This document shows positions 1-64,000 of a DNA stretch of 64,000 nt, one piece after another. Within the stretch, counting starts at the first letter, position 1. Each line of letters begins with the position of its first letter. A program made the translations under genes and the position numbers. Origin of the DNA: an uncultured Leptolyngbyaceae cyanobacterium (GTDB lineage: Bacteria; Cyanobacteriota; Cyanobacteriia; Leptolyngbyales; Leptolyngbyaceae); the NCBI GenBank assembly GCA_938023035.1, contig CALIDI010000006.1:1-64000 (forward strand), read 5' to 3'. Below the pieces are notes generated by a model. It was not told the DNA's origin and did no database searches. It saw nothing but the letters and a program-made list of their open reading frames with translations.

Positions 1-13
1 GTGCGATGTGTCA

Positions 14-700
14 ACGACAAACTACCTCAAACCCTTACAGGGATTGAAACGAAAACCACCGGCGCAACAATCTAGGTATATTTAACGACAAACTACCTCA
101 AACCCTTACAGGGATTGAAACTGGTTAGGGATTATGTGCAGGAAGGCATAAGAACCCGTAACGACAAACTACCTCAAACCCTTACAGGGATTGAAACCGA
201 AACCGTAGCAGTGGTGGATTTTGGATATCACCACGACAAACTACCTCAAACCCTTACAGGGATTGAAACGCGCGCCACACCTGAAGCTCATCATCCAGCA
301 GGCGGACGACAAACTACCTCAAACCCTTACAGGGATTGAAACCTGTTCATCCTTCATCGCCCAGAGAACAGTAAGCACGACAAACTACCTCAAACCCTTA
401 CAGGGATTGAAACCGGATTCCTTTCTTGACTGCTTTGCGCGATGAACGACGACAAACTACCTCAAACCCTTACAGGGATTGAAACAACTGTAAACCAAAC
501 CCCAAATTGAGCAGAACTGAGACGACAAACTACCTCAAACCCTTACAGGGATTGAAACAAGGTTTCCGGTTGAATCAACAACCGGTGGATCTACGACAAA
601 CTACCTCAAACCCTTACAGGGATTGAAACTTGTCAAAATAAGGCCACGTGACTGAGTTTATAGGCAACAAAGTACTTCAAGTCCTTACAGGGATTTAAAT
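14..700 (+). CRISPR. CRISPR array, trailer end; nine intact repeats plus one degenerate repeat
   Basis: Nine identical 37-nt repeats start at 14, 85, 161, 233, 306, 377, 449, 522 and 593. A tenth, at 664-700, differs at 8 of 37 positions. Spacers are 34, 39, 35, 36, 34, 35, 36, 34 and 34 nt. The repeat begins ACGACAAACTACC and ends GGGATTGAAAC; the last eight bases match the 5' handle typical of cyanobacterial crRNAs, so the + strand is inferred to be crRNA sense. A degenerate repeat normally marks the leader-distal end, which agrees: the leader and any cas genes would lie left of the window, and bases 1-13 are probably part of another spacer. No cas gene is seen here, so the subtype cannot be set. 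Confidence 0.98.
664..700 (+). repeat. Degenerate terminal CRISPR repeat
   Basis: This 37-nt unit aligns without gaps to the array repeat and keeps CCTTACAGGGATT, but has eight substitutions, including the final C changed to T. It follows a normal 34-nt spacer. It is probably the oldest, trailer-side repeat of the array. Confidence 0.9.
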
Positions 701-718
701 GCGACATTAGATCAGCCA

Positions 719-940
719 TTGGCTCCAAGTCGCAAAGGGGCAATGTACTCTGATGGAGACCATCAAGTGGTCAATGGGATCACTTACGAGCTTCGCAATT
801 CATGTTGGCACCGCGTCGATCCCAAGGATGACCCAGTAGCCGCACTGATTAAAGCGCAGGAGGAATTAGATGAAGAAGAAACGGAAGGATTTGAGCAGAC
901 CGAAACTGCCGGCGAATCCGAACCCACTTTCGATGGATGA
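719..940 (+). CDS. Hypothetical acidic protein, possibly a fragment
   Basis: This 73-codon frame starts with TTG at 719 or ATG at 743. It is also open upstream into the degenerate CRISPR repeat, so the true 5' end is unclear and it may be a decayed remnant. The middle is ordinary globular-looking sequence (VNGITYELRNSCWHRVD). The C-terminal third is very acidic, rich in Glu and Asp. I do not recognise the family. It lies just upstream of a helicase remnant in the same orientation and overlaps a small ORF, a layout that suggests leftovers of a mobile-element gene set. That origin is inference. Confidence 0.4.
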   Translation: MAPSRKGAMYSDGDHQVVNGITYELRNSCWHRVDPKDDPVAALIKAQEELDEEETEGFEQTETAGESEPTFDG

Positions 941-965
941 ACTGGCGGACAGTCTGAATAAATAG
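870..965 (+). CDS. Small basic ORF, 31 aa
   Basis: The ATG at 870 has a strong ribosome-binding site (AGGAGG at 859-864) and reads 31 codons to TAG at 963-965. The product begins MKKKRKDLSRPKLPANP and ends with a short acidic stretch, MDELADSLNK. It overlaps the end of the 719-940 frame by 71 bases. The good Shine-Dalgarno is the main support; there is no family assignment. It may be an intact small gene of the same decayed module or a chance frame. Confidence 0.35.
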   Translation: MKKKRKDLSRPKLPANPNPLSMDELADSLNK

Positions 966-971
966 CAATAA

Positions 972-1324
972 TGTAGCGATGCCGGGGATGTCAATGGAGC
1001 ACCTGGCAGCACTAGCGATCGCGGAGGCTCTGGAGAGGGCGTTACCCCCCGGATCGTCACTGCACGACCCGAACTTAATGCTACCGTCGATACCAGCCGA
1101 ATTCCTGAACGACTTCGGGAACACCTAAAGGAGCATCAGCAGCAAGGTGCTGCCCTCGCTATTCAGGTTATGATGCGGGGGGCAGTTTTTTGCTGGTCGG
1201 CGGGACAGGTGCCGGTAAATCGCGTCAAATTCTGGCGATCGCTCAAACCTGGCAACAAATCACTCCAAACCCTTGCGAGGATTCAAACAAAATTTTTCTG
1301 GGGCCTTGTGGTTCTCAGGCCTAA
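972..1324 (+). pseudogene. Remnant of a strawberry-notch/SNF2-like helicase N-terminus
   Basis: The frame from 972 encodes a Gly/Ser-rich stretch and then a region ending IPERLREHLKEHQQQGAA, typical of the segment before the first helicase motif. After a frameshift in the G6 or T6 runs near 1177-1191 the other frame continues with a Walker A-like GGTGAGKSRQILAIAQTW. Only this N-terminal piece survives; the frame closes at TAA 1322-1324, after running into a decayed CRISPR repeat at 1252. There is no credible start codon. The strawberry-notch assignment comes from motif memory and is moderate; the broken P-loop ATPase reading is firmer. A sequencing error could explain the frameshift but not the missing C-terminal bulk. 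Confidence 0.6.
1252..1288 (+). repeat. Decayed CRISPR repeat outside the array
   Basis: This 37-nt segment aligns without gaps to the array repeat with 27 of 37 identities, keeping CAAACCCTT in the middle and ending TTCAAAC. It lies 551 bases past the array. A second, weaker match (about 16 of the first 25 positions, then a one-base shift) starts at 1333, leaving a 44-nt gap that resembles a spacer. Together they suggest the relic of an older array segment. Confidence 0.55.
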
Positions 1325-1353
1325 AAGCCCTAGCAATAAACGATTCTGAACCC

Positions 1354-4300
1354 TTACCAGGGGTTACCGACCATTGTAAATGGCGACCAGAAGAAGGGAT
1401 GGCGCAGATCAGTGATTTCCTGTTCTTGCAGATTGGCAGGCAAATCTAGAGGGGTGTTGCCTAATCCGATCAGTTGGCGATCGCTGACACTGACTTCTCC
1501 CTTCAACAGAGCCAGTTGGGCTTGTCGTAGGGCCTCTGACTTAATCGGCACCTGACGTAGACTATCGTAGAACTTGCCCATCAACGCTAGGGTACCAATG
1601 TCACTGACATACCAGAGGCTACCCAGGGCAGATTTAGAGCCAGCCTTAATGGCCATGCCAGCAAAACCCAGCTCGGCATCGCGATCGCCCAAAGCAGTAC
1701 GGCAGGCGCTCAGCACCAGCAGTTGAGCGGGGGGATTGTTCAGCCCCAACTGACGAAGTTGATCGAGTTGAAGTTTGGTATCCCCCAATTGCACATAGGA
1801 GTTGCTTGGATCCTTTGGCCGAAACTCACCATGCGTTGCCAAGTGGACAATGCCAAAGGGCTGCTGCTGTCGCGATGACTTGAGATTGCTCAGAGTAAAT
1901 CTCTCATCCGGCAATACAGAGGCATTCCACAACTGCTGAATGGTTTGTAACTCCAAGGGTACGGCGGGGAGATGACGCTGGTTGGCGAACTCGGCGGTGC
2001 CCATGGCTAATACCTTAGTCTGACGCACATCCACATAGCGAGTGTCGGTGAGACTGAGACTAGGCATCAGGCCAATGCTATACTGCTCTACCAAAAATTC
2101 GTCCTGGGGATTTTGCAGTGCTGCTACGGGCAGCGATCGCAGCTGCTCATCCATCACAAACACCAGGTTATTGATTTCCCGTGCTTGCAGGGTGGGCAAG
2201 ATTGGCGCAATTAACCATTGGTAGAGTTGTCGTGCCGATTGTTGGTAGCTGACAGTGCGGGTTTTGCGGCGATCAGACACTTCTGAACGAAACTCCTGAG
2301 TGACCGCCACCAGGTCTTTGCGGCTAAGCCCCCGCAGCCGGATCCGCACAGGCTCCCCTTTCGCTGTCACCACCAAAATTTCGACCCCATCGTCGTCTCT
2401 AGTTTCGACAGAAAGCCCTCCTCCAGGCAGATTGGGTTCCTTCAGATAAGCTGTATAGGCTTCTGAAAAGGCCGCTTCCTGGCTGGTAAAGTTCAGACCC
2501 GCCCCAAACCGGGTAGGAATAAAGCGAATATAGATCAAAGCTGGACGCACGCCGGTTTCTCGCTCAATGTTTTGCAAGATCTGCTGGGCTTCATCTAGGG
2601 TTTTGACCGTTGTAAACGGAGTGCCTGGGGGTAAGGACGGGCGTGGGTCGGCCTGGGGTGGCTCTGGAAAGCGTGGCTCTGGGGGGCGCGGCTCTTCTAT
2701 AACAGGCGGAGCCGGCTGGGTCTGGGTGAGCAGGTTAATCGGTGCTGGGGTTGAGAGCGAGACCCCATCACTGGCTTGCAGGCTAAACGCCGTAAATTCT
2801 CCCGCTAGCCCTGGTGGTGGCACATACTCAAAGTTATCGCCAGGGCCAATCACAGTACCGACGGTGACTGCTACCCCATTTACCCGGAGAGTAGCCCCAG
2901 GAGCAATCGCTGCAATTTGAATCTGAGTGACATCCAGGTTGAGATCGGTGATGGTGGTTGCCAAGTCTGCAAAGGTAAAAGCGATGGGTTGATCGACCAG
3001 AGTGGGAGGCAGGGCTGTAATCGCCGCGATCGCCGGGGGAGTATTAATCGAGCGAATTGTAATCCCCGCCGGGGTACCGGTCGCATCACCACCATTGGGC
3101 AACACTGGGAAGCTACCACTCGTCAACAGGGTGGGAGTCGCATCATTCCCTGTGCGAATCCCATCAGATAGACCATTAACGGCTGCGTTGCCAATTACAA
3201 ACGGTACATTCGTTGGCCCACCATCATGTTGTAGTGTGACAGTTCCACCAGTAATCGTTGTCACGCTTCCATTCGCATTCGCTTGCGCATCAATGGTAAA
3301 TTCCTCATTCAGACCGACATCCGTCCCTCGGACAGTGCCCTGGGCCAATACCTGAACGTTACCGCCCCTAGCATTGGCAGGCCCCTCTCCGGCGTTATCG
3401 GCAAAGGCCGCTGCATCAATGCTGGTAAACACAATGTTGTTGCCCACAGTCGGGGTTTCCAGGGTGACATTCCCTGCCTGGCTAGTGGCTGTGGCAGAGG
3501 AAGACGACGTGGAAGTACTGGCACTGGTAAAAACCCGACCCACCTGAAGCGAGCCATTTTGTACCGACAGGGCCACCCTGCCGCCCTGGGCTTCTACCCC
3601 ATAAATACTGCTATTGGCAAAGGCATCGGTAAAAATATCTTGGGCCACTAGCCCACTACCTGCCTCAGCTTCTACAGTGCCTGCCTGGGCTTGGCTGTTG
3701 CTGAAGCTACTGAAGTTAGAGGCCGAGGTATCGATATCAGCCACGGTGATCAAGCCATTCAGAGCCTGCAAGCGAATATTCCCGCTAGTAGCTGTGCGCT
3801 GCTCTCCCACCGCCGAGGTGTCAATCGTACCTGTTTGAATATTGCCGGTTCGGGCAAGCAGGTCAACCCGACCACCGGTTGCTGGCAAAAAGGTTTCACT
3901 GGCGTTGGCTGAGGCATTGATATTGCCGGTTGTAATGTTGCCCTGGGCGTCGAGAATGACTGGACCACCAATCCGCGCGATCGGAAACTCCCCACCCAGC
4001 ACGTCAAAATTAGAGGTGTCGATGTTGCCGTTGACTGTAATGTTACCAGGAGTCGTAGGCGCAGGCGTGGTTACGAGACCTCCTGGGGGCGTGCCAATGA
4101 CTTCTGGGGCCGCCACTGCTGTACCTGCCCGCAAAATCAGGGCAGGGGTCGTGGTCAGCAGGGTCGCATCCGGGTCACTCGTCGGGATTGTGACATCTGG
4201 CCCGGTAATCTGAATATCGCCGTTTACCGTAATGTTGCCCCCGGCCTCGACCTTTAGTGCCACACCAGTATAGGAGCCAAAGGTGACATCTCCTGTGGAG

Positions 4301-6390
4301 CGAATGATCGGGTCATAGAGACTGACGAATTGCCCAGTCCCTCCGCTGAGAGTGCGGAGGGAAAAATTGCCACCGCTCCAGAAGTGGGCATCGCCAGAAA
4401 TGACCCCATTACTCACTAGACTTAAATCGCCCCCACTCTGGAAAGGCGTCGTAGGGTGATTCAACGCTAGAATATCAATGCCCTGGTTGCCCTGAATCGT
4501 CAGGTGGCGGCCCGCCGTTACCAACACAGGCTGGGTCTCACTATCTCGAATTTGTACCCGATCCTGGCTGTTGAGAAAGGCATCTTCCTGAGCATGCAGT
4601 TGCGAATCTGTTAGCCGCAGGGTTGCCCGCGCCTCGATTTGAATCGTGTTTCCCACTAAGCGAGACTGGCTACCGACAAGAGCCACATCCCCCGGCTGAA
4701 TTGCCAGCCCGCTACTGGTTCTAACGGTACCATTGTCATTGGTCAATCCGGTTTGGTTGGCGGCCAAGTCGGCCAGAGATGCTGCCGGAGCCGGGGTTGG
4801 CAAGGTACCCGGAGCTTGCATCTCAATCGTCAAGGGACTACCCGCTTGGCTAATGCGTACCACCGACGAACCGGGCACTGTGGCAATTACCAACCCACCG
4901 GGAGCATTGATTTGCCCGATGTTGATCACTGTGCCACCCAGCAAATTGAGCGATCGCCCCGGCTGCAAAGTCAGGTTGCCCGCATTTAAAATTCCCCCCG
5001 GTTGCGCTAGGGAAAACGCCAGGCTGCTGGGAGTTCCAGTCAAATTAGCATAGGGATTACTGCCAACACTACTAAACCACTGGTCACCAAACCCAATGGC
5101 ATTGGCCGTTGTAGCAGTAAATGAACCCGGTAGGTCTAAGCGCGCATTGGGCCCAAACACAATCCCAGAAGGGTTCATCAAAAACAGATTGGCATTACTG
5201 CCCGACACCCGCAGCACTCCATCAATCACAGAGGCTTCTCCGGCAGCCACCCGGCCCAAAATGTTGCGGATTTGGGGCACCGCTAAAAAGTTAGCGACTT
5301 GGTTCGCATCCAGGCCAAACCGAGAAAAGCTATGGAATAGGTTGGCTCCATCTCTAGAAAGTTGCCCGCCCGTAATATCAAACTGATTGTTAACCTGGTT
5401 AACCTGGGTGTTGGTGCCATCAACAGCGGGGGCAACCGCCTGAGCCACTAGCAGTGGTTCTGGTGAGCCAGGAAGCGTTTCTGGGCGAGCCATATTGCCA
5501 GGTAAGGCCGGGTCACTCAGTTGAAACCGGGGAATCATCTGAGTTTCTCTAGGAGCAGAGGGGGCCAGTTGAAACGCTGGGGGCGCAGCTACGGTTGGCT
5601 GGCTTCCGAGCAAAGGTAACCCCACCAGCATCAGACCCGTGCCTGCTGTTACCAGAGGTCGCCGCTGCCTAGGCCCTGTCACAGCTAGAGACCGCGATCG
5701 CCACCGCTGTAAAGCCGCCTCACGCGCAAGGATGCATTGCTCTTCCTGGTGATTGCGCCGCTGATTTGATGTACTCTCCCCATGGCAGCGGTAGTAGTAA
5801 AGGGGCCGCGGCAAATGATGAATCGCCGTCACTTCTGACAGTCGCAGACATAGCTCATAATCTTCAGCCGTGTTGTAGCGAGGATCAACGCCACCAACCT
5901 GTTCATATACACTGCGGCGCAACAGGCGAAAATGGAAAGTCATGAACTTCTCTAGTAAAGCCCCTGGGGAATAGGGCACCCGACAACGGCCACCGTAGCC
6001 CGTCACCTGCGTCTGGGCATTGATCACCTGGTAATCGGTGTAAACCATGCCAACACTAGGGCTTTGAGCCAACACTGCTACCGTTTCTGCCAAAGCCTCT
6101 GGTGCTAACAAATCGTCACTATCGATCCAGGCCAAGTATTGCCCCTGAGTTTGCGCGATCGCGGCTTTAAGACTGGCAGCAAAACCCTGATGGGCACCAA
6201 CCATTGCCCGCACCCGTGGATCCTGCTGGGCATAGTGGCGGGCAATTACCAGGGATTGATCCGTAGAACCGTCATCCCACAACAGCAGCTCAAAATCCCG
6301 ATAGGTTTGGGCCAGGATGCTGCTAATCGTCGCGCTGAGATAGCGATCGCGGTTATGAAAAACAGTGATGAGAGAAACGGTAGGGGACAT
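1354..6390 (-). CDS. GT2 glycosyltransferase - TPS exoprotein - CHAT protease fusion (1678 aa)
   Basis: Residues 1 to about 230 form a GT-A glycosyltransferase family 2 domain (VSLITVFHNRDRYL, DDGST, WIDSDDLL). Residues 237-268 look like a Sec signal peptide (PRQRRPL, a hydrophobic core, then TVAA). A filamentous haemagglutinin TPS domain follows from about 320 (NLFLMNPSGIVFGPNA), then a long beta-helix-like region with GNI-type repeats, a cadherin-like stretch and a Pro-rich linker. The end, from about 1350, is a CHAT caspase-like domain with the dyad H1520 (HLATHG) and C1563 (LSACRTA). The partner transporter is divergent at 6809. A GTG at 5682 would start a conventional secreted form without the GT2 part, but has no clear ribosome-binding site. 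TPS and CHAT domains together are known in cyanobacteria; the GT2 fusion is odd. Confidence 0.9.
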   Translation of the reverse strand: MSPTVSLITVFHNRDRYLSATISSILAQTYRDFELLLWDDGSTDQSLVIARHYAQQDPRVRAMVGAHQGFAASLKAAIAQTQGQYLAWIDSDDLLAPEALAETVAVLAQSPSVGMVYTDYQVINAQTQVTGYGGRCRVPYSPGALLEKFMTFHFRLLRRSVYEQVGGVDPRYNTAEDYELCLRLSEVTAIHHLPRPLYYYRCHGESTSNQRRNHQEEQCILAREAALQRWRSRSLAVTGPRQRRPLVTAGTGLMLVGLPLLGSQPTVAAPPAFQLAPSAPRETQMIPRFQLSDPALPGNMARPETLPGSPEPLLVAQAVAPAVDGTNTQVNQVNNQFDITGGQLSRDGANLFHSFSRFGLDANQVANFLAVPQIRNILGRVAAGEASVIDGVLRVSGSNANLFLMNPSGIVFGPNARLDLPGSFTATTANAIGFGDQWFSSVGSNPYANLTGTPSSLAFSLAQPGGILNAGNLTLQPGRSLNLLGGTVINIGQINAPGGLVIATVPGSSVVRISQAGSPLTIEMQAPGTLPTPAPAASLADLAANQTGLTNDNGTVRTSSGLAIQPGDVALVGSQSRLVGNTIQIEARATLRLTDSQLHAQEDAFLNSQDRVQIRDSETQPVLVTAGRHLTIQGNQGIDILALNHPTTPFQSGGDLSLVSNGVISGDAHFWSGGNFSLRTLSGGTGQFVSLYDPIIRSTGDVTFGSYTGVALKVEAGGNITVNGDIQITGPDVTIPTSDPDATLLTTTPALILRAGTAVAAPEVIGTPPGGLVTTPAPTTPGNITVNGNIDTSNFDVLGGEFPIARIGGPVILDAQGNITTGNINASANASETFLPATGGRVDLLARTGNIQTGTIDTSAVGEQRTATSGNIRLQALNGLITVADIDTSASNFSSFSNSQAQAGTVEAEAGSGLVAQDIFTDAFANSSIYGVEAQGGRVALSVQNGSLQVGRVFTSASTSTSSSSATATSQAGNVTLETPTVGNNIVFTSIDAAAFADNAGEGPANARGGNVQVLAQGTVRGTDVGLNEEFTIDAQANANGSVTTITGGTVTLQHDGGPTNVPFVIGNAAVNGLSDGIRTGNDATPTLLTSGSFPVLPNGGDATGTPAGITIRSINTPPAIAAITALPPTLVDQPIAFTFADLATTITDLNLDVTQIQIAAIAPGATLRVNGVAVTVGTVIGPGDNFEYVPPPGLAGEFTAFSLQASDGVSLSTPAPINLLTQTQPAPPVIEEPRPPEPRFPEPPQADPRPSLPPGTPFTTVKTLDEAQQILQNIERETGVRPALIYIRFIPTRFGAGLNFTSQEAAFSEAYTAYLKEPNLPGGGLSVETRDDDGVEILVVTAKGEPVRIRLRGLSRKDLVAVTQEFRSEVSDRRKTRTVSYQQSARQLYQWLIAPILPTLQAREINNLVFVMDEQLRSLPVAALQNPQDEFLVEQYSIGLMPSLSLTDTRYVDVRQTKVLAMGTAEFANQRHLPAVPLELQTIQQLWNASVLPDERFTLSNLKSSRQQQPFGIVHLATHGEFRPKDPSNSYVQLGDTKLQLDQLRQLGLNNPPAQLLVLSACRTALGDRDAELGFAGMAIKAGSKSALGSLWYVSDIGTLALMGKFYDSLRQVPIKSEALRQAQLALLKGEVSVSDRQLIGLGNTPLDLPANLQEQEITDLRHPFFWSPFTMVGNPW

Positions 6391-6808
6391 AGGCGTAGAG
6401 AGGAGATGGGGTCAAGGGTAGCGGGGAGAAGGAAAGGAAGTCTCAAGCTTTGGAGGTTGCTGAATCTGGAGATGAATCACCCAATTCGCCTTCTTCCAAA
6501 AGGAGAGGGAACAGCATTTCTTGCTATCCTTTTCCCATTGGGAGAAGGGTATCACCCTAACGGGCATTTAACGAAACGGGCATTTAACGAAGAGGATGGG
6601 GACAATGTATTCTTTCGTTAAGCAACGCCGAATTTTGCATGACATTCTATTTCCCTGCTCAGCTAACCATCTTTCTTTGTAGCTACCGTTTCATGGCGAT
6701 CGCAGCTTCCTCAGGAATTTCCCATAAATCATTGCAAAATATTTTTTATGCGGATGAGCGGAGGGTAGCAGCGTATTCATGAGCCAATCGCTGTGTTTTT
6801 GGTGAGTT
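6391..6808. other. Divergent intergenic region with a dispersed-repeat relic
   Basis: These 418 bases separate the divergent exoprotein and transporter genes and should hold both promoters. Positions about 6475-6600 carry a C/T-rich segment containing CCCATTGGGAGAAGGG and a tandem CGGGCATTTAACGAA unit, which resembles other intergenic repeats in this window (19808, 33320, 58735). I see no convincing gene. Confidence 0.5.
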
Positions 6809-8923
6809 ATGGTCACGCCTGTTTTGCCCCCACCCCTGCCACCGAGCAATGTTTACCCCATTGCCGTTGCCGTGGAGGTTGCGTCTCAGCAAGAGGAGCA
6901 ACCTCCTTCATTTCCAGGGGAAGTGCTACCACCAGAAGAGTCAAGCTTAGAGTTTTCGCAAGCGCGCCCCCAACCTAGCGGCTTTGTGGTTGAGGCCAGT
7001 GTAGCCCCCCCGACTCCAGTGGCGGAAAAAAAAGGTGAACCGGCTATCAGTTCTAGGGCGATCGCCCCAGAACCGGTAGAACCAGCTTTAGAAAAAGCCG
7101 CACCTAAATCAAAGCCACATGAGCCACAGTTGCAAAGCTCTAAACAAGCGATCCAGGCCGAATGGTCAGAGGTTAACCCCCAAGTGGCATTGCCTGTTGT
7201 TGCATCGGCTCCAGAAAAGCCAGTGCTCAGAGTAGTAGCCGAGTGTGGAACAGGCGAGCAGGTGTGTCAGGCGCCTGCCATGCCGCAGGCGATGCAACCG
7301 GCGGCCCAACCACCAGAACCAGGCACAGCAAGTTCTAAGTTTCAGCAACTTTCCCAGGCGTTTCAGGCCGTGCCAGCACCCATCGATGGAACTCCGCCCA
7401 ACGCTAGCCCTAGCCTGGAAACGCGCACAGTAGAAGTGCAGAAAATTCAAGTAGTAGGCAGCACGATTCTGACATTGCAAGAGCTAGAACCTCTGGTACA
7501 ACCCCTACAAAATCGCACAGTCACTCTGGAGGATCTAGAAAACCTAGCGGATAAAATTACCCAGCTTTACTTGCAACGGGGATTTTTGACATCACGAGCC
7601 ATTCTTGACCAGGGCGGCATCGTTAATGGGGTTGTGCCCATTTGGGTCATTGAAGATACCCTGGAAGACATTCAAATTGAGGGGTTACAGCGGCTGAAGC
7701 CAGATTATTTGCGCAGCCGAATTCGGCGAGCCGCAGGTACCCCGATTAATGTGGGTCAGCTTGAGGAGCAGCTGCGCCTACTGCGCGCCGACCCCCTGTT
7801 TGAAAACGTTGAGGCAACGCTACGAGTGGGTAGTGGGGTGGGTAAAACCGTGCTCGCGGTACGAGCCACAGAGGCAAAATCTTTCTCTGGAAATGTGTTT
7901 TCTAACAACTACTCCCCCCCGAGTGTGGGTGGAGAGCAGTTTGGTACGACGCTCTCCTATCGCAACCTGACGGGGAATGGGGATTTACTATTTGGTGGTT
8001 ATCGGCGATCGGCAACGGGCGGTTCAGAGACCATTGACCTGGGTTACCAGATTCCTGTCAGCCCCAGTGAAGCAACGCTGCAACTCAGAGCAAGCTGGAG
8101 CAACAATAAAATCACCCAGGCTCCCTTTGATGTCTTGGGTATTCGGGCTAATTCTGAACTCTATGAGGTCAATTTTCGCCAGCCTCTGATTCGCAGTTCC
8201 CGTGAGGAGTTGGCCCTTTCTTTAGGGTTTGCTTACCAAAATGGTCAGACCTTTATCTTTAATAACACCCCCTTCTTCTTTGGGGTCGGGCCAGATGCGA
8301 ATGGGGTGAGCCGCACAAGTGTGATTAGGTTTGGTCAGGAGTATGTCCGACGAGACCCAGCCGGAGCCTGGGCCTTTCGCTCGCTGTTTAGCCTGGGCAC
8401 CGGGTTATTTGGGGCCACCAAAAATCCAGGGTCTGCTATTCCCGATGGTCAGTTTTTTGCCTGGCTGGGGCAGGCTCAGCGGGTGCAACGATTGGGGAAT
8501 GACCATCTGCTGATCGCTCAGGCCGACGTGCAACTCACCCCCGATAGTCTCCTACCTTCTCAACAGTTTGTGATTGGCGGTGGGCAGTCGGTGCGGGGCT
8601 ATCGTCAAAATGCTCGCTCGGGTGACAACGGTTTTCGCTTTTCGGTAGAAGATCGCATTGCCCTACAACGGGATGCCAACGGTAGCCCAATTCTACAATT
8701 GGCCCCCTTTGTTGAGATGGGTACTGTTTGGAATCAGCGCAGCAACCCTAATCTGCTCCCCGATCGCAACTTTCTGGCCAGTATTGGTCTGGGTTTACTC
8801 TGGCAACCAATCCCCAAATTAAACATCCGCGTTGACTATGGTCTCCCCTTGGTGCGTCTCAGCGATCGCGGGAACAACATTCAAGATTCTGGGGTCTACT
8901 TTAGTGTCAATTACCAGTTTTAA
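6809..8923 (+). CDS. TpsB/ShlB-family outer-membrane transporter for two-partner secretion (704 aa)
   Basis: This is the outer-membrane pore that exports a TPS exoprotein, most likely the divergent protein ending at 6390. The first ~215 residues are Pro/Gln/Glu-rich and low in complexity. Residues ~215-290 are a POTRA_2 domain (EVQKIQVVGSTIL), a second POTRA follows to ~350, and ~365-704 form the ShlB beta-barrel with the conserved VRGY motif and a terminal Phe. The start is forced to ATG 6809 because TGA lies in frame at 6803-6805; an in-frame ATG at 6779 precedes that stop. No clear Sec signal is visible at this start, which is unusual for an outer-membrane protein, so the extreme N-terminus may be damaged or mis-set. 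Confidence 0.93.
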   Translation: MVTPVLPPPLPPSNVYPIAVAVEVASQQEEQPPSFPGEVLPPEESSLEFSQARPQPSGFVVEASVAPPTPVAEKKGEPAISSRAIAPEPVEPALEKAAPKSKPHEPQLQSSKQAIQAEWSEVNPQVALPVVASAPEKPVLRVVAECGTGEQVCQAPAMPQAMQPAAQPPEPGTASSKFQQLSQAFQAVPAPIDGTPPNASPSLETRTVEVQKIQVVGSTILTLQELEPLVQPLQNRTVTLEDLENLADKITQLYLQRGFLTSRAILDQGGIVNGVVPIWVIEDTLEDIQIEGLQRLKPDYLRSRIRRAAGTPINVGQLEEQLRLLRADPLFENVEATLRVGSGVGKTVLAVRATEAKSFSGNVFSNNYSPPSVGGEQFGTTLSYRNLTGNGDLLFGGYRRSATGGSETIDLGYQIPVSPSEATLQLRASWSNNKITQAPFDVLGIRANSELYEVNFRQPLIRSSREELALSLGFAYQNGQTFIFNNTPFFFGVGPDANGVSRTSVIRFGQEYVRRDPAGAWAFRSLFSLGTGLFGATKNPGSAIPDGQFFAWLGQAQRVQRLGNDHLLIAQADVQLTPDSLLPSQQFVIGGGQSVRGYRQNARSGDNGFRFSVEDRIALQRDANGSPILQLAPFVEMGTVWNQRSNPNLLPDRNFLASIGLGLLWQPIPKLNIRVDYGLPLVRLSDRGNNIQDSGVYFSVNYQF

Positions 8924-8987
8924 GCACTAGGGGGCGATGCCAAAGTCGCCAAATCAAGAAACTAGCATTGCTTCCAAAAGTTATCAC

Positions 8988-10370
8988 CTACTCGGAAGGA
9001 GAAGGCTGGGTACCAAACAAGGTGCTGTACATAAGCCGATAGAGGTCTGTATTGTCGATCGTACCCTGGAGAAGAGCGGCGTTTAGCCCATGGGCCTTTG
9101 CCACGATCGCCCCAGCATTATCATTAAAACCACTCCAGGCGATCGCAAACGGAAACCGCTGCCCTTTAGCATCCTGTGCCGATAGAAAGGGAAAACTCCC
9201 CGTTCCATCTCGGCCATCCAATGGTGCACCATTCTTATTAGTGGGTGGAAGTTTTTGATTAATCGGCATCTCGCCCAGTTCTTCTCCAACAACTTCTAAC
9301 CCTCCAGCATCGCTATCTGCCGCTGTTAGTAAAAGAGTGTTAGGGTTTTGATTGATAAACTTCATCGCCAGTCCAATTGCATCATCAGCCCGCTTTACTG
9401 CTTCAATCGTCCCTCTTGCATTATTTGCATTCGCAAAATTATCACTTCCTTCTTCTTCCAAAACAACCAAGAAGGGCTTTTGTTTTTGGGAAAATTGTCT
9501 CAGAGTAACCTCAAGCATCTCAGCTACTGATGGAGCGCTTGACTCATAGAGTGGCAAAACTTGATTTCTTAAGTCTTCTTCACTAGCATCATTGTAAGTG
9601 TCATCTGCCGCAAAAACTCCTAATATCTTCTTGGTTGTGTTGGGCAAAGTCAGCAACTCTTCACGGGTATAGACAACCGTGTACCCTTTTTGTTTTGCCA
9701 ACTCAATGAGATTTATTCCATCTTCGCGGCGACTTTGATCGGCTTGAGCATAGTAGCCCGCGGTGCCCTTTGGTAAATACCACACCTCGCCGCCGCCCAA
9801 AATCACGTCAACCCCTGACTCCAGAATTTGCTTTGTAATTTCGGCGTGGGCATTCCGGTTTTTCACCTTTGCAACAAATGCACCCGTTCCGGGTTCGCTG
9901 ATGATTCCAGAATTGATCAGCGCTGTCCCATATCCGCGGGCGATCGCGGCCTGCATAATCGTTTCTGGTTTTCCAGAAGTGGCTTTTACAGGCTGTCCCG
10001 TTTCATCCAGCCCACAGGAGTCAGCTTGAACTTTTACCCCCGTCGCATGGATGACCGCCCCTGCATTCGATGTCGCTGTAAGCTGGTTTTTCAAATGCCC
10101 CAGATAAACCGCCAGATGACTCATCTGATCCCAGTTCAATCGACCATCTGGCCCATAGTGTAAAAAGCGGGCGGCTCCCCAGTGGGATAAACTGGCACCA
10201 TCAGGATGAATAAAGATGACATTCCCCATTTGAACAGATGGAGTCGGTGCAGAATCCTGGCCAGATTGCGAAGGGTTTGGGTCAGAAATCCCTGAGCAAG
10301 CCGTAATAATGAGTAGTGGGGCCAATAGAGCAACCAGCCAAGAGAAATGAAATTGCTGAAGGTACTTCAC
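8988..10370 (-). CDS. Alkaline phosphatase superfamily lipoprotein (460 aa) with atypical metal site
   Basis: The signal peptide ends in a lipobox (IITAC, Cys25), so the protein should be anchored in the periplasm or outer envelope. The overall pattern is PhoA-like: a metal Asp in HPDGAS (D57), a nucleophile region LTATSNAG (S101), an EEGSDNFANANN segment where PhoA has EGxxID...H, and TAADSDAGGLEV where PhoA has TADHETGG. By this eye alignment the three PhoA histidine ligands (E. coli H331, H370, H412) are replaced by Asn, Ser and Asn, while the acidic ligands remain. It may use other metals, have another phosphomonoester or sulfate-like substrate, or be inactive. No clear Pho box was found upstream. 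Confidence 0.82.
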   Translation of the reverse strand: MKYLQQFHFSWLVALLAPLLIITACSGISDPNPSQSGQDSAPTPSVQMGNVIFIHPDGASLSHWGAARFLHYGPDGRLNWDQMSHLAVYLGHLKNQLTATSNAGAVIHATGVKVQADSCGLDETGQPVKATSGKPETIMQAAIARGYGTALINSGIISEPGTGAFVAKVKNRNAHAEITKQILESGVDVILGGGEVWYLPKGTAGYYAQADQSRREDGINLIELAKQKGYTVVYTREELLTLPNTTKKILGVFAADDTYNDASEEDLRNQVLPLYESSAPSVAEMLEVTLRQFSQKQKPFLVVLEEEGSDNFANANNARGTIEAVKRADDAIGLAMKFINQNPNTLLLTAADSDAGGLEVVGEELGEMPINQKLPPTNKNGAPLDGRDGTGSFPFLSAQDAKGQRFPFAIAWSGFNDNAGAIVAKAHGLNAALLQGTIDNTDLYRLMYSTLFGTQPSPSE

Positions 10371-10543
10371 GGTAGTAACGGCTTACCTAGGGCTAAAGGA
10401 CTAAACAAACGAATGAATCCCACTGATTCGCCAGGGGAGAGCCAATCACCCCTGCATTGAGCGCTCTCGTTTATTATACGCGGCGAGCTTTTCAGAGAAT
10501 AAGCCACTGACAAAAAGGTAGTTTGCAGCGCCCCCAAGCCTTT

Positions 10544-10957
10544 AGAGTTGACAGCCGCTTCAGAGCGAGAGATGATACGATCCTCTGCAACCAATTGCGA
10601 ATTAACCCAGGTCTACTCTGGTAATCGTTCGGCCAAGCGAGCGATCGCAGACTGTAGCTCCACAGCATAGGCTGACCCGGCCCACGCCTCCAGCATTCTA
10701 GCTCCCAGAGTGAGGGCAAACAGTTCCCCTTTGGGGAGGGAGATCGTTGGTAAACGCCAATTTGCGTCAGTGTAGTAGTGGCCCTGAGCACGGCTGTAGG
10801 CCAGCGGTGCGCCATAGCGATCGCGAAGGAAGTTTAAATCATTGCGAATCGTCCTTTCGCTGACCTCTAGAGTGGCTGCCAAGCTACTGGCGGTATTCCG
10901 TTGGCAGGCTCGCAGGAGAGCATCCAGTTTTAGCAATCGTTCCAGGCGGCGAGACAT
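10544..10957 (-). pseudogene. Truncated WYL-family HTH regulator
   Basis: The first 114 codons encode a DeoR/HTH_11-type winged helix (LEVSERTIRNDLNFLRDRYG), as at the N-terminus of ~330-aa cyanobacterial WYL regulators, then stop at TAG 10613-10615. Family-like sequence continues in the same frame past the stop (TWVNSQLVAEDRIISRSEAAVN) to about 10544 and then disappears. The ligand-sensing WYL domain is absent. An in-frame nonsense mutation plus loss of the C-terminal two thirds marks this as a decayed gene, although a DNA-binding fragment could still be made. Confidence 0.72.
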
Positions 10958-11128
10958 AGCTTGATGGAGTGAACTTAGCCCCTATCCTAAGTAGGCAACC
11001 CGGCAAAAAAGCTTCCGACTTCTAAGAAGGTAAAAATTTTTTGGGGAGATAGGTCTACCGATTCCAACTCTAAAATCCGCCCCGACGGGCTGACCGATTG
11101 AGTCTCACCGATCTGTCAGCGACAGCGA

Positions 11129-12115
11129 TCACTCTGCCCCCTGACGCACAGCCCGAAACATACCAAAACGACAAAGCCCAGTACCAAATGCCAGTCGCAT
11201 CAGCAAAAGTGTGGGCACTTCTCGCAAAGACTTAATCAACCCCCGCAGGCCAAACTTGACCAATCCTCTGGGGCGCACCACACCCTGCCAGATTGAGTCG
11301 AGCCAGGAGGGCAAGGTGGGGATTGTCCAATCGGCGGTTGTTACCTCGCCGGCAACTAGGCCAGTTTGTTCCAGGAGTTCAGCAAAGCCCTCAATGCTGG
11401 CAAAGGCCGGATGAGACCACTGGTCGAGCAGTTGTCGCATAACGGGTCTTTCCCAGAAATTCAGCGGCGTTTGCCGATCATCCCGCTGGTTCCAGTCGGC
11501 GACAACGAGAATACCACCGGGTTTAAGGACTCGCATTAACTCTTTGGCGAAGAGGGCTTTATCGGGCATGTGGGGGCCAGCCTCAATAGACCAGACGACA
11601 TCAAAGCTGGCATCGGGGAAGGGCATGGCCAGAGCATCGCCCACTACAAACTGCACTTTGAGTTGACCGGGGGTCAGTTCTTGTGCTCGTCTAACCTGCT
11701 CAGGGCTAATGGTAATACCGGTTACGGTAAAACCATAGTCCTTTGCCAGGATGCGGCTGCTGCCACCAATGCCACAACCGACATCCAGTACCGTCGTTCC
11801 TGGGGGAAGTTGGTCTAGCCCTCCCCAGCGCACCATTTCGTGAACAAAGTCAGATTTTGCGGTCAAGAAATTTTTGCGTTGGGGAGGTACACCGTAGTAC
11901 CCCAGATGAATATGCTCTCCCCAGTAGTATTCTAGAATGCCGTCTGTTGTCCACTGGTCATAAGAAGTGGCGACTGAGTCGGAGGATTGATAGCGTCGGG
12001 CGGTTAAGAGATAAATGATGATACCAGTCGCTAGCAATAGCAGGAAAAGGCCGAAGGGAAGAAGAATCTGCATGGGGGTGCTGTTGAATGAACGAGCGAT
12101 CGCAGGGGTGGTCAA
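11129..12115 (-). CDS. MPBQ/MSBQ methyltransferase (Sll0418-type), tocopherol and plastoquinone synthesis
   Basis: This SAM-dependent methyltransferase closely resembles Synechocystis Sll0418, which methylates 2-methyl-6-phytyl- and solanesyl-benzoquinol on the way to tocopherol and plastoquinone. An N-terminal membrane helix (about 17-38) is followed by YQSSDSVATSYDQWT, SAM motif I (LDVGCGIGGSSR), SFDVVWSIEAGPHMPDK and a family-typical WDQ-free C-terminal region (DWTIPTLPSWLDSIWQG). Length (328 aa) fits the family. It stands alone on its strand. The tocopherol cyclase gene lies some 33 kb away at 44950, so the pathway genes are not in one operon. I am confident of the family from sequence recall. 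Confidence 0.93.
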   Translation of the reverse strand: MTTPAIARSFNSTPMQILLPFGLFLLLLATGIIIYLLTARRYQSSDSVATSYDQWTTDGILEYYWGEHIHLGYYGVPPQRKNFLTAKSDFVHEMVRWGGLDQLPPGTTVLDVGCGIGGSSRILAKDYGFTVTGITISPEQVRRAQELTPGQLKVQFVVGDALAMPFPDASFDVVWSIEAGPHMPDKALFAKELMRVLKPGGILVVADWNQRDDRQTPLNFWERPVMRQLLDQWSHPAFASIEGFAELLEQTGLVAGEVTTADWTIPTLPSWLDSIWQGVVRPRGLVKFGLRGLIKSLREVPTLLLMRLAFGTGLCRFGMFRAVRQGAE

Positions 12116-12400
12116 CTGCTAAGAGTTGGCGCAAGTCGAACCCGGTGACGAGGGCGCTGTCGCTAGACCCAATCGCTCCTCTCTATAGCTTAACCTCTTG
12201 CTAGGCTAGTATTCATAGTAGGAGCACAACCCGAGTCTGCCGGAAACTTAAATGTATTGCCAGTGCCAGGTTGCTGAGTTCCTTAGGGGTTAAGGGAGTG
12301 AGGGCGCTCCCAGGATTTCAGCCCTGCCCCCTGTCCTCAATCCGCTGGCTATGGCTATACCACGACTGTTTTTGCTAGAAATCGCCAGAAACGAGGATGT

Positions 12401-13378
12401 ATGGCCTGGGAATTGCGTCAGAATAGCGATAGTGATTTTGGGGCGATCGCTTTGCTTAATGTTCTTCCCAGACTGTATGCACTAGAGCAGGCCCAACTAG
12501 CAACCTGGGCCGCTAGAGCTAGAAATCAGATAGGCGATGGGCATTTGCCCGATTACATCCCCCGGCTGGCAGCGGCTGACCCCAATTGGCTGGCTGTGCA
12601 CATCCAACGGCTGGATGGCAATGTTTATATGCTGGGTAATGTGCAGCAGCCCTTCGTCCTCATGAGTGTGATGAAGCCGTTTTTGCTGCTGTTTTTGCTA
12701 GAAACACTGGGGGAGCGGATTGTTTTCGAGCGGGTTGGCACCCGACCTTCCGATCAGCCGTTTCATGCCGTTTCGCAACTGATGGCAGATCAGGGCTTTC
12801 CCCGCAACCCGATGATTAATAGTGGGGCGATCGCCCTTGCGGCCATGGTACCCGGACAAACCGGGGCCGAGCGCTGCGAGACGCTGCGCCAATGGCTCAA
12901 CAAGCGGGCGGGCAGTCACTTTGTTTTGGATGAGGCCACGCTGGCGTCGGTGCGATCGCTGGGGAATGAAGCGAATCGCACCATTGCGAATCTGTTAGCG
13001 CAGGCCGGCTACCTGGATAATGTAGAAACCACCCTCGATACTTACAATCATCTTTGTTGCCTCTCTAGCACCGTATCTGATCTGGCCCGACTCGGAATGA
13101 TGTTAGCGCTCCCCCGTCCAGAAATTGCCCCGGATCACCGCCGGATTGTGAATGCACTGATGCTGACCTGTGGTCTCTACGAAGCTTCAGGAGAATTTGC
13201 TGTAAGGATTGGTTTGCCCATTAAGTCAGGGGTTAGTGGGGCGATGATAGCTGTGGTACCCGGAGAGGGGGCGATCGCGATTTACAGCCCTGCCCTTGAC
13301 TCCACTGGCAACTCCATTGCCGGGCTTTACCTGCTAGAACAAGTTGTGCAGCATCTCAATTTGAGCGTTTTTAGTTAA
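12401..13378 (+). CDS. glsA: Glutaminase A
   Basis: The enzyme hydrolyses L-glutamine to glutamate and ammonia, using a serine beta-lactamase-like fold in the cytoplasm. The 325-aa product has the family landmarks: GDGHLPDYIPRLA, the SxxK-type catalytic pair S89/K92 (LMSVMKPF), NPMINSGAIA, and KSGVSGAMIAVVPG near the C-terminus. The start is ATG 12401; no strong ribosome-binding site is visible. The gene is followed within 12 bases by a MITE-like element and an alcohol dehydrogenase remnant, so it is probably transcribed alone. Confidence 0.95.
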   Translation: MAWELRQNSDSDFGAIALLNVLPRLYALEQAQLATWAARARNQIGDGHLPDYIPRLAAADPNWLAVHIQRLDGNVYMLGNVQQPFVLMSVMKPFLLLFLLETLGERIVFERVGTRPSDQPFHAVSQLMADQGFPRNPMINSGAIALAAMVPGQTGAERCETLRQWLNKRAGSHFVLDEATLASVRSLGNEANRTIANLLAQAGYLDNVETTLDTYNHLCCLSSTVSDLARLGMMLALPRPEIAPDHRRIVNALMLTCGLYEASGEFAVRIGLPIKSGVSGAMIAVVPGEGAIAIYSPALDSTGNSIAGLYLLEQVVQHLNLSVFS

Positions 13379-13390
13379 ATTTTAAGGGGT

Positions 13391-13542
13391 GCATGTCACT
13401 TTTGCCTTCACCCTTTTCTGGTATGCCCGGATTGCTCTAATCCCTCTCCCAAATTGGGAGCGTGCCTTTGAGATGGCTTGGCCTCCCTTCTCCCAGGTTA
13501 GGAGAAGGGGTTGGGGGATGAGGGCCTAAAAAGGTGACATGC
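13391..13542 (+). mobile_element. MITE-like element, full copy A (152 bp)
   Basis: The element begins GCATGTCACTTTTGCC and ends GGTGACATGC, giving imperfect terminal inverted repeats of roughly 10-17 bases. The interior contains CTCCCAAATTGGGAG and CTCCCAGGTTAGGAG hairpins. A second copy of exactly the same length lies inverted at 31909-32060, and a 5' fragment at 18113. It encodes no protein. It sits between glsA and the truncated alcohol dehydrogenase. Confidence 0.85.
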
Positions 13543-13757
13543 TCTCAATCTTAAGTGACTCAGACGGGTTGCGCCCTGCTTCAGAACTGCGGGAATTACT
13601 GGGTGAACTAAAGGCGTTGGTAGAAGATGGCAAGCTGAAAACAGTGATAGATAGAGTCTATCCCTTAGAACAAACAGCTACAGCCTATCGTTATATCGAA
13701 ACGGGATGCAAAAAAGGCAATGTCGTTCTTGCGATCGCACCTCATCCAACTGTCTGA
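13543..13757 (+). pseudogene. C-terminal remnant of a zinc-type alcohol dehydrogenase/quinone oxidoreductase
   Basis: About 70 codons match the conserved end of medium-chain dehydrogenase/reductases: LKALVEDGKLKTVIDRVYPL, then the helix with AYRYIETG and a final GNVVLAI strand. The catalytic and Rossmann domains are missing. The only ATG (13539) lies inside the end of the MITE-like element that abuts the fragment. The likely history is deletion with the element at the junction. A stable product is doubtful. Confidence 0.8.
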
Positions 13758-13858
13758 AAAGAATGATTGATTGGGTTATTTAGTTTAGTTCCGTCGATAC
13801 TTGGGTGGATCCGTAGGGCATGGTTCATACTCTGTCAGTTTGATTTCTTAACAACTTT

Positions 13859-14830
13859 CTAAATGACTTCGGTGCGATTAGGGGGGCAGCGCCTGAGATA
13901 GAGGATTAAGGCAATGAATAAACCTGTACCTACCAGGTATTTGACAAAATCAGGCACATTTGGATTTGGGGAGAAAAAACCTTCAATCACTCCAGCAATG
14001 ACCAGCAGAGGCACAATCCCAAACAGGAGTTGAGCGGCTTCGACCCCATAGAGCTTAAAAGCATCGAGGCGACGGTAACGCCCTGGAAACAGAAGTGCTC
14101 GGGCCAACAAAAACCCAGCTCCTCCAGCCAGGAATATCGCAGGTAGTTCCAGGGAACCGTGGGGAAAGACGAAGGCCCAAAAAGGCCAGGCCAGGTTGTT
14201 TTGGCCAACGAGCACACCGACCGTACCAATCAGCACACCGTTTAACAGCATGATGTAGGTGGTAAAAAGACCAGCGGTAATACCCCCTGCCAGAGCCGCG
14301 AAGGAAACTCGAATGTTATTAATCATAATGGTGCTAGAAGCAAAGGGTTCGATGCCGATGATGCTGCCCATCCATAATTCGCCCCGATCGCGCACCTGCT
14401 CAATTATCCTCTGGGGAACGACCAGTGCCAGAAAGGTGGGATCTCGCCAGGCCAGCCAGGCGGCAATCAGTCCGGCTACTACAAACAAGCCAGTCGCTAG
14501 GGCAATGTACCCCTGCGATCGCTGGACCACAGATGGAAACCCCCAGAGAATAAATTGGCGCACCGCCCGCCATTCTTGCCGCCGCGAACCCTGATACACC
14601 TGGGCATAGCCCCTGGAAGCTAGGTTTTGTAAATGGCGAATCAGGCGATCGCCCACTTGCTGCGTGCGTGCCCGGGCTAGGTCTGCCGATACTGAGCGGT
14701 ATAAACTCGCCAACTGGCGAATTTCTGTGGCATTCAAGGCTTTGATTCCCTGCCTTTCTGCCTTTTGCAGCAGTGCATCGAGCGCTTTCCAACTATTTTC
14801 GCGTCGTCCAACCCAGCGTTGAATATTCAT
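13859..14830 (-). CDS. SpoIIM-family integral membrane protein
   Basis: This belongs to the stage II sporulation protein M family, which in non-sporulating bacteria is a membrane protein of uncertain role, often next to RDD proteins as here. The cytoplasmic N-terminus (NIQRWVGRRE, LASLYRSVSADLARAR) is followed by about five membrane segments and the family motif region NNIRVSFAALAGGITAG and FPHGSLELPAIFLAGG. ATG 14830 matches the usual start of cyanobacterial homologues; ATG 14857 would add nine residues. It is divergent from the 14909 gene, with under 80 bases between, so the two probably share a control region. Confidence 0.88.
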   Translation of the reverse strand: MNIQRWVGRRENSWKALDALLQKAERQGIKALNATEIRQLASLYRSVSADLARARTQQVGDRLIRHLQNLASRGYAQVYQGSRRQEWRAVRQFILWGFPSVVQRSQGYIALATGLFVVAGLIAAWLAWRDPTFLALVVPQRIIEQVRDRGELWMGSIIGIEPFASSTIMINNIRVSFAALAGGITAGLFTTYIMLLNGVLIGTVGVLVGQNNLAWPFWAFVFPHGSLELPAIFLAGGAGFLLARALLFPGRYRRLDAFKLYGVEAAQLLFGIVPLLVIAGVIEGFFSPNPNVPDFVKYLVGTGLFIALILYLRRCPPNRTEVI

Positions 14831-14908
14831 AATCTGTGATATTTCCCAGGGAAGCAATGGGAGTGGATTAAGATTGCGGCAGTACTAATCGTTCCATGAG
14901 TTTAACCG

Positions 14909-15868
14909 ATGACTATAACTCCTGCTCCGGGTGCTGGCGAGCCACTAAGTATTGGCAATGTGATTAACACGGGGTTTCGGCTGTATGGTGCAAAGTTTAA
15001 GGAATATGTGGGGATTGCAGCAGGGGCAACTCTGGGATTATTTTTCATTTACTTAGCGATCGCCTTAGCCGTTGTGGCCTTTGCTGTCGCAGGGTTATCA
15101 CCTGCACTCTTAGGCATCTTGATTCCAGCCGCGGTTGTAGCATTTTTCTACGCTATGGCTCAATATGCCTCGGAGATGGGGCTAATTTCGCGCCTAGCCT
15201 TTGGTGAGTTAACAGAGCAACCAGAAGCAGTGGAAGCCGCCCGCCGTGTCACGCGTCCACGCAAATGGCAATTTCTGCTGAATAGTGTGCTGGTGGGTCT
15301 AATTTTTGTCGGCGTGTTTTTACCTTTCTATATTCTCCTGTTGATTATGGTGGTTGCTGTCTTTGGGTTTACTATCACAGGAGGCGGCAGTGAGCCGGGG
15401 GTAGGGGCCATAATAGCCATCGGACTTTTGATCCTGGTAATGGTGCCCATTCTTATTGTTCTTGTCTATTGGTTATGGGCACGCTTGTTTGCCGCCGAAG
15501 TGCCCTTAGCAATTGAGCCAGGGGTAGGAGCATCCAAAAGTATTGGGCGTATCTGGTCACTCACCAAGGGCAGCACCTGGCGGATTGCCCTAATTGCTTT
15601 TGTCATCAGTTGCATTATGTTACCTGTGTCAATTGTGACTCAACTGATTGCGAGCTTTCTGCAAATTGGCTTGACGGTGGTTTTACCCGAACAAACCTCT
15701 GGGGTCATTTCTGGCTTATCGACCGTATTGGGCAGTGCCCTGGGCTTGTTGATCAATATTGTCGTCCTCCCCCTGTGGCAGGTGATGAAGTCTGTGATTT
15801 ACCTGGATCTTCGCACCCGCCGGGAGGGGTTTGGTTTAGAATTGCGCGATCGCCGATCCGAGTTTTAA
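14909..15868 (+). CDS. Polytopic membrane protein, DUF975/GDPD membrane-domain-like
   Basis: The 319-residue product opens with a short cytoplasmic segment containing LSIGNVINTGFRLYGAKFKE, a start typical of the glycerophosphodiester phosphodiesterase membrane-domain and DUF975 families. About six hydrophobic segments follow, with a conserved-looking cytoplasmic helix (AARRVTRPRKWQ) and a C-terminal LDLRTRREGFGLE. It has no catalytic motif and probably acts as a membrane partner. It leads an apparent operon with the RDD gene, 25 bases downstream, and is divergent from the SpoIIM-like gene; this trio commonly clusters in bacteria. Confidence 0.75.
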   Translation: MTITPAPGAGEPLSIGNVINTGFRLYGAKFKEYVGIAAGATLGLFFIYLAIALAVVAFAVAGLSPALLGILIPAAVVAFFYAMAQYASEMGLISRLAFGELTEQPEAVEAARRVTRPRKWQFLLNSVLVGLIFVGVFLPFYILLLIMVVAVFGFTITGGGSEPGVGAIIAIGLLILVMVPILIVLVYWLWARLFAAEVPLAIEPGVGASKSIGRIWSLTKGSTWRIALIAFVISCIMLPVSIVTQLIASFLQIGLTVVLPEQTSGVISGLSTVLGSALGLLINIVVLPLWQVMKSVIYLDLRTRREGFGLELRDRRSEF

Positions 15869-15893
15869 CTCAACCTTTCATCAAACTACCGTT

Positions 15894-16709
15894 ATGTCTC
15901 GTCGTTTTTTACGCCAGGTTTCTCAACAAACGCCAGAGAGCGTCGAACTAGAGTTTGTCCTGGCGGGTATTGGCAATCGTACTTTAGCCTATTTAATTGA
16001 CTATCTCATCTTTATCCTAACTCTGGTCGGGTTCTGGTTTCTCTGGCTCATTTTTTCGATTGGGCTAACTAGCACGCTGGAAAGTCTCGGCATTAACTAT
16101 GGAAAAGCACCCCTCTGGCTGCTAGCGATCGCCCTTTTACTTAGCTTTATTATCTACTCTGGTTACTTTACCTTTTTTGAAACGACCTGGCGGGGACAAA
16201 CCCCCGGCAAGCGCTGGGTCAAAATTCGCGTTGTCCGAGATGATGGCCGCCCCATTGGTCTGGCCCAAGCTACCCTACGGGCAATTTTGCGACCTGTCGA
16301 TGACATCATGTTTATCGGGATGTTTTTGATTCTATTGGGCAAGCAGGAAAAACGAATTGGCGATATTGTTGCCGGAACTATTGTGATCCAAGAAGAGGGG
16401 GCCAATCGGCGAGAGCAGTTGAGCATTAGCCCCGCCGCTCAAGAGTTTGCCAGCAAATTGCCCGAACTAGCGGATATTAGCCAGATAACAGCCGATGATT
16501 TTGCTGTGATTACGGCTTATCTAAAGCGGCGATCGCTCATGACCCTGCAAGCACGCAGCGATCTCAGCCTAAAGTTGGCTCGGCAACTACGACTCATTAT
16601 TGGGTTAACGACAATTCCGGCAGGAACGACCTCCGATCATTTTCTGGAAGCGATTTACCTGGCCTACCAGAAACAGGTTGGCGATCCCACTCGTGATCAT
16701 CTGCGCTAG
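15894..16709 (+). CDS. RDD-family membrane protein
   Basis: The 271-aa protein has the RDD hallmarks: an N-terminal helix with GNRTLAYLIDYLI (Arg and two Asp), a second helix, and the motif WRGQTPGKRWVKIRVVRDDGRPI, followed by RAILRPVDDIMFIG. A soluble ~90-residue C-terminal domain follows. Some RDD proteins act in ion transport, but the role here is unknown. It lies 25 bases downstream of the 14909 gene on the same strand and is probably cotranscribed with it. Confidence 0.9.
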   Translation: MSRRFLRQVSQQTPESVELEFVLAGIGNRTLAYLIDYLIFILTLVGFWFLWLIFSIGLTSTLESLGINYGKAPLWLLAIALLLSFIIYSGYFTFFETTWRGQTPGKRWVKIRVVRDDGRPIGLAQATLRAILRPVDDIMFIGMFLILLGKQEKRIGDIVAGTIVIQEEGANRREQLSISPAAQEFASKLPELADISQITADDFAVITAYLKRRSLMTLQARSDLSLKLARQLRLIIGLTTIPAGTTSDHFLEAIYLAYQKQVGDPTRDHLR

Positions 16710-16742
16710 GGTAGAGCAGATAGTTTTAGCTGACGGTTGACC

Positions 16743-17879
16743 ATGGTCAAAAGGTTGGTTGGTTGGGGCACCCTATCCTGGTTGCAATTCCTTGCCTCTG
16801 GGCTAATGTTTTTTGTGCTGACGGGGTTTCTGGGAGGGTGTGCAGGCACTCCCTGGGGGCAGTCTCTGCAAGATTCTCTCTCGGCAGATCCCCGCTGGGC
16901 CGAGTCTACTCGCGCTGCTAGCCCGGCTGAAACACCAACGACAACGGCCACGGCTAACCCAACTGAGTCGCCTATCCCGACGCCAATCACCGATTCAACC
17001 GCAGCGTTAAAACTTCCAAGCTTTTCTGAACGGGTGAATCTGAGTGCATCGGGTACTTCCGATGGGGCCGTGCTTGGGGCTACCCCCTCCGGGATCTCGC
17101 CAGTCAACCCAATCACCAGCACGACTAGGGCAAGCACGGCGATCGCCTTTGTCGATTTGGAGAAAGCTCCGAAACTGCTGCAACCTTACCTGGCAGATCT
17201 GGCTGCGCTGGGAATTCTGACATCGGCTACCAGTCCTAACGCCGAGCCATCTACGTTTAACCCCAATGGGGTCATCACCCGGCGCGAGTTTGCCCGCTGG
17301 TTGGTGAATAGTAATAATCAAATCAACCGCGATCGCCCAACCCGTCAAATTCGGCTAGCGGTTGAAACCTCAGAACCCGCTTTTCAAGATATTCCAAAAA
17401 CAGACCCCGACTTTGGCGTCATTCAAGGGTTAGCCGAGGCGGGATTGATCCCCAGTCGCCTATCTGGGGATGGCAACACAAACCCCGGTTTTCGTCCCAG
17501 TGACCCGCTGACGCGCGAAACCCTGTTGCAGTGGAAGGTGCCGCTGGATATGCGCCAGCCCCTGCCAGCAGCCAGTATCGATGCAGTCAAGCAAACCTGG
17601 GGGTTTCAAGATGCCAGTCAAATTAGTGGAGCGGCACTGAGGGCAGTCTTAGCCGACCACCAAAATGGTGATCAGGCCAATATTCGCCGGGCTTTTGGTT
17701 ACGTGATGTTGCTACTGCCTAAAAAGCCCGTCACCCGCGCTGAAGCGGCGGCTAGCTTATGGTATTTCGGTTATCAAGGTGAGGGGCGATCGGCGCAGCA
17801 AGCGTTGCAACCACCCACCCCAGATCCTTCTCCTGTGACCACCCCGCCGGCTTCTCCGACCTCCCCGGATGATCGATAG
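16743..17879 (+). CDS. SLH-domain lipoprotein
   Basis: The 378-aa protein has a signal peptide ending in a lipobox (LTGFLGGC, Cys33), a Ser/Thr/Pro-rich linker to about 135, and S-layer-homology modules: one starting IAFVDLEKAPKLLQPYLADL with the ITRREFARWLV motif, and a weaker second one (AFQDIPKTDPDFGVIQGLAEAGLI ... LTRETLL, read in two parts). A final PVTRAEAAASLWYFG motif lies near the end. Such proteins bind secondary cell-wall polymers or peptidoglycan in the cyanobacterial envelope. The preferred start is ATG 16743; TTG 16737 is possible. It follows the RDD gene by 33 bases and may share its transcript. Confidence 0.88.
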   Translation: MVKRLVGWGTLSWLQFLASGLMFFVLTGFLGGCAGTPWGQSLQDSLSADPRWAESTRAASPAETPTTTATANPTESPIPTPITDSTAALKLPSFSERVNLSASGTSDGAVLGATPSGISPVNPITSTTRASTAIAFVDLEKAPKLLQPYLADLAALGILTSATSPNAEPSTFNPNGVITRREFARWLVNSNNQINRDRPTRQIRLAVETSEPAFQDIPKTDPDFGVIQGLAEAGLIPSRLSGDGNTNPGFRPSDPLTRETLLQWKVPLDMRQPLPAASIDAVKQTWGFQDASQISGAALRAVLADHQNGDQANIRRAFGYVMLLLPKKPVTRAEAAASLWYFGYQGEGRSAQQALQPPTPDPSPVTTPPASPTSPDDR

Positions 17880-18112
17880 ACGTTAAACGGGGGCAGACTC
17901 GTTAGTTGACTTTGTGACAATAGTCTGCACAGAATTAGGCCGCAATGATGTCATTAGAGTGAAAGTCTTAATAGTTCAGATGAGACTTAATCAAAGTTGA
18001 GTTTAACTTTATCCTTCGTCAGTCACTTTAGGCCAATGAAACGATGCGTTGCCGGTTCAACTGATCCGCAATCGGGCAGAAAGATGGATTCATCATTGGT
18101 GTCAATTGCTCT

Positions 18113-18142
18113 GGGTGTATGTTACTTTTGCCCTCACCCTTT
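18113..18142 (+). repeat. 5' fragment of the MITE-like element
   Basis: GGGTGTATGTTACTTTTGCC followed by CTCACCCTTT matches the left end of the 152-bp elements at 13391 and 31909, with two transitions. The rest of the element is absent. An ATG inside it (18119) is in frame with the downstream Uma2 gene, so it can mislead start calling. Confidence 0.7.
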
Positions 18143-18154
18143 AAGGATGCCCCA

Positions 18155-18856
18155 ATGGTTACATCTCCGAAAAGTCCCCCGTCGCTGCCACCTTTGGAAA
18201 ATGGCGATCGCCTTACACGCGCTGAGTTTGAGCAACGCTATCAGGCAATGCCACAGCACAAAAAAGTAGAACTGATTAAAGGCAGAGTATTGATAGCATC
18301 CCTCGTTCGCGCTAGGAGACATGGCAAACCCCACTCAGCAGTTATGACTTGGCTCGGTCGCTACTGGCAAGCGACCCCCGGCGGTGAACTGATGGATAAC
18401 CCCACCGTGCGCCTCGATAACGACAATGAGCCACAACCGGATGCTTGCCTACGCATTGAAGCAGAAGTCGGTGGGCAATCGCGCATCAGTGAAGATGACT
18501 ACATCGAAGGTGCGCCGGAACTGATCGTCGAAATTACGGCCAGTAGTGCGTCTTATGATCTGCATGATAAAAAGCAGGTCTATCGCCGCAGCGGAGTCCA
18601 GGAATACCTGGTATGGCGAGCGCTGAATCACGCTTCTGATTGGTTTATGTTGCAGAATGGAACTTATGTCGATCAGCCTGTTGATGCGGATGGGATTCTG
18701 CGCAGTCAAGTGTTTCCGGGGTTGTGGTTGGCGGTGAACGATTTGTTAGCGGGTAACTTGGCTGAAGTGGTCTCGGCATCCGAACGGGGGCTGGAGTCTT
18801 CAGACTACCGCGCATTTCAACGCTCCTTAAGTGCAAAGTTGAGTCAAGGGGCTTGA
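18155..18856 (+). CDS. Uma2-family (DUF820) PD-(D/E)XK nuclease-like protein
   Basis: Uma2 proteins are restriction-endonuclease-fold proteins expanded in cyanobacteria; their substrate is largely unknown. The 233-aa product has the family pattern: RLTRAEFEQRYQAMPQ, VELIKGRV (active-site Glu), NEPQPDACLRIEAE (active-site Asp), GAPELIVEITASSASYDL (Glu-x-Thr) and DKKQVYRRSGVQEYLVW. ATG 18155 gives the usual MVTSP-type start; an upstream in-frame ATG at 18119 falls in a repeat fragment. The gene stands alone. Confidence 0.92.
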   Translation: MVTSPKSPPSLPPLENGDRLTRAEFEQRYQAMPQHKKVELIKGRVLIASLVRARRHGKPHSAVMTWLGRYWQATPGGELMDNPTVRLDNDNEPQPDACLRIEAEVGGQSRISEDDYIEGAPELIVEITASSASYDLHDKKQVYRRSGVQEYLVWRALNHASDWFMLQNGTYVDQPVDADGILRSQVFPGLWLAVNDLLAGNLAEVVSASERGLESSDYRAFQRSLSAKLSQGA

Positions 18857-18994
18857 ACGGCGATCGCTCCAGGTTTAAGCAGATTCCTCAATCTCTTCAG
18901 AAATATCTGGAAATACCTCACCTGGAACGTATCTCACAGAATTGACTTGTGCAGGTTTCGCATCGCAGATTAGGATCCTCGAGGACAACAGGCA

Positions 18995-19696
18995 TTACAA
19001 GCCCCTTTGCGCTTCCACTAAATGAAGAGCTGCATTGGCTAAGTGTTCAGCAGCCCGATAGTTGGCTAACGATGCCAGGTTGTCAGGGGTTAGATTTTGC
19101 GCTGATTGGGTCAGTTGTCTGGCCTGTTGCAACAGCTTTGTTGCCGTTGCCGGATTGACCTGGTAGTAAGCGATCGCCGCCTCCACCCGTGCAATGCGTT
19201 CCTGTGCGCGATAGGGTGCTTCGTACCAGCGTTTGCTGGCCTTCTTCGATCCGCGGCGTCCGACCGCATACCCCAGTTGGCCTTCGTAGAGGGTTTCTGC
19301 CGCTTTATAGAGGGAATTGGCGGCTTTGGCTTGCTTCTCAGCCGCGAAGAACTGCCCTGCCTGATAACTGCGTTCAGCTTGGTTCAACGTTTGTTGCGCC
19401 AGTCGGACAAACTCAGCCGCAGGCTCAGAATTGGCTTGACTGGCAAGGTATTGAATCGAGAAGGCTTTTTCCTGTGCTCGTTGAAGATCGCGGGCGGCTT
19501 TCCGGCTGTAGTAACCATCTGCTTGTGGAACGTTTTCGGTAGGAAGTGGCCGCAGAGGAGTCTGCGATCGCCGCGAAGGAGAAGCTAAAGGAGCAGCATG
19601 GGAGGTTTGATGCACCACGAATGGCGTTGTTGAAATGGATGCAACGCCAAGCAATACTGCTGCTACTTTGAGTGATTTGAGTGGTTGGGTTAGCAT
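18995..19696 (-). CDS. Exported helical-repeat hypothetical protein (233 aa)
   Basis: ATG 19696 is preceded by AGGAG at good distance, and the product opens with a Sec signal peptide (residues 1 to about 34). The mature part has a basic Pro-rich stretch followed by Ala/Gln-rich amphipathic helices (AARDLQRAQEKAF, LAQQTLNQAERSYQAGQF, AEKQAKAANSLYKAAETLYE) that resemble a TPR-like or coiled array. I recognise no named family. It is the last leftward gene after a two-component system and an OB-fold protein, which points to an envelope-stress role, by inference. The frame is open 60 codons further upstream, but that stretch overlaps a dispersed repeat and looks non-coding. Confidence 0.75.
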   Translation of the reverse strand: MLTQPLKSLKVAAVLLGVASISTTPFVVHQTSHAAPLASPSRRSQTPLRPLPTENVPQADGYYSRKAARDLQRAQEKAFSIQYLASQANSEPAAEFVRLAQQTLNQAERSYQAGQFFAAEKQAKAANSLYKAAETLYEGQLGYAVGRRGSKKASKRWYEAPYRAQERIARVEAAIAYYQVNPATATKLLQQARQLTQSAQNLTPDNLASLANYRAAEHLANAALHLVEAQRGL

Positions 19697-19807
19697 AGTA
19701 AATCTCCTGATTTGAGAAACCGTCAATGATGCTGCTGGGTACGATAATTTCTTCGTACACATCAGCGTAATTAGGGAACAGAATTTGATAGGAATAGCAG
19801 CAAACGA

Positions 19808-19895
19808 GTAGCCTACGGCATCAATCTGGCTCCCCTTCTCCCTTGATGGAAGAAAGGGCATGGCCCTGCCGGGCATTCAAGAAACTCGTTATCTG
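19808..19895 (-). repeat. Dispersed intergenic repeat, family 2 fragment
   Basis: The segment starts GTAGCCTACGGCATCAATCT and contains CCCCTTCTCCC and GGGCATTCAAG. These blocks recur at 33320 and, inverted, at 58735-58885. No coding potential. Confidence 0.5.
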
Positions 19896-19947
19896 ATTGC
19901 TGCCCCTATCGTTGCTTAGATAAGTAGCCTCTAAATCTATGGCAATG

Positions 19948-20050
19948 TATAGCACTGCGAGTGCGGGTTAGGACATAATTGCGGTTAAGGCTCGTAGTAA
20001 GGACTTAAGTCCTCATTACAAACGTCCTAACTAGCTTGTGTAATGCTATA
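19948..20050. repeat. 103-bp imperfect nested palindrome
   Basis: Three nested inverted pairs share one centre: TATAGCA (19948) with TGCTATA (20044), GTTAGGAC (19967) with GTCCTAAC (20024), and the perfect 14-mer AGGACTTAAGTCCT at 20000-20013. The whole could fold as one long hairpin in RNA or a cruciform in DNA. Shortened relatives appear near 28535 and 31845. It resembles a small non-autonomous element more than a terminator, since no T-run follows. Confidence 0.7.
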
Positions 20051-20097
20051 TCTTCTAAATCAATCACAATGCCTCTAGATCATCAGTGAGATGATGA

Positions 20098-20496
20098 TCA
20101 GCGATCGCGACGAGGCTCCCTGCGATTGGGGCCACCGGCCCAAGGCGGAGGCCCGAAGTCGGGGCGGATGTTGATCACAGTGCCATCGGCGCGGGTAATT
20201 GAGAAAGCATCCAATTCGCCAGAACGCCCCACTTTTCCGCGCACGGTCACCCGTTCACCGGGTGTCAGCGAAATGGGCTGCCACCAGCGTGGCCCTGCAT
20301 CGACGATAATTTGTCCGCTACTGTCGTCTAACACGAAATAGTTCCCGATGATTTGATTCACCGTGCCAGAAAGGGTGATTCCTGGTGGAGTTTGCTGTAA
20401 ATCGCGAATGCGGGTTTGGGCGTGAGCAGCGGTTGGTGGGTAAACAACTGGTGCTAATGGGATCAAGGCCAATGCCAGTAAAGTAGAGTATTTCAT
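20098..20496 (-). CDS. Secreted OB-fold protein, YdeI/BOF-like
   Basis: The 132-aa product has a signal peptide cleaved after AHA (residues 24-26). It then carries a small OB-type barrel: GITLSGTVNQIIGNYFVLDDSSGQ (read as two adjoining strands), LTPGERVTVRGKVGRSGELDAF and a basic Arg/Pro-rich tail. Bacterial OB-fold relatives of this kind are periplasmic stress proteins that bind small charged ligands. ATG 20496 has AAGGAG upstream. It lies 62 bases downstream of a histidine kinase gene on the same strand and is probably part of that operon. Confidence 0.8.
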   Translation of the reverse strand: MKYSTLLALALIPLAPVVYPPTAAHAQTRIRDLQQTPPGITLSGTVNQIIGNYFVLDDSSGQIIVDAGPRWWQPISLTPGERVTVRGKVGRSGELDAFSITRADGTVINIRPDFGPPPWAGGPNRREPRRDR

Positions 20497-20558
20497 TGTT
20501 GAAGATTCTCCTTATGCGCTTCAACCTGAGTATTCAAAACAAAAGTGACATGAATATG

Positions 20559-21884
20559 TCACTGGGTTGGCTGGCGATGAAGTTTCTGTTTGAGGAGGGG
20601 CAGTGCGATCGCAAAACAGGATCCTTGCCCTTCAGTACTGGTGACCTGAACGGTACCGCCGTGGGCCTGGATAATTTGCTGGGTGATGGCCAACCCTAAA
20701 CCAAATCCACCGGCTTTTTCCGGCTGCTGGCGGTCTGGGGTGCGCACTGCATCAACCCGATAAAACCGTTCAAAAATATGGGGCAGGCACTCGGCGGGAA
20801 TACCGATTCCAGTATCTTTTACCTGAATCAGAGCGCGGTGGGGGGTGGCACTCAGGTGCAGTGCGACAGTGCCGCCAGCGGGGGTATATTTCAGGGCATT
20901 GTTGAGCAGGTTGGCGATCGCCTGACGCAGTAAATCCGCATCGGCCATGATCCTGATCGGTGTATCGGGTAAGTCATCCTGCCACTGCAAATTCTGCGTG
21001 CTTGCCTCCGCTGCAAAGGTCTCAACCAAATCCTTAAGGAAAGCCACCAGATCGACAGATTGCAGCGTAGTGGGCGGTAAGGATTGTTCGTGGCGTGCCA
21101 ACAGCAATAGATTGGTGACCAGGGTGGTCATGGATTTTGTAATCTCTACCAGCTTATGAAGTCGTTGTTCGTGAAGGTTGGGGTCTGTTGTGGGTTTCAC
21201 CAGGCCAATCTGAATATTGCCCAGCAGGGCAGCCAGCGGTGCCCGCAGCTCATGGGAGGCATCCGCCGTGAAGCGGTGCAACCGTTCGTAGGCGGTTTGA
21301 ATCGGTTGCATGGCAAAGCCGCCCAGTAACCAGCCAGTGATGCCAATCAATGCCAGCGCCAGGGGGACACCCAGCGCCAGAAAGAGCCGCAATTGGTGGA
21401 GATTGGATCGCACCGGATCGAGGGGAACGGCTACTTGCAGATAACCCAGTAATTCCTGATTTTGAAAGACCGGTAACGTGACTTGGCGCAGAGATTGGGG
21501 CGTGGATAGACTGAGGAAACCAGGGGCGATCGCCAACTGTTCGGGGGGTACCGTGCCGACAAACCGAACCAACTGCCCATCGCGGTCATACCAGCGGACA
21601 TAACGCGCCTCGTGATCGTAGGGAATCGAGTTGCTGCCCAAGACTGGCACATCATTCAGTTCTACCCGCCAGCGCCCCTCATGCAGGCGATATTTCACAG
21701 CGGCGGCCATTGTGCGACTTTTGTTCAGTAATTGTTGGTCGAACGATCGCATCTGTTCTTGCGTTTCCAGAACAAACATCGCGCCAGCAAACACGACCAG
21801 AATGCTACCCATCGATCCCGTAAACCAGCGAGCGAGATTCCGCTGACTGCGGTGAAAGAGGGAGCCAGGCCGGGCGCTAACCAT
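20559..21884 (-). CDS. Sensor histidine kinase of a two-component system (441 aa)
   Basis: Two membrane helices (about 20-40 and 165-190) bracket a periplasmic sensor of ~120 residues. A HAMP-less linker then leads to a HisKA domain with the phospho-acceptor His in TADASHELRAPLAALLGN, and an HATPase domain with N box (LLNNALKYTP), DTGIGIP, a FERFYRVD F box and GGFGLGLAITQQI. The start is ATG 21884, which overlaps the regulator's last codons (ATGG/TAG) with AGGAGG nine bases upstream, so translation is coupled. It resembles cyanobacterial RppB/NrsS kinases that sense metals or redox; the signal here is unproven. Confidence 0.93.
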   Translation of the reverse strand: MVSARPGSLFHRSQRNLARWFTGSMGSILVVFAGAMFVLETQEQMRSFDQQLLNKSRTMAAAVKYRLHEGRWRVELNDVPVLGSNSIPYDHEARYVRWYDRDGQLVRFVGTVPPEQLAIAPGFLSLSTPQSLRQVTLPVFQNQELLGYLQVAVPLDPVRSNLHQLRLFLALGVPLALALIGITGWLLGGFAMQPIQTAYERLHRFTADASHELRAPLAALLGNIQIGLVKPTTDPNLHEQRLHKLVEITKSMTTLVTNLLLLARHEQSLPPTTLQSVDLVAFLKDLVETFAAEASTQNLQWQDDLPDTPIRIMADADLLRQAIANLLNNALKYTPAGGTVALHLSATPHRALIQVKDTGIGIPAECLPHIFERFYRVDAVRTPDRQQPEKAGGFGLGLAITQQIIQAHGGTVQVTSTEGQGSCFAIALPLLKQKLHRQPTQ

Positions 21885-22593
21885 CCGCCGAATCCTCCTG
21901 GGTCGTAGACGCATCTAAACTGGGGGAAGGCCGGAGGCGATAGCCAATGCCATAAACCGTTTCAATCCAGCGATCGGCGTCAACCTCGCGCAACCGTCGT
22001 CGTAGTCGGCGCACCAGAGTTGTAATCGCATTACTTTCCGGTTCTTCTCCCCAAGTCCAAATCGTTTCCTCAATCTGCGTACGGGTTAAAACCTGTTGGG
22101 GGTGACGCATAAAATATTCCATCAGTTGAAATTCTCGCCCTGATAGCTCGACGGTAGTATCAGCCCGTGCCACAGTGAGTTGGTTCAAGTTTAGACTGAG
22201 ATCTGCCAGGGTAAGAATATCTCCTCGCCAGAGAGGAGAGCGTCGCCCCAGTGCCCGCACCCGTGCCAAAAACTCTAGCATATCAACGGGTTTGACTAGG
22301 TAATCATCTGCTCCGGCATCCAGCCCGGTGATTTTGTCTAGGGTTGTGTCTTTAGACGTTAGCATCAATACGGGTGAGCCTTTCCCCATCTGGCGATACT
22401 GCTGACAAAGGCTGAGGCCACTGACCCCTGGCAGCAACCAATCGAGAATCAGCAAGTCATACTCTTTTTGCGTGATTAGCCACTCAGCCGTAGCGCCATT
22501 ATCCACGGCATCGACCCCATGCCCGCTGGCGTCCAGGGCTTCGCGCAGTGGTTCTAGTAAGTCGCGATCGTCTTCAACTAATAAAATGCGCAT
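21877..22593 (-). CDS. OmpR-family response regulator
   Basis: The 238-aa protein has a receiver domain (LLVEDDRDLLEPL with the acidic pocket, phospho-acceptor Asp in LLILDWLLPG, switch Thr in MLTSKDT, KPVDMLEF) and a winged-helix DNA-binding domain (LSGREFQLMEYFMRHPQ, TLVRRLRRRLREV, TVYGIGYRL). It is encoded first, overlapping the cognate kinase by eight bases. Architecture and gene order match cyanobacterial RppA/NrsR-type regulators. The divergent gene at 22786 and the downstream OB-fold gene are natural candidate targets, by position only. Confidence 0.95.
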   Translation of the reverse strand: MRILLVEDDRDLLEPLREALDASGHGVDAVDNGATAEWLITQKEYDLLILDWLLPGVSGLSLCQQYRQMGKGSPVLMLTSKDTTLDKITGLDAGADDYLVKPVDMLEFLARVRALGRRSPLWRGDILTLADLSLNLNQLTVARADTTVELSGREFQLMEYFMRHPQQVLTRTQIEETIWTWGEEPESNAITTLVRRLRRRLREVDADRWIETVYGIGYRLRPSPSLDASTTQEDSADG

Positions 22594-22785
22594 AGCGGTT
22601 GTGGATGGGTCAAATCCCTGTCAGAATAGTAAAAAATATAGTAAAAAATAAGGATTCTATAATCTGAAACCTTACCACAGAGGCACGGAGAACGCAGAGC
22701 TATGGTGCCATCTGTTCTTCAATCTTGTGAGTTGTGGGTGTTTTCTCCTTCAATGTTCAAAACAAACTTTTCCCAATTGGCAACC

Positions 22786-23175
22786 ATGAAAGCTGTTCCC
22801 TGGTTTAAAGGATTCGCCAGTTTGGGGCTAGAGTTCTGGCTACCGCTGCCTCTGCTAGGATTGCTGTTCTGGTTTGGAGGCGGTTGGGTGGCCGAGTGGA
22901 CGATGGCACGCCCCCAGGCTACGGATACCGCTTTGCAGGCGAGTCAGCAGATGCAGACCCAGATTCCAGTGTCGATTGTGGCGATCGAGGTCGAAATTCA
23001 TCGCAAACGCGGATTTTCAAAGGTTGGTGTGAAAACTACTAACCCAGCGCTTAAAAAGCTGGAGTATGAGTTTCCGTTTTTGGAGTTTGAGCAAGTGGAA
23101 GCGGCGATCGCCCAGGAGTTAGGAATGTCCCACGCCCAGGTGCGATCGCGCATCCAATACGAAATTAAGCGTTGA
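22786..23175 (+). CDS. Hypothetical single-pass membrane protein
   Basis: From ATG 22786 the 129-aa product has one strong membrane segment (LPLPLLGLLFWFGGGWVAEW) and a soluble domain with VSIVAIEVEIHRKRGFSKVGV, followed by a C-terminal helix containing EFEQVEAAIAQELGMS. In-frame ATGs at 22753 and 22702 would lengthen it, but those residues look non-coding. No family is recognised. It is divergent from the response regulator with about 190 bases between, so it may be controlled by that system. Confidence 0.65.
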   Translation: MKAVPWFKGFASLGLEFWLPLPLLGLLFWFGGGWVAEWTMARPQATDTALQASQQMQTQIPVSIVAIEVEIHRKRGFSKVGVKTTNPALKKLEYEFPFLEFEQVEAAIAQELGMSHAQVRSRIQYEIKR

Positions 23176-23358
23176 CGCTTTCTGGGAGTGGCCGTCACTT
23201 GACTCATCGCTCCTTCTGCCTAAGCGCAACTGAGTCCTAAAGCCTCCAGTTATCTAGCTGCAATTGTCCCCCGTGTGGAGTGCAACAAACTACAGACGTT
23301 CTGCTTGGCATGGAAGCAGGTAGCCCGTTTGAGAAGGGGTCTGCAACACAGCGGGCGC

Positions 23359-23451
23359 ATGGGTGAACTCAACTTCGGCTCGATGGGCCTCACCGAGGCA
23401 CAAAAAGCGACTCTGAAGGCGCTAGGAGGGGTTGAGCTGCCAAAGGCTTAA
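23359..23451 (+). pseudogene. Short unidentified ORF, probable gene remnant
   Basis: Thirty codons read MGELNFGSMGLTEAQKAT and end VELPKA before TAA. The frame is open upstream to about 23222 with no stop but also no better start, giving about 75 residues of protein-like sequence in all. It overlaps the last bases of the convergent beta-lactamase-like gene. I cannot name the family; the look is of the C-terminal tail of a lost gene. Confidence 0.3.
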
Positions 23452-24743
23452 GAGGCTGATTGTCTACCCAACTCAGCCAGAATGCTGCTATAAGTCTTGA
23501 TTAGGTCAGTTTCATTGAGGGGTTGAGTGGGATGATTCCAGGTTGCAACCACACAGTAGGATTTGCCCGCATTGCTTTCTAACCACGTAGTCAGGTTGAA
23601 AACCCCTGGCTCAGATCCACCCTTAAATGCAATCCTAGACCAATCTTGGGGTTGAGCCAGGCCGGGGTTAATGCCCATCAGGGGCAAATCTTTAACCTGA
23701 ACCATGAGCCGACATAACTCCCTGGCAGAAAAGTACCACTCCACATCGAGTGCCAGCGGGTCACCTGTCAATAAACTGACCGTTGGCAAGTCCGCCGTCG
23801 TCAATGTCTCCAATATCTGTCGTCGCGCCGTTGGGTCAGACTGGCGAAAATCCGTCAGCGTTTCTGCATGGCGTGGGTCTTTGAGTATGAAAAATTCGCG
23901 CGTTGTTAAGAACGGCTGATTTCGGGGCGCGAGTGCCTCGATTAGCGATCGCCCCAGCGTGTGAATTAGGGCATCCGTCGCCGTATTATCACTCACCGAA
24001 ATCATCAAGGCTGCCAGGGTTTCCAGAGTGACTGCGGTACCCACCGGCCAATCCTGAATCATCCCACTCGGGAGGCTACGCCATTCGGGTTGCAGGGTGA
24101 CGACCGTATCCCACCAGAGCGTGCCCTTTACAATTGCCTGACGCAAGGCCGCCAGCACCGCCAGCTTAAAGGCCGACCCCACTGCCAACGGTTGATCCGC
24201 CGCTACAGCAGCCAGTTCCTCCTCCCCCTGCAAAATCAGCAGACTGGCGTTACCGTCTAGTGCCTGGAATGCCTGCACAGCCTCTGCTAGAGAGAGGGGA
24301 GCTGTGGGCGGCCCAAAGAACAAACCAGCAATTTGCCCTTGACGGTTTAACTGAATTTTGGCCGGAACGGTGCCTCGTGCAAAGGTAAGTTGATATCCAT
24401 CTTCCAGGGGCGTAACCCCCTGCAATGACCCTAGGGACTGTTTCAACTGACTCAGTAATATTCGCACCTGATCGATTGGTACTTGTTGTAAAAAAGTGGT
24501 GGTAAACCAATCGGCCTGAGCGACTTCGGCTTGAAAGAGGCGTTCTAGGGCCGCCGTTGGAGTTAGTGGCATAGCTTGGGGCATTCTGGCGGTAGAAGAG
24601 ATTATCTGGTTAACAGGGGTAGAAGGGATATGGGGTGTAGATGTTGCCTTTGCAGGTAAGATTGCGACTATGGCCATCATAGCGATCGCAAAGGCTAGCC
24701 CTACTGCAGCAACCAACAAATGCGAAAAAGATTTTGCCATCAC
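23448..24743 (-). CDS. Exported serine hydrolase, class A beta-lactamase-like
   Basis: The 431-aa protein has an N-terminal signal or anchor helix, an extra ~110-residue domain, and a class A beta-lactamase/DD-peptidase fold. The motifs are intact: SxxK with S190 and K193 (GSAFKLAVL), SDN (ISVSDNTATD) and KGG (IAFKGGSEPG). A typical Glu166-bearing omega loop is not obvious, so it may be a low-activity enzyme or a cell-wall peptidase, not an antibiotic-resistance enzyme. It is a single leftward gene. Confidence 0.85.
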   Translation of the reverse strand: MMAKSFSHLLVAAVGLAFAIAMMAIVAILPAKATSTPHIPSTPVNQIISSTARMPQAMPLTPTAALERLFQAEVAQADWFTTTFLQQVPIDQVRILLSQLKQSLGSLQGVTPLEDGYQLTFARGTVPAKIQLNRQGQIAGLFFGPPTAPLSLAEAVQAFQALDGNASLLILQGEEELAAVAADQPLAVGSAFKLAVLAALRQAIVKGTLWWDTVVTLQPEWRSLPSGMIQDWPVGTAVTLETLAALMISVSDNTATDALIHTLGRSLIEALAPRNQPFLTTREFFILKDPRHAETLTDFRQSDPTARRQILETLTTADLPTVSLLTGDPLALDVEWYFSARELCRLMVQVKDLPLMGINPGLAQPQDWSRIAFKGGSEPGVFNLTTWLESNAGKSYCVVATWNHPTQPLNETDLIKTYSSILAELGRQSAS

Positions 24744-24817
24744 TGGGTAACCACGCCTCTAGTTGTTGATTGTTGTCGCGGTTGACAAGCAGGTCAATCC
24801 TGACAACTTGGGCGCAC

Positions 24818-25528
24818 TCAGCAGCCAGGCACCCCTGAAAAATCGGCGATCGGCCCAGAGTAAACTCTCAGCATTTGATTGCCACCCCGCTGAAACTCAT
24901 AGGGAACAGGTTCAACCTGCACCGTTGCCCCTCGGCTCAGCAAATCCTGAATGACAGGCTCGACATAGGACGAAGGAGTACCATCCAGTTTTAGCAATGG
25001 AAAAATCCGCACCTCAGCGGCCACCCGCAGCAACTCCCGCACCGATGCTAAGTGAAATTCCAGAGATCGGTGATCGGCATAGAGAAATAGGAGGTGAGAG
25101 ACCAACGCCAGATCAAAGGAGCGATCGCCCCAATCTAGCTGAGGCAAAGCCTGGGGCTGATAACGCCCCGTTGCTTTACCAGCTTCATAATCCAGGAGAA
25201 ATCGCTCCATGGCGGCTAGCCGCGATCGCCCTAAATCATCAGCATCGACATAATTTTTCCAGCAGTAGCGATCGGCATTTTGCTTCACCTGAGCAATGAT
25301 TGGATTGTAGACCGCCTGCACCCGCTGGCGAATCTGCTCAGTAGAGAATTGATACACCGGGTCAATGGAAACCACCGATCGCCCCAGAGCTGCCATTTCC
25401 GCATTGAAGCTAGCTGGCCCATCCCCACAGCCCAAAATGCGGCATTGTAAATCTGCCTCTGACAGATTAAACATCTGTCGGTACTCACCGAGTGTGCGGC
25501 CCCAGGGCACGACATCATCCAGTTGCAT
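24818..25528 (-). CDS. SAM-dependent methyltransferase-like protein
   Basis: The 236-aa product carries a class I methyltransferase motif I variant (ILGCGDGPASFNAEM), a motif II acidic strand (SVVSIDPVYQFS), and a motif IV-like FDLALVSHLLFLY followed by ELLRVAAEVRIFPLL. This arrangement occurs in conserved cyanobacterial proteins of unknown substrate. Between motifs II and IV lies an insertion rich in aromatic and charged residues. It is co-oriented with the upstream FHA-reductase gene, 47 bases away, and may be its last operon member. Confidence 0.72.
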   Translation of the reverse strand: MQLDDVVPWGRTLGEYRQMFNLSEADLQCRILGCGDGPASFNAEMAALGRSVVSIDPVYQFSTEQIRQRVQAVYNPIIAQVKQNADRYCWKNYVDADDLGRSRLAAMERFLLDYEAGKATGRYQPQALPQLDWGDRSFDLALVSHLLFLYADHRSLEFHLASVRELLRVAAEVRIFPLLKLDGTPSSYVEPVIQDLLSRGATVQVEPVPYEFQRGGNQMLRVYSGPIADFSGVPGC

Positions 25529-25575
25529 CGATCGTTCCTCAGGTGATGAACCCTATGAAAAATAGCCGTGGGTCT

Positions 25576-27111
25576 TTACCCCTCCAGGATAACTTGACCG
25601 ACGGGTAAGGCCACACAGGCCAGCGCGTACCCTGCGACCTGATCTTTATCTGTGAGCGCAGTTGGGGGTGATTCGTAGCGAACCTGACCTTGATGTAAAC
25701 GCACCTTACAGGCTCCACAGGCTCCCATGCGGCAGGCATGGCGAATGGAGACCCCGGCAACTTCTGCAATTTCCAAGAGCGGGGTCTCACCATCGGTCTC
25801 AATGGTTTGCCCTGATTGCTGAAAGTGAACTCGAGGCGTTTCTGCCTGGGAGGCTGGCTGGATCGCCGGGCGATCGCCCGGTAGACCTTTACCATTGGTC
25901 AGTGGCACGGTTTCTGGCTTGACCTGCCAAAGGTTCATTTCGACTGTTTTTGCAGCAGCTTTGCGGGAAGAGCGCGACCCAAAACTTTCCTCCTGATAGG
26001 GCTGCATGGGAAATTGCAGCGTTTCCAGTAAGGTGCGAGTTGCGCTCATAAACCCTTCTGGCCCACAGACATAGACCGCTCGCTGCATTAAATCAGGCAC
26101 AACCATGTTCAACAATGCTTCTGAAATGCGCCCGCTGAAACCCATCCAAGGGCGGCTGACTGGGGGCTGAGTGAGCGTCACCACCAGCCGAAAGTTCGGC
26201 ATTTGGGCCGCGATCGCCTCTAACTCCTGACGAAAGATAATATCATCCACTGTATGGGCACTATGGAGAAAGACAATATCACAATTAGCTAGGGTGTCTT
26301 GCACCCAGCGCGTCATCGACATCATCGGCGTAATTCCGCTGCCGGCAGAAATCAGCAACAATTTGGCTGGCAGGTCAGGTACGCAGGTAAAGTGTCCGAT
26401 TGGCCCTCCTAGAAATTTGACGCGATCTCCCACCCGCAAATGATCATGCAACCAATTAGAAACTAAACCAGCGGGAATATCTGGCTGGTGGGCTGGGCTA
26501 GGAACTCGCTTAATCGTCAGTGTGAGATGATAAGGACGAGTCGGAGAAGACGAAATCGAATAGGAACGAATGACAGGCTTGTTATCAATGACAACCTCTA
26601 AATTCACAAATTGCCCGGGTTTATAGTGAAATAATACTGGCGGGTCAGCAACAAAATAAAAGGTTTTGACATCAGCGGTCTCATCCACAATTCGACAGCA
26701 GTGGCAGATCAAATCCCCGTCGAGCCAAGTCTGTTGTGGTTGGTGAAATGTCGCCAGTGCCAGCCCATTTGATTCAGGGAGCGTGGATAATGGAGTCATC
26801 AGCGCCTCTACATAAAGAAAGATTTCTCCAATTTGCAAAAGATCTCCAAGGTGAAGGGGGTATTTCTCATTTGGGGTAATCACCTGGCCATTGAGAAGCG
26901 AGACACATTTACTATTGGCATCGATAAAGTGATAGGCATCATCGCAATACACAATTTTGCCGTGGACTCGGCTGACTGCCGCCCCGGGGAGCACCAAATC
27001 GCAACCAGGATGACGCCCGATTGACCATTCTGATTGCCCAGGATGAGCTTGTTTAAGTTGATGCTGCTGAAACACCTGTTGTTCAAAGTTGATGGATTTG
27101 AATGTCAGCAT
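25576..27111 (-). CDS. FHA - ferredoxin reductase-like flavin/NAD - 2Fe-2S ferredoxin fusion (511 aa)
   Basis: Residues ~20-95 are a forkhead-associated domain (WSIGRHPGCDLVLPGAAVSR, then HGKIV), which binds phosphothreonine. Residues ~130-235 form an FAD-binding barrel (RSYSISSSP) and ~240-375 an NAD(P)-binding domain (LLISAGSGITPMMSM, YVCGPEGFM), as in HmpX-type reductases. A Pro-rich linker leads to a plant-type [2Fe-2S] ferredoxin domain with C460, C465, C468 and C499. It should move electrons from NAD(P)H through FAD to the cluster, under phospho-dependent recruitment by FHA; that last point is inference. Upstream lies a membrane Fe-S-type protein on the same strand, suggesting a redox pair. 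Confidence 0.93.
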   Translation of the reverse strand: MLTFKSINFEQQVFQQHQLKQAHPGQSEWSIGRHPGCDLVLPGAAVSRVHGKIVYCDDAYHFIDANSKCVSLLNGQVITPNEKYPLHLGDLLQIGEIFLYVEALMTPLSTLPESNGLALATFHQPQQTWLDGDLICHCCRIVDETADVKTFYFVADPPVLFHYKPGQFVNLEVVIDNKPVIRSYSISSSPTRPYHLTLTIKRVPSPAHQPDIPAGLVSNWLHDHLRVGDRVKFLGGPIGHFTCVPDLPAKLLLISAGSGITPMMSMTRWVQDTLANCDIVFLHSAHTVDDIIFRQELEAIAAQMPNFRLVVTLTQPPVSRPWMGFSGRISEALLNMVVPDLMQRAVYVCGPEGFMSATRTLLETLQFPMQPYQEESFGSRSSRKAAAKTVEMNLWQVKPETVPLTNGKGLPGDRPAIQPASQAETPRVHFQQSGQTIETDGETPLLEIAEVAGVSIRHACRMGACGACKVRLHQGQVRYESPPTALTDKDQVAGYALACVALPVGQVILEG

Positions 27112-27216
27112 GAACTTCTCCAGAAAGGATCAACGGGTTCAAAATGAATGAAGTGAAGCGTAATGCGGCCCCTGCCGACTGCTCTTGCCCAGGGTGACTT
27201 TTCCTGGGCACTCAGC

Positions 27217-28233
27217 TTAGGCCTTTCTCGGTCGACTTTTTAGCGGTTTGACGAGGGTCGTTGCCAGGGTGGTTAGATCTTCATAGGCATTCGCTCGAGA
27301 CAAGGTAGTTGCAAGCAGATCCGGGTGGGTGCTGGCGATCGCCTCAAGCGCTGTAAAGTGATCCATATCCTTGAGTTGCAGTTCTTGCCGCAGGTTTCGA
27401 CAAAACTCAAAACTACTGGTCGGGTTAATCGTTTTTTGCTTAAGTAAATCAACCACAACCCCCATATAAGTCTGCAAGCGCAATCGTTGCGAAAATCCCT
27501 GCATGACTTTAACTAGGGTACATAACTCGTTAGGGGTCAGTTCCTCTAGCGATCGCCCTTCTAACAGGGCTGGGTCAAGATCCAGCTTGTGCAGTTGGCG
27601 GCGCAGGGTTGCAGCCATCTGTTCTCGCTCATAGTCTTCGCGGCTCCACCGAATGGTGCGATAAAACCAGACAGAACCAACCAAAACAATCAGGGCATTA
27701 AACGCCAAGAGTGGATAGGTGGGCAACCGATTAAGCGAAGGGCGAGCACCATAGGAGAAAAAGATCCAGAAAGAGGCCAGAGTGAAGATTGTAAAGGCCA
27801 GATGCTGAGCCTGCTCCGCCAAGATGGGACGACCATAGCGACGAACAAGCCGGCGGCATCCCTTCTCTAAAACCACTCCAATGGTAAAAGTAATGGCGAT
27901 TAGCACCCCAAAGGTAATGTATACAGCCGCAAATTTGGGGATAGGAATCACCTGACCATAAACATAAAACCCTGGATCAAACGCCTTGGTGACCTGATCG
28001 GCTTCCCGTGTCCAGGCACCTGTAAAGTAATAATCCCAGTTGCCGGTGTAAAGAAAGTAATAGAGATAAAAGGCAATCACCATCCCCAGGTAACCGTATT
28101 GTACCAATCGTCGCCCTGGTTTCCGTAACTCGCTCCAGTAGGTTTGCTCCGCATCAATATCAAAGCAGGCTGTTTTACAACTGACACAGGCACTCTGCTC
28201 CTTTCCAGTTTTTGGGTCAGTGACTCGACACAT
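27217..28233 (-). CDS. Membrane protein with Cys-rich N-terminus, probably N-terminally truncated polyferredoxin-like
   Basis: The 338-aa product begins at once with a Cys-rich stretch (C2, then CVSCKTAC) resembling the last part of a 4Fe-4S cluster region, followed by FDIDAEQTYW, about five membrane helices and a soluble ~110-residue tail. A Cys cluster right at the start codon, with an in-frame TAA four codons upstream, suggests that an upstream cluster-binding or membrane part was lost. Just beyond the start lies an HlyD-gene remnant on the other strand, consistent with a rearrangement junction at 28234-28250. It precedes the FHA-reductase-ferredoxin gene by 105 bases and may have been its membrane electron partner. 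Confidence 0.65.
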   Translation of the reverse strand: MCRVTDPKTGKEQSACVSCKTACFDIDAEQTYWSELRKPGRRLVQYGYLGMVIAFYLYYFLYTGNWDYYFTGAWTREADQVTKAFDPGFYVYGQVIPIPKFAAVYITFGVLIAITFTIGVVLEKGCRRLVRRYGRPILAEQAQHLAFTIFTLASFWIFFSYGARPSLNRLPTYPLLAFNALIVLVGSVWFYRTIRWSREDYEREQMAATLRRQLHKLDLDPALLEGRSLEELTPNELCTLVKVMQGFSQRLRLQTYMGVVVDLLKQKTINPTSSFEFCRNLRQELQLKDMDHFTALEAIASTHPDLLATTLSRANAYEDLTTLATTLVKPLKSRPRKA

Positions 28234-28239
28234 AGAATC

Positions 28240-28446
28240 CCATTAGGAGAGCCAACTAAAATGGCAACGGTTTTTCCCGTAGAGGTACAACTTGAACGCC
28301 AGTTTCTCAGCCGTAAATCTAAACAACTTCCCCTCACTCCTGGTATGACGGCTGTTGCTATGCTTAAGGTGCGCCAACGAGCACCTATTAGTTACATCAC
28401 AGAGGAACTGACGAAAGCCTTCGATGGGATAAAGGCCGTCCGTTAG
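28240..28446 (+). pseudogene. HlyD-family secretion adaptor, C-terminal remnant
   Basis: About 65 codons match the end of HlyD-type periplasmic adaptors of ABC exporters: VFPVEVQLERQFL, LPLTPGMTAVAMLKVRQRAP and ISYITEELTKAFDGIKAVR. The coiled coil, lipoyl and N-terminal membrane parts are absent. The 5' side runs straight into the divergent Fe-S membrane gene. The remnant lies near a Ca-binding-type CHRD gene (29094), the sort of protein HlyD systems export, so this may be a collapsed type I secretion locus. Confidence 0.8.
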
Positions 28447-29093
28447 GGCAAGATCCGGGTAGCTTTCTCTCCCAGATTCAGCGCTAACAGGATGGCTTTG
28501 CTCAGGTATAGTAATGCATTCTGTTTATGGCTCGACACAAGTATATTAGGACATCTAGGTAAAGCGGGATATGGGGGCTTCGCCCCAGCATATCTTCTCG
28601 ACTTACTATCATGCGTTTAATGGACTACCTTGAATACAATTTGATCAAAACTCCCTTTTATTTAAAACAGAATTTAAAACCAGCAAACGTAACTTAAAAT
28701 CTACTAAAAATAAGCACTCATCCAATTTTCAAACTAGTCTATCTAAGCTTGTATTCTTTAATTAATCTTTCTAATCTATGGCTAGAAGAGGTGAACATTA
28801 ATAACTCGAAGTGAACACCTCTAGTAACTTTTACAAGTATCTGAAACCCCTACACCATTTCTTGCTTCCTATCGGTTTATCTTCCCGTTGCTTCGACCGG
28901 CTAAATCTTCATCTACCTTTTTGAACACAGTCTTGCCTTGGGTTCAGAATCCTTGCGTTTTTTAGCCCAGGAATTTAAGGCTTGATGACGCTTTTTCATC
29001 CATAGAATTTAGAGCTGGAAGCTACTTTAGGTTCTCCCTTCTCAGTTTTGATGACGCCTTTTTGCTTTGCTTTATCCCTCTTAAGGAGACATC
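28447..29093. other. Long AT-rich intergenic region with hairpins and short direct repeats
   Basis: No gene is seen. A strong hairpin (GGGG-CTTCG-CCCC inside GATATG/CATATC) lies at 28568-28594. A second inverted pair, AGAGGTG/CACCTCT, is at 28787-28822 and encloses two direct GTGAACA copies. The block TTGATGACGC occurs at about 28981 and again near 29048. AAGGAG precedes the ATG at 29094. The region probably holds the promoter and control sites of the CHRD gene. Confidence 0.55.
28568..28594. terminator. Strong GC hairpin, possible terminator or element end
   Basis: GGGGCTTCGCCCC forms a four- to five-pair stem with a stable CTTCG loop, extended by GATATG and CATATC. It follows the HlyD remnant. 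A TCTTCTC tract comes after, but there is no clear run of T, so termination is uncertain. Confidence 0.4.
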
Positions 29094-30482
29094 ATGGAAG
29101 AATTAAATCACCATAACCATCAGGATCATAGCCATACCACCGCGATCGCCGATCCGTCTAGTCGCTCCACAGCGGCACCCCACTCCTCCACCCATCAGCA
29201 CGGATCTTCCATGCAGGATGACACCTTGGAGCAATCGCTGAATCAGGCGTTGGATTCTGCCGATCAGGTACAATCCACCATTAATGACCATGACCATGGT
29301 CCCAAGGTTGGCCCATTTGAGCTGCATATCGATTTAAGCAAGGTAGAAGGTGCACGGACACTGAATCCCAAAAATGTGAAGCGTGACCTTTCTTTTCGAG
29401 ATAATATCGGCAGACGGGGAGATTACCTCAACCCTCGTGGCAGCAATAACGTGGTCATTGGTTCAGGCGATAGTGATATCATTCGTGTGACTGGGTAGGG
29501 ATTTAACACTATCACCACAGGTACTGGAAAAGATTCGATTATTTTAGGAAAGGAGACAACAAATCAGATTCTTGATTTTGACCCGGCGAATGATCGATTT
29601 GTGTTAGCTGGTCTTAAACCTCAGGATATTGTGATTGCCCAAGGCAAAAACCCCGGAAAAGGAGGACTTGAGCAACCCCTTGATTCAAATGCCAACGCTT
29701 TGGTCATTGACAAGCGCAATGGCCATATTCTGGTGACCCTGCCCTTTGTCAAAGCCGCTGATTTGAATGAGAGCCACTTTGTCAGAAACACGGCGGCAGC
29801 AGAGACAAGCCTACGGCTAATGCGTCGTCAGGGTCTTTTCAACAATAAAGTGGGAAATGGCACCGTTGTTGGCACCAAGGGGCGCGATCGCCTAGTGGGT
29901 GGCGCAGGTGACGATTTTCTTTATGTCGGTGATAATGGCTTCTCCTTCAAACCAGCCCAAGGCCGCGGTGGTACTGAGTTTCCTTTTCCAACAGATAGCA
30001 CTGGCACCTCCGAGTTGACCTTGCAGCTCAAGGGTGGCAAGCTCAATGTCACAGGTTCCTACACAAACTTTGATGGCTTTCCTCTGTTTAGCCAGGGTGA
30101 AACCACCCTCGACCCCAATGCCAAAATTTTGAATGGGGCCAATCCTCAGGCTTTGGTTGATGGCTTTTTGAGGGTTCACAAAGATGTGGAAGGCAACTTG
30201 ATTAGTGGCACCCACCTGCATTACAGCCCCGCTGGAGATAGTCGCGGTAACTTTGCTGATGCAACAGTACTTCGCTATTTTGAAAATACACCGATTGATG
30301 CAAAATCGGGTACATTTCAAGGTGAATTCGCTTTAACTCCCGTAGAGCAGGCTGCACTGTTAGCAGGTAGTTTGTATACCAACCTGCATACCAATATTGA
30401 TGGTGATGGTGATGGTCGAGCAGGCTTTCCCACTGGAGAAAATCGGATTAACTTAAATAGAAACGTGGTACAGTTCGCCTGA
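29094..30482 (+). pseudogene. CHRD/RTX-like exported protein interrupted by an in-frame TAG
   Basis: One reading frame of about 462 codons is broken only by TAG at 29496-29498 (RVTG, stop, GFNTITTGTGKDS). The sequence on both sides is continuous family-like protein. The N-terminus is His-rich (HHNHQDHSH, HQHGSS, HDHG) and could bind metal. The middle has RTX-like GSNNVVIGSGDSD and VVGTKGRDRLVGGAGDDF. The C-terminal ~180 residues form a CHRD domain (LTLQLKGGKLNVTGSYTNF, SGTHLHYSPAG, LHTNIDGDGDG). AAGGAG precedes the ATG. A single-base change would restore Gln or Lys. It may be a recent pseudogene, a TAG read-through gene or an assembly error. A GTG at 29601 could restart the second half. Confidence 0.8.
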
Positions 30483-30528
30483 TAATCATCTGTGCTTCTG
30501 CCTGACGACTGATTTAATAGTGGAAACA

Positions 30529-30573
30529 CCTGCTGAGAGAGCTAAAGGCAGGGTGACTTCTCAGCGGGTTTTC
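30529..30573 (+). terminator. Rho-independent terminator-like hairpin
   Basis: CCTGCTGAGA (30529) pairs with TCTCAGCGGG (30559), followed directly by TTTTCTC. It lies about 50 bases past the CHRD gene and fits termination of that transcript. Confidence 0.7.
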
Positions 30574-30757
30574 TCATCAGTAGGTGGGTGTAGTGATTTG
30601 TGAGATCCATTTTGACTCCACCCAATCCTCAACATTCGGGTGTGCGCGGGTTGGGTGAAGTCGTTATACCACTTTAAATTTGCGATTTTAGCTAGCAGAA
30701 ACCTTGCCGCGTTTAGCCGTACAAGTGCCCCTTATCCGTTTGATTGAGAGGTTTTGT

Positions 30758-31291
30758 ATGCAACGGATAAATCGAATTTTTGGCTTGATTACGATTGGCC
30801 TTGGATTGGCTTTTGGTGTTTGGGTGCTGCCCCTCGCTTTTGGCAAAGCTATCTCCTGGCATCGACACCTTGGTCACGCCTCTCTGCCGGGCGATCGGGC
30901 ATTAGCGGTAGAAATCCGGGCAATGCATCTCTATCCCTTGACCCTTACCCTACCAGAGCACCCAGGCAAACGATTTTCCATATTATCTTTCTCCTTCAAC
31001 CAACGGGGAAAGCCAGGCCAAGTGGCGCTGCCTCCCCTGGCTTTATCCCAGACTCAACTTTTGATCAATGCCACTGCCAACCGTCAAGCGGTTCAGCCAA
31101 AGAGGCTCTGGCTGGATGAAACAGGTACGCTCTGGCTGGAGTTTGTAACGCCCCTACCACCCAAGACCCCTATCACTATCCTGTTTAAGTCGGATAGGAG
31201 CCTATCAGGTTCCGGTTATGAATACGCGATCGCGGCCTATCCCGACACCCCCTATCCGGTGGGAGTATTTGTCGATCAGGGCACCTTCTAA
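30758..31291 (+). CDS. DUF2808 exported protein
   Basis: From ATG 30758 (GAGAGG upstream) the 177-aa product has a signal peptide (RINRIFGLITIGLGLAFGVW) and a mature beta-rich domain with the DUF2808 pattern: an early Y-P-L-T-L block, FSILSFSFNQ, and a final YAIAAYPDTPYPVGVFVDQG. DUF2808 proteins are common in cyanobacteria, predicted to be envelope-associated, with no proven role. The frame is open 18 codons further upstream, but those lack signal-peptide character. It is a single gene, converging on the GNAT gene. Confidence 0.82.
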   Translation: MQRINRIFGLITIGLGLAFGVWVLPLAFGKAISWHRHLGHASLPGDRALAVEIRAMHLYPLTLTLPEHPGKRFSILSFSFNQRGKPGQVALPPLALSQTQLLINATANRQAVQPKRLWLDETGTLWLEFVTPLPPKTPITILFKSDRSLSGSGYEYAIAAYPDTPYPVGVFVDQGTF

Positions 31292-31314
31292 AAAGGCTAA
31301 AAAGATTGTCCTAC

Positions 31315-31830
31315 CTAGTTTTCCTTGACAACGGGTGCTGATTCAGCCAAATGTATCAGGGCCTGGCCTGTGACTCGACAAATCCGCCAATCAGGTAAGA
31401 TATCGGCTCCCATACGCTGATAGAAGGCGATCGCAGGTTCGTTCCAATCCAATACGCTCCACTCAAACCGGCCACAGCCTTCAGCCACAGCCCGCTTTGC
31501 CAGATAGCTGAGTAGTGCCGTTGCAATCCCCTGACGGCGATAGGCAGGCAAGACAAACAAATCCTCCAGGTAAATTCCCGGTTTGGTCAAAAAGGTTGAG
31601 TAGTTGTAGAAAAAGAGGGCAAACCCGGCAGGAGTGTGATTAACCTCTGCCAGAATGGCTGAAGCGTAGGGGCGATCGCCAAACAGATGGGTCTTGAGCT
31701 GTACCACACTGCCTGTGACCTGGTGGCTGAGTTTTTCGTAATCAGCTAAGGCTTGAATCAGTTGAAACAACGTCTCAGCATCCTCAACCATCGCTGGACG
31801 CAATTTTAACTGGGAAGCGGAGGTCTTCAT
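31315..31830 (-). CDS. GNAT-family N-acetyltransferase, SSAT-like
   Basis: The 171-aa enzyme has the GNAT fold with the acetyl-CoA loop YRRQGIATALL, an EDLFVLP strand just before it, and the C-terminal WSVLDWNEPAIAFYQRMGA block. This spacing resembles diamine (spermidine/spermine-like) acetyltransferases, in which the N-terminal AETLFQLIQALADYEKL helix is also typical. The substrate is probably a small amine, by family resemblance. It is convergent with the DUF2808 gene, 23 bases apart. Confidence 0.88.
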   Translation of the reverse strand: MKTSASQLKLRPAMVEDAETLFQLIQALADYEKLSHQVTGSVVQLKTHLFGDRPYASAILAEVNHTPAGFALFFYNYSTFLTKPGIYLEDLFVLPAYRRQGIATALLSYLAKRAVAEGCGRFEWSVLDWNEPAIAFYQRMGADILPDWRICRVTGQALIHLAESAPVVKEN

Positions 31831-31908
31831 ATCCGTTTTATCGCACTATACAAGTGTGTTAGGGCATTTGAGGGAGTGAGTCCCTCAGCCGGGAGCTTTA
31901 CCTGGAGA

Positions 31909-32060
31909 GCATGCCACCCTTTCAGGCCCTTATCCCCCAGCCCCTTCTCCCAACCTGGGAGAAGGGGGGTCGAGCCGTCTCAAATTCCCCCTCCCGAATT
32001 GGGAGAAGGATTAGAGCAATCCGGGCATACCAGAAAAGGGTGAGGGCAAAAGTGACATGC
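31909..32060 (-). mobile_element. MITE-like element, full copy B (152 bp, inverted relative to copy A)
   Basis: Read on the minus strand it opens GCATGTCACTTTTGCC and ends GGTGGCATGC. It matches the element at 13391-13542 over its whole 152 bases, with scattered substitutions. It lies upstream of the GNAT gene, next to a short hairpin (TGAGGGA/TCCCTCA, 31869-31887) that belongs to a different repeat family. Confidence 0.85.
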
Positions 32061-32214
32061 ACCCTTTACCTGTGCACCTCATCCTAACCTGAGTCCATCC
32101 TAATCTTGGTTTGTATTGCGATAACAGGCAATGGATCGATGCTATCGCCTGAGAGCCGATCAAACGTTCGCACCTTGCCAGTCCTTTCTTTAAACCTCTT
32201 TGAACTGCAACAGG

Positions 32215-33266
32215 CTAACGCTCCAGCGTTACCTGGATCTGGAGCACCCCAGAACTCCCATCGCGCCGGTCTGAGTCTTCAATGGGTTGAGTCTCTCGTT
32301 GAGTGATGGCATAGGCCATAATCGTATAGGAACCCGGTTGCTGAGGTTGCCATCGGTATTGCCATAATGTCCACTCATGGGGAGTGGGGGGCTGGTTTTG
32401 TGTAGCCTGATGCCAGGTTTGCCCACTATCTGTACTTACCATCACTGTTTGAATCGGTAAGGCTCGATCTAGAGCAATCCCTGCAATGAGCACACCTTGC
32501 CGCCAACCCGATTCCCCGCTAGGGCTAAGGTTGGCAGTTGGCTGTCGATTCCAAACGCGCTGAGTTTGAATCTGGCGTGTCATGGCATGGGTAGGGATTT
32601 CTGCCCGATTCGACCAGCCCTGCCGTTCCCAATATCCCTGTTTAGTCCGGGTGATGGCTTCCATTTTCACCAACCACTTGGGTTGCTTTTGGCCATAGCG
32701 CCCTGGAATCAAAATTCGCACGGGATAACCGTGGGCTTGCGTCAAAGGCTTGCCATTCATCTGGTGCACCAGTCGCACATCGGGACGCAGCACATCTGCG
32801 ATCGACAGGGTTGTTTCATAGGAATCTGCTCCATGCAACACCCCTCCACCGCCTCTGGCTGCACACTGGCTTTTTGTAAAAAGGGCAACACAGAAGTGCC
32901 GCGCCACAGAGCATTACCGATTTGATCTCCACCAGTGGCATTGCCAATGCACTCCAGGGTTAGGTAAAACTCCTCCTGATCTGCCTGGAGAATATCTGGA
33001 AGCATCAGTTTCAGAGGCTTTTGCACCGCTCCAGTAATTTCTAGCTGCCACTGCTCACCGTTGATCTGGGGTGGTTGGGCATAGGACTGTACATAAAACT
33101 CCCCCACTGGAATCACTAGGTGCTCTGGCAACGGCTGGCTCAACTGCTGGGGGTTAAGGGCAAACAGAGGTTCGTCAGTCATCGTTTGACAGCCCGATAG
33201 CAATCGAGCGGCAATCATCCCCCCCGTAACCGAAGAAAGATGCTGAAGCAGTTGACGACGTTTCAT
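32215..33266 (-). pseudogene. Molybdopterin-dependent oxidoreductase (sulfite oxidase family), frameshifted
   Basis: The first frame (33266 to 32757) has KRRQLL and a lipobox-like LLSGC (Cys26), and then an Oxidored_molyb domain with the Mo-ligand Cys106 in LTLECIGNATGG and GNALWRGTSVLPFL. Homology jumps frame in the C4 run at 32841-32844 (G4 on the coding strand). The second frame continues HGADSYETTLSIADVL, GYPVRILIPGRYG and a Mo-co dimerisation domain to 32215. One extra G would restore a single ~350-aa protein. This may be a real inactivating slip or an error in a homopolymer. If intact, it would be an exported sulfite-oxidase-like or YedY-like enzyme. Confidence 0.85.
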
Positions 33267-33319
33267 TGGGTTTCAGGTTATAGAAAGCGGCAGTACGCCT
33301 CAGAGGCAAGTGGCTAGTA

Positions 33320-33478
33320 GACTAGGGCATCAGTCTGGCTACCTCACCCTTTGCTTGAATGCCCGTAGGGCTATGCTTTTCTCCCAGCGCGGGCGAGGGC
33401 CTCGAGCCAACTCTCCTGCTCCCATTCAAGGAGAAGAAACTGGAAAACAAGGGTGTCTGAAGCTAGTCTAGAAATTTT
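33320..33478 (+). repeat. Dispersed intergenic repeat, family 2
   Basis: The segment opens AGACTAGGGCATCAGTCTGG and closes with GTCTGAAGCTAGTCT, so its ends are imperfect inverted repeats. The inside holds CTCACCCTTTGCTTGAATGC, matched at 58735-58885 on the other strand. No coding potential. It fills part of the 359-base gap before the GT2 gene. Confidence 0.6.
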
Positions 33479-33625
33479 TGCCTTGTTGGACTAGGTCATG
33501 ATCATAACCTGTTTAATCATGCGGCTGGTGTGGATGCGCTGAGGAACTCCGCCTGGCTTCAGGGCATAAATATCACTACCAGAAGTCTACTATGAGGGCG
33601 ATCGCCCAACGAGAGCCTCTCTTTT

Positions 33626-34522
33626 TCAAGGTTTGGGCGATCGCAGAAGTTGTTGCAGTTGTTGTCGTGCCAGTCGATCGCCCCCTCGTAGCGCCTGTAG
33701 CCCAAACTTTGCCGCTAGATAGCCCCGCAATAGGCCTTGCTCCCACAGCGGGCGATGCTTTTGGTAGTAGTAGAGTTGGCTACGGCGGTAGGCTAGGGCC
33801 ATTTTATCGGGAACTCGCTCCACTGACGTGCCCTTGAGATGAACCACCTGGGTTGCTGGGGTATAAAGAATCTGGTAGCCGCGATCGCGCACTCGTTGAC
33901 ACAAATCCGACTCCTCAAAATACATAAAAAACTGCTCATCAAACCCTCCCACCGCCTCAAAGAGGTGGCGGCGCATCACAAAGGCAGCCCCCAAAACAAT
34001 GTCAACTGTGTGCTCCTGGGTGTAGGTCGCGGTAACGTCTGCCTGATAGCGACTCTGGCGAAATTGCTGTAAACGCTGGCGCGTTCGATATTCTCCCCAT
34101 AGACTAATCTCCCAGGCGGTCGAGAGTTGTAACTGGCCATCGGGATGAATCAGGCGCGGAGCCACTATACCGACCTGGGGATTTTGCTCTAGTTTGTTAA
34201 GTAAAATCGGCAGAGAGTCTTCTGTCAGATAGGTATCGGGGTTGAGAAAGCAAAGATAGTCGCCTCTGGCAATGGCAACTCCCGCATTATTCCCTGCGCC
34301 AAAACCCCGGTTTTGCGGCAGGCTAATCAATCGGCACCAGGGAAATTGCGCCTGGAGCTGTACTAGACTGTCATCTGTAGAAGCATTATCGACCACAATG
34401 ATCTCAGTGGGAATCGTCTGGTTATGGGTCTGAAGGGAGTGCAGGCAGTCTCCAAGGGCTGGAAAGCTATGGTAGTTGACTACAATAATTGAGGCTAGAG
34501 GGGCAGAAATTTTATCCATCAC
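33626..34522 (-). CDS. GT2 family glycosyltransferase (rhamnosyltransferase-like)
   Basis: The 298-aa enzyme has a GT-A domain: ASIIVVNYHSFPALGDCL, EIIVVDNASTDDSL (nucleotide-sugar binding), LPQNRGFGAGNNAG, and the DxD-type motif CFLNPDTYL. A later GGFDEQFFMYFEESDLCQR acceptor-binding block is typical of WbbL-like rhamnosyltransferases of surface polysaccharide. It is cytoplasmic or loosely membrane-bound. It lies seven bases after the second GT2 gene on the same strand, so they form a two-gene operon for surface glycan synthesis. The exact sugar is not known. Confidence 0.92.
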   Translation of the reverse strand: MMDKISAPLASIIVVNYHSFPALGDCLHSLQTHNQTIPTEIIVVDNASTDDSLVQLQAQFPWCRLISLPQNRGFGAGNNAGVAIARGDYLCFLNPDTYLTEDSLPILLNKLEQNPQVGIVAPRLIHPDGQLQLSTAWEISLWGEYRTRQRLQQFRQSRYQADVTATYTQEHTVDIVLGAAFVMRRHLFEAVGGFDEQFFMYFEESDLCQRVRDRGYQILYTPATQVVHLKGTSVERVPDKMALAYRRSQLYYYQKHRPLWEQGLLRGYLAAKFGLQALRGGDRLARQQLQQLLRSPKP

Positions 34523-34529
34523 CGCATGC

Positions 34530-35534
34530 TCACTGGGGCTGATTTTGCCATTGTGAATCTAACTGCCCCAACCAACCATGCCAGGTGCCCAGAAGACACG
34601 CGAAAATCTTTTGTTGTTTGGTTTGCCAGGTGCTCTGGTGATCAAACAATAAGATATATAAACTACTCACCAGTAGGTAGCGAAGGCGATGCATGCTACA
34701 GGTCAGCCGGGCAAACCCCTGAGAGTGGCGCAGTTCTAAATAGGTATGGTTGCGGCAGATATAGTAATGACGCAAAGGAGAATAAAGTTGCAAGTTCTTT
34801 TTTTGGCCGCAGAATTGGATGGTTATGGGTTGGCCAAATCGATGGGTCATCTGTGCTGTGGGCACCACTAGGTTCCGATAACCGGCCTGCCGCAGCCGCA
34901 GCCCATGATCGAGATCAATCCCATCAATAAACAGGCGAGAATCTGGGAGGGCGACTTGCTCCAGGGTTGCTAGCCGCAGCAAAGAGCCGGATGTAATGGC
35001 AACATCGCAGTCATAGGGGGTATCGCCGGGGGGAGGAGGAAACCCCCGAAAGCGATCGCCCAAAAATCGCCCGGCCCTGACGACTTCTCCTGTCCGCCCA
35101 TCCACTGCCGTCGGGGCAACAATCCCAACCTTGTTTCCCTGTTCGGTATAGGTTTGATAGGTGGTTACCAGGGTATGTAAACAATGCGGGTCGGGGTAGC
35201 TATCCTGGTCGAAGAGCCAGAGAAAATCAACCCCTGCCTGGGTAGCAAACTGAGCTGCCAGAGCCAAACCACCCGAAATTCCAAGATTTTCTGGATGATG
35301 CCAGATGCGTAGACGGGGATCGGCGGCATGTTCTGGAGCGATCGCTGGCGGTGTGGGCGAATTATCAACGATCAAAATATGCTGAATCGGGTAAGTTTGC
35401 ACCCGAATACCTGCCAGACAATGATCTAAGGCAGGAGGATCAGCATAGGCTGTGATGTAAACTGCAACCTGCCAGGAGGTCAGTTCCCCTGGGACGGATG
35501 CCCGTTTCAAAGGGCCATTAGCGTTTGCATCCAT
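34530..35534 (-). CDS. GT2 family glycosyltransferase
   Basis: The product has a GT-A fold with VAVYITAYADPPALDHCL, HILIVDNSPTPP, NLGISGGLALAAQ and the metal-binding FLWLFDQDSYPDP. The C-terminal half carries SRLFIDGIDLDHGLRLRQAG and two basic, possibly membrane-peripheral helices (SSLYILLF). It resembles rhamnosyltransferases of O-antigen or exopolysaccharide loci. ATG 35534 is preferred because AGAGG lies upstream; ATG 35561 would add nine residues. It is the first gene of the pair with the GT2 gene at 33626. Confidence 0.9.
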   Translation of the reverse strand: MDANANGPLKRASVPGELTSWQVAVYITAYADPPALDHCLAGIRVQTYPIQHILIVDNSPTPPAIAPEHAADPRLRIWHHPENLGISGGLALAAQFATQAGVDFLWLFDQDSYPDPHCLHTLVTTYQTYTEQGNKVGIVAPTAVDGRTGEVVRAGRFLGDRFRGFPPPPGDTPYDCDVAITSGSLLRLATLEQVALPDSRLFIDGIDLDHGLRLRQAGYRNLVVPTAQMTHRFGQPITIQFCGQKKNLQLYSPLRHYYICRNHTYLELRHSQGFARLTCSMHRLRYLLVSSLYILLFDHQSTWQTKQQKIFACLLGTWHGWLGQLDSQWQNQPQ

Positions 35535-35561
35535 AGCAGCCTGACCTCTGCCGCTCCTCAT

Positions 35562-35886
35562 TGTGACAGCGGCTTTTTCGATTGCACCGAAAGACTCTCT
35601 CTACTATACAAGTACCCAGGCTTTGGCTGGTCGTTTTTCCTAGGAGCGGGGATTGAATCCTCTGCATGTCTCAGCATCATGGATTCAATCAACTGAAAAC
35701 CTTTGAACTGCACTGTACAACAGAGAATCGCGGCCAAGGGATAAGGAATAGCAGTGGCATCCCTAACTGAGGGTGCAGCCCTCGCTATCCCCTTTACCCA
35801 AGGGGGCTAACATGCTCGCGCAGTGCTACGCTGATGTGGCCGCTGGATCTCTAGAATGACGTTGCAAGCAATAGAGTCCTTGCTCC
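35562..35886. other. Intergenic region between the GT2 operon and sufS
   Basis: There is no gene. It includes ACTATACAAGTACC near 35602, the same TATACAAGT word found at the 31845 repeat, and an inverted pair around CATCCCTAACTGAGGGTG (about 35757-35775). It should hold the GT2 promoter and the end of the suf transcript. Confidence 0.45.
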
Positions 35887-37149
35887 TTAGCCAAAGATGC
35901 TACCAAAGAAGTCGATTGCCTCTTTCAGCGAATGCACAAAGGCATCAATCTCCTCCGGAGTGTTGTAGAAATAGAGACTGGCCCGGGCAGTGGATTGCGC
36001 TTTGAGATGACGATGCAAGGGCTGGGTGCAGTGGTGGCCAGCACGAATGGCAATACCGGCTTGATCCAAAATGGTAGACAGATCATGGGGATGCACTTCT
36101 CCAGCAGTAAAGGCAGCCAAGGCGGCTCGACCCGAACCATCTGTTGCTGGGGCTGGCCCATAAAGGCGGAGTTCTGGGATAGTGCTTAAGCGCTGGAACA
36201 GATAGGCCGTCAATTCATGCTCGTAGGCAGCAATCCGCTCCATGCCGATCTCGCTCAGGTAGTCCACTGCGGCCCCCAACGCAATTGCTTCAGCGATCGC
36301 GGGGGTACCAGCCTCAAATTTATGGGGCACGTCCGCATAGGTGGCATGGTCTAAAAAGACATCGGCAATCATTTCGCCACCTCCCATAAACGGCGGCATC
36401 GATCGCAACAGGTCGAGCTTGCCATAAAGAAAGCCGATACCAGTAGGGGCACACATCTTATGGCCAGAGGCCACCAGCCAATCACAATTCATCGCTTGCA
36501 CATCAATTGGCATATGGGGCACACTCTGGCAGGCATCCACCAAAACCTTTGCCCCATACCGATGGGCCGCTACAGCAATCTCCCTCACCGGATTAATGCA
36601 ACCCAGGGTATTTGACACATGCACGACTGAAACTAGTTTTGTTTTCTCCGACAGGAGGGATTGATAGTGCGCAAAGTCAAACTCTTCTGTTGCAGTGAGC
36701 TGGACAAACTTTAGCACTGCACCCGTGCGCTGGGCCACAAACTGCCAAGGAATCAAGTTACTGTGGTGCTCCATCACCGTCAGGATGATCTCATCCCCTG
36801 CTTGTAGGGTATTCATCCCCCAGGCATAGGCCACCAGATTAATGGCCTCACTAGCATTGCGCGTGTAGACAATCTCCTGGCGCGAAGCTGCGTTGATAAA
36901 GGCAGCGACCTTATCTCGTGCTCCCTCGTAAGCAGTGGTGGCGCGGTTACTCAGGGTATGGACGCCTCGATGCACGTTGGCATTATCCCGCTCGTAGTAG
37001 TGCCGTAACACATCCAGCACCGCTATTGGCTTTTGAGCCGTTGCGGCATTATCGAGGTACACCAGAGGTTTGTGGTGAATCTCCTGGTGCAGGATGGGAA
37101 AGTCAGCACGTACCTGGGCGGCGAGGGGTCTAGCGGTGGTAAGGGTCAT
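35887..37149 (-). CDS. sufS: Cysteine desulfurase SufS
   Basis: SufS takes sulfur from cysteine and passes it as persulfide to the SUF scaffold. The 420-aa protein shows a class V aminotransferase fold: [11 protein letters not shown] at the start, [11 protein letters not shown], the PLP lysine K231 in [11 protein letters not shown], and the active-site C374 in [12 protein letters not shown], the short-loop type II pattern. It is the last gene of the leftward suf cluster, 65 bases after sufD. Its partner SufE is not in this window. Confidence 0.97.
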
Positions 37150-37214
37150 GGCAGTTGGGCGGCTCTACAAAATTCAGATAGGAGAACAAGGGCTGATTCA
37201 ATTTAGAGATACAT

Positions 37215-38549
37215 TCAGGCCGGGTTGAGGCGCAGAGATAGCTCGGAGCGGATGCGATCGCGGAGAGTCGGCAACGGAATGGCATCAACCACCTCGGCGG
37301 CAAAGGCGAAGGTCAAGAGCTGGCGAGCCATCTCAGCAGAAATACCACGACTTTGCAGGTAAAACACTTCATCTTCTTCAAGCTGGCTGACAGTAGCTCC
37401 ATGGGAGCACTTGACATTATCTGCTGTGATTTCTAATTGGGGCTTGGTGTCTACCCTGGCTCTGGGAGAGAGCAGTAAATTGCGACTGAGTTGGGAAGCA
37501 TTGGTAAGCTGAGCCGCTTGGGGCACCCAGATTTTGCCATTGAAGACGGCATGGGCGCGATCGCCAACGATGCACTTCTGCACCTGATTCGCCATCCCGT
37601 AGGGCTGGGTAAAGGCAATCAGGCTATGGGTATCACCCAACTGCTCACCCTGAAGCAAGGTCAAGCCGTTCAAAATTGTTGCCGTCTGTGCTCCTGTTTG
37701 GTAGATCTCCAGATGATGGCGAGCCAGATGCGCGCCCCAATTTAGCACCGTGGCGACATAGCGAGAATCCCTAGCCTGGGATACAGCCGTTTTACCGATA
37801 TGAAAGGTGTGCGCCCCCTGCCTTTGAACGCGGGTATGGTTGACGGTTGCCCCTGCCCCCAGCTTTATCTCAGTAACACGATTGACCCAGGCAGCCCCCC
37901 CCCCTTCCAGAGAAACAAATTCCTCAATCAGGGTAAACTGGCTGCCAGCCTCGGCGATGACAACGCAACGGGGATGGGAAAGGGTCGCCGCCCCCGTTGT
38001 CGTGACAACCAGCAAATGGATCGGGGTGCGCCACTCTTGCCCCTGCGCTACCCAAATAACAGCCGCATCCGTCATGCAGGCGGTATTGAGGGCCGTAAAG
38101 GTTTCTTCAGCGCCTTGGTGTTGGCCAATGTGAGGGATGCCGCCGGGTACCCTGCTCAAGTTCCCCAACTGCACCTCAGGAGGTAAATCCCCCAATGTCG
38201 ATAGAGAAGGCGCATAAACCCCATCCACAAACACGAGACGATGGGGGGCATCGGTTAAACCAAAGGGAATGATTGCTTCTGCGGTGATCGGTTGAGGCAC
38301 GACCGGCTGAAACGACTCTTGCAGCAGGGGGGATAAATCTGTAAAGCGCCATTCTTCTGCGCGCGTCGAGGGCATTGCCCGCTCTTGCACCAAGGCGGTG
38401 GCGCGATCGCGCAGGTCTTTTAACCCACTCCCGGCGGCATCCAGTTCCCCGCGCAGTTGCACTAACCTGGAGAGGTAGGCAGCCCGGTCAACCCTTGGTG
38501 CATTCACTGTTTCAGTGGCATCGGGCACCATCGAGACTTGTATGCTCAT
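37215..38549 (-). CDS. sufD: Fe-S assembly scaffold component SufD
   Basis: SufD pairs with SufB and SufC in the SufBC2D complex that builds Fe-S clusters. The 444-aa protein has the N-terminal helical part ([27 protein letters not shown]) and the right-handed beta-helix core, ending with the conserved block [20 protein letters not shown] and [17 protein letters not shown]. The start overlaps the sufC stop by four bases (ATGA), so the two are translationally coupled. Confidence 0.96.
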
Positions 38550-39331
38550 CGGGCGATCGCCTCCTCTTCTTCCCGCACCCAGCTATAACCCCGCGCTTCT
38601 AGCTCTAAGGCCAACTCCTTGCCGCCGGTGGTTAAAATTCTGCCATCCTCCATCACATGCACATAGTCAGGCGTGATGTAGTTGAGCAACCGCTGATAGT
38701 GAGTAATGGCCAAAACGGCATTATCAGGAGTTGTCAGCTCATTGACCCCATTGGCAACAATCTTGAGTGCATCAATATCCAACCCCGAATCAATCTCATC
38801 CAAAATTGCTAACTTTGGCTCCAGCAAAGCCATTTGCAGAATTTCGTTGCGTTTTTTCTCGCCGCCAGAAAAGCCCTCATTCACACTCCGACTCAGAAAC
38901 GATGCATCCATCTGTAGCAGCCCTAGCTTGGATTGCACCAGTTCATCAAAATCAAAGGCATCCAGTTCCTCTAAGCCCTCGTGCTTGCGTTTGGCATTGT
39001 AAGCCACTCGCAGAAAATCAAGATTGCTCACCCCCGGAATTTCCAGAGGATATTGAAAAGCCAGAAATAGACCCGCCTTGGCCCGTGCTTCCGGCTCTAA
39101 TTCCAGCAGGTTCTCTCCTCGAAACGTCACGCTCCCCCCGGTGACAGTGTAGGCGGGGTGCCCCGCCAAAATTTTAGAGAGAGTGCTTTTGCCAGAGCCA
39201 TTTGGCCCCATAATCGCATGAACTTCGCCGGCCTTAATCTCTAGCGTCAACCCCTTCAAAATCGGGCTGCCATCGACTTCAGCCGTCAAATCCTGAATTG
39301 CCAAAATTACGTCACTGTTATCTCGAATCAC
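38546..39331 (-). CDS. sufC: Fe-S assembly ATPase SufC
   Basis: SufC is the soluble ABC-type ATPase of the SufBC2D scaffold. The 261-aa sequence has Walker A ([13 protein letters not shown]), a SufC-typical Q-loop ([14 protein letters not shown]), the signature [14 protein letters not shown], Walker B ([16 protein letters not shown]) and the switch His (AITHYQRLL). It overlaps sufD by four bases. A gap of about 310 bases containing a small ORF separates it from sufB. Confidence 0.97.
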
Positions 39332-39378
39332 CCGTCAACCTCTTTCACTGCGAGAATTGTATAAATAACGGATCTGCC

Positions 39379-39597
39379 TCAAAACCTGATCAGCACGATA
39401 GGAATCCCCCCGGTTGCCCATTGCCAATTGACCGAAGGTGGTGCACTGGAGAAGGCATTCTGAGCAGCGTTGTTTGTGATTTTGGGTAGATGCGTTGGCC
39501 ATTCTGGAAAGGTGGCCACGTCCTGCATCTGGGATAAATTAAAACGGCCAATCCCATCGCGCTGGGTTACTTTTGGGGCTTCTAGGGTCTGAGCCAT
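39379..39597 (-). CDS. Small ORF between sufB and sufC (72 aa)
   Basis: The frame starts at ATG 39597 with AQTLEAPKVTQRDGIGRFN and encodes a polar, Pro-containing protein with no visible domain. Its ribosome-binding site is weak. It lies in an unusually wide gap within an otherwise compact suf cluster, on the suf strand. It may be a small accessory protein, a gene fragment, or non-coding; I do not recognise it. Confidence 0.4.
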   Translation of the reverse strand: MAQTLEAPKVTQRDGIGRFNLSQMQDVATFPEWPTHLPKITNNAAQNAFSSAPPSVNWQWATGGIPIVLIRF

Positions 39598-39641
39598 GGT
39601 GTTTCTAGCCTTCTACTCAATGGGCTTACAGCAGCCGATCG

Positions 39642-41078
39642 CTACCCTACACTGCCTTCGAGCTTCAGACTTAACAGGCGATCCGCTTCTACAGCAAACT
39701 CCATGGGCAACTGGTTAAACACATCCTTACAAAAGCCGCTAATCATCATCGATACGGCATCTTCCAGGGAAATACCACGCTGTTGCAGATAAAACAGTTG
39801 ATCTTCCCCGATTTTAGAAGTCGATGCTTCGTGCTCCACCTTGCCCGTGTTGGTCTGTACCTGGATGTAGGGGAAGGTGTTGGCTTCAGCGCGATCGCCA
39901 ATCAGCATAGAGTCGCACTGAGAATAGTTGCGTGCTCCAATTGCCTTAGGGCCAAACTTCACTAACCCGCGATAGCTATTCTTGGAGTGCCCTGCCGAAA
40001 TACCCTTAGAGATAATGGTACTACGGGTATTTTTGCCGATATGCACCATCTTGGTACCCGTGTCAGCTTGCTGATGGTGGTTGGTCAACGCCACAGAATA
40101 AAATTCACCGATGGAGTTATCCCCCACCAGCACGCAACTAGGGTACTTCCAAGTAATGGCAGAACCTGTCTCCACCTGAGTCCAGGAAATTTTGGAATTC
40201 ACCCCCTGGCATAGCCCCCGCTTGGTGACAAAGTTATAGATACCGCCTTTGCCGTCCTTATCGCCAGCATACCAGTTTTGTACCGTGGAGTACTTAATTT
40301 CGGCATGGTCGAGCGCCACCAGCTCGACTACAGCAGCATGGAGTTGGTTGGTGTCATACATGGGCGCTGTACACCCCTCCAGGTAGCTAACAGAACTGCC
40401 TGCTTCGGCCACAATCAGGGTGCGTTCAAACTGTCCCGACTCACCATTGTTAATGCGGAAGTAAGTAGAAAGCTCCATCGGGCATTGGGTATCTTTAGGA
40501 ATGTAGACGAAGGAACCATCACTAAAGACCGCAGAATTCAAGGCAGCAAAGTAGTTGTCGGCGATTGGCACAACGCTCCCCAGATACTGGCGCACCAGAT
40601 CAGGATGTTCCCGCAGGGCTTCTGAAATCGAGCAGAAAATCACCCCCTGTTCGGCCAGCTTTTCCTTAAAGGTGGTGGCCACAGACACGCTGTCAAAAAT
40701 CGCGTCTACAGCAACGTTGGTCAGCCGCTTTTGCTCCGACAGGGGAATTCCCAGCTTTTCAAAGGTCTCCAAAAGCTGGGGATCGACTTCCTCCAGGCTC
40801 TTTTTCTTCTCTTTCACCTTGGGAGCTGAGTAATAGACGATATCCTGGTAGTCAATCGCCGGGTAGGTTGCATGCTGCCAGGTAGGTTCCGTCATCTTCA
40901 GCCATTGCCGATAGGCGCGCAGACGAAACTCCAGCATCCACTCTGGCTCCTGCTTTTTGGCAGAAATCAGCCGCACCACATCTTCATTCAGCCCTTTTGG
41001 AATCGCGTCGGACTCAATGTCTGTGACAAACCCATACTTGTAGGGTTGATTGACTAGGTTTTGAACAGTGGCAGTCAT
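39642..41078 (-). CDS. sufB: Fe-S assembly scaffold protein SufB
   Basis: SufB is the core scaffold on which Fe-S clusters form. From ATG 41078 the product is 478 aa, the usual cyanobacterial length, and opens [17 protein letters not shown]. Landmarks include [57 protein letters not shown] (in two halves) and the C-terminal [20 protein letters not shown]. The frame is open 28 codons further upstream, but that stretch overlaps the ftrC end and is not conserved. It follows ftrC by 80 bases. Confidence 0.97.
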
Positions 41079-41158
41079 CGGCAGCGCTCTCTCAACAGCT
41101 AGAAGAATAAAACGTTCATGCAAGAGCGGAGATGGTTGCAGCACAACCCGTCTCCAAA

Positions 41159-41542
41159 TCAAGATTGTTGGGGAGTGGTAACGGCCCGAATCTCGTCAAC
41201 GGAGATCTCTTGCTTTTCCCCAGCAAAGGGGTTGTCAGGCGTGAGAAATAACATGCAGTGGCACTCTTTCCGCTCACGCATGGGGACACAGGGACAATTC
41301 CAGTAGGCGGCTTTGACTTCTGCCTCCTTATCTTCGTAGTGGCGACAGGGGCAAAGAGGGGATCCCAATTCTTCCTTGTGCTTTGCTAAACCCTCAATCA
41401 CAACGGCGGTGACACCCGGATCAACGCAAAAATAGGTACCAGTGTTCTTTGCATACCGTTCTGAAAATAGCCTCATATCGTTGAGGACTTTTTCGGAGGC
41501 TTGCTTAGGGTTCGCGTGACTAGGGGTTATCTCAGTGTTCAT
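41159..41542 (-). CDS. ftrC: Ferredoxin-thioredoxin reductase catalytic (beta) subunit
   Basis: This subunit passes electrons from ferredoxin through a special 4Fe-4S cluster to the thioredoxin disulfide, switching photosynthetic enzymes with light. The 127-aa protein has all three family Cys pairs, CPC ([11 protein letters not shown]), CPC (WNCPCVPM) and CHC (KECHCMLF), plus the N-terminal [18 protein letters not shown] 41542 is preferred; TTG 41554 adds four residues. It is the first gene on the suf strand, directly behind the two SufR-type sites, so its expression is probably tied to Fe-S status. The variable alpha subunit is not in this window. Confidence 0.96.
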
Positions 41543-41595
41543 GAGGCAGCACAACTAATTAACAACAGATTCACTTGATGATTCTATAATTAAAA

Positions 41596-41609
41596 CAACT
41601 TGTTTGTTG
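41596..41609. promoter_or_regulatory. SufR operator-like site 1 (CAAC-N6-GTTG)
   Basis: CAAC TTGTTT GTTG is a perfect match to the CAAC-N6-GTTG inverted repeat known for SufR in Synechocystis. It is nearer to ftrC, about 54 bases before its ATG, and could block that promoter. Confidence 0.82.
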
Positions 41610-41635
41610 CTTTTCTCACTCTAAACGTAGTTTAG

Positions 41636-41649
41636 CAACAAATAAGTTG
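41636..41649. promoter_or_regulatory. SufR operator-like site 2 (CAAC-N6-GTTG)
   Basis: CAAC AAATAA GTTG, 40 bases from site 1 centre to centre and about 52 bases before the preferred sufR start. Its position suits autoregulation of sufR. Two sites in one divergent region fit cooperative control of both directions. Confidence 0.82.
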
Positions 41650-41700
41650 TTAAAGTCAAGTTGGCTTCGTTTTTTTCGTTGGCGTTACCCTGGAAGCGGC

Positions 41701-42357
41701 ATGGCAACGACCCAGCACTCCACTAAGCAGGATATTCTGCATTTTCTCCTGAAGCATGGCCAAACGACGGCTCAGGAGTTAGCCGATCGTTTGCAGATTA
41801 CGCCTCAAGCAATTCGACGACACCTGAAGGATTTAGAGGCGGAGGGGCTGATTGCTCATGAGGTGGTGCCTGCGGCGATGGGTCGGCCAAACTATCGCTA
41901 TGGCTTGAGTAAGCGGGGGCGGGAGCAATTTTCTAATCGCCATGATGAGTTTGCCGTTTCTTTGCTGGATACCCTGGCCGAGACCGTAGGCCCAGATCAG
42001 ATGGGGTCGATTTTGCGCAAACAGTGGGAGCGCAAGGCCCTGGAGTACCGCGATCGCGTCGGTACGGGTTCTCTACAAGAGCGGGTAGCACGGCTGGTGG
42101 AAATCCGCCGGCAAGAGGGGTACATGGCAGAGTTTTATCCGGTGGATGAGACGGATATTTCGGTAGAGCCTAGTGATCGCCTGATTTTAACTGAATACAA
42201 CTGCGCCATTTCCCACATTGCGGAGTCTTATCCGAGTGTTTGTGGTCATGAGTTAGAGATGTTTGCGATCGCCCTAGATTGTCAAGTTGAGCGTACCCAC
42301 TGGCTGGTGAATGGGGAACATCGCTGCGGCTACCTGATCCAGCCCCATGCCGATTAA
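41701..42357 (+). CDS. sufR: Iron-sulfur regulated transcriptional repressor SufR
   Basis: SufR is a DeoR-like repressor that senses an Fe-S cluster and represses the suf genes. From ATG 41701 the product is 218 aa and opens MATTQHSTKQDILHFLLKHG. The winged helix contains TAQELADRLQITPQAIRRHL. The cluster ligands are C168 (EYNCAIS), C181 (PSVCGHE) and C209 (HRCGYL), with spacings of 12 and 27 that equal those of the three essential cysteines in the Synechocystis protein. It is divergent from ftrC-sufBCDS across the two operators, and 12 bases upstream of a helicase gene. Confidence 0.97.
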   Translation: MATTQHSTKQDILHFLLKHGQTTAQELADRLQITPQAIRRHLKDLEAEGLIAHEVVPAAMGRPNYRYGLSKRGREQFSNRHDEFAVSLLDTLAETVGPDQMGSILRKQWERKALEYRDRVGTGSLQERVARLVEIRRQEGYMAEFYPVDETDISVEPSDRLILTEYNCAISHIAESYPSVCGHELEMFAIALDCQVERTHWLVNGEHRCGYLIQPHAD

Positions 42358-42369
42358 ATGCCCTGAGCC

Positions 42370-44598
42370 ATGCCTGTGGTCACTTCTTTGGAAGCAGAAC
42401 TTCAACACTTGCGTCATCGGTTGCGTCCGGGACAACGCGAAATTGCCGATTGGCAAGGGGGAGAACTCGCCGTATCGGCTGTCCCTGGGTCTGGCAAATC
42501 GACGGGGATGGCGGTGGCTGCGGCGATCGTCATTGCCAGGCACCAGTTAAATGCCCGCCGCTATCTGGTGGTCGTCACCTTCACCCGCTCGGCAGCGGCC
42601 AACATTAAGGGCAAGATTCGCGCCAATTTGCGGCAGTTGGGCCTCCCCCCTGCCGGGTTTATGGTGAATACCCTCCATGGCCTGGCTTGGGCAATCGCCC
42701 GCTCCCATCCCAACCGCTCTGCTTTTGCAACCGATGCCACGTTGATAACGCCCACTCGTAGCCATCGGCTCATTCGCACGGCGGTTGAACAGTGGATTGG
42801 GGCCAACCCCCGACATTATCAACAATTGCTAGAGGGTCGTCAGTTTGATGGCGAAGAAACGGAACGCCTGCGGCGACAATCGGTGCTGCGCACGGAGGTT
42901 TTGCCAGAGTTGGCCAGTACTGTGATTCGCGAGGCCAAAAGCTCGGGTCTGGAACCGGAGCAGTTGCGTCAGATGAGTGGCTTAGCCGATGACTATGGCG
43001 TACTGGCGATCGCCGCTGGTTTGTATGAAAATTACCAGGCCCAACTCACCCAACAAAACCTAATCGACTATGACGACATGATTCTGGCGGCTCTAACCGT
43101 CCTAGAGGATGCCACCCTGCGCGAGTTATGGCAGCGGCAGGTCTTTGCCGTTTTTGAAGATGAGGCTCAGGATTCCAGCCCCCTCCAAACTCGGTTGTTA
43201 GAGTGTCTGGCGACCGATCCAGACCGACCAGAGCAGCGCCACTTGGTGCGAGTGGGCGACCCCAACCAGGCGATTAACTCCACCTTTACCCCAGCAGATC
43301 CCCTCTACTTTCGGGAGTTTTGTCAGCGCTGTCGGGCAAATCAACGACTGGCAACCATGACTCAGGCCGGACGCAGTACCCCACGGGTGATGGCAGCAGC
43401 CAATTTTTTGTTAGAGCTTGTCAACCAGCGCTGGCAAGCAAATCAGGGGGAAAAACCCTTTCAGATTCAGCAGATTGAACCCGTTGAAGCCGGCGATCCT
43501 CAGCCGAATGCCAATCCTGCTGCCTGGGGTGCAGGGGTTGAGTTGGTTACCCCTGAAGATATTTACCAGAGTGTCGCAGCGATCGGAGCACGGGCGATCG
43601 CCCTTTGGCAGCAAAATCCCACCAGCAATATGGCGGTGCTCGTGCGGGAAAACAAGCAGGGAGAATTTGTAGCACGGGAACTACGCCGCCTTTACCCTGA
43701 GATGCAGATTTATGAAGTGGGCCAGCGCGATCGCCAATCCCACGTACCTTCAGAACTTCTAACCCTGCTGAACTTTGTTGATCGCCCCCACTCCCCCGAA
43801 TACCTGAAGGCGGCCCTGACCACTCTGATGGAGCGTCGCCGCATTCCCAGTCAAGATCTCAACGCCCTGGTGCCCTTTCCCGAGCAATTTCTCTACCCCA
43901 GTCCCCTTGACCCACCTCTTACTGAAGCGGCGACCCAAGCACGCCGCTTTTGCACCAGTCTGCTTCATGCCCATTTGGAGCTTTCTCCCCAGCAACTGAT
44001 TGCCTTTTTGGCGCTGGCCCTCGGCTACGATCAGAGTGAATTGGCAACCGCCGACAAACTGAGCGATCGCCTAGCTCAACAAACCGCAGGAGACACCACT
44101 CTTACCGCAATCCTCAATGCCCTAGGTGAAATTGTTGCGACCGAGCAATTTGAACCCATCGATACCGATAACCCAGAAGAGCGCTATACCCGTCCAGGGC
44201 AACTCACGATTATTACCATGCACAAGGCCAAAGGGCTAGATTGGGATGTCGTCTTTCTGCCCTTCCTCCTCGAAACCCTGATTCCTGGAAGTCAATGGGT
44301 ACCGCCAGCACGCCGGTTTTTAGGAGACTTTACCCTGGCCGAAATTACCCGCGCCCAACTGCGCGCCTACCTACATCAGACGCCTCCTCCCAGGGATGCC
44401 ACCGCCGCTTGGGAGCGGGCGAAAAACCTCAAAACTGCTGAAGAATATCGGTTGTTGTACGTGGCCATGACCCGGGCCAAACGGTTACTGTGGATGGCCG
44501 CTGAGCACAAGGCACCCTTTACCTGGAATAAGCCAGACAACCTAGAAGAGCGTCGCCCCTGCCCAGTATTCATACCGCTGCAACAGCAATTGGGTTAA
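42370..44598 (+). CDS. UvrD/Rep-type superfamily 1 DNA helicase (742 aa)
   Basis: This ATP-dependent helicase has Q-like and Walker A motifs (LAVSAVPGSGKSTGM), motif Ia (VVTFTRSAAANIKGK), a Walker B/DExx box (AVFEDEAQDSSPLQ), motif III (VRVGDPNQAINSTF), motif V (ITMHKAKGLDWDVVFLPF) and motif VI (YVAMTRAKRLLWMA). Length is typical of UvrD/PcrA, but the sequence is of a divergent cyanobacterial branch. It is probably involved in DNA repair or replication restart. It starts 12 bases after sufR and is likely cotranscribed, which would place it under SufR autoregulation; that link may be accidental. Confidence 0.92.
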   Translation: MPVVTSLEAELQHLRHRLRPGQREIADWQGGELAVSAVPGSGKSTGMAVAAAIVIARHQLNARRYLVVVTFTRSAAANIKGKIRANLRQLGLPPAGFMVNTLHGLAWAIARSHPNRSAFATDATLITPTRSHRLIRTAVEQWIGANPRHYQQLLEGRQFDGEETERLRRQSVLRTEVLPELASTVIREAKSSGLEPEQLRQMSGLADDYGVLAIAAGLYENYQAQLTQQNLIDYDDMILAALTVLEDATLRELWQRQVFAVFEDEAQDSSPLQTRLLECLATDPDRPEQRHLVRVGDPNQAINSTFTPADPLYFREFCQRCRANQRLATMTQAGRSTPRVMAAANFLLELVNQRWQANQGEKPFQIQQIEPVEAGDPQPNANPAAWGAGVELVTPEDIYQSVAAIGARAIALWQQNPTSNMAVLVRENKQGEFVARELRRLYPEMQIYEVGQRDRQSHVPSELLTLLNFVDRPHSPEYLKAALTTLMERRRIPSQDLNALVPFPEQFLYPSPLDPPLTEAATQARRFCTSLLHAHLELSPQQLIAFLALALGYDQSELATADKLSDRLAQQTAGDTTLTAILNALGEIVATEQFEPIDTDNPEERYTRPGQLTIITMHKAKGLDWDVVFLPFLLETLIPGSQWVPPARRFLGDFTLAEITRAQLRAYLHQTPPPRDATAAWERAKNLKTAEEYRLLYVAMTRAKRLLWMAAEHKAPFTWNKPDNLEERRPCPVFIPLQQQLG

Positions 44599-44620
44599 CC
44601 CAAGGCAAAACCACTAAAGA

Positions 44621-44694
44621 CGGGACTGGCGGGATTCGAACCCTCGACCTACCGCTTAGGAGGCGGTCGCTCTATCCTGCTGAGCTACAGCCCC
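44621..44694 (-). tRNA. tRNA-Arg(CCT)
   Basis: The 74-nt gene folds as a standard cloverleaf. The acceptor GGGGCTG pairs with CAGTCCC with discriminator G. The D arm is TAGCTCAGCAGGATAGAGC, the anticodon stem is ACCGC/GCGGT with loop CTCCTAA (anticodon CCT, reading AGG), and the T arm holds GGTTCGAATCC. CCA is not encoded. Confidence 0.96.
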
Positions 44695-44949
44695 AGTCAT
44701 AAACTCACGCGGGCATTGAGTCACATCTTTACCCCAGAGCCGCGAATCTGGGTCTATGATAGCACTGCCATTACCATTGCTACAGGCATTGCCACCTGAG
44801 TGAAGGCCAGGTTCAGGAGTGAAACCCCTGGCTGGTAGCTACACCCCCCCACTCCCAATGGTCTCAACGACCGAGCCATTGCCATACTGCTTAAGGGCAT
44901 TGCAGTGAATAGACTGGCAGGGTTCACCGGCTCAAGCCAGCAGCAACCC

Positions 44950-46403
<1,454 letters not shown>

Positions 46404-46815
46404 TAGACTTCACCGATGAGCTTCATTGTTATTTTGCCATTTCAAATTGCCACCTTGCATCCCCAGGATGACCAGAAACATATTCTCTTCATTAAAGAAA
46501 TTAATCGGAATGGTGGGATTAGGCGCAATATGACTCTACGGACAAGGCCTATCTACTGGAGCAATGACCTTGCTGGCAGGGGTTGGAGCAATCAAAGGCG
46601 GTCTCGGGGGGGGTGGCGAATCGGGAGAAACGGACAAGAGAATAAATGCGGGATGTGTCAGAGAATATTGGAATATGGGTGGCTGGCGGAAGTTGGCTGC
46701 CGCTCATTTGTGAGGGCGCTCTTCTAGGTGGAGTAGCCGCGTTACGTTCTGTAAACCGCCAGGAGAGGGCGATCGCCCATTTATACTGAGGATAAGGTTC
46801 TATAACTCCTGTTAC
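46404..46815. other. Intergenic region with a possible gene remnant
   Basis: The gap holds the divergent promoters of DUF760 and menF. A short frame from 46563 (MTLLAGVGAIKGGLGGGGES) to a TGA near 46712 looks like a membrane-protein scrap, but is too short and Gly-rich to trust. No RNA gene is recognised. Confidence 0.35.
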
Positions 46816-48252
46816 ATGACTGTTACACCCTTTCGCAAACAGCATTTTCAAACCCGTCGAGAAATATATCAACTGCTTTTGTCTGCTCAGAAGTCTTTTG
46901 AACAAAGGAAACAGGCTCAGATTTTTAGTTTTTCGGTGGAGGTTGCGCCAATCGACCCCCTCTGGGCGCTGGATCAACTGGCGCAACTGGATCAGGTCAG
47001 CTTTTATTTTGAGAAACGTGATTTTACCCCTGATCCTTATCCACTGCAGGGAGGCGTAGCAATTGCCGCCATTGGAGCAGTGCTGCAAGCTCATTTAAGC
47101 GGGGATGATCGCTTTAAGGCTGCTCAACGATTTATTCAACAAACTCTGGCGAATACCCATCTAGCCGGTGTGAGTCAGTTACCACTAGCGGGGCCTCATT
47201 TTTTTTGCGGGTTTCATTTTTTTTCCGAGGCGACCCCTGAGGGACTGGGTTCTACCATCTTCTTACCAGAGTGGCAGGTTGCCTGTGGAGATGATCGCTA
47301 CATTGTGGTTGCCAATGTTTTAATCGATCAGGAGTTTGCGATTGAGTCAACGACTGAGCGCCTTTGGCACACATTACAACGCCTATCAGTGGCCCCGTCG
47401 GAATGCTTGCAACTGACTGTTCGGCCAAACCTGCTGCTGGAAATGCAGGCAGTGGCGACAACCTCGCGGTTTGAGCAGTCGGTGAAGCAGGCGCTCTGGG
47501 CGATTGAGCAGGGGCATTTAGATAAGGTTGTTCTGGCCCATGCGGTCGATGTGCGATCGCCCCTACCGTTCCACCCGATTGACTGTCTCCAAAATCTGCG
47601 GGGGCAATACCCTGATTGCTACCTGTTTGCCCTCAACCAGGGGCGTGGCAAATTCTTCCTGGGAGCGAGTCCAGAGCGCCTGGTCAGTCTAAAAAAAGGC
47701 TATCTATGCACCGATGCCTTGGCTGGCTCTGCGCCAAGGGGTAGCACACCCTGCGAAGATGCCCAGCTTGCCAACCAACTCCTGCATAGCCAGAAAGAAA
47801 TCCATGAGCACGAAGTCGTGCGTGATTTTATTACACACCAGCTACGGCAGTTGCAGTTAAATCCTCGCTCTTTCCCATTGCGGCTGCGCCAGTTAACGAA
47901 TATTCAGCATTTACATACGCCGATTCAAGCTGGGGCCGCTGCCGTGCCTCTACTGGATGTTGTAGCTCAGCTCCACCCCACCCCTGCGGTGGCAGGGATG
48001 CCCCGGGCGATCGCCTGTGACCATATCCGCCAGCATGAAGCCTTTGAACGAGGCCACTACGCTGCTCCGATTGGTTGGGTTGACCATCAGGGCAATGGTG
48101 AATTTGCCGTTGGCATTCGCTCTGCCCTGGTAAACGGTTGCAATGCTCGCTTGTTTGCCGGAGCCGGTATCGTGGCCGGTTCCACCCCCAGGCACGAACT
48201 AGCCGAGGTGCAACTTAAACTGCAAGCATTACTCCATGCCCTTTCTCGGTGA
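46816..48252 (+). CDS. menF: Isochorismate synthase
   Basis: The enzyme converts chorismate to isochorismate, the first step to phylloquinone (vitamin K1), the photosystem I electron carrier. The 478-aa protein belongs to the chorismate-binding family, with SVKQALWAIEQGHLDKVVLA, FLGASPERLVSL, LAGSAPRG, the HEHEVVRDFI block, LHPTPAVAGMPR and the C-terminal GAGIVAGSTPRHELAEVQLK. The start is ATG 46816. It is a single gene divergent from the DUF760-tocopherol cyclase operon, so two prenylquinone functions flank one control region. Confidence 0.93.
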   Translation: MTVTPFRKQHFQTRREIYQLLLSAQKSFEQRKQAQIFSFSVEVAPIDPLWALDQLAQLDQVSFYFEKRDFTPDPYPLQGGVAIAAIGAVLQAHLSGDDRFKAAQRFIQQTLANTHLAGVSQLPLAGPHFFCGFHFFSEATPEGLGSTIFLPEWQVACGDDRYIVVANVLIDQEFAIESTTERLWHTLQRLSVAPSECLQLTVRPNLLLEMQAVATTSRFEQSVKQALWAIEQGHLDKVVLAHAVDVRSPLPFHPIDCLQNLRGQYPDCYLFALNQGRGKFFLGASPERLVSLKKGYLCTDALAGSAPRGSTPCEDAQLANQLLHSQKEIHEHEVVRDFITHQLRQLQLNPRSFPLRLRQLTNIQHLHTPIQAGAAAVPLLDVVAQLHPTPAVAGMPRAIACDHIRQHEAFERGHYAAPIGWVDHQGNGEFAVGIRSALVNGCNARLFAGAGIVAGSTPRHELAEVQLKLQALLHALSR

Positions 48253-48808
48253 AGCGCTAGCGTTCAAGCAGATCGCGGCTTGCGGGCTAAAGCCCTATTC
48301 GGTTGCCCTGCGGTTGCACTCAATCACTTTGGTCAAAACGCTTAGGGACAAAACCAAGCGCCCAAACGTCAATGCTGGGTCGGTTGTCTAGCTCGCGATC
48401 GCCACGGTCTTAACAGCAACTGACCGGTCAAAGCGGCCAGACTCTAGTCCATAAAATCATAGGGAGTACGATTTCGCAGCGTTTGTCCGATTCAATCTAG
48501 CCAAAATGGTCTAGCAAGCGCCTGATCGCTAACAAATACGCTGTGAACTACCATAGACAGTATCGGAATTCAACTTGCTAAGATGATCGAGTGGTCTTTA
48601 GTCGTCACCAATCTTGACTAGCTCTTGACCCGTTACGCAGCCTTTAGGGCAACCATGACTGTTAGCTAAGTCAGGCAGAGCCCCTACAGCTAGGCTTGTT
48701 ACAAAGCTGCTTGAAAACGCCTCCTTCTGCAGAGCTAGCAGTGGCGCATGTGAAAGTAGGTTAGACAAACTTTAGTTTTATCGTGATTTGGGCTTGCTAG
48801 AATTTGCT
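48253..48808. other. Intergenic region of about 550 bases
   Basis: No ORF or known RNA gene is recognised. A GGGCTAAAGCCC hairpin near 48294-48305 follows menF but lacks a T-run. The rest is mixed-composition sequence leading to the PP2C promoter. A small RNA here cannot be excluded. Confidence 0.4.
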
Positions 48809-51082
48809 ATGCTAACTGCTTCAGCTACCATCTATTGCCCAAATCCCCATTGCCGAGCGGCGAATCCTGAGCTAAATCGTTGTTGTCAGACCTGTGGTAC
48901 GGCAATTCCAAAGGTTTACTTGTGGGCAGTTGGCGGTGGGATAGAAGCCTATCAGCCAGGGGATTTGCTGGCGGAGCGTTATTGGGTAAAGCAAGGCCAG
49001 CTACTACTCGACACCCAACCGGGGATAGCCCCCAATGCCCCAGAAGAAATCTCCGAGATATTAGATCCCTATCTCCGCCTATTTGCTTATCAGCCTCAGG
49101 TACCGCTGGTCTATACGACACTGATTCAGGGACAGCGGCAGGGCAGTCGTGAAATGCTGCTGCTAGAGGTGCCGCTCAACCGGTTAGAGCCAGGGATTCA
49201 GCTTTTGCCCAGACTCACCGATGCCTGGGCAACGGCAACGAGTCTGCGCCAACTCAACTGGTTGTGGCAGATGGCACGGCTTTGGCAACCCCTGAACATT
49301 GAACGGGTTGCTTCTACTCTATTGACACCAGAAATCCTCCGGGTGGATGGGGCTTTACTCCATCTCTTGCAGCTACAGCCCGATGGCAAGTTAACGCCGG
49401 ATCTCAGTCACTTGGGACGGTTGTGGCAGGGTTGGATAGCGACAGCGCATCCTGATTTACAGGACTTTTTAGCAGCCCTTTGTCATCAACTGATACAGAG
49501 GCAGTTGGTGAGTAGTGGGGCACTGGTCACTATTCTAGACCGAGCTTTGACTAAAGTCGGGCAGGCCTATCAGCGCCAGGTTGTGCTGGCAACCCAGAGT
49601 GATCGCGGTCCCACTCGCCAACAAAACGAGGATGCCTGCTATCCCCCAGCGGGTACGATCAGAACAGTTGATGTCAGCCGTGAGGTCGCGCTCGTGGTTG
49701 TTTGCGATGGCATTGGTGGCCATGAAGGTGGAGATGTGGCCTCAAACTTGGCGATCGCAACGATTCAGCAACAACTCCAACCTCGATTAGAGCCTCCCGC
49801 ATTCTTGGATACCGCAGGTTGGGTCGAAGCCCTGGAAAAAGCCACATTGATTGCCAATGATGCCATCAGTCAGCGCAACGATATGGAATTGCGCCAGGAA
49901 CGTCAACGCATGGGGACAACCCTAGTCATGGGACTGGCCGCCCAACATGAACTCTATCTTGCTCATGTGGGGGACAGTCGCGCCTACCGCATTACCCCAA
50001 ATGCTTGCCAGCAAGTCACTGTAGACGATGATCTAGCCTCTCGCGAGGTGCGGCTGGGCTACAACCTTTATCGTGATGCTTTGCAACACCCAGGATCGGG
50101 GGCACTGGTGCAGGCGCTTGGGATGGGAGACTCAACCCTGGTGCATCCCACGGTGCAACGCTACATTCTGGATGAAGACTGTTTGTTTTTGCTGTGCTCT
50201 GACGGCTTGAGTGATTTTAATCGGATAGAGGAAAACTGGCATGCAGAGTTGTTGCCCGTGCTGCAAAAAAAGATCGATGTCAAGACGGCGATTGCACGGC
50301 TGGTGGCGATCGCGAATAGCCAAAATGGGCATGATAATGTCACGATTGGACTCTTGCTCTGCCAAGTGCAACCTACCAGTGTGTCTACCCCCCTGTCTGC
50401 CGATTTGGCCCTCTGCCCGTCTGATAGCAGTCATGAGTCTCAGGGGCCACCCCCCACTCAACTACTCGCTCCACCCCAGCGGTTAAACTGGTTGCCCTGG
50501 CTGGTGGCGGTGCTGGCTATGATAGGGTTAGGAGGAATGGTGGCCTATGTGCGATCGCCGGCTCTGCGTACCCTTCTAGCTCCACCACCGCAGCCGACCA
50601 GCATCGGCGAGCCAGCTCCAGATCCATCAAAACAGGAATCCTCTTCATCCACCCCGATAACCCTACCGCTCACATCGGCACTTTTACAAGTGATTCCGGC
50701 AGATCCAAGCAATGGGCAACCCCCTGCCACCTTAAACTTGCCCCTGGCAAAGGAACCTCAGAATCAATCGGTGCCCTCTGTCAGAATTCCCCAGGGCAGT
50801 CTTCTTAAGGTTATACGCCACACCGAATCAAAAGCAGGGATACTGACCACACTCAAGATTTGCTGGGTTGAACCAGAGCCAGTAGTCCGTCAAGGGGTAG
50901 CCCAAGCTGGAGATGAGGTGATGGCTGAGCTACGAGTACTCGTCTCCCGTTTAGCGATCGTAGAACCCGCCACCCTCTCCCCAAAGATCCTCCAGATAGT
51001 CGAGCAATCCTGTGCTCCTCTACCTAGCTCAACCCGTGACCTTGCCCCCCTGCCACAGCCCACTTCTTCATCGTTTCCCTGA
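48809..51082 (+). CDS. PP2C-type Ser/Thr phosphatase with zinc ribbon and membrane anchor
   Basis: The preferred start, ATG 48809, gives 757 aa. An N-terminal zinc ribbon (YCPNPHC ... CCQTCG) is followed by a ~190-residue helical region, then the PP2C catalytic domain: SDRGPTRQQNEDACYP, VVVCDGIGGHEGGDVAS (metal Asp), GTTLVMGLAA, LAHVGDSRAYRI, FLLCSDGLSDF and NGHDNVTIGLL. A membrane helix near residue 580 (WLPWLVAVLAMIGLGGMVAY) leads to a Pro/Ser-rich, probably extracytoplasmic tail with a small beta domain. It removes phosphate from Ser/Thr in partner proteins. The next gene encodes an FHA domain that reads phosphothreonine. Confidence 0.92.
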   Translation: MLTASATIYCPNPHCRAANPELNRCCQTCGTAIPKVYLWAVGGGIEAYQPGDLLAERYWVKQGQLLLDTQPGIAPNAPEEISEILDPYLRLFAYQPQVPLVYTTLIQGQRQGSREMLLLEVPLNRLEPGIQLLPRLTDAWATATSLRQLNWLWQMARLWQPLNIERVASTLLTPEILRVDGALLHLLQLQPDGKLTPDLSHLGRLWQGWIATAHPDLQDFLAALCHQLIQRQLVSSGALVTILDRALTKVGQAYQRQVVLATQSDRGPTRQQNEDACYPPAGTIRTVDVSREVALVVVCDGIGGHEGGDVASNLAIATIQQQLQPRLEPPAFLDTAGWVEALEKATLIANDAISQRNDMELRQERQRMGTTLVMGLAAQHELYLAHVGDSRAYRITPNACQQVTVDDDLASREVRLGYNLYRDALQHPGSGALVQALGMGDSTLVHPTVQRYILDEDCLFLLCSDGLSDFNRIEENWHAELLPVLQKKIDVKTAIARLVAIANSQNGHDNVTIGLLLCQVQPTSVSTPLSADLALCPSDSSHESQGPPPTQLLAPPQRLNWLPWLVAVLAMIGLGGMVAYVRSPALRTLLAPPPQPTSIGEPAPDPSKQESSSSTPITLPLTSALLQVIPADPSNGQPPATLNLPLAKEPQNQSVPSVRIPQGSLLKVIRHTESKAGILTTLKICWVEPEPVVRQGVAQAGDEVMAELRVLVSRLAIVEPATLSPKILQIVEQSCAPLPSSTRDLAPLPQPTSSSFP

Positions 51083-51269
51083 TGCACCATTTCCCCTAGG
51101 GGTTGCCCTTAGATGACAAACACCCATCACCGCCCTGAAATTAAACGATACAATCACCAGCCCCCCTTGAATTTGCAATAAAAAATGGTATTCTCATTAC
51201 CCCTGCATCTACCACCCCCCTAATGTTTGAACTTAATTAACTTGTCGCTAAAAAATTAGTTATCCAGGA

Positions 51270-52946
51270 ATGGCTTCTGAAATTCCTTGCTTAAGTATCT
51301 CGATCGCCCCGCTGCAAAGAGTTGGGCACTATGTTCTGCATGTTACTAAGGCCCCGTTTCCCGGTGGGTTTGTTGTCAGAGAATCGGCCTGGTCAGAGCC
51401 TCTGACCAGGCGCTGGCAAGCCTGGCAAGAAATGTTTTCGACCCGCTGCGTGCCCAGGGTGCCCCAGGTGTCTCAAGTGCAGCCCCAACACCTGCCCCCC
51501 AGTTTTTTGGCCGATGAAGTCGGAGTCACGACAGAGCAACCGATCGGCTATGCTGGGCGCCTGATGCAAGATTTGGCCATTAGCCTGTGGCAATGGATAT
51601 TTGAAGGCGAAATTCAAGTCAGTTTTAACCACAGCCAGGGAATTGCGGTTGGCCAGCGTCGCCCCCTACGCCTGCGCCTAGAGTTAAGAGATCCGGATAT
51701 GATTGCCTTGCCCTGGGAAATTATGCAAGATGGTCCTGGGAAACAGGCCATTTCCCTGAGACGACAGGTGCTGTTTAGTCGCACCACATCCGATGTTCAT
51801 TCCCTCCCCACCCTCCGCACCGATCACGCCCTCAAAGTGTTGCTTGTTTTGGGTCACGATGCCGATCCCTACAGCGACCCCTCCCAGGCAAATCACTCAG
51901 CGAAATTGCTCAAACTACAACAGGAAGCAGAAACCCTGGCAAATGTGCTGCGCCAAGCTACGAGCAGTGAGGGCTTGACCAACCACATCTGTCAAGTAGA
52001 CACGCTGATACAACCGACCCCAGCCGAACTCATTCATTTCCTGGAAACCAAGGCCTACAATGTCTTGTTTTACGCAGGGCATGGGGAACCTGCTCCCGAT
52101 GGGGGGATGCTCTTTCTGCAACCGGAGATGACCCTGAATGGAACAGAGTTAGCCCAGGTTTTGACGCGTTGCCAGGTGAAGCTAGCGGTTTTTAATGCCT
52201 GCTGGGGTGCTCAACCCGATCACTATCAAGATGGCATGCATCCAGCAATGGTGCCAGAGAGCAAGGCTTCGCGGGCTATTCCTCGGAGTAGCCTAGCCGA
52301 GGTGTTGCTGCACCATGGGGTACCTGCTGTCTTGGGAATGCGAGACAGCATTACTGATGAAGAGGCCCTTAGCTTTATTCAGGTATTTGCCCGCTCGCTG
52401 GCGGAACGATTACCCATAGACGAGGCTGTTGCCGTTGCACGTCAACATCTATTGACTTTATATAAGTTTAACCAGCAGGCCTGGACTCTGCCGGTGCTTT
52501 ATATGCATCCAGAATATGATGGCGAATTGTTAAAGCCGTTAGAAGGCAGCCCTACTCAGATGCCGGGGTTAACTACCCGGATTGGCCATGCTCCGCTTGC
52601 TTCGCTGCGATCGCTCACAACCGCAAAAGTCTGGCAGATTCGAGATGGCATGATGCGGGTAGGGCGCGACAAAAGTGAGAATGACCTAGTATTGCGAGAC
52701 GACCAAGCCGGAGCCTCACGCAAACATGCCGTGATTTTTTGTCGCCAAGTCAACCGCAACGATCATAGTGAAACGCTTTACTACCTGGAAGACTTTTCTC
52801 GTTACGGTACCTGGATTTTTAGCAAGGATGGCTGGCATAAGGTGCATCGAGACGAAATCTGCCTTCATTCGGGCTATCAGATTAAGTTTGGCAGCCGCGA
52901 AAACGAGGCATTGGAGTTTGTCATCCATCCCCCCAGAGAGGGGTGA
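51270..52946 (+). CDS. CHAT protease-like - FHA domain protein (558 aa)
   Basis: The first ~190 residues form a beta-rich region (LSISIAPLQRVGHYVLHV). A CHAT caspase-like domain follows, with the dyad H271 (VLFYAGHGEP) and C311 (AVFNACWGAQ), and GVPAVLGMRDSITDEEALSF behind it. The C-terminus, from about 455, is an FHA domain with MMRVGRDKSENDLVL and GASRKHAVIF. There is no signal peptide, so it is cytoplasmic. The PP2C gene ends 187 bases upstream on the same strand. The pairing suggests that phosphorylation of a threonine target recruits a caspase-like activity and that PP2C resets it; this is inference. No kinase is found in the window. Confidence 0.9.
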   Translation: MASEIPCLSISIAPLQRVGHYVLHVTKAPFPGGFVVRESAWSEPLTRRWQAWQEMFSTRCVPRVPQVSQVQPQHLPPSFLADEVGVTTEQPIGYAGRLMQDLAISLWQWIFEGEIQVSFNHSQGIAVGQRRPLRLRLELRDPDMIALPWEIMQDGPGKQAISLRRQVLFSRTTSDVHSLPTLRTDHALKVLLVLGHDADPYSDPSQANHSAKLLKLQQEAETLANVLRQATSSEGLTNHICQVDTLIQPTPAELIHFLETKAYNVLFYAGHGEPAPDGGMLFLQPEMTLNGTELAQVLTRCQVKLAVFNACWGAQPDHYQDGMHPAMVPESKASRAIPRSSLAEVLLHHGVPAVLGMRDSITDEEALSFIQVFARSLAERLPIDEAVAVARQHLLTLYKFNQQAWTLPVLYMHPEYDGELLKPLEGSPTQMPGLTTRIGHAPLASLRSLTTAKVWQIRDGMMRVGRDKSENDLVLRDDQAGASRKHAVIFCRQVNRNDHSETLYYLEDFSRYGTWIFSKDGWHKVHRDEICLHSGYQIKFGSRENEALEFVIHPPREG

Positions 52947-53172
52947 GCGAAGCCTGTTAGCGGTGATAGACAGGGCTTAGGTTGGGTATTGTAGATTCTA
53001 AACGCAAGAGGTTCGCAGCCGCACTCCATAACTGCTGCACCCCGTCCTTAATCCGGTGGCTATCCGACGCCCTTTTGGATTTTGTGGTTCAAACGGGATG
53101 CGATTGTTGTAGATGATTCGCCTAAGATTCAGATGGCGAGCATTCGCTTCAGTTTCAGATAACCCCCTTCCC

Positions 53173-53724
53173 ATGGCAAAACTCTACGACTGCATCACTG
53201 AAGAACTGCAGCAATTTATCACGCAGCAACAAATCTTCTTTGTTGCTACCGCGCCCCTTAGCCCAGATGGGCATGTCAATCTCTCTCCCAAAGGGTTTGA
53301 TTGCTTTCGCGTATTATCACCGAACCGAGTCGCCTATCTGGATTTAACCGGCAGTGGCAATGAAACCTCAGCCCACCTACAAGAAAATGGTCGAATTACT
53401 TTCATGTTCTGCGCTTTTGCTGGAGAGCCTCTGATTCTAAGGCTTTATGGGCAAGGCCAAACCTTGTTGCCGAGCGCGCCAGAATGGGAGGAAGTGAGTG
53501 CCCTGTTTCCGACTTTGCCGGGTACACGTCAGATTATTACGGCTACGATCAATCGGGTGCAAACCTCCTGCGGCTTTGGGGTGCCTCTCTATGAACTCGT
53601 GGGCGATCGCGATCACCTACTGAATTGGGCAAAGAAAAAAGGAAAGGTCGGTATCCTGGCCTATCAGCAGCAAAAGAACAGTGTCAGCATTGACGGGTTA
53701 TCAACGCCTTTGCGGCAATCTTAA
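53173..53724 (+). CDS. Pyridoxamine 5'-phosphate oxidase-fold protein
   Basis: From ATG 53173 the 183-aa product has the split-barrel FMN-binding fold: ATAPLSPDGHVNLSPKGFD, RVAYLDLTGSGNETSAHL, GRITFMFCAFAGEPLILRLY, and a C-terminal INRVQTSCGFGVPLYEL. This subgroup is annotated as pyridoxamine-phosphate-oxidase-related and its members often bind FMN or F420 without a known substrate. An in-frame ATG at 53113 would add 20 residues with no family support. It is a single gene. Confidence 0.85.
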   Translation: MAKLYDCITEELQQFITQQQIFFVATAPLSPDGHVNLSPKGFDCFRVLSPNRVAYLDLTGSGNETSAHLQENGRITFMFCAFAGEPLILRLYGQGQTLLPSAPEWEEVSALFPTLPGTRQIITATINRVQTSCGFGVPLYELVGDRDHLLNWAKKKGKVGILAYQQQKNSVSIDGLSTPLRQS

Positions 53725-54252
53725 CGCGTAACGAATGCGGGCTGTGCCAGGGCAAATGCTACCTCAAATCTGCTTCATCCAGGGTAGGGGGATTCCGCCT
53801 TACGCCAGGAATCCAATTATCTGCTTCACCAGAGCGGGGGCATCTCACTTTTGCAAGTTGCCCCCACTCGAAAAGAGCAGAGCGCTCCATTCCCCAGATC
53901 CTTCTCCCGTTTTGGGCGCAGAAGAGCCGGATTCAAAGTCCCTCTCCCTCCTTGAGAGAGAAATTTAGGGTGAGGGTTACGACAGGAGCAACCGGCGGCT
54001 GCAAGTGTTTGCAGCCAGCTCTTCTTTGGAGAGGAATTTAGGGTGTATCTTGCTTCCTGCGGGGGAGGTACGAAACTGGGATGCACTCATCAGAATACTC
54101 AGTACCCAAGCGCAGGCCCTTTACCCACCCTACGATCTGAGGTAAGGGGGAAAGCTGAAACACTATTTAGGGGAATCGTGCCTTCAGTTACAGCCTGGGA
54201 GCCTCACTGCTTCAAATAATGGGGGAATATCTATACTTTACAGGTAAGCCTC
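53725..54252. other. Intergenic repeat-rich region
   Basis: No gene is seen. It contains a hairpin GGGGGCATCTCACTTTTGC / AAGTTGCCCCC near 53836-53868, a duplicated GAGAGAAATTTAGGGTG-like block (near 53957 and 54030) and CCCTCTCCCTCCTTGAGAG. These are relatives of the C/T-rich dispersed repeats elsewhere in the window. Confidence 0.5.
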
Positions 54253-55980
54253 ATGTCCTCTCCCCGCAGCTCAAATCGCATTATTGTGTGTGGGCTTGGC
54301 TCAACAGGCTATCGCATTTTTCGCCTTCTGCGACAACAGGGTGCTGATGTGGTGGGGGTGAATGATCAACCTGTCGCGGGTGAAGAGGGCCATGACATTG
54401 TGATTGGCAATATGCAAACCGCTAAGACCCTATTGGCGGCAGGCATCCGCGAGGCGCAAACCATTGTCTTAGCCAGTAGTGATGATGGGGTTAATCTAGC
54501 GGCTTTGATGCAGGCACGGGTGCTTAATCCCCGCATTCGTATTGTGAATCGCCTGTTTAATACGAGCTTGGGCGATCGCCTAGATAGTACCTTGCCCGAT
54601 CACATTACGATGAGTGTGGCCGATCTGGCGGCTCCTATTTTTGCGTTTATGGGGTTGGGGAGTGCGGCGATTGGCCAACTTCAGCTCTTTAATCAAACTT
54701 GGCCGATCAACGAAGAAATGATTCAAGCGGATCACCCCTGGCTAGGGCGATCGCTCAGCGACCTCTGGGAAGATCGCAATCGCATGCTGATTTATTATCT
54801 GGCCGCCGATCAGGAGATTGATCTGATTACGGCGATCCGTCAAGGTCGGCGATTGCAACCGGGCGATCGTTTAATTGTAGGGACAAAGCCAAAGATACGA
54901 TCCAATAAACGCACATTCCGGCAACATTTGGCCAAAGTTGCACTAGCCCTGCGCTATTTGCGAGAAAATAGCCGCGCCCTGTTGACTAGCACCATTCTCT
55001 TGCTCTCAACAATTTTAATTGGAACATTAGTCTACTTCGTTTCTGTACTGCGAACCTCCCCCCTAGATGCCCTTCTATTTGCCGTTAGCCTGATTACGGG
55101 ATCGGGGGATAGTCTCCTCCCTGTGCAAGAAGTCCCCAACCTGATTAAAGTCTTTACTATTCTAATTATGCTCGTCGGGGCGGCCATCATTGGTTTATCC
55201 TATGCCTTGCTCAACGACTTTATTTTAGGCACCCGGTTTGATCGGTTTTGGGAAGTCGCTCGCATTCCCCATCGCGGGCACTTCATCATCTGTGGCTTAG
55301 GCGGCGTTGGCATGCAAATTGTGAATCACCTACATTCCTATGGCCATGAAGTCGTAGTGATTGAGCAAGACCCCAACTGCCGGTTCCTCAATACGGTCCG
55401 AGCCATGAAAATTCCAGTCATTCAGGGAGATGCCAGCCTGCCTTCGACCTTGCGATTAGCCAACTTTGAAGAGGCTCAAACCCTGTTGGCGGTAACCAGT
55501 AACGACACAGCTAATTTAGAAATTGCCCTCAATGCCAAAGGCTTAAACCCCAGAGTGGCCGCCATTGTTCGTTATGAAGATCCCGAATTTGCCCGGATGG
55601 CCCATCGAGTTTTTGACTTTGAGGCCGTTCTCAGCCCTGCTGATTTGGTCGCTCCGGCATTTGCCGCAGCGGCTTTGGGGGGGCGCATCCTGGGAAATGG
55701 CATGACAGTCGATCGGCTTTGGGTGGCATTAGCCACTGTGATTACTCCAGGACATCCCTTTTGTCATCAGCAAGTGGAAAAAATCGCTACGGAGTGTGAT
55801 TGTGTTCCCCTCTATGCGGTGACTCGTTGTCAAACGATTCACGGCTGGGAGCTGTTAAATTTGCAGTTGAATCCAGGGGATGTGCTCTATTTAACGATGC
55901 CAGCGAAGCAGCTTGAAGTTCTATGGCGATCGCCCTCAACCTTACCCCTAAAGACTTCTATTCGAGAATCTGAAAGTTAA
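54253..55980 (+). CDS. Two-RCK, two-helix K+ channel-like protein (TrkA-N family)
   Basis: The 575-aa protein begins with an RCK/TrkA-N Rossmann domain (IIVCGLGSTGYRIFRLL) and a TrkA-C-like part. Residues ~240-325 are a membrane module with two helices around a pore-like loop, LITGSGDSLLP, where typical K+ channels have TVGYGD. A second TrkA-N domain follows (FIICGLGGVGMQIVNHL, VVVIEQDPNC), then another TrkA-C. The order RCK-2TM-RCK is unlike classical MthK. It may be a K+ or other cation channel gated by nucleotides, or a regulatory subunit. It stands alone after a repeat-rich gap. Confidence 0.82.
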   Translation: MSSPRSSNRIIVCGLGSTGYRIFRLLRQQGADVVGVNDQPVAGEEGHDIVIGNMQTAKTLLAAGIREAQTIVLASSDDGVNLAALMQARVLNPRIRIVNRLFNTSLGDRLDSTLPDHITMSVADLAAPIFAFMGLGSAAIGQLQLFNQTWPINEEMIQADHPWLGRSLSDLWEDRNRMLIYYLAADQEIDLITAIRQGRRLQPGDRLIVGTKPKIRSNKRTFRQHLAKVALALRYLRENSRALLTSTILLLSTILIGTLVYFVSVLRTSPLDALLFAVSLITGSGDSLLPVQEVPNLIKVFTILIMLVGAAIIGLSYALLNDFILGTRFDRFWEVARIPHRGHFIICGLGGVGMQIVNHLHSYGHEVVVIEQDPNCRFLNTVRAMKIPVIQGDASLPSTLRLANFEEAQTLLAVTSNDTANLEIALNAKGLNPRVAAIVRYEDPEFARMAHRVFDFEAVLSPADLVAPAFAAAALGGRILGNGMTVDRLWVALATVITPGHPFCHQQVEKIATECDCVPLYAVTRCQTIHGWELLNLQLNPGDVLYLTMPAKQLEVLWRSPSTLPLKTSIRESES

Positions 55981-56906
55981 CAGCTTTTCTTATGGCTGGC
56001 TCTGACAAACCCTGGCTTTCGTCACAATAAATACAGAAAAATGGTTCTCAGGGATCCAGAACAACGAAATGCGGTTAACGATACACATTAGCAAAAACTT
56101 TGAGAATCCTATTTTTTATTTTAATATCTTATGCTTAGTAGTCAGCTACGGGTTTGATTTTTGACAAGCAAAATCAAATTTACGGACTCACCTTTGCGGT
56201 CTCGCCTCCTCCGGGTCTTACTAGATTCAGCCTGGCAAGTATTTCAGCCATTTTGCGCTAGACCTTTTATTTTTTTCATGCTGGGTTATTCCACGATTAG
56301 ATGCGACAAAAATCGGACGTGCTTCCGAATGCTGGCTCAACAAACACCTGCCAGAAGGAAAAACCTATGTTAAAGTTTTGAGCAAGTGAATAGGAGAAAC
56401 CCGGAAATTCTGAGACAGGGATGACTCATTTCGAACGCCATGTTGCTGTATGGCTATTCACCTGACGTTGATGGGCTGTGCTCAATACCTGAAAGGTCAC
56501 TGGTTTGTTTAGAAATTTTGATGGCTATTGCGATATGCTCCAGAGGAACGAGTCTTAGCCAATAGAGAAAGTTGTTTGGATTTCTACAATGCTTGCTCTG
56601 TAATAGTTCTGAATTGCTCTTAGTATTCTTGTAGATAGCGTTCTCTTAAGTGTTGCCTGGTTATCGTTTCAGCTACTTTGATTTCAACAAGGTGGTTTGA
56701 GATGTTTAAAGCGTGCCGAGTTTTTAGCCTTATTATTTACCTCTGCTGCACTTTGTTCCAGTTAGTTGTTCTCTCGATTGAGAGATGTGTAAAACTAGTG
56801 CCCCAGGTAAAGTATGGCTGGTAGCTTTTGCTGTCATCTTTCTCTAGAGTGAGCTTCAGTCAAGTCTTGTCTAGTTTTTTGTTGAGTTCAATTTCATTTC
56901 ATAACC
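55981..56906. other. Long intergenic region upstream of the SPS-like gene
   Basis: The 926 bases are T-rich and hold no convincing gene; a 70-codon frame from a TTG at 56161 has no ribosome-binding site or family look. GTTCTCTCGATTGAGAGATG (56768-56787) contains an inverted pair, CTCTCGATTGAGAG. It may hold a long leader, a small RNA or a decayed gene. Confidence 0.4.
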
Positions 56907-58268
56907 ATGTTTCCTAAACGAGAAAACCGCATCGCGTTGATTTCGTGTCACGGTGATCCTGCCGCCGAAATTGGCAAGGAGGAGGCCGGAGGACAGAATG
57001 TCTATGTGCGCCAGGTGGGGATGGCTCTGGCAGGCTTGGGTTGGCAGGTTGACATGTTTACCCGCAAAGCCAGCGCAGAACAAGCAGCGATTGTGCATCA
57101 TTGCGAAGGCTGTCGAACCATTCGCTTGGTTGCAGGGCCGGAGGATTTTGTTCCCCGAGATGAGATCTATGGTTATGTGCCTGACTTTGTAGATGCATTT
57201 CAGCGATTTGAAGCGGAGGAGGGGGTTCGCTACTCGTTAGTTCACACCAACTATTGGATTTCTGCAGCTATTGGGATGGAGCTAAAGCAACGGCGAGAGA
57301 TTGCTCAGGTTCATACTTACCACTCTCTGGGAGTGGTTAAATACCAAAATGTTTCACCAGTGCCAATGATTGCGGGCACCCGCTTAGAGGTAGAAAAGGC
57401 GGTTTTGAAGACGGCGGAGCGTATTGTTGCAACTAGTCCCCAAGAGAAGGAGCATATGCGATCGCTGATGTCTTCCCAAGGCAGTATTGACATTATTCCT
57501 TGTGGCACAAACACAGAGCACTTTGGTTCAGTTGGGCGCAACCAGGCAAGGCAGGCACTTGGCATTGCGGCAGATGAAAAGGTAGTCGTTTATGTCGGGC
57601 GGTTTGACCCGCGCAAAGGCATTGAAACTCTAGTGCGAGCGATCGCGGCATCCGATTGGCGGAATAGTGGCAAATTACGGCTGATTATCGGTGGTGGTAG
57701 CCGTCCTGGGCACAGCGATGGCAAAGAGCGCGAACGCATTGAAGGAATTGTGCAAGAGCTAGGTTTAGCCAGCTTTACCCATTTTCCAGGGCGACTGAGT
57801 CGTGAAATTTTGCCAACCTACTATGCAGCAGCCGATCTAGTAGTGGTGCCAAGTCACTATGAGCCATTTGGCTTAGTGACCATTGAAGCAATGGCCTGCA
57901 GGGTTCCTGTTGTTGGTAGCAGCGTTGGCGGGCTGCTCTACACCGTGAAGCCAGAGGAAACTGGCTTACTGGCTCCACCAAAGGATGTTGGTGCATTCAA
58001 AGAGGCGATTGATCGAATTTTGAATCATCCCGAATGGGCACGCCAGCTAGGTAACAACGCGCGGAAACGAGTGGAAAATCTATTTAGTTGGCAGGGGGTG
58101 GCTCGGCAGTTGAGTGACCTTTACGAGCAAATTTTGACTGAACAGGCCACTCGCAAGTTTGCGGATGAGCTGTATCAGCAAAAACTTGCAGAAAAGCCTG
58201 TGCGCTCATTGGCGAGTGAATTGCTAGAGGCAACTCTGACCGATTCTTCCACCCGTAAGCCTGCATAG
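56907..58268 (+). CDS. GT-B glycosyltransferase, sucrose-phosphate synthase-like
   Basis: The 453-aa enzyme opens like cyanobacterial SPS-type glycosyltransferases: ALISCHGDPAAEIGKEEAGG, QNVYVRQVGMALAGLGWQVD, with the glucose-binding GGQN loop. The second Rossmann domain has VVYVGRFDPRKGIETL and the E-x7-E motif in YEPFGLVTIEAMACRVPVVG. No SPP phosphatase domain is fused. Activity could be sucrose-phosphate synthesis or another retaining GT4 reaction; the family match is firm and the product is not. The C-terminal ~50 residues are a charged helical tail. The gene has a long upstream region without genes. Confidence 0.82.
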   Translation: MFPKRENRIALISCHGDPAAEIGKEEAGGQNVYVRQVGMALAGLGWQVDMFTRKASAEQAAIVHHCEGCRTIRLVAGPEDFVPRDEIYGYVPDFVDAFQRFEAEEGVRYSLVHTNYWISAAIGMELKQRREIAQVHTYHSLGVVKYQNVSPVPMIAGTRLEVEKAVLKTAERIVATSPQEKEHMRSLMSSQGSIDIIPCGTNTEHFGSVGRNQARQALGIAADEKVVVYVGRFDPRKGIETLVRAIAASDWRNSGKLRLIIGGGSRPGHSDGKERERIEGIVQELGLASFTHFPGRLSREILPTYYAAADLVVVPSHYEPFGLVTIEAMACRVPVVGSSVGGLLYTVKPEETGLLAPPKDVGAFKEAIDRILNHPEWARQLGNNARKRVENLFSWQGVARQLSDLYEQILTEQATRKFADELYQQKLAEKPVRSLASELLEATLTDSSTRKPA

Positions 58269-58521
58269 CATTCTGGGTCGTGCTAGGTTTTGCTCCGATT
58301 CTTCCTTCACCTAACCCTGATCTCCCGGTCAAAGCGCGCTTTTGATCGCTCTGGAGCAGTATACTCATCGGGCGTATTGCTGTAATCCGGAATCGCAAAA
58401 GGATGTTAAGACCTTTAGGTGCAGGGAGAAAACATGAAAGTTTCTCCCCAAATCGAAGTTTTCTTCTCCCCTATGACCTTTCCTAACCTGAATCTGTGCG
58501 ACTCGCAGTAATCTAGAGTCT

Positions 58522-58547
58522 GAAGCCTCGTCTGAGGAGGCTTCTAG
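58522..58547 (+). terminator. Hairpin downstream of the SPS-like gene
   Basis: GAAGCCTC pairs with GAGGCTTC around a GTCTGAG loop, an eight-pair stem. CTAGTAAATAAAC follows, so there is no T-run on this strand. It may be a terminator or processing site about 250 bases after the stop codon. Confidence 0.4.
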
Positions 58548-58734
58548 TAAATAAACAACCAGCCACCTGCTCTCTTTAGAAGATCCATTAGGAATGATGA
58601 AGCTCAGCCAACGACGCTCTTAGCGACTGGGTATAAGCGACTTACCCTGAGACAATTCTCAAGGCCCAAACTAGTTGAGCGGTTAGTACAAGCAAGGCGA
58701 AAATTTTTGGATTCGTCCAAGCCACCCTCATCGC

Positions 58735-58885
58735 CTAGCCCCTGATCTCCATTGAGAGAGCAGGGAAAAGCAAAGCCCATCTCCTAATTCCCATCTCCTA
58801 ATTTGGGAGAGGGGTACACCTTACTAACAGGCATTCAAAGAAAGGGGTGAGGGCAGACGACGGATGCCGTAGTCTACCAGGCCTC
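58735..58885 (-). repeat. Dispersed intergenic repeat, family 2 (inverted)
   Basis: Read on the minus strand it opens GGTAGACTACGGCATCCGTC and contains CCTTTCTTTGAATGCCTGTT and CTCTCCCAAATTAGGAG. The opening and middle blocks match the repeat at 33320 and, in part, 19808. No coding potential. Confidence 0.6.
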
Positions 58886-58977
58886 AGCAAGATTCAAAGC
58901 AGTCCAAAAGGCACCCGCTTGAAGGGGCTGCTCCTTTGCCTAGAAATTTCTCTTCCCTTTGCCTAGAAATCTTTCTT

Positions 58978-60318
58978 CTAAGATGTTCGGCAATGGGCTA
59001 ACTCCCCAGCGATATAGACGGCATGAATGGCCCGATCATCCCCTAGCATCATCATGCCGAAGAGCTTCTGCGCCAAATCCTCTAAAGATACGGCTGGAAA
59101 TTTCTGGGTTCGGGTGGCCATCACAGGAGTAGCCTGGGGGTCTAGGACAATTAAATCGGCTTCTTTGCCCACGTCAAAGTTGCCAATTTTATCCTCTAAT
59201 AAAAGGGCTTTTGCACCTCCCAAGGTGGCTAAAAACAATCCCTTAAAGGCAGAGAGAGATTCACCCTGTAACTGCACAACCTTGTAGGCTTCATGGGCTG
59301 TGTGCAAGATTGAAAAGCTCGTTCCGGCTCCGACATCGGTACCCAAGCCCACCTTTACTGGATAGTCTGGCGATTTTGCCTGAGATAGTTTAAACAAGCC
59401 GCTGCCAAGAAAGAGATTGGACGTTGGGCAAAAAGCAATGGTTGCTCGTGTTTCTGATAACCGTCTAAACTCAGCATTGGTTAGATGAATGCCATGGGCA
59501 AAAACAGACCGCTCACCCACCAAACCAGCGCGATCGTAGACATCCAAATAACCGGTACTTTCGGGAAATAGTTCTGCGACCCACTCAATTTCTTTGACAT
59601 TTTCAGAGAGGTGAGTGTGTAGGTAAACATCTGGAAACTCCTGAAGTAGCTTGCCAGCAAGGTGAAGTTGCTTGTTACTACAGGTCGGAGCAAACCGAGG
59701 GGTAATCGCATAGAGTAAACGCCCCTTTTTATGCCACTTTTGAATGAGTTTCTTACTTTCCTCATAGGCACTCTCTGGAGTATCTCTGAGATACTCCGGG
59801 GCATTTCTATCCATCAAAACCTTGCCAGAGATCATCCGCATTTTTCGCTGCTCTGCCTCTTCAAAAAAGGCATCAACTGATTCGGGATGAACAGTAGCAA
59901 ATACTAGGGCAGTTGTCGTTCCATGTCTCAGTAATTCATCGAAAAAGAGTGAGGCAATTTTTTGAGCGTAGGCTTTATGACTAAACTTCTGCTCAGTAGG
60001 GAAAATGTATTTGTTCAACCATGACAATAGCTGTTCGCCATAGGCGGCAATGATTTCGTACTGAGGATAGTGGATATGCGTGTCGATAAAACCGGGCATA
60101 ATCAGCTTATCGGGGTAAGCCGTTGTGGGAATATGGGAATAGGAATTCTGTAGCGCTTCATAGGAATCCAAAGCAAGGATTTTGCCCTCTCCCAGGATCA
60201 TCAACCCATCAGGCAAATACCTGACGCTGCTAAACTCATCTCCATGAAAAGGATCACCAATAAAATCTAGAAATGCGCCGCGAATGGCGTGGAGTGAATC
60301 TGATGTCGCTAAAGTCAT
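58978..60318 (-). CDS. guaD: Guanine deaminase
   Basis: The enzyme hydrolyses guanine to xanthine and ammonia in purine salvage. From ATG 60318 the product is 446 aa, an amidohydrolase with the metal site MPGFIDTHIHYPQYEI, a later HTHLSEN, VFAHGIHLTNAEF, the guanine deaminase signature FCPTSNLFLGSGLF and GLGTDVGAGTSFSILHT. ATG 60357 would add 13 residues that lack conservation. It is a single gene, followed to the left by repeats. Confidence 0.95.
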   Translation of the reverse strand: MTLATSDSLHAIRGAFLDFIGDPFHGDEFSSVRYLPDGLMILGEGKILALDSYEALQNSYSHIPTTAYPDKLIMPGFIDTHIHYPQYEIIAAYGEQLLSWLNKYIFPTEQKFSHKAYAQKIASLFFDELLRHGTTTALVFATVHPESVDAFFEEAEQRKMRMISGKVLMDRNAPEYLRDTPESAYEESKKLIQKWHKKGRLLYAITPRFAPTCSNKQLHLAGKLLQEFPDVYLHTHLSENVKEIEWVAELFPESTGYLDVYDRAGLVGERSVFAHGIHLTNAEFRRLSETRATIAFCPTSNLFLGSGLFKLSQAKSPDYPVKVGLGTDVGAGTSFSILHTAHEAYKVVQLQGESLSAFKGLFLATLGGAKALLLEDKIGNFDVGKEADLIVLDPQATPVMATRTQKFPAVSLEDLAQKLFGMMMLGDDRAIHAVYIAGELAHCRTS

Positions 60319-60779
60319 GAACTTAAAAAAGTGGAGGTGGTTAGCAGGCTCAGGCATGAGTCTGTCTGCCCTTCACTCCCACCCTTCTCCCAAAGTGGGC
60401 AGGAGAGGGGCTTCGATCCGGCTTCTTTGCTTCCCCGATGGGAGCAGGAGCTAGGGGATGAGGGCGGCTTAGACGAGTCCAGCAGTTTGCGCCTTGCTGT
60501 ACTAGGAAGGGGGGGCAGAGATGGCATCTCTGGCCAGGGCAAAAGCAATCTTTTCTCCTTTTTTACCCTGATATCTTGACACGCTCGCGTCGTGCCATAC
60601 CTTTTAGGACTAATCCTAAGACTTGATAAGACTCCCTTACAGGGTGTCTCTATCGTTCATTGCTTTCGATTACTGTAGATGAGCAGTGCTATTCATCATG
60701 TAGTGCAAGGAACAAACGTCTGTTGTTTTTCTGCCTGGAAGATGGTTGTGTTAAACACAACCCAGAGCGATAAATTTTC
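60319..60779. other. Intergenic region with repeat and palindrome
   Basis: Positions about 60352-60480 hold a dispersed repeat with CTCCCACCCTTCTCCCAAAG and GATGGGAGCAGGAGC blocks, bounded by GCATGAGTCTGTCTGCC and GGCTTAGACGAGTCC, which are weakly inverted. A perfect 19-bp palindrome is at 60744-60762. No gene is recognised. Confidence 0.5.
60744..60762 (-). terminator. Perfect 19-bp palindromic hairpin after the ABC ATPase gene
   Basis: GGTTGTGTTAAACACAACC lies 18 bases past the stop of the leftward ABC gene. The stem is strong, but the sequence after it on that strand (ATCTTCC) is only weakly T-rich. It is a possible terminator or operator. Confidence 0.5.
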
Positions 60780-62447
60780 TTAGGAAGCTTGTACTCTGGC
60801 CAGTAGGGGAGCCGCTTTTAGCAAAGTTTGGGTGTAGGGATGGCGCGGGTGGGTAAAAATCTCTTCTGTCGTACCCAGTTCAACAATTTTGCCTGCCTGC
60901 ATCACGGCAATGCGATCGCAAAAAAAGCGGGCGACCCGGAGATCATGGGTAATAAAGAGGTAGGTAAGCTGAAAGGCCTGTTTAAGGTCAGTCATCAGTT
61001 CCAAAACTTGGGTCTGGATACTGGCATCTAACATGCTAACTGGCTCATCGCAGATCACCAGTTGGGGTCGGGTAATCAATGCCCGTGCCAGGGCGACCCG
61101 TTGCTGTTGACCACCAGATAACTCCCTGGGGTAACGGTGATAATACTCCTCAGATGGTGCCAGCCCGACGCGCTCTAACATGGTCAGTACTTCTGCTTTG
61201 GCCGTAGTAGGGGTGGCGAGCTTGTGGATCAGGAGAGGATCGGCAATGCTTTCTCCGACGGTCATCATTGGGTTGAGGCAGGCGTGGGGGTCTTGAAACA
61301 CCATTTGCATTTGCCGCCGCTGCTGTTGCATCGCCTGTCGAGGGAGTTGCGTCAGGTCTTGTCCTAAAAACTCAACGCGGCCTGCTGTCGGTGGCACAAG
61401 CTGTAAAATCGTGCGGGATAGGGTGGATTTACCGCAACCCGATTCGCCCACTAGGCCCAAAGTTTCACCGGGGTAAAGCTCTAGGTTGATATCATCGACG
61501 GCGCGAATGGTGCGGTTTGGGGTTTGGGAGAAGATTTGTGCCAGGAAGTTTTGTTCTAGCGTATAGTGCCGTTGCAGATTCTCTACCCGCAGTAAGGGGG
61601 CGATCGCCTTTTGTTGGCCTGCTGTTAACGGTTGCGTCTGTGGGTGCTTCGCCGTGTGATGGAGATGCAGCGCTGCTTCCAGGAGGGATTGGGTGTAGGG
61701 GTGTTGCGGCTGGCGAAATACTGCTGCGGTTGAACCGACTTCAACCAATTTGCCTGCCTGCATCACGGCGATGCGATCGCAATACTCTCCCACCAGGGCC
61801 AAGTCATGGGAAATCAACAGTAACGCCATATTACGCTGTTCACAGAGACGCGTCAGTTCCTGCAAGATTTGGGCGGAAACCGTCACATCCAAGCTAGTTG
61901 TGGGTTCATCGGCCACGATGAGCTTGGGGTGAAGCAGCAGCGCCAGAGTAATTGCAACCCGCTGGCGCATCCCCCCGCTTAACTCGTGGGGGTATTGGCT
62001 CCAACGTGATGGGGGAATACTAACCAGTTCTAAAGTGGCGATCGCCAAATCCTTGGCTGCTTTGCTGGATAAGTCCGGGCGATGGGCCTGGAGAGTTTCC
62101 AAGCAATGATCGCCAATCGTCATGAGGGGGTTGAGGCGTGTCATCGGATCTTGAAAAATCAGTGCCACGGCTTCGCCACGAAATTGACGCAGTTCCGTTT
62201 GAGAAAAATCCAGCAATGAGCGCTGCTCAAATAGTACTTGGCCCTCTACCTGGGTACCCTCTGGCAAAAGTCGCATCGCGGCTCGTCCCAGGGTTGATTT
62301 GCCACAGCCCGACTCCCCTACTAATCCTAGGCGCTCCCCGCGATTCAGGGTAAACGAAACTCCATCCACTGACCACAGCGGTGGTGTATCCTCCCGACGA
62401 GGATAGGCAACGCGCAGGTTCTCAACCTGAAACAGAGGTGCATCCAT
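60780..62447 (-). CDS. ABC transporter ATPase with two nucleotide-binding domains, peptide/nickel type
   Basis: The 555-aa protein is a fused DppD-DppF (or GsiA-like) ATPase for uptake of oligopeptides, nickel or similar solutes. Each half has a Walker A (GLVGESGCGKST in both), a signature (LSGGMRQRVAI and LSGGQQQRVAL), Walker B (IVADEPTTSLD and VICDEPVSMLD) and the C-terminal oligopeptide-type block (HPYTQSLLEAA, HPYTQTLLKAA). ATG 62447 is preferred over 62465. No permease or binding-protein gene is adjacent, so its partners are encoded elsewhere. Confidence 0.94.
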   Translation of the reverse strand: MDAPLFQVENLRVAYPRREDTPPLWSVDGVSFTLNRGERLGLVGESGCGKSTLGRAAMRLLPEGTQVEGQVLFEQRSLLDFSQTELRQFRGEAVALIFQDPMTRLNPLMTIGDHCLETLQAHRPDLSSKAAKDLAIATLELVSIPPSRWSQYPHELSGGMRQRVAITLALLLHPKLIVADEPTTSLDVTVSAQILQELTRLCEQRNMALLLISHDLALVGEYCDRIAVMQAGKLVEVGSTAAVFRQPQHPYTQSLLEAALHLHHTAKHPQTQPLTAGQQKAIAPLLRVENLQRHYTLEQNFLAQIFSQTPNRTIRAVDDINLELYPGETLGLVGESGCGKSTLSRTILQLVPPTAGRVEFLGQDLTQLPRQAMQQQRRQMQMVFQDPHACLNPMMTVGESIADPLLIHKLATPTTAKAEVLTMLERVGLAPSEEYYHRYPRELSGGQQQRVALARALITRPQLVICDEPVSMLDASIQTQVLELMTDLKQAFQLTYLFITHDLRVARFFCDRIAVMQAGKIVELGTTEEIFTHPRHPYTQTLLKAAPLLARVQAS

Positions 62448-62637
62448 GAAGAGGCCCGATAACAATTTCTCGCTACTTTAGCAGAAGCCAGGGCCAGAAA
62501 AGATGAACCTGGTCATCGTTTGACCAATGAGGGATGGGGCGGCCCAGACAGCCTGACCAGAATGAGCGATCGCGTCCTTGGCTTTGTCCCAAGCTTTCTG
62601 CCCACAGATCTACTTGTCTACTTCTATAGAGGGATTT

Positions 62638-63606
62638 TCAGTTCCTCAGTGGGGGATGAGCCGTTAGGCCAATTTCTTGCAATCGTTGCAGCAGGTAAGT
62701 ACCCGCTGTTATCGAGGGAAATTTGGGGCTGCCCCCCGTACGGGCAATACAACTAGGGAGGGGCGTTAACTCAACGTCAGCGCGGGGATGCACAAAGAAG
62801 GGCATCGAAAAGCGGCGATCGCCATTGTTTTCAGGATTTACCACCCGATGCGTTGTGCTCTTGAATAGGCCATTGGTCAGTTGTTGCAGCATATCGCCAC
62901 TATCTACAATGATTTGCCCTGGCAAGGCCGGAATCGGCAACCAGGAACCGTCCCTTTGCAGGAGTTCTAAGCCTCCGGCAGTCGCTTCACAGAGCAGGGT
63001 AATCAAGTTAATGTCTTCATGGGCGGCTGCCCGCAAACTGGTCGGATGGGCATCCGGCGGAATCGGCGGGTAGTAAATCACCCGCAGAATGGTATCGCCA
63101 TCCACGGCCATTTGCACCAGCCATTCTTCTGCTTCGCCCAGATACAAAGCGCAGGCTCGGAGTAGCTGCATCGCACAAACTTCTAGTTGGGCATAGAGTT
63201 GTGCCAAGATCGGGTGAAATTCTGGAACTTCTGTCGGCACCAGATTTGTGGGATGGCGATCAGCCAGAGGATGCCCAGTGGGCAGTGATCGCCCTAGATG
63301 CCAGAATTCCTTCAAATCTGGGTAGGGATGATCCTTGGCATGTTCTCTGCCAAAACGGGTATAGCCTCTCTGCCCATTCAGGCATGGATCTTCATATTGC
63401 TGTTTGACAGCCACTGGCTGGGCAAAAAAAGTGGCGGTCACCTGATAAGCCTGCTGAATCAAATCCTGGGAAACCCCGTGATTAATCAGGGCAAAGAACC
63501 CCGTACCCTCCAATGCCGCACCCAGTTGTTGGGTAAAGGCCAACTGGCGATCGCCCCCCGCCATAAAATCCTGTAAATCAAGCAGGGGAATTGTTGGGTC
63601 AAGCAT
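62638..63606 (-). CDS. 2-oxoglutarate/Fe(II)-dependent oxygenase, isopenicillin N synthase family
   Basis: The 322-aa enzyme has the DIOX_N region (PLLDLQDFMAGG, GTGFFALINHGVSQDLI) and the double-stranded beta-helix core with the iron facial triad: His and Asp in RAAAHEDINLITLL, the distal His in KSTTHRVVNPEN, and the 2-oxoglutarate-binding Arg-x-Ser in DRRFSMPFFVHP. The substrate is not known; cyanobacterial members are mostly uncharacterised oxidative tailoring enzymes. It starts five bases after the stop of the Gly/Tyr-repeat gene, indicating an operon. Confidence 0.92.
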   Translation of the reverse strand: MLDPTIPLLDLQDFMAGGDRQLAFTQQLGAALEGTGFFALINHGVSQDLIQQAYQVTATFFAQPVAVKQQYEDPCLNGQRGYTRFGREHAKDHPYPDLKEFWHLGRSLPTGHPLADRHPTNLVPTEVPEFHPILAQLYAQLEVCAMQLLRACALYLGEAEEWLVQMAVDGDTILRVIYYPPIPPDAHPTSLRAAAHEDINLITLLCEATAGGLELLQRDGSWLPIPALPGQIIVDSGDMLQQLTNGLFKSTTHRVVNPENNGDRRFSMPFFVHPRADVELTPLPSCIARTGGSPKFPSITAGTYLLQRLQEIGLTAHPPLRN

Positions 63607-63611
63607 CTTGT

Positions 63612-63968
63612 TTATCGACTCTCATAACCTTCATTAAAACCCTCATAGTAGCCGACCTGATAACCTGCCTCATATTCTCGACTGATCCCACTAGGGGGAT
63701 TGGGCTGAGGTTGATAACCCCAGCTCTGTTGCCGATCGCGCTGCCCAGCCGCATAACCCCGGCGATAGCCCTCGCTCTTACCCCGATAAAATTGACGTGC
63801 CCCACCGGCTTGGGTCTGGCCATAGTAGCCCACTTGAAAACCCGCATAGTACCCAGCTTGGTAGCCCGCCTGATAGGAACGATCCGAAGGGGAGTGGGGG
63901 GCACGCCCCGGCTTGGGATAATAACCCGCCCCATAGCGGCGAAAGTTGCGCCCATCTTGACTACCCAT
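63612..63968 (-). CDS. Small Gly/Tyr-rich repeat protein (118 aa)
   Basis: The protein is built from short repeats of the form (A/V)GYxxGY, for example AGYQAGYYAGFQVGYY and EAGYQVGYYEGFNEGY, with a basic, Gln-rich middle (GKSEGYRRGYAAGQRDRQQ). There is no signal peptide or membrane helix. The repeats resemble low-complexity, possibly condensate-forming or RNA-binding sequence, but no family is recognised. ATG 63968 is the only good start; an in-frame TAA lies ten codons upstream. It is directly upstream (five bases) of the 2OG oxygenase, so the two are cotranscribed. Confidence 0.8.
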   Translation of the reverse strand: MGSQDGRNFRRYGAGYYPKPGRAPHSPSDRSYQAGYQAGYYAGFQVGYYGQTQAGGARQFYRGKSEGYRRGYAAGQRDRQQSWGYQPQPNPPSGISREYEAGYQVGYYEGFNEGYESR

Positions 63969-64000
63969 CCGAAATGCTGCATCAAACCCGGCTTAATAAC

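Follow-up and report, generated by a model that had tools for sequence, protein, structure and literature searches.

A glycosyltransferase domain joined through a predicted internal signal peptide to a TPS-CHAT protein in cyanobacteria

The window analysed here, a 64,000-nucleotide stretch of contig CALIDI010000006.1 from an uncultured Leptolyngbyaceae cyanobacterium, encodes on its reverse strand a protein that combines a glycosyltransferase (GT) domain, an internal signal peptide, a TPS secretion domain, a beta-rich passenger and a C-terminal CHAT domain in a single frame that stays open over its whole length (Table 1). The succession of GT2, internal signal peptide, TPS and CHAT had been proposed from a reading of the sequence alone (hereafter the original prediction), and it is borne out by Pfam searches and, for the signal peptide, by hydropathy and motif. 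The topological puzzle that the same prediction raised, a cytoplasmic-type GT on one chain with an exported protease, holds as well. The divergently oriented gene next to the fused gene encodes, as judged from its domains, the putative cognate TpsB partner of the fused protein; as at the window locus, a divergent TpsB neighbor is present at 18 of the 36 fused loci in named genomes. The spacer between these two divergent genes contains two perfect 16-base tandem copies of AACGGGCATTTAACGA (6559-6591), and a CRISPR-like array of nine near-identical repeats (CGACAAACTACCTCAAACCCTTACAGGGATTGAAAC), spaced by 71-76 bases, lies just downstream of the fused gene (13-700), with further degraded copies of the repeat at 663 and 1251. 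An Rfam scan of positions 1-10500 of the window returned no match. Elsewhere in the window, a second CHAT protein, combining CHAT with an FHA (forkhead-associated) domain (51270-52946, plus strand), adjoins a PP2C phosphatase (48788-51082).

Table 1. Coordinates of the fused gene, its parts and the neighboring TpsB gene in the window.
Feature	Residues	Position	Strand	Basis or remark
Fused gene: GT2, internal signal peptide, TPS, beta-rich passenger, CHAT		1354..6390	(-)	1678 aa (1678 codons)
GT2 (GT-A) glycosyltransferase domain	6-165	5896..6375	(-)	Pfam Glycos_transf_2 PF00535, E 1.3e-27
Internal GTG codon, alternative start of the original prediction	Val237	5680..5682	(-)	Sequence
Internal signal peptide, ending TGPRQRRPLVTAGTGLMLVGLPLLGSQPTVAA	about 237-269	5584..5682	(-)	Hydropathy and [A/V]xA motif
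TPS secretion domain (filamentous-haemagglutinin type)	324-518	4837..5421	(-)	Pfam PF05860, E 1.6e-37; TIGR01901
CHAT caspase-like protease domain	1383-1676	1363..2244	(-)	Pfam PF12770, E 1e-69
TpsB outer-membrane partner (POTRA_2 and ShlB/FhaC)		6809..8923	(+)	Pfam; divergent from the fused gene

With its C-terminal helices, the GT module extends to about residue 237. The GT-A fold, a DxD-type metal motif and a catalytic base are all present, as seen from the PF00535 match, the conserved motifs (WDDGS, DSDD and EDYDLC) and Foldseek, and residues D40, D90, D92 and D177 are invariant in an alignment of 37 fused proteins. The structure model of the GT is of high confidence, and its top Foldseek match is the chondroitin polymerase K4CP, which is also matched at the sequence level (phmmer, E 2e-29). 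The GT-A fold is shared over about 220 residues with the K4CP GT2 domain and other GT2 enzymes (2z86, SpsA), although these make polysaccharide and are not fused to an exported protein. The sequence of the GT is also similar to that of streptococcal GalT1/dGT1 (5hea; E 8e-18), a GT2-type enzyme of the Fap1 adhesin pathway that acts on an adhesin glycan. Contrary to the GT of the fusion, GalT1/dGT1 is a separate cytoplasmic protein, and its adhesin is Gram-positive. Both Pfam and Foldseek place the GT in the GT2/GT-A class and not in GT41/GT-B. At the other end of the chain, the catalytic dyad that had been predicted for the CHAT domain is intact, with His1520 (HLATHG, codon at 1831-1833) and Cys1563 (LSACRTA, codon at 1702-1704) in columns that are invariant in 33 aligned fused proteins. 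The CHAT model has a mean pLDDT of 84, its nearest Foldseek matches being Csx29/TPR-CHAT and separase proteases. The AF2 model is mostly confident over the TPS domain and of very low confidence at the junction (residues 239-315). Between close pairs, most dN/dS values of the GT lie at 0.09-0.27, with 0.44 in one little-diverged pair, and those of CHAT at 0.02-0.15; by these ratios, both domains are under purifying selection.

The segment between the GT and TPS domains, TGPRQRRPLVTAGTGLMLVGLPLLGSQPTVAA, consists of a basic stretch followed by a hydrophobic core and a VxA site, and we propose from this motif and hydropathy, on which the signal-peptide assignment is based, that signal peptidase I would cut after Ala269. 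These elements are conserved among 53 distinct fused proteins: the core is followed by an [A/V]xA signal-peptidase motif in 52 of them, by such a site and then Gln in 51, and is preceded by a positively charged n-region in 49. The hydrophobicity of the core also exceeds that of the most hydrophobic equally long stretch of TPS, taken as a control (mean 2.14 versus 1.45). While a standard TpsA has its signal peptide at the extreme N-terminus, here it stands behind about 237 GT residues, which makes the fusion a variant of the TPS exoproteins, and not a standard TpsA or a new kind of system. The signal of an exported protein normally forms its first residues. An exception that is widely kept and places a large folded enzyme ahead of the signal would bear on how Sec handles internal cleavable signals in bacteria.

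The original prediction had suggested looking for the same fusion in other cyanobacteria, and the 53 distinct fused proteins come from Leptolyngbyaceae, Nostocaceae, Coleofasciculaceae and Microcoleaceae. The window genome itself has three fusions in all, with two further paralogues on contigs C5 and C23. Among 42 genomes of the family, we found 24 further GT-TPS frames, these two paralogues included, for a total of 17 genomes including that of the window; most of these frames continue in frame to CHAT, while a contig end or a break interrupts a few of them. In named genomes, the GT is joined to TPS at 36 of the 79 loci that carry it. This GT is present in 23 genomes of a phylum-wide sample of 386, where the fusion was scored by frame length and long frames of fused size occur in two families. 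In the closest relative, from Leptolyngbyaceae M33_DOE_097, the complete arrangement is preserved, down to the divergent TpsB gene. The window genome is a draft and a few homologues are split (L051, L063/L183, L072), which could suggest a frameshift, a stop read-through or an assembly join. Against this stand dozens of independent intact fusions, some of them in single-contig genomes (G011, G015, G024), and the three fused paralogues of the window genome, so that an artefact is extremely improbable. The split pair L063/L183 was dropped as a candidate natural two-gene form: it lies on a low-coverage contig and has a second break in CHAT. The original prediction had staked itself against an assembly join and against homologues that always start at the internal site, and both are contradicted by these comparisons. 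On the evidence of the genomes, the fusion recurs far more than chance would allow and is a real, old and recurrent architecture. Literature searches, with most subscription journals outside their coverage, returned nothing relevant to it, and the GT-TPS-CHAT architecture is apparently undescribed.

Comparison with unfused relatives indicates how the fusion may have arisen. Unfused cyanobacterial TPS-CHAT proteins have the same TPS, beta-rich passenger and C-terminal CHAT of the same family, but they mostly carry an ordinary N-terminal signal peptide at the equivalent place and have no GT domain; no GT was seen in the upstream DNA examined, of which only a short length was covered for some of these proteins. 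The unfused relatives of the GT are complete enzymes as well; many have about 250-290 residues, and they end in the same RRGL...LRRK tail. The likeliest origin of the fusion is therefore the addition of a GT ahead of a TPS-CHAT protein that was already exported. The fused/unfused label switches at least six times on well-supported branches of the CHAT tree and at least three times on those of the GT tree; therefore, the joining or its loss has recurred. In the GT tree, three related proteins combine the GT and an internal signal peptide not with TPS-CHAT, but with a short Gly/Tyr/Pro-rich tail. Genes of this type, with a short Gly/Tyr/Pro-rich exported tail, are seen at L146:7462-8634, L088, L089 and L096; in the L096 type, the next gene downstream encodes a rhomboid protease. 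Some standalone GT genes adjoin type I secretion genes (HlyD, ABC with C39 peptidase; L116:5036-7372, L134:3679-8208, L154:2993-8259) and others adjoin large secreted proteins, a Pfam survey of selectively chosen loci that is no more than suggestive of a link between this GT and secretion. Very large genes are not enriched beside standalone GTs, with at least 1000 aa in 8 of 86 neighbors versus 20 of 297 genes further away (p=0.48). Standalone relatives also occur in Desulfosarcina (L126:4353-15664, L133, L148); the GT of L126 is near a phage-tail-like gene (Tail_P2_I), which suggests an injection-system cluster, and L133 has a neighboring frame similar to that of L126.

One way around the topological puzzle would be for the gene to make two products, as the original prediction envisaged. 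The ATG at 6390 would then give the full-length chain, in the cytoplasm or the membrane, and initiation at the GTG at 5682 would give a TPS-CHAT protein that is secreted in the ordinary way from a normal signal peptide. The GTG does exist, at codon 237, and would yield a good signal peptide, MTGPRQRRPLVTAGTGLMLVGLPLLGSQPTVAA; because the equivalent valine of the nearest orthologue is also encoded by GTG, a start there is possible at the window locus. As a general rule, the idea finds no support. No ATG, GTG or TTG is found 2-30 codons before the hydrophobic core in 13 of the 53 fused proteins, close to the roughly 31% expected by chance from local codon use, and in several proteins of Nostoc one has to go back 65-94 codons, into the GT domain, to reach the nearest start (L145, L147, L167, L168 and L172 are without a start codon over such distances before the core). 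Across the homologues, candidate start codons occupy no conserved position, so that no shared internal initiation site precedes the signal peptide. A Shine-Dalgarno-like motif is absent at the window GTG and at most of the candidates, and synonymous change is not lowered at the GT/TPS junction. On these grounds we reject internal initiation as the general mechanism, and we consider dual starts an unlikely account of the locus.

We therefore favor, with a probability of roughly 0.55, a reading in which a TPS exoprotein with a C-terminal CHAT domain has gained its own GT as an N-terminal extension, the GT being left inside the cell and probably glycosylating its own passenger before export. The chain would be translated whole and its GT domain would fold in the cytoplasm. 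The internal signal peptide would then enter the Sec translocon with its N-terminus inside and its C-terminus outside, and signal peptidase I would cut behind it. The GT would thereby stay in the cell with the cleaved signal helix as its anchor, and the TPS-CHAT part would cross the outer membrane via TpsB. These steps, from translation to export, are proposed on the grounds of established Sec and TPS biology and of the conserved parts. The likeliest role of the GT would be to glycosylate, ahead of export, the passenger to which it is joined, and yet this is the weakest step. At the surface, CHAT would process the passenger or neighboring proteins. For the TPS adhesin HMW1, glycosylation takes place in the cytoplasm through the dedicated HMW1C encoded beside it (PMC3983070; PMC5422565), that is, in trans; by analogy, a GT fused to its substrate would act in cis. 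Since the fusion has been conserved for long, its product is probably an exported protein accompanied by an enzyme of its own for glycosylation. More tentatively, the fused proteins may form a conserved class of self-modifying exoproteins, in which the cytoplasmic GT would glycosylate its own chain, signal peptidase I would sever it, and the glycosylated protease would be exported while the GT stays anchored in the membrane. If the GT does act in cis, this would be a compact natural design for glycosylation. The composition of the passenger was rejected as a sign of glycosylation, being a weak one in general and not supportive for the window protein, whose passenger has no enrichment in Ser/Thr or Asn sequons and lies below the mean of unfused relatives. 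The difference in passenger Ser/Thr between fused and unfused proteins is small, uncorrected and calculated ignoring kinship.

The closest solved relative of the GT being a polysaccharide enzyme, its acceptor may not be a protein. The two enzymes could be joined for co-production at a fixed ratio, with a membrane-anchored GT whose acceptor is a lipid-linked or capsular glycan and in no case its own passenger; chondroitin polymerase and the other polysaccharide GT2 enzymes as closest solved relatives, and standalone relatives that are ordinary complete GTs, agree with this possible, though less probable, arrangement. However, the GT has been joined repeatedly to two kinds of exported protein, which suggests a link with export, and standalone relatives are without an anchor, so that anchoring is not essential. 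It is rather unlikely that the hydrophobic stretch remains uncleaved as the span of a single transmembrane protein, with the GT inside and the TPS-CHAT part tethered on the periplasmic side. In Foldseek, the CHAT model weakly matches the anti-sigma factor DdvA, which has a single span and an N-terminal cytoplasmic part, but nearly all fused proteins keep the signal-peptidase motif, in most cases with Gln behind it, and the fused genes often have a TpsB partner next to them. A further possibility is that the GT simply makes the signal region longer and thereby delays export, an effect that an extended signal peptide has on FhaB (PMC5422565). For export itself, the GT is not needed, given the many TPS-CHAT proteins without one.

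Among known systems, HMW1A/HMW1B/HMW1C of Haemophilus influenzae offers the set that is predicted for the fusion as well, an exported TPS protein, a TpsB and a dedicated cytoplasmic GT (PMC3983070). In contrast, HMW1C is a separate GT-B enzyme of family GT41, whereas the GT of the fusion is of the GT2 (GT-A) type and shares its chain with the exported part, from which an internal signal peptide separates it. Polymorphic toxins are likewise large exported proteins, with caspase-like domains that self-process (PMC3482391), but no toxin tip is seen in the fused protein; in the T5SS row of that survey, HINT and not a caspase is given as the processing protease, and cyanobacteria are unlisted (PMC3482391). 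The processing proposed for the fusion also resembles that of an internally cleaved bacterial polyprotein, the cytochrome b/c1 protein FbcH of Bradyrhizobium. There, cleavage of one chain at an internal signal peptide yields one product on the inner side and one on the exported side; these are two membrane respiratory subunits, whereas the fusion combines an enzyme and a secreted protease. Fused and unfused relatives, found even within one genus, provide a ready comparison. At one locus (L172:7486-15667), the gene directly after a fused GT-TPS-CHAT gene is an unfused TPS-CHAT paralogue, whose product has an N-terminal signal peptide of its own.
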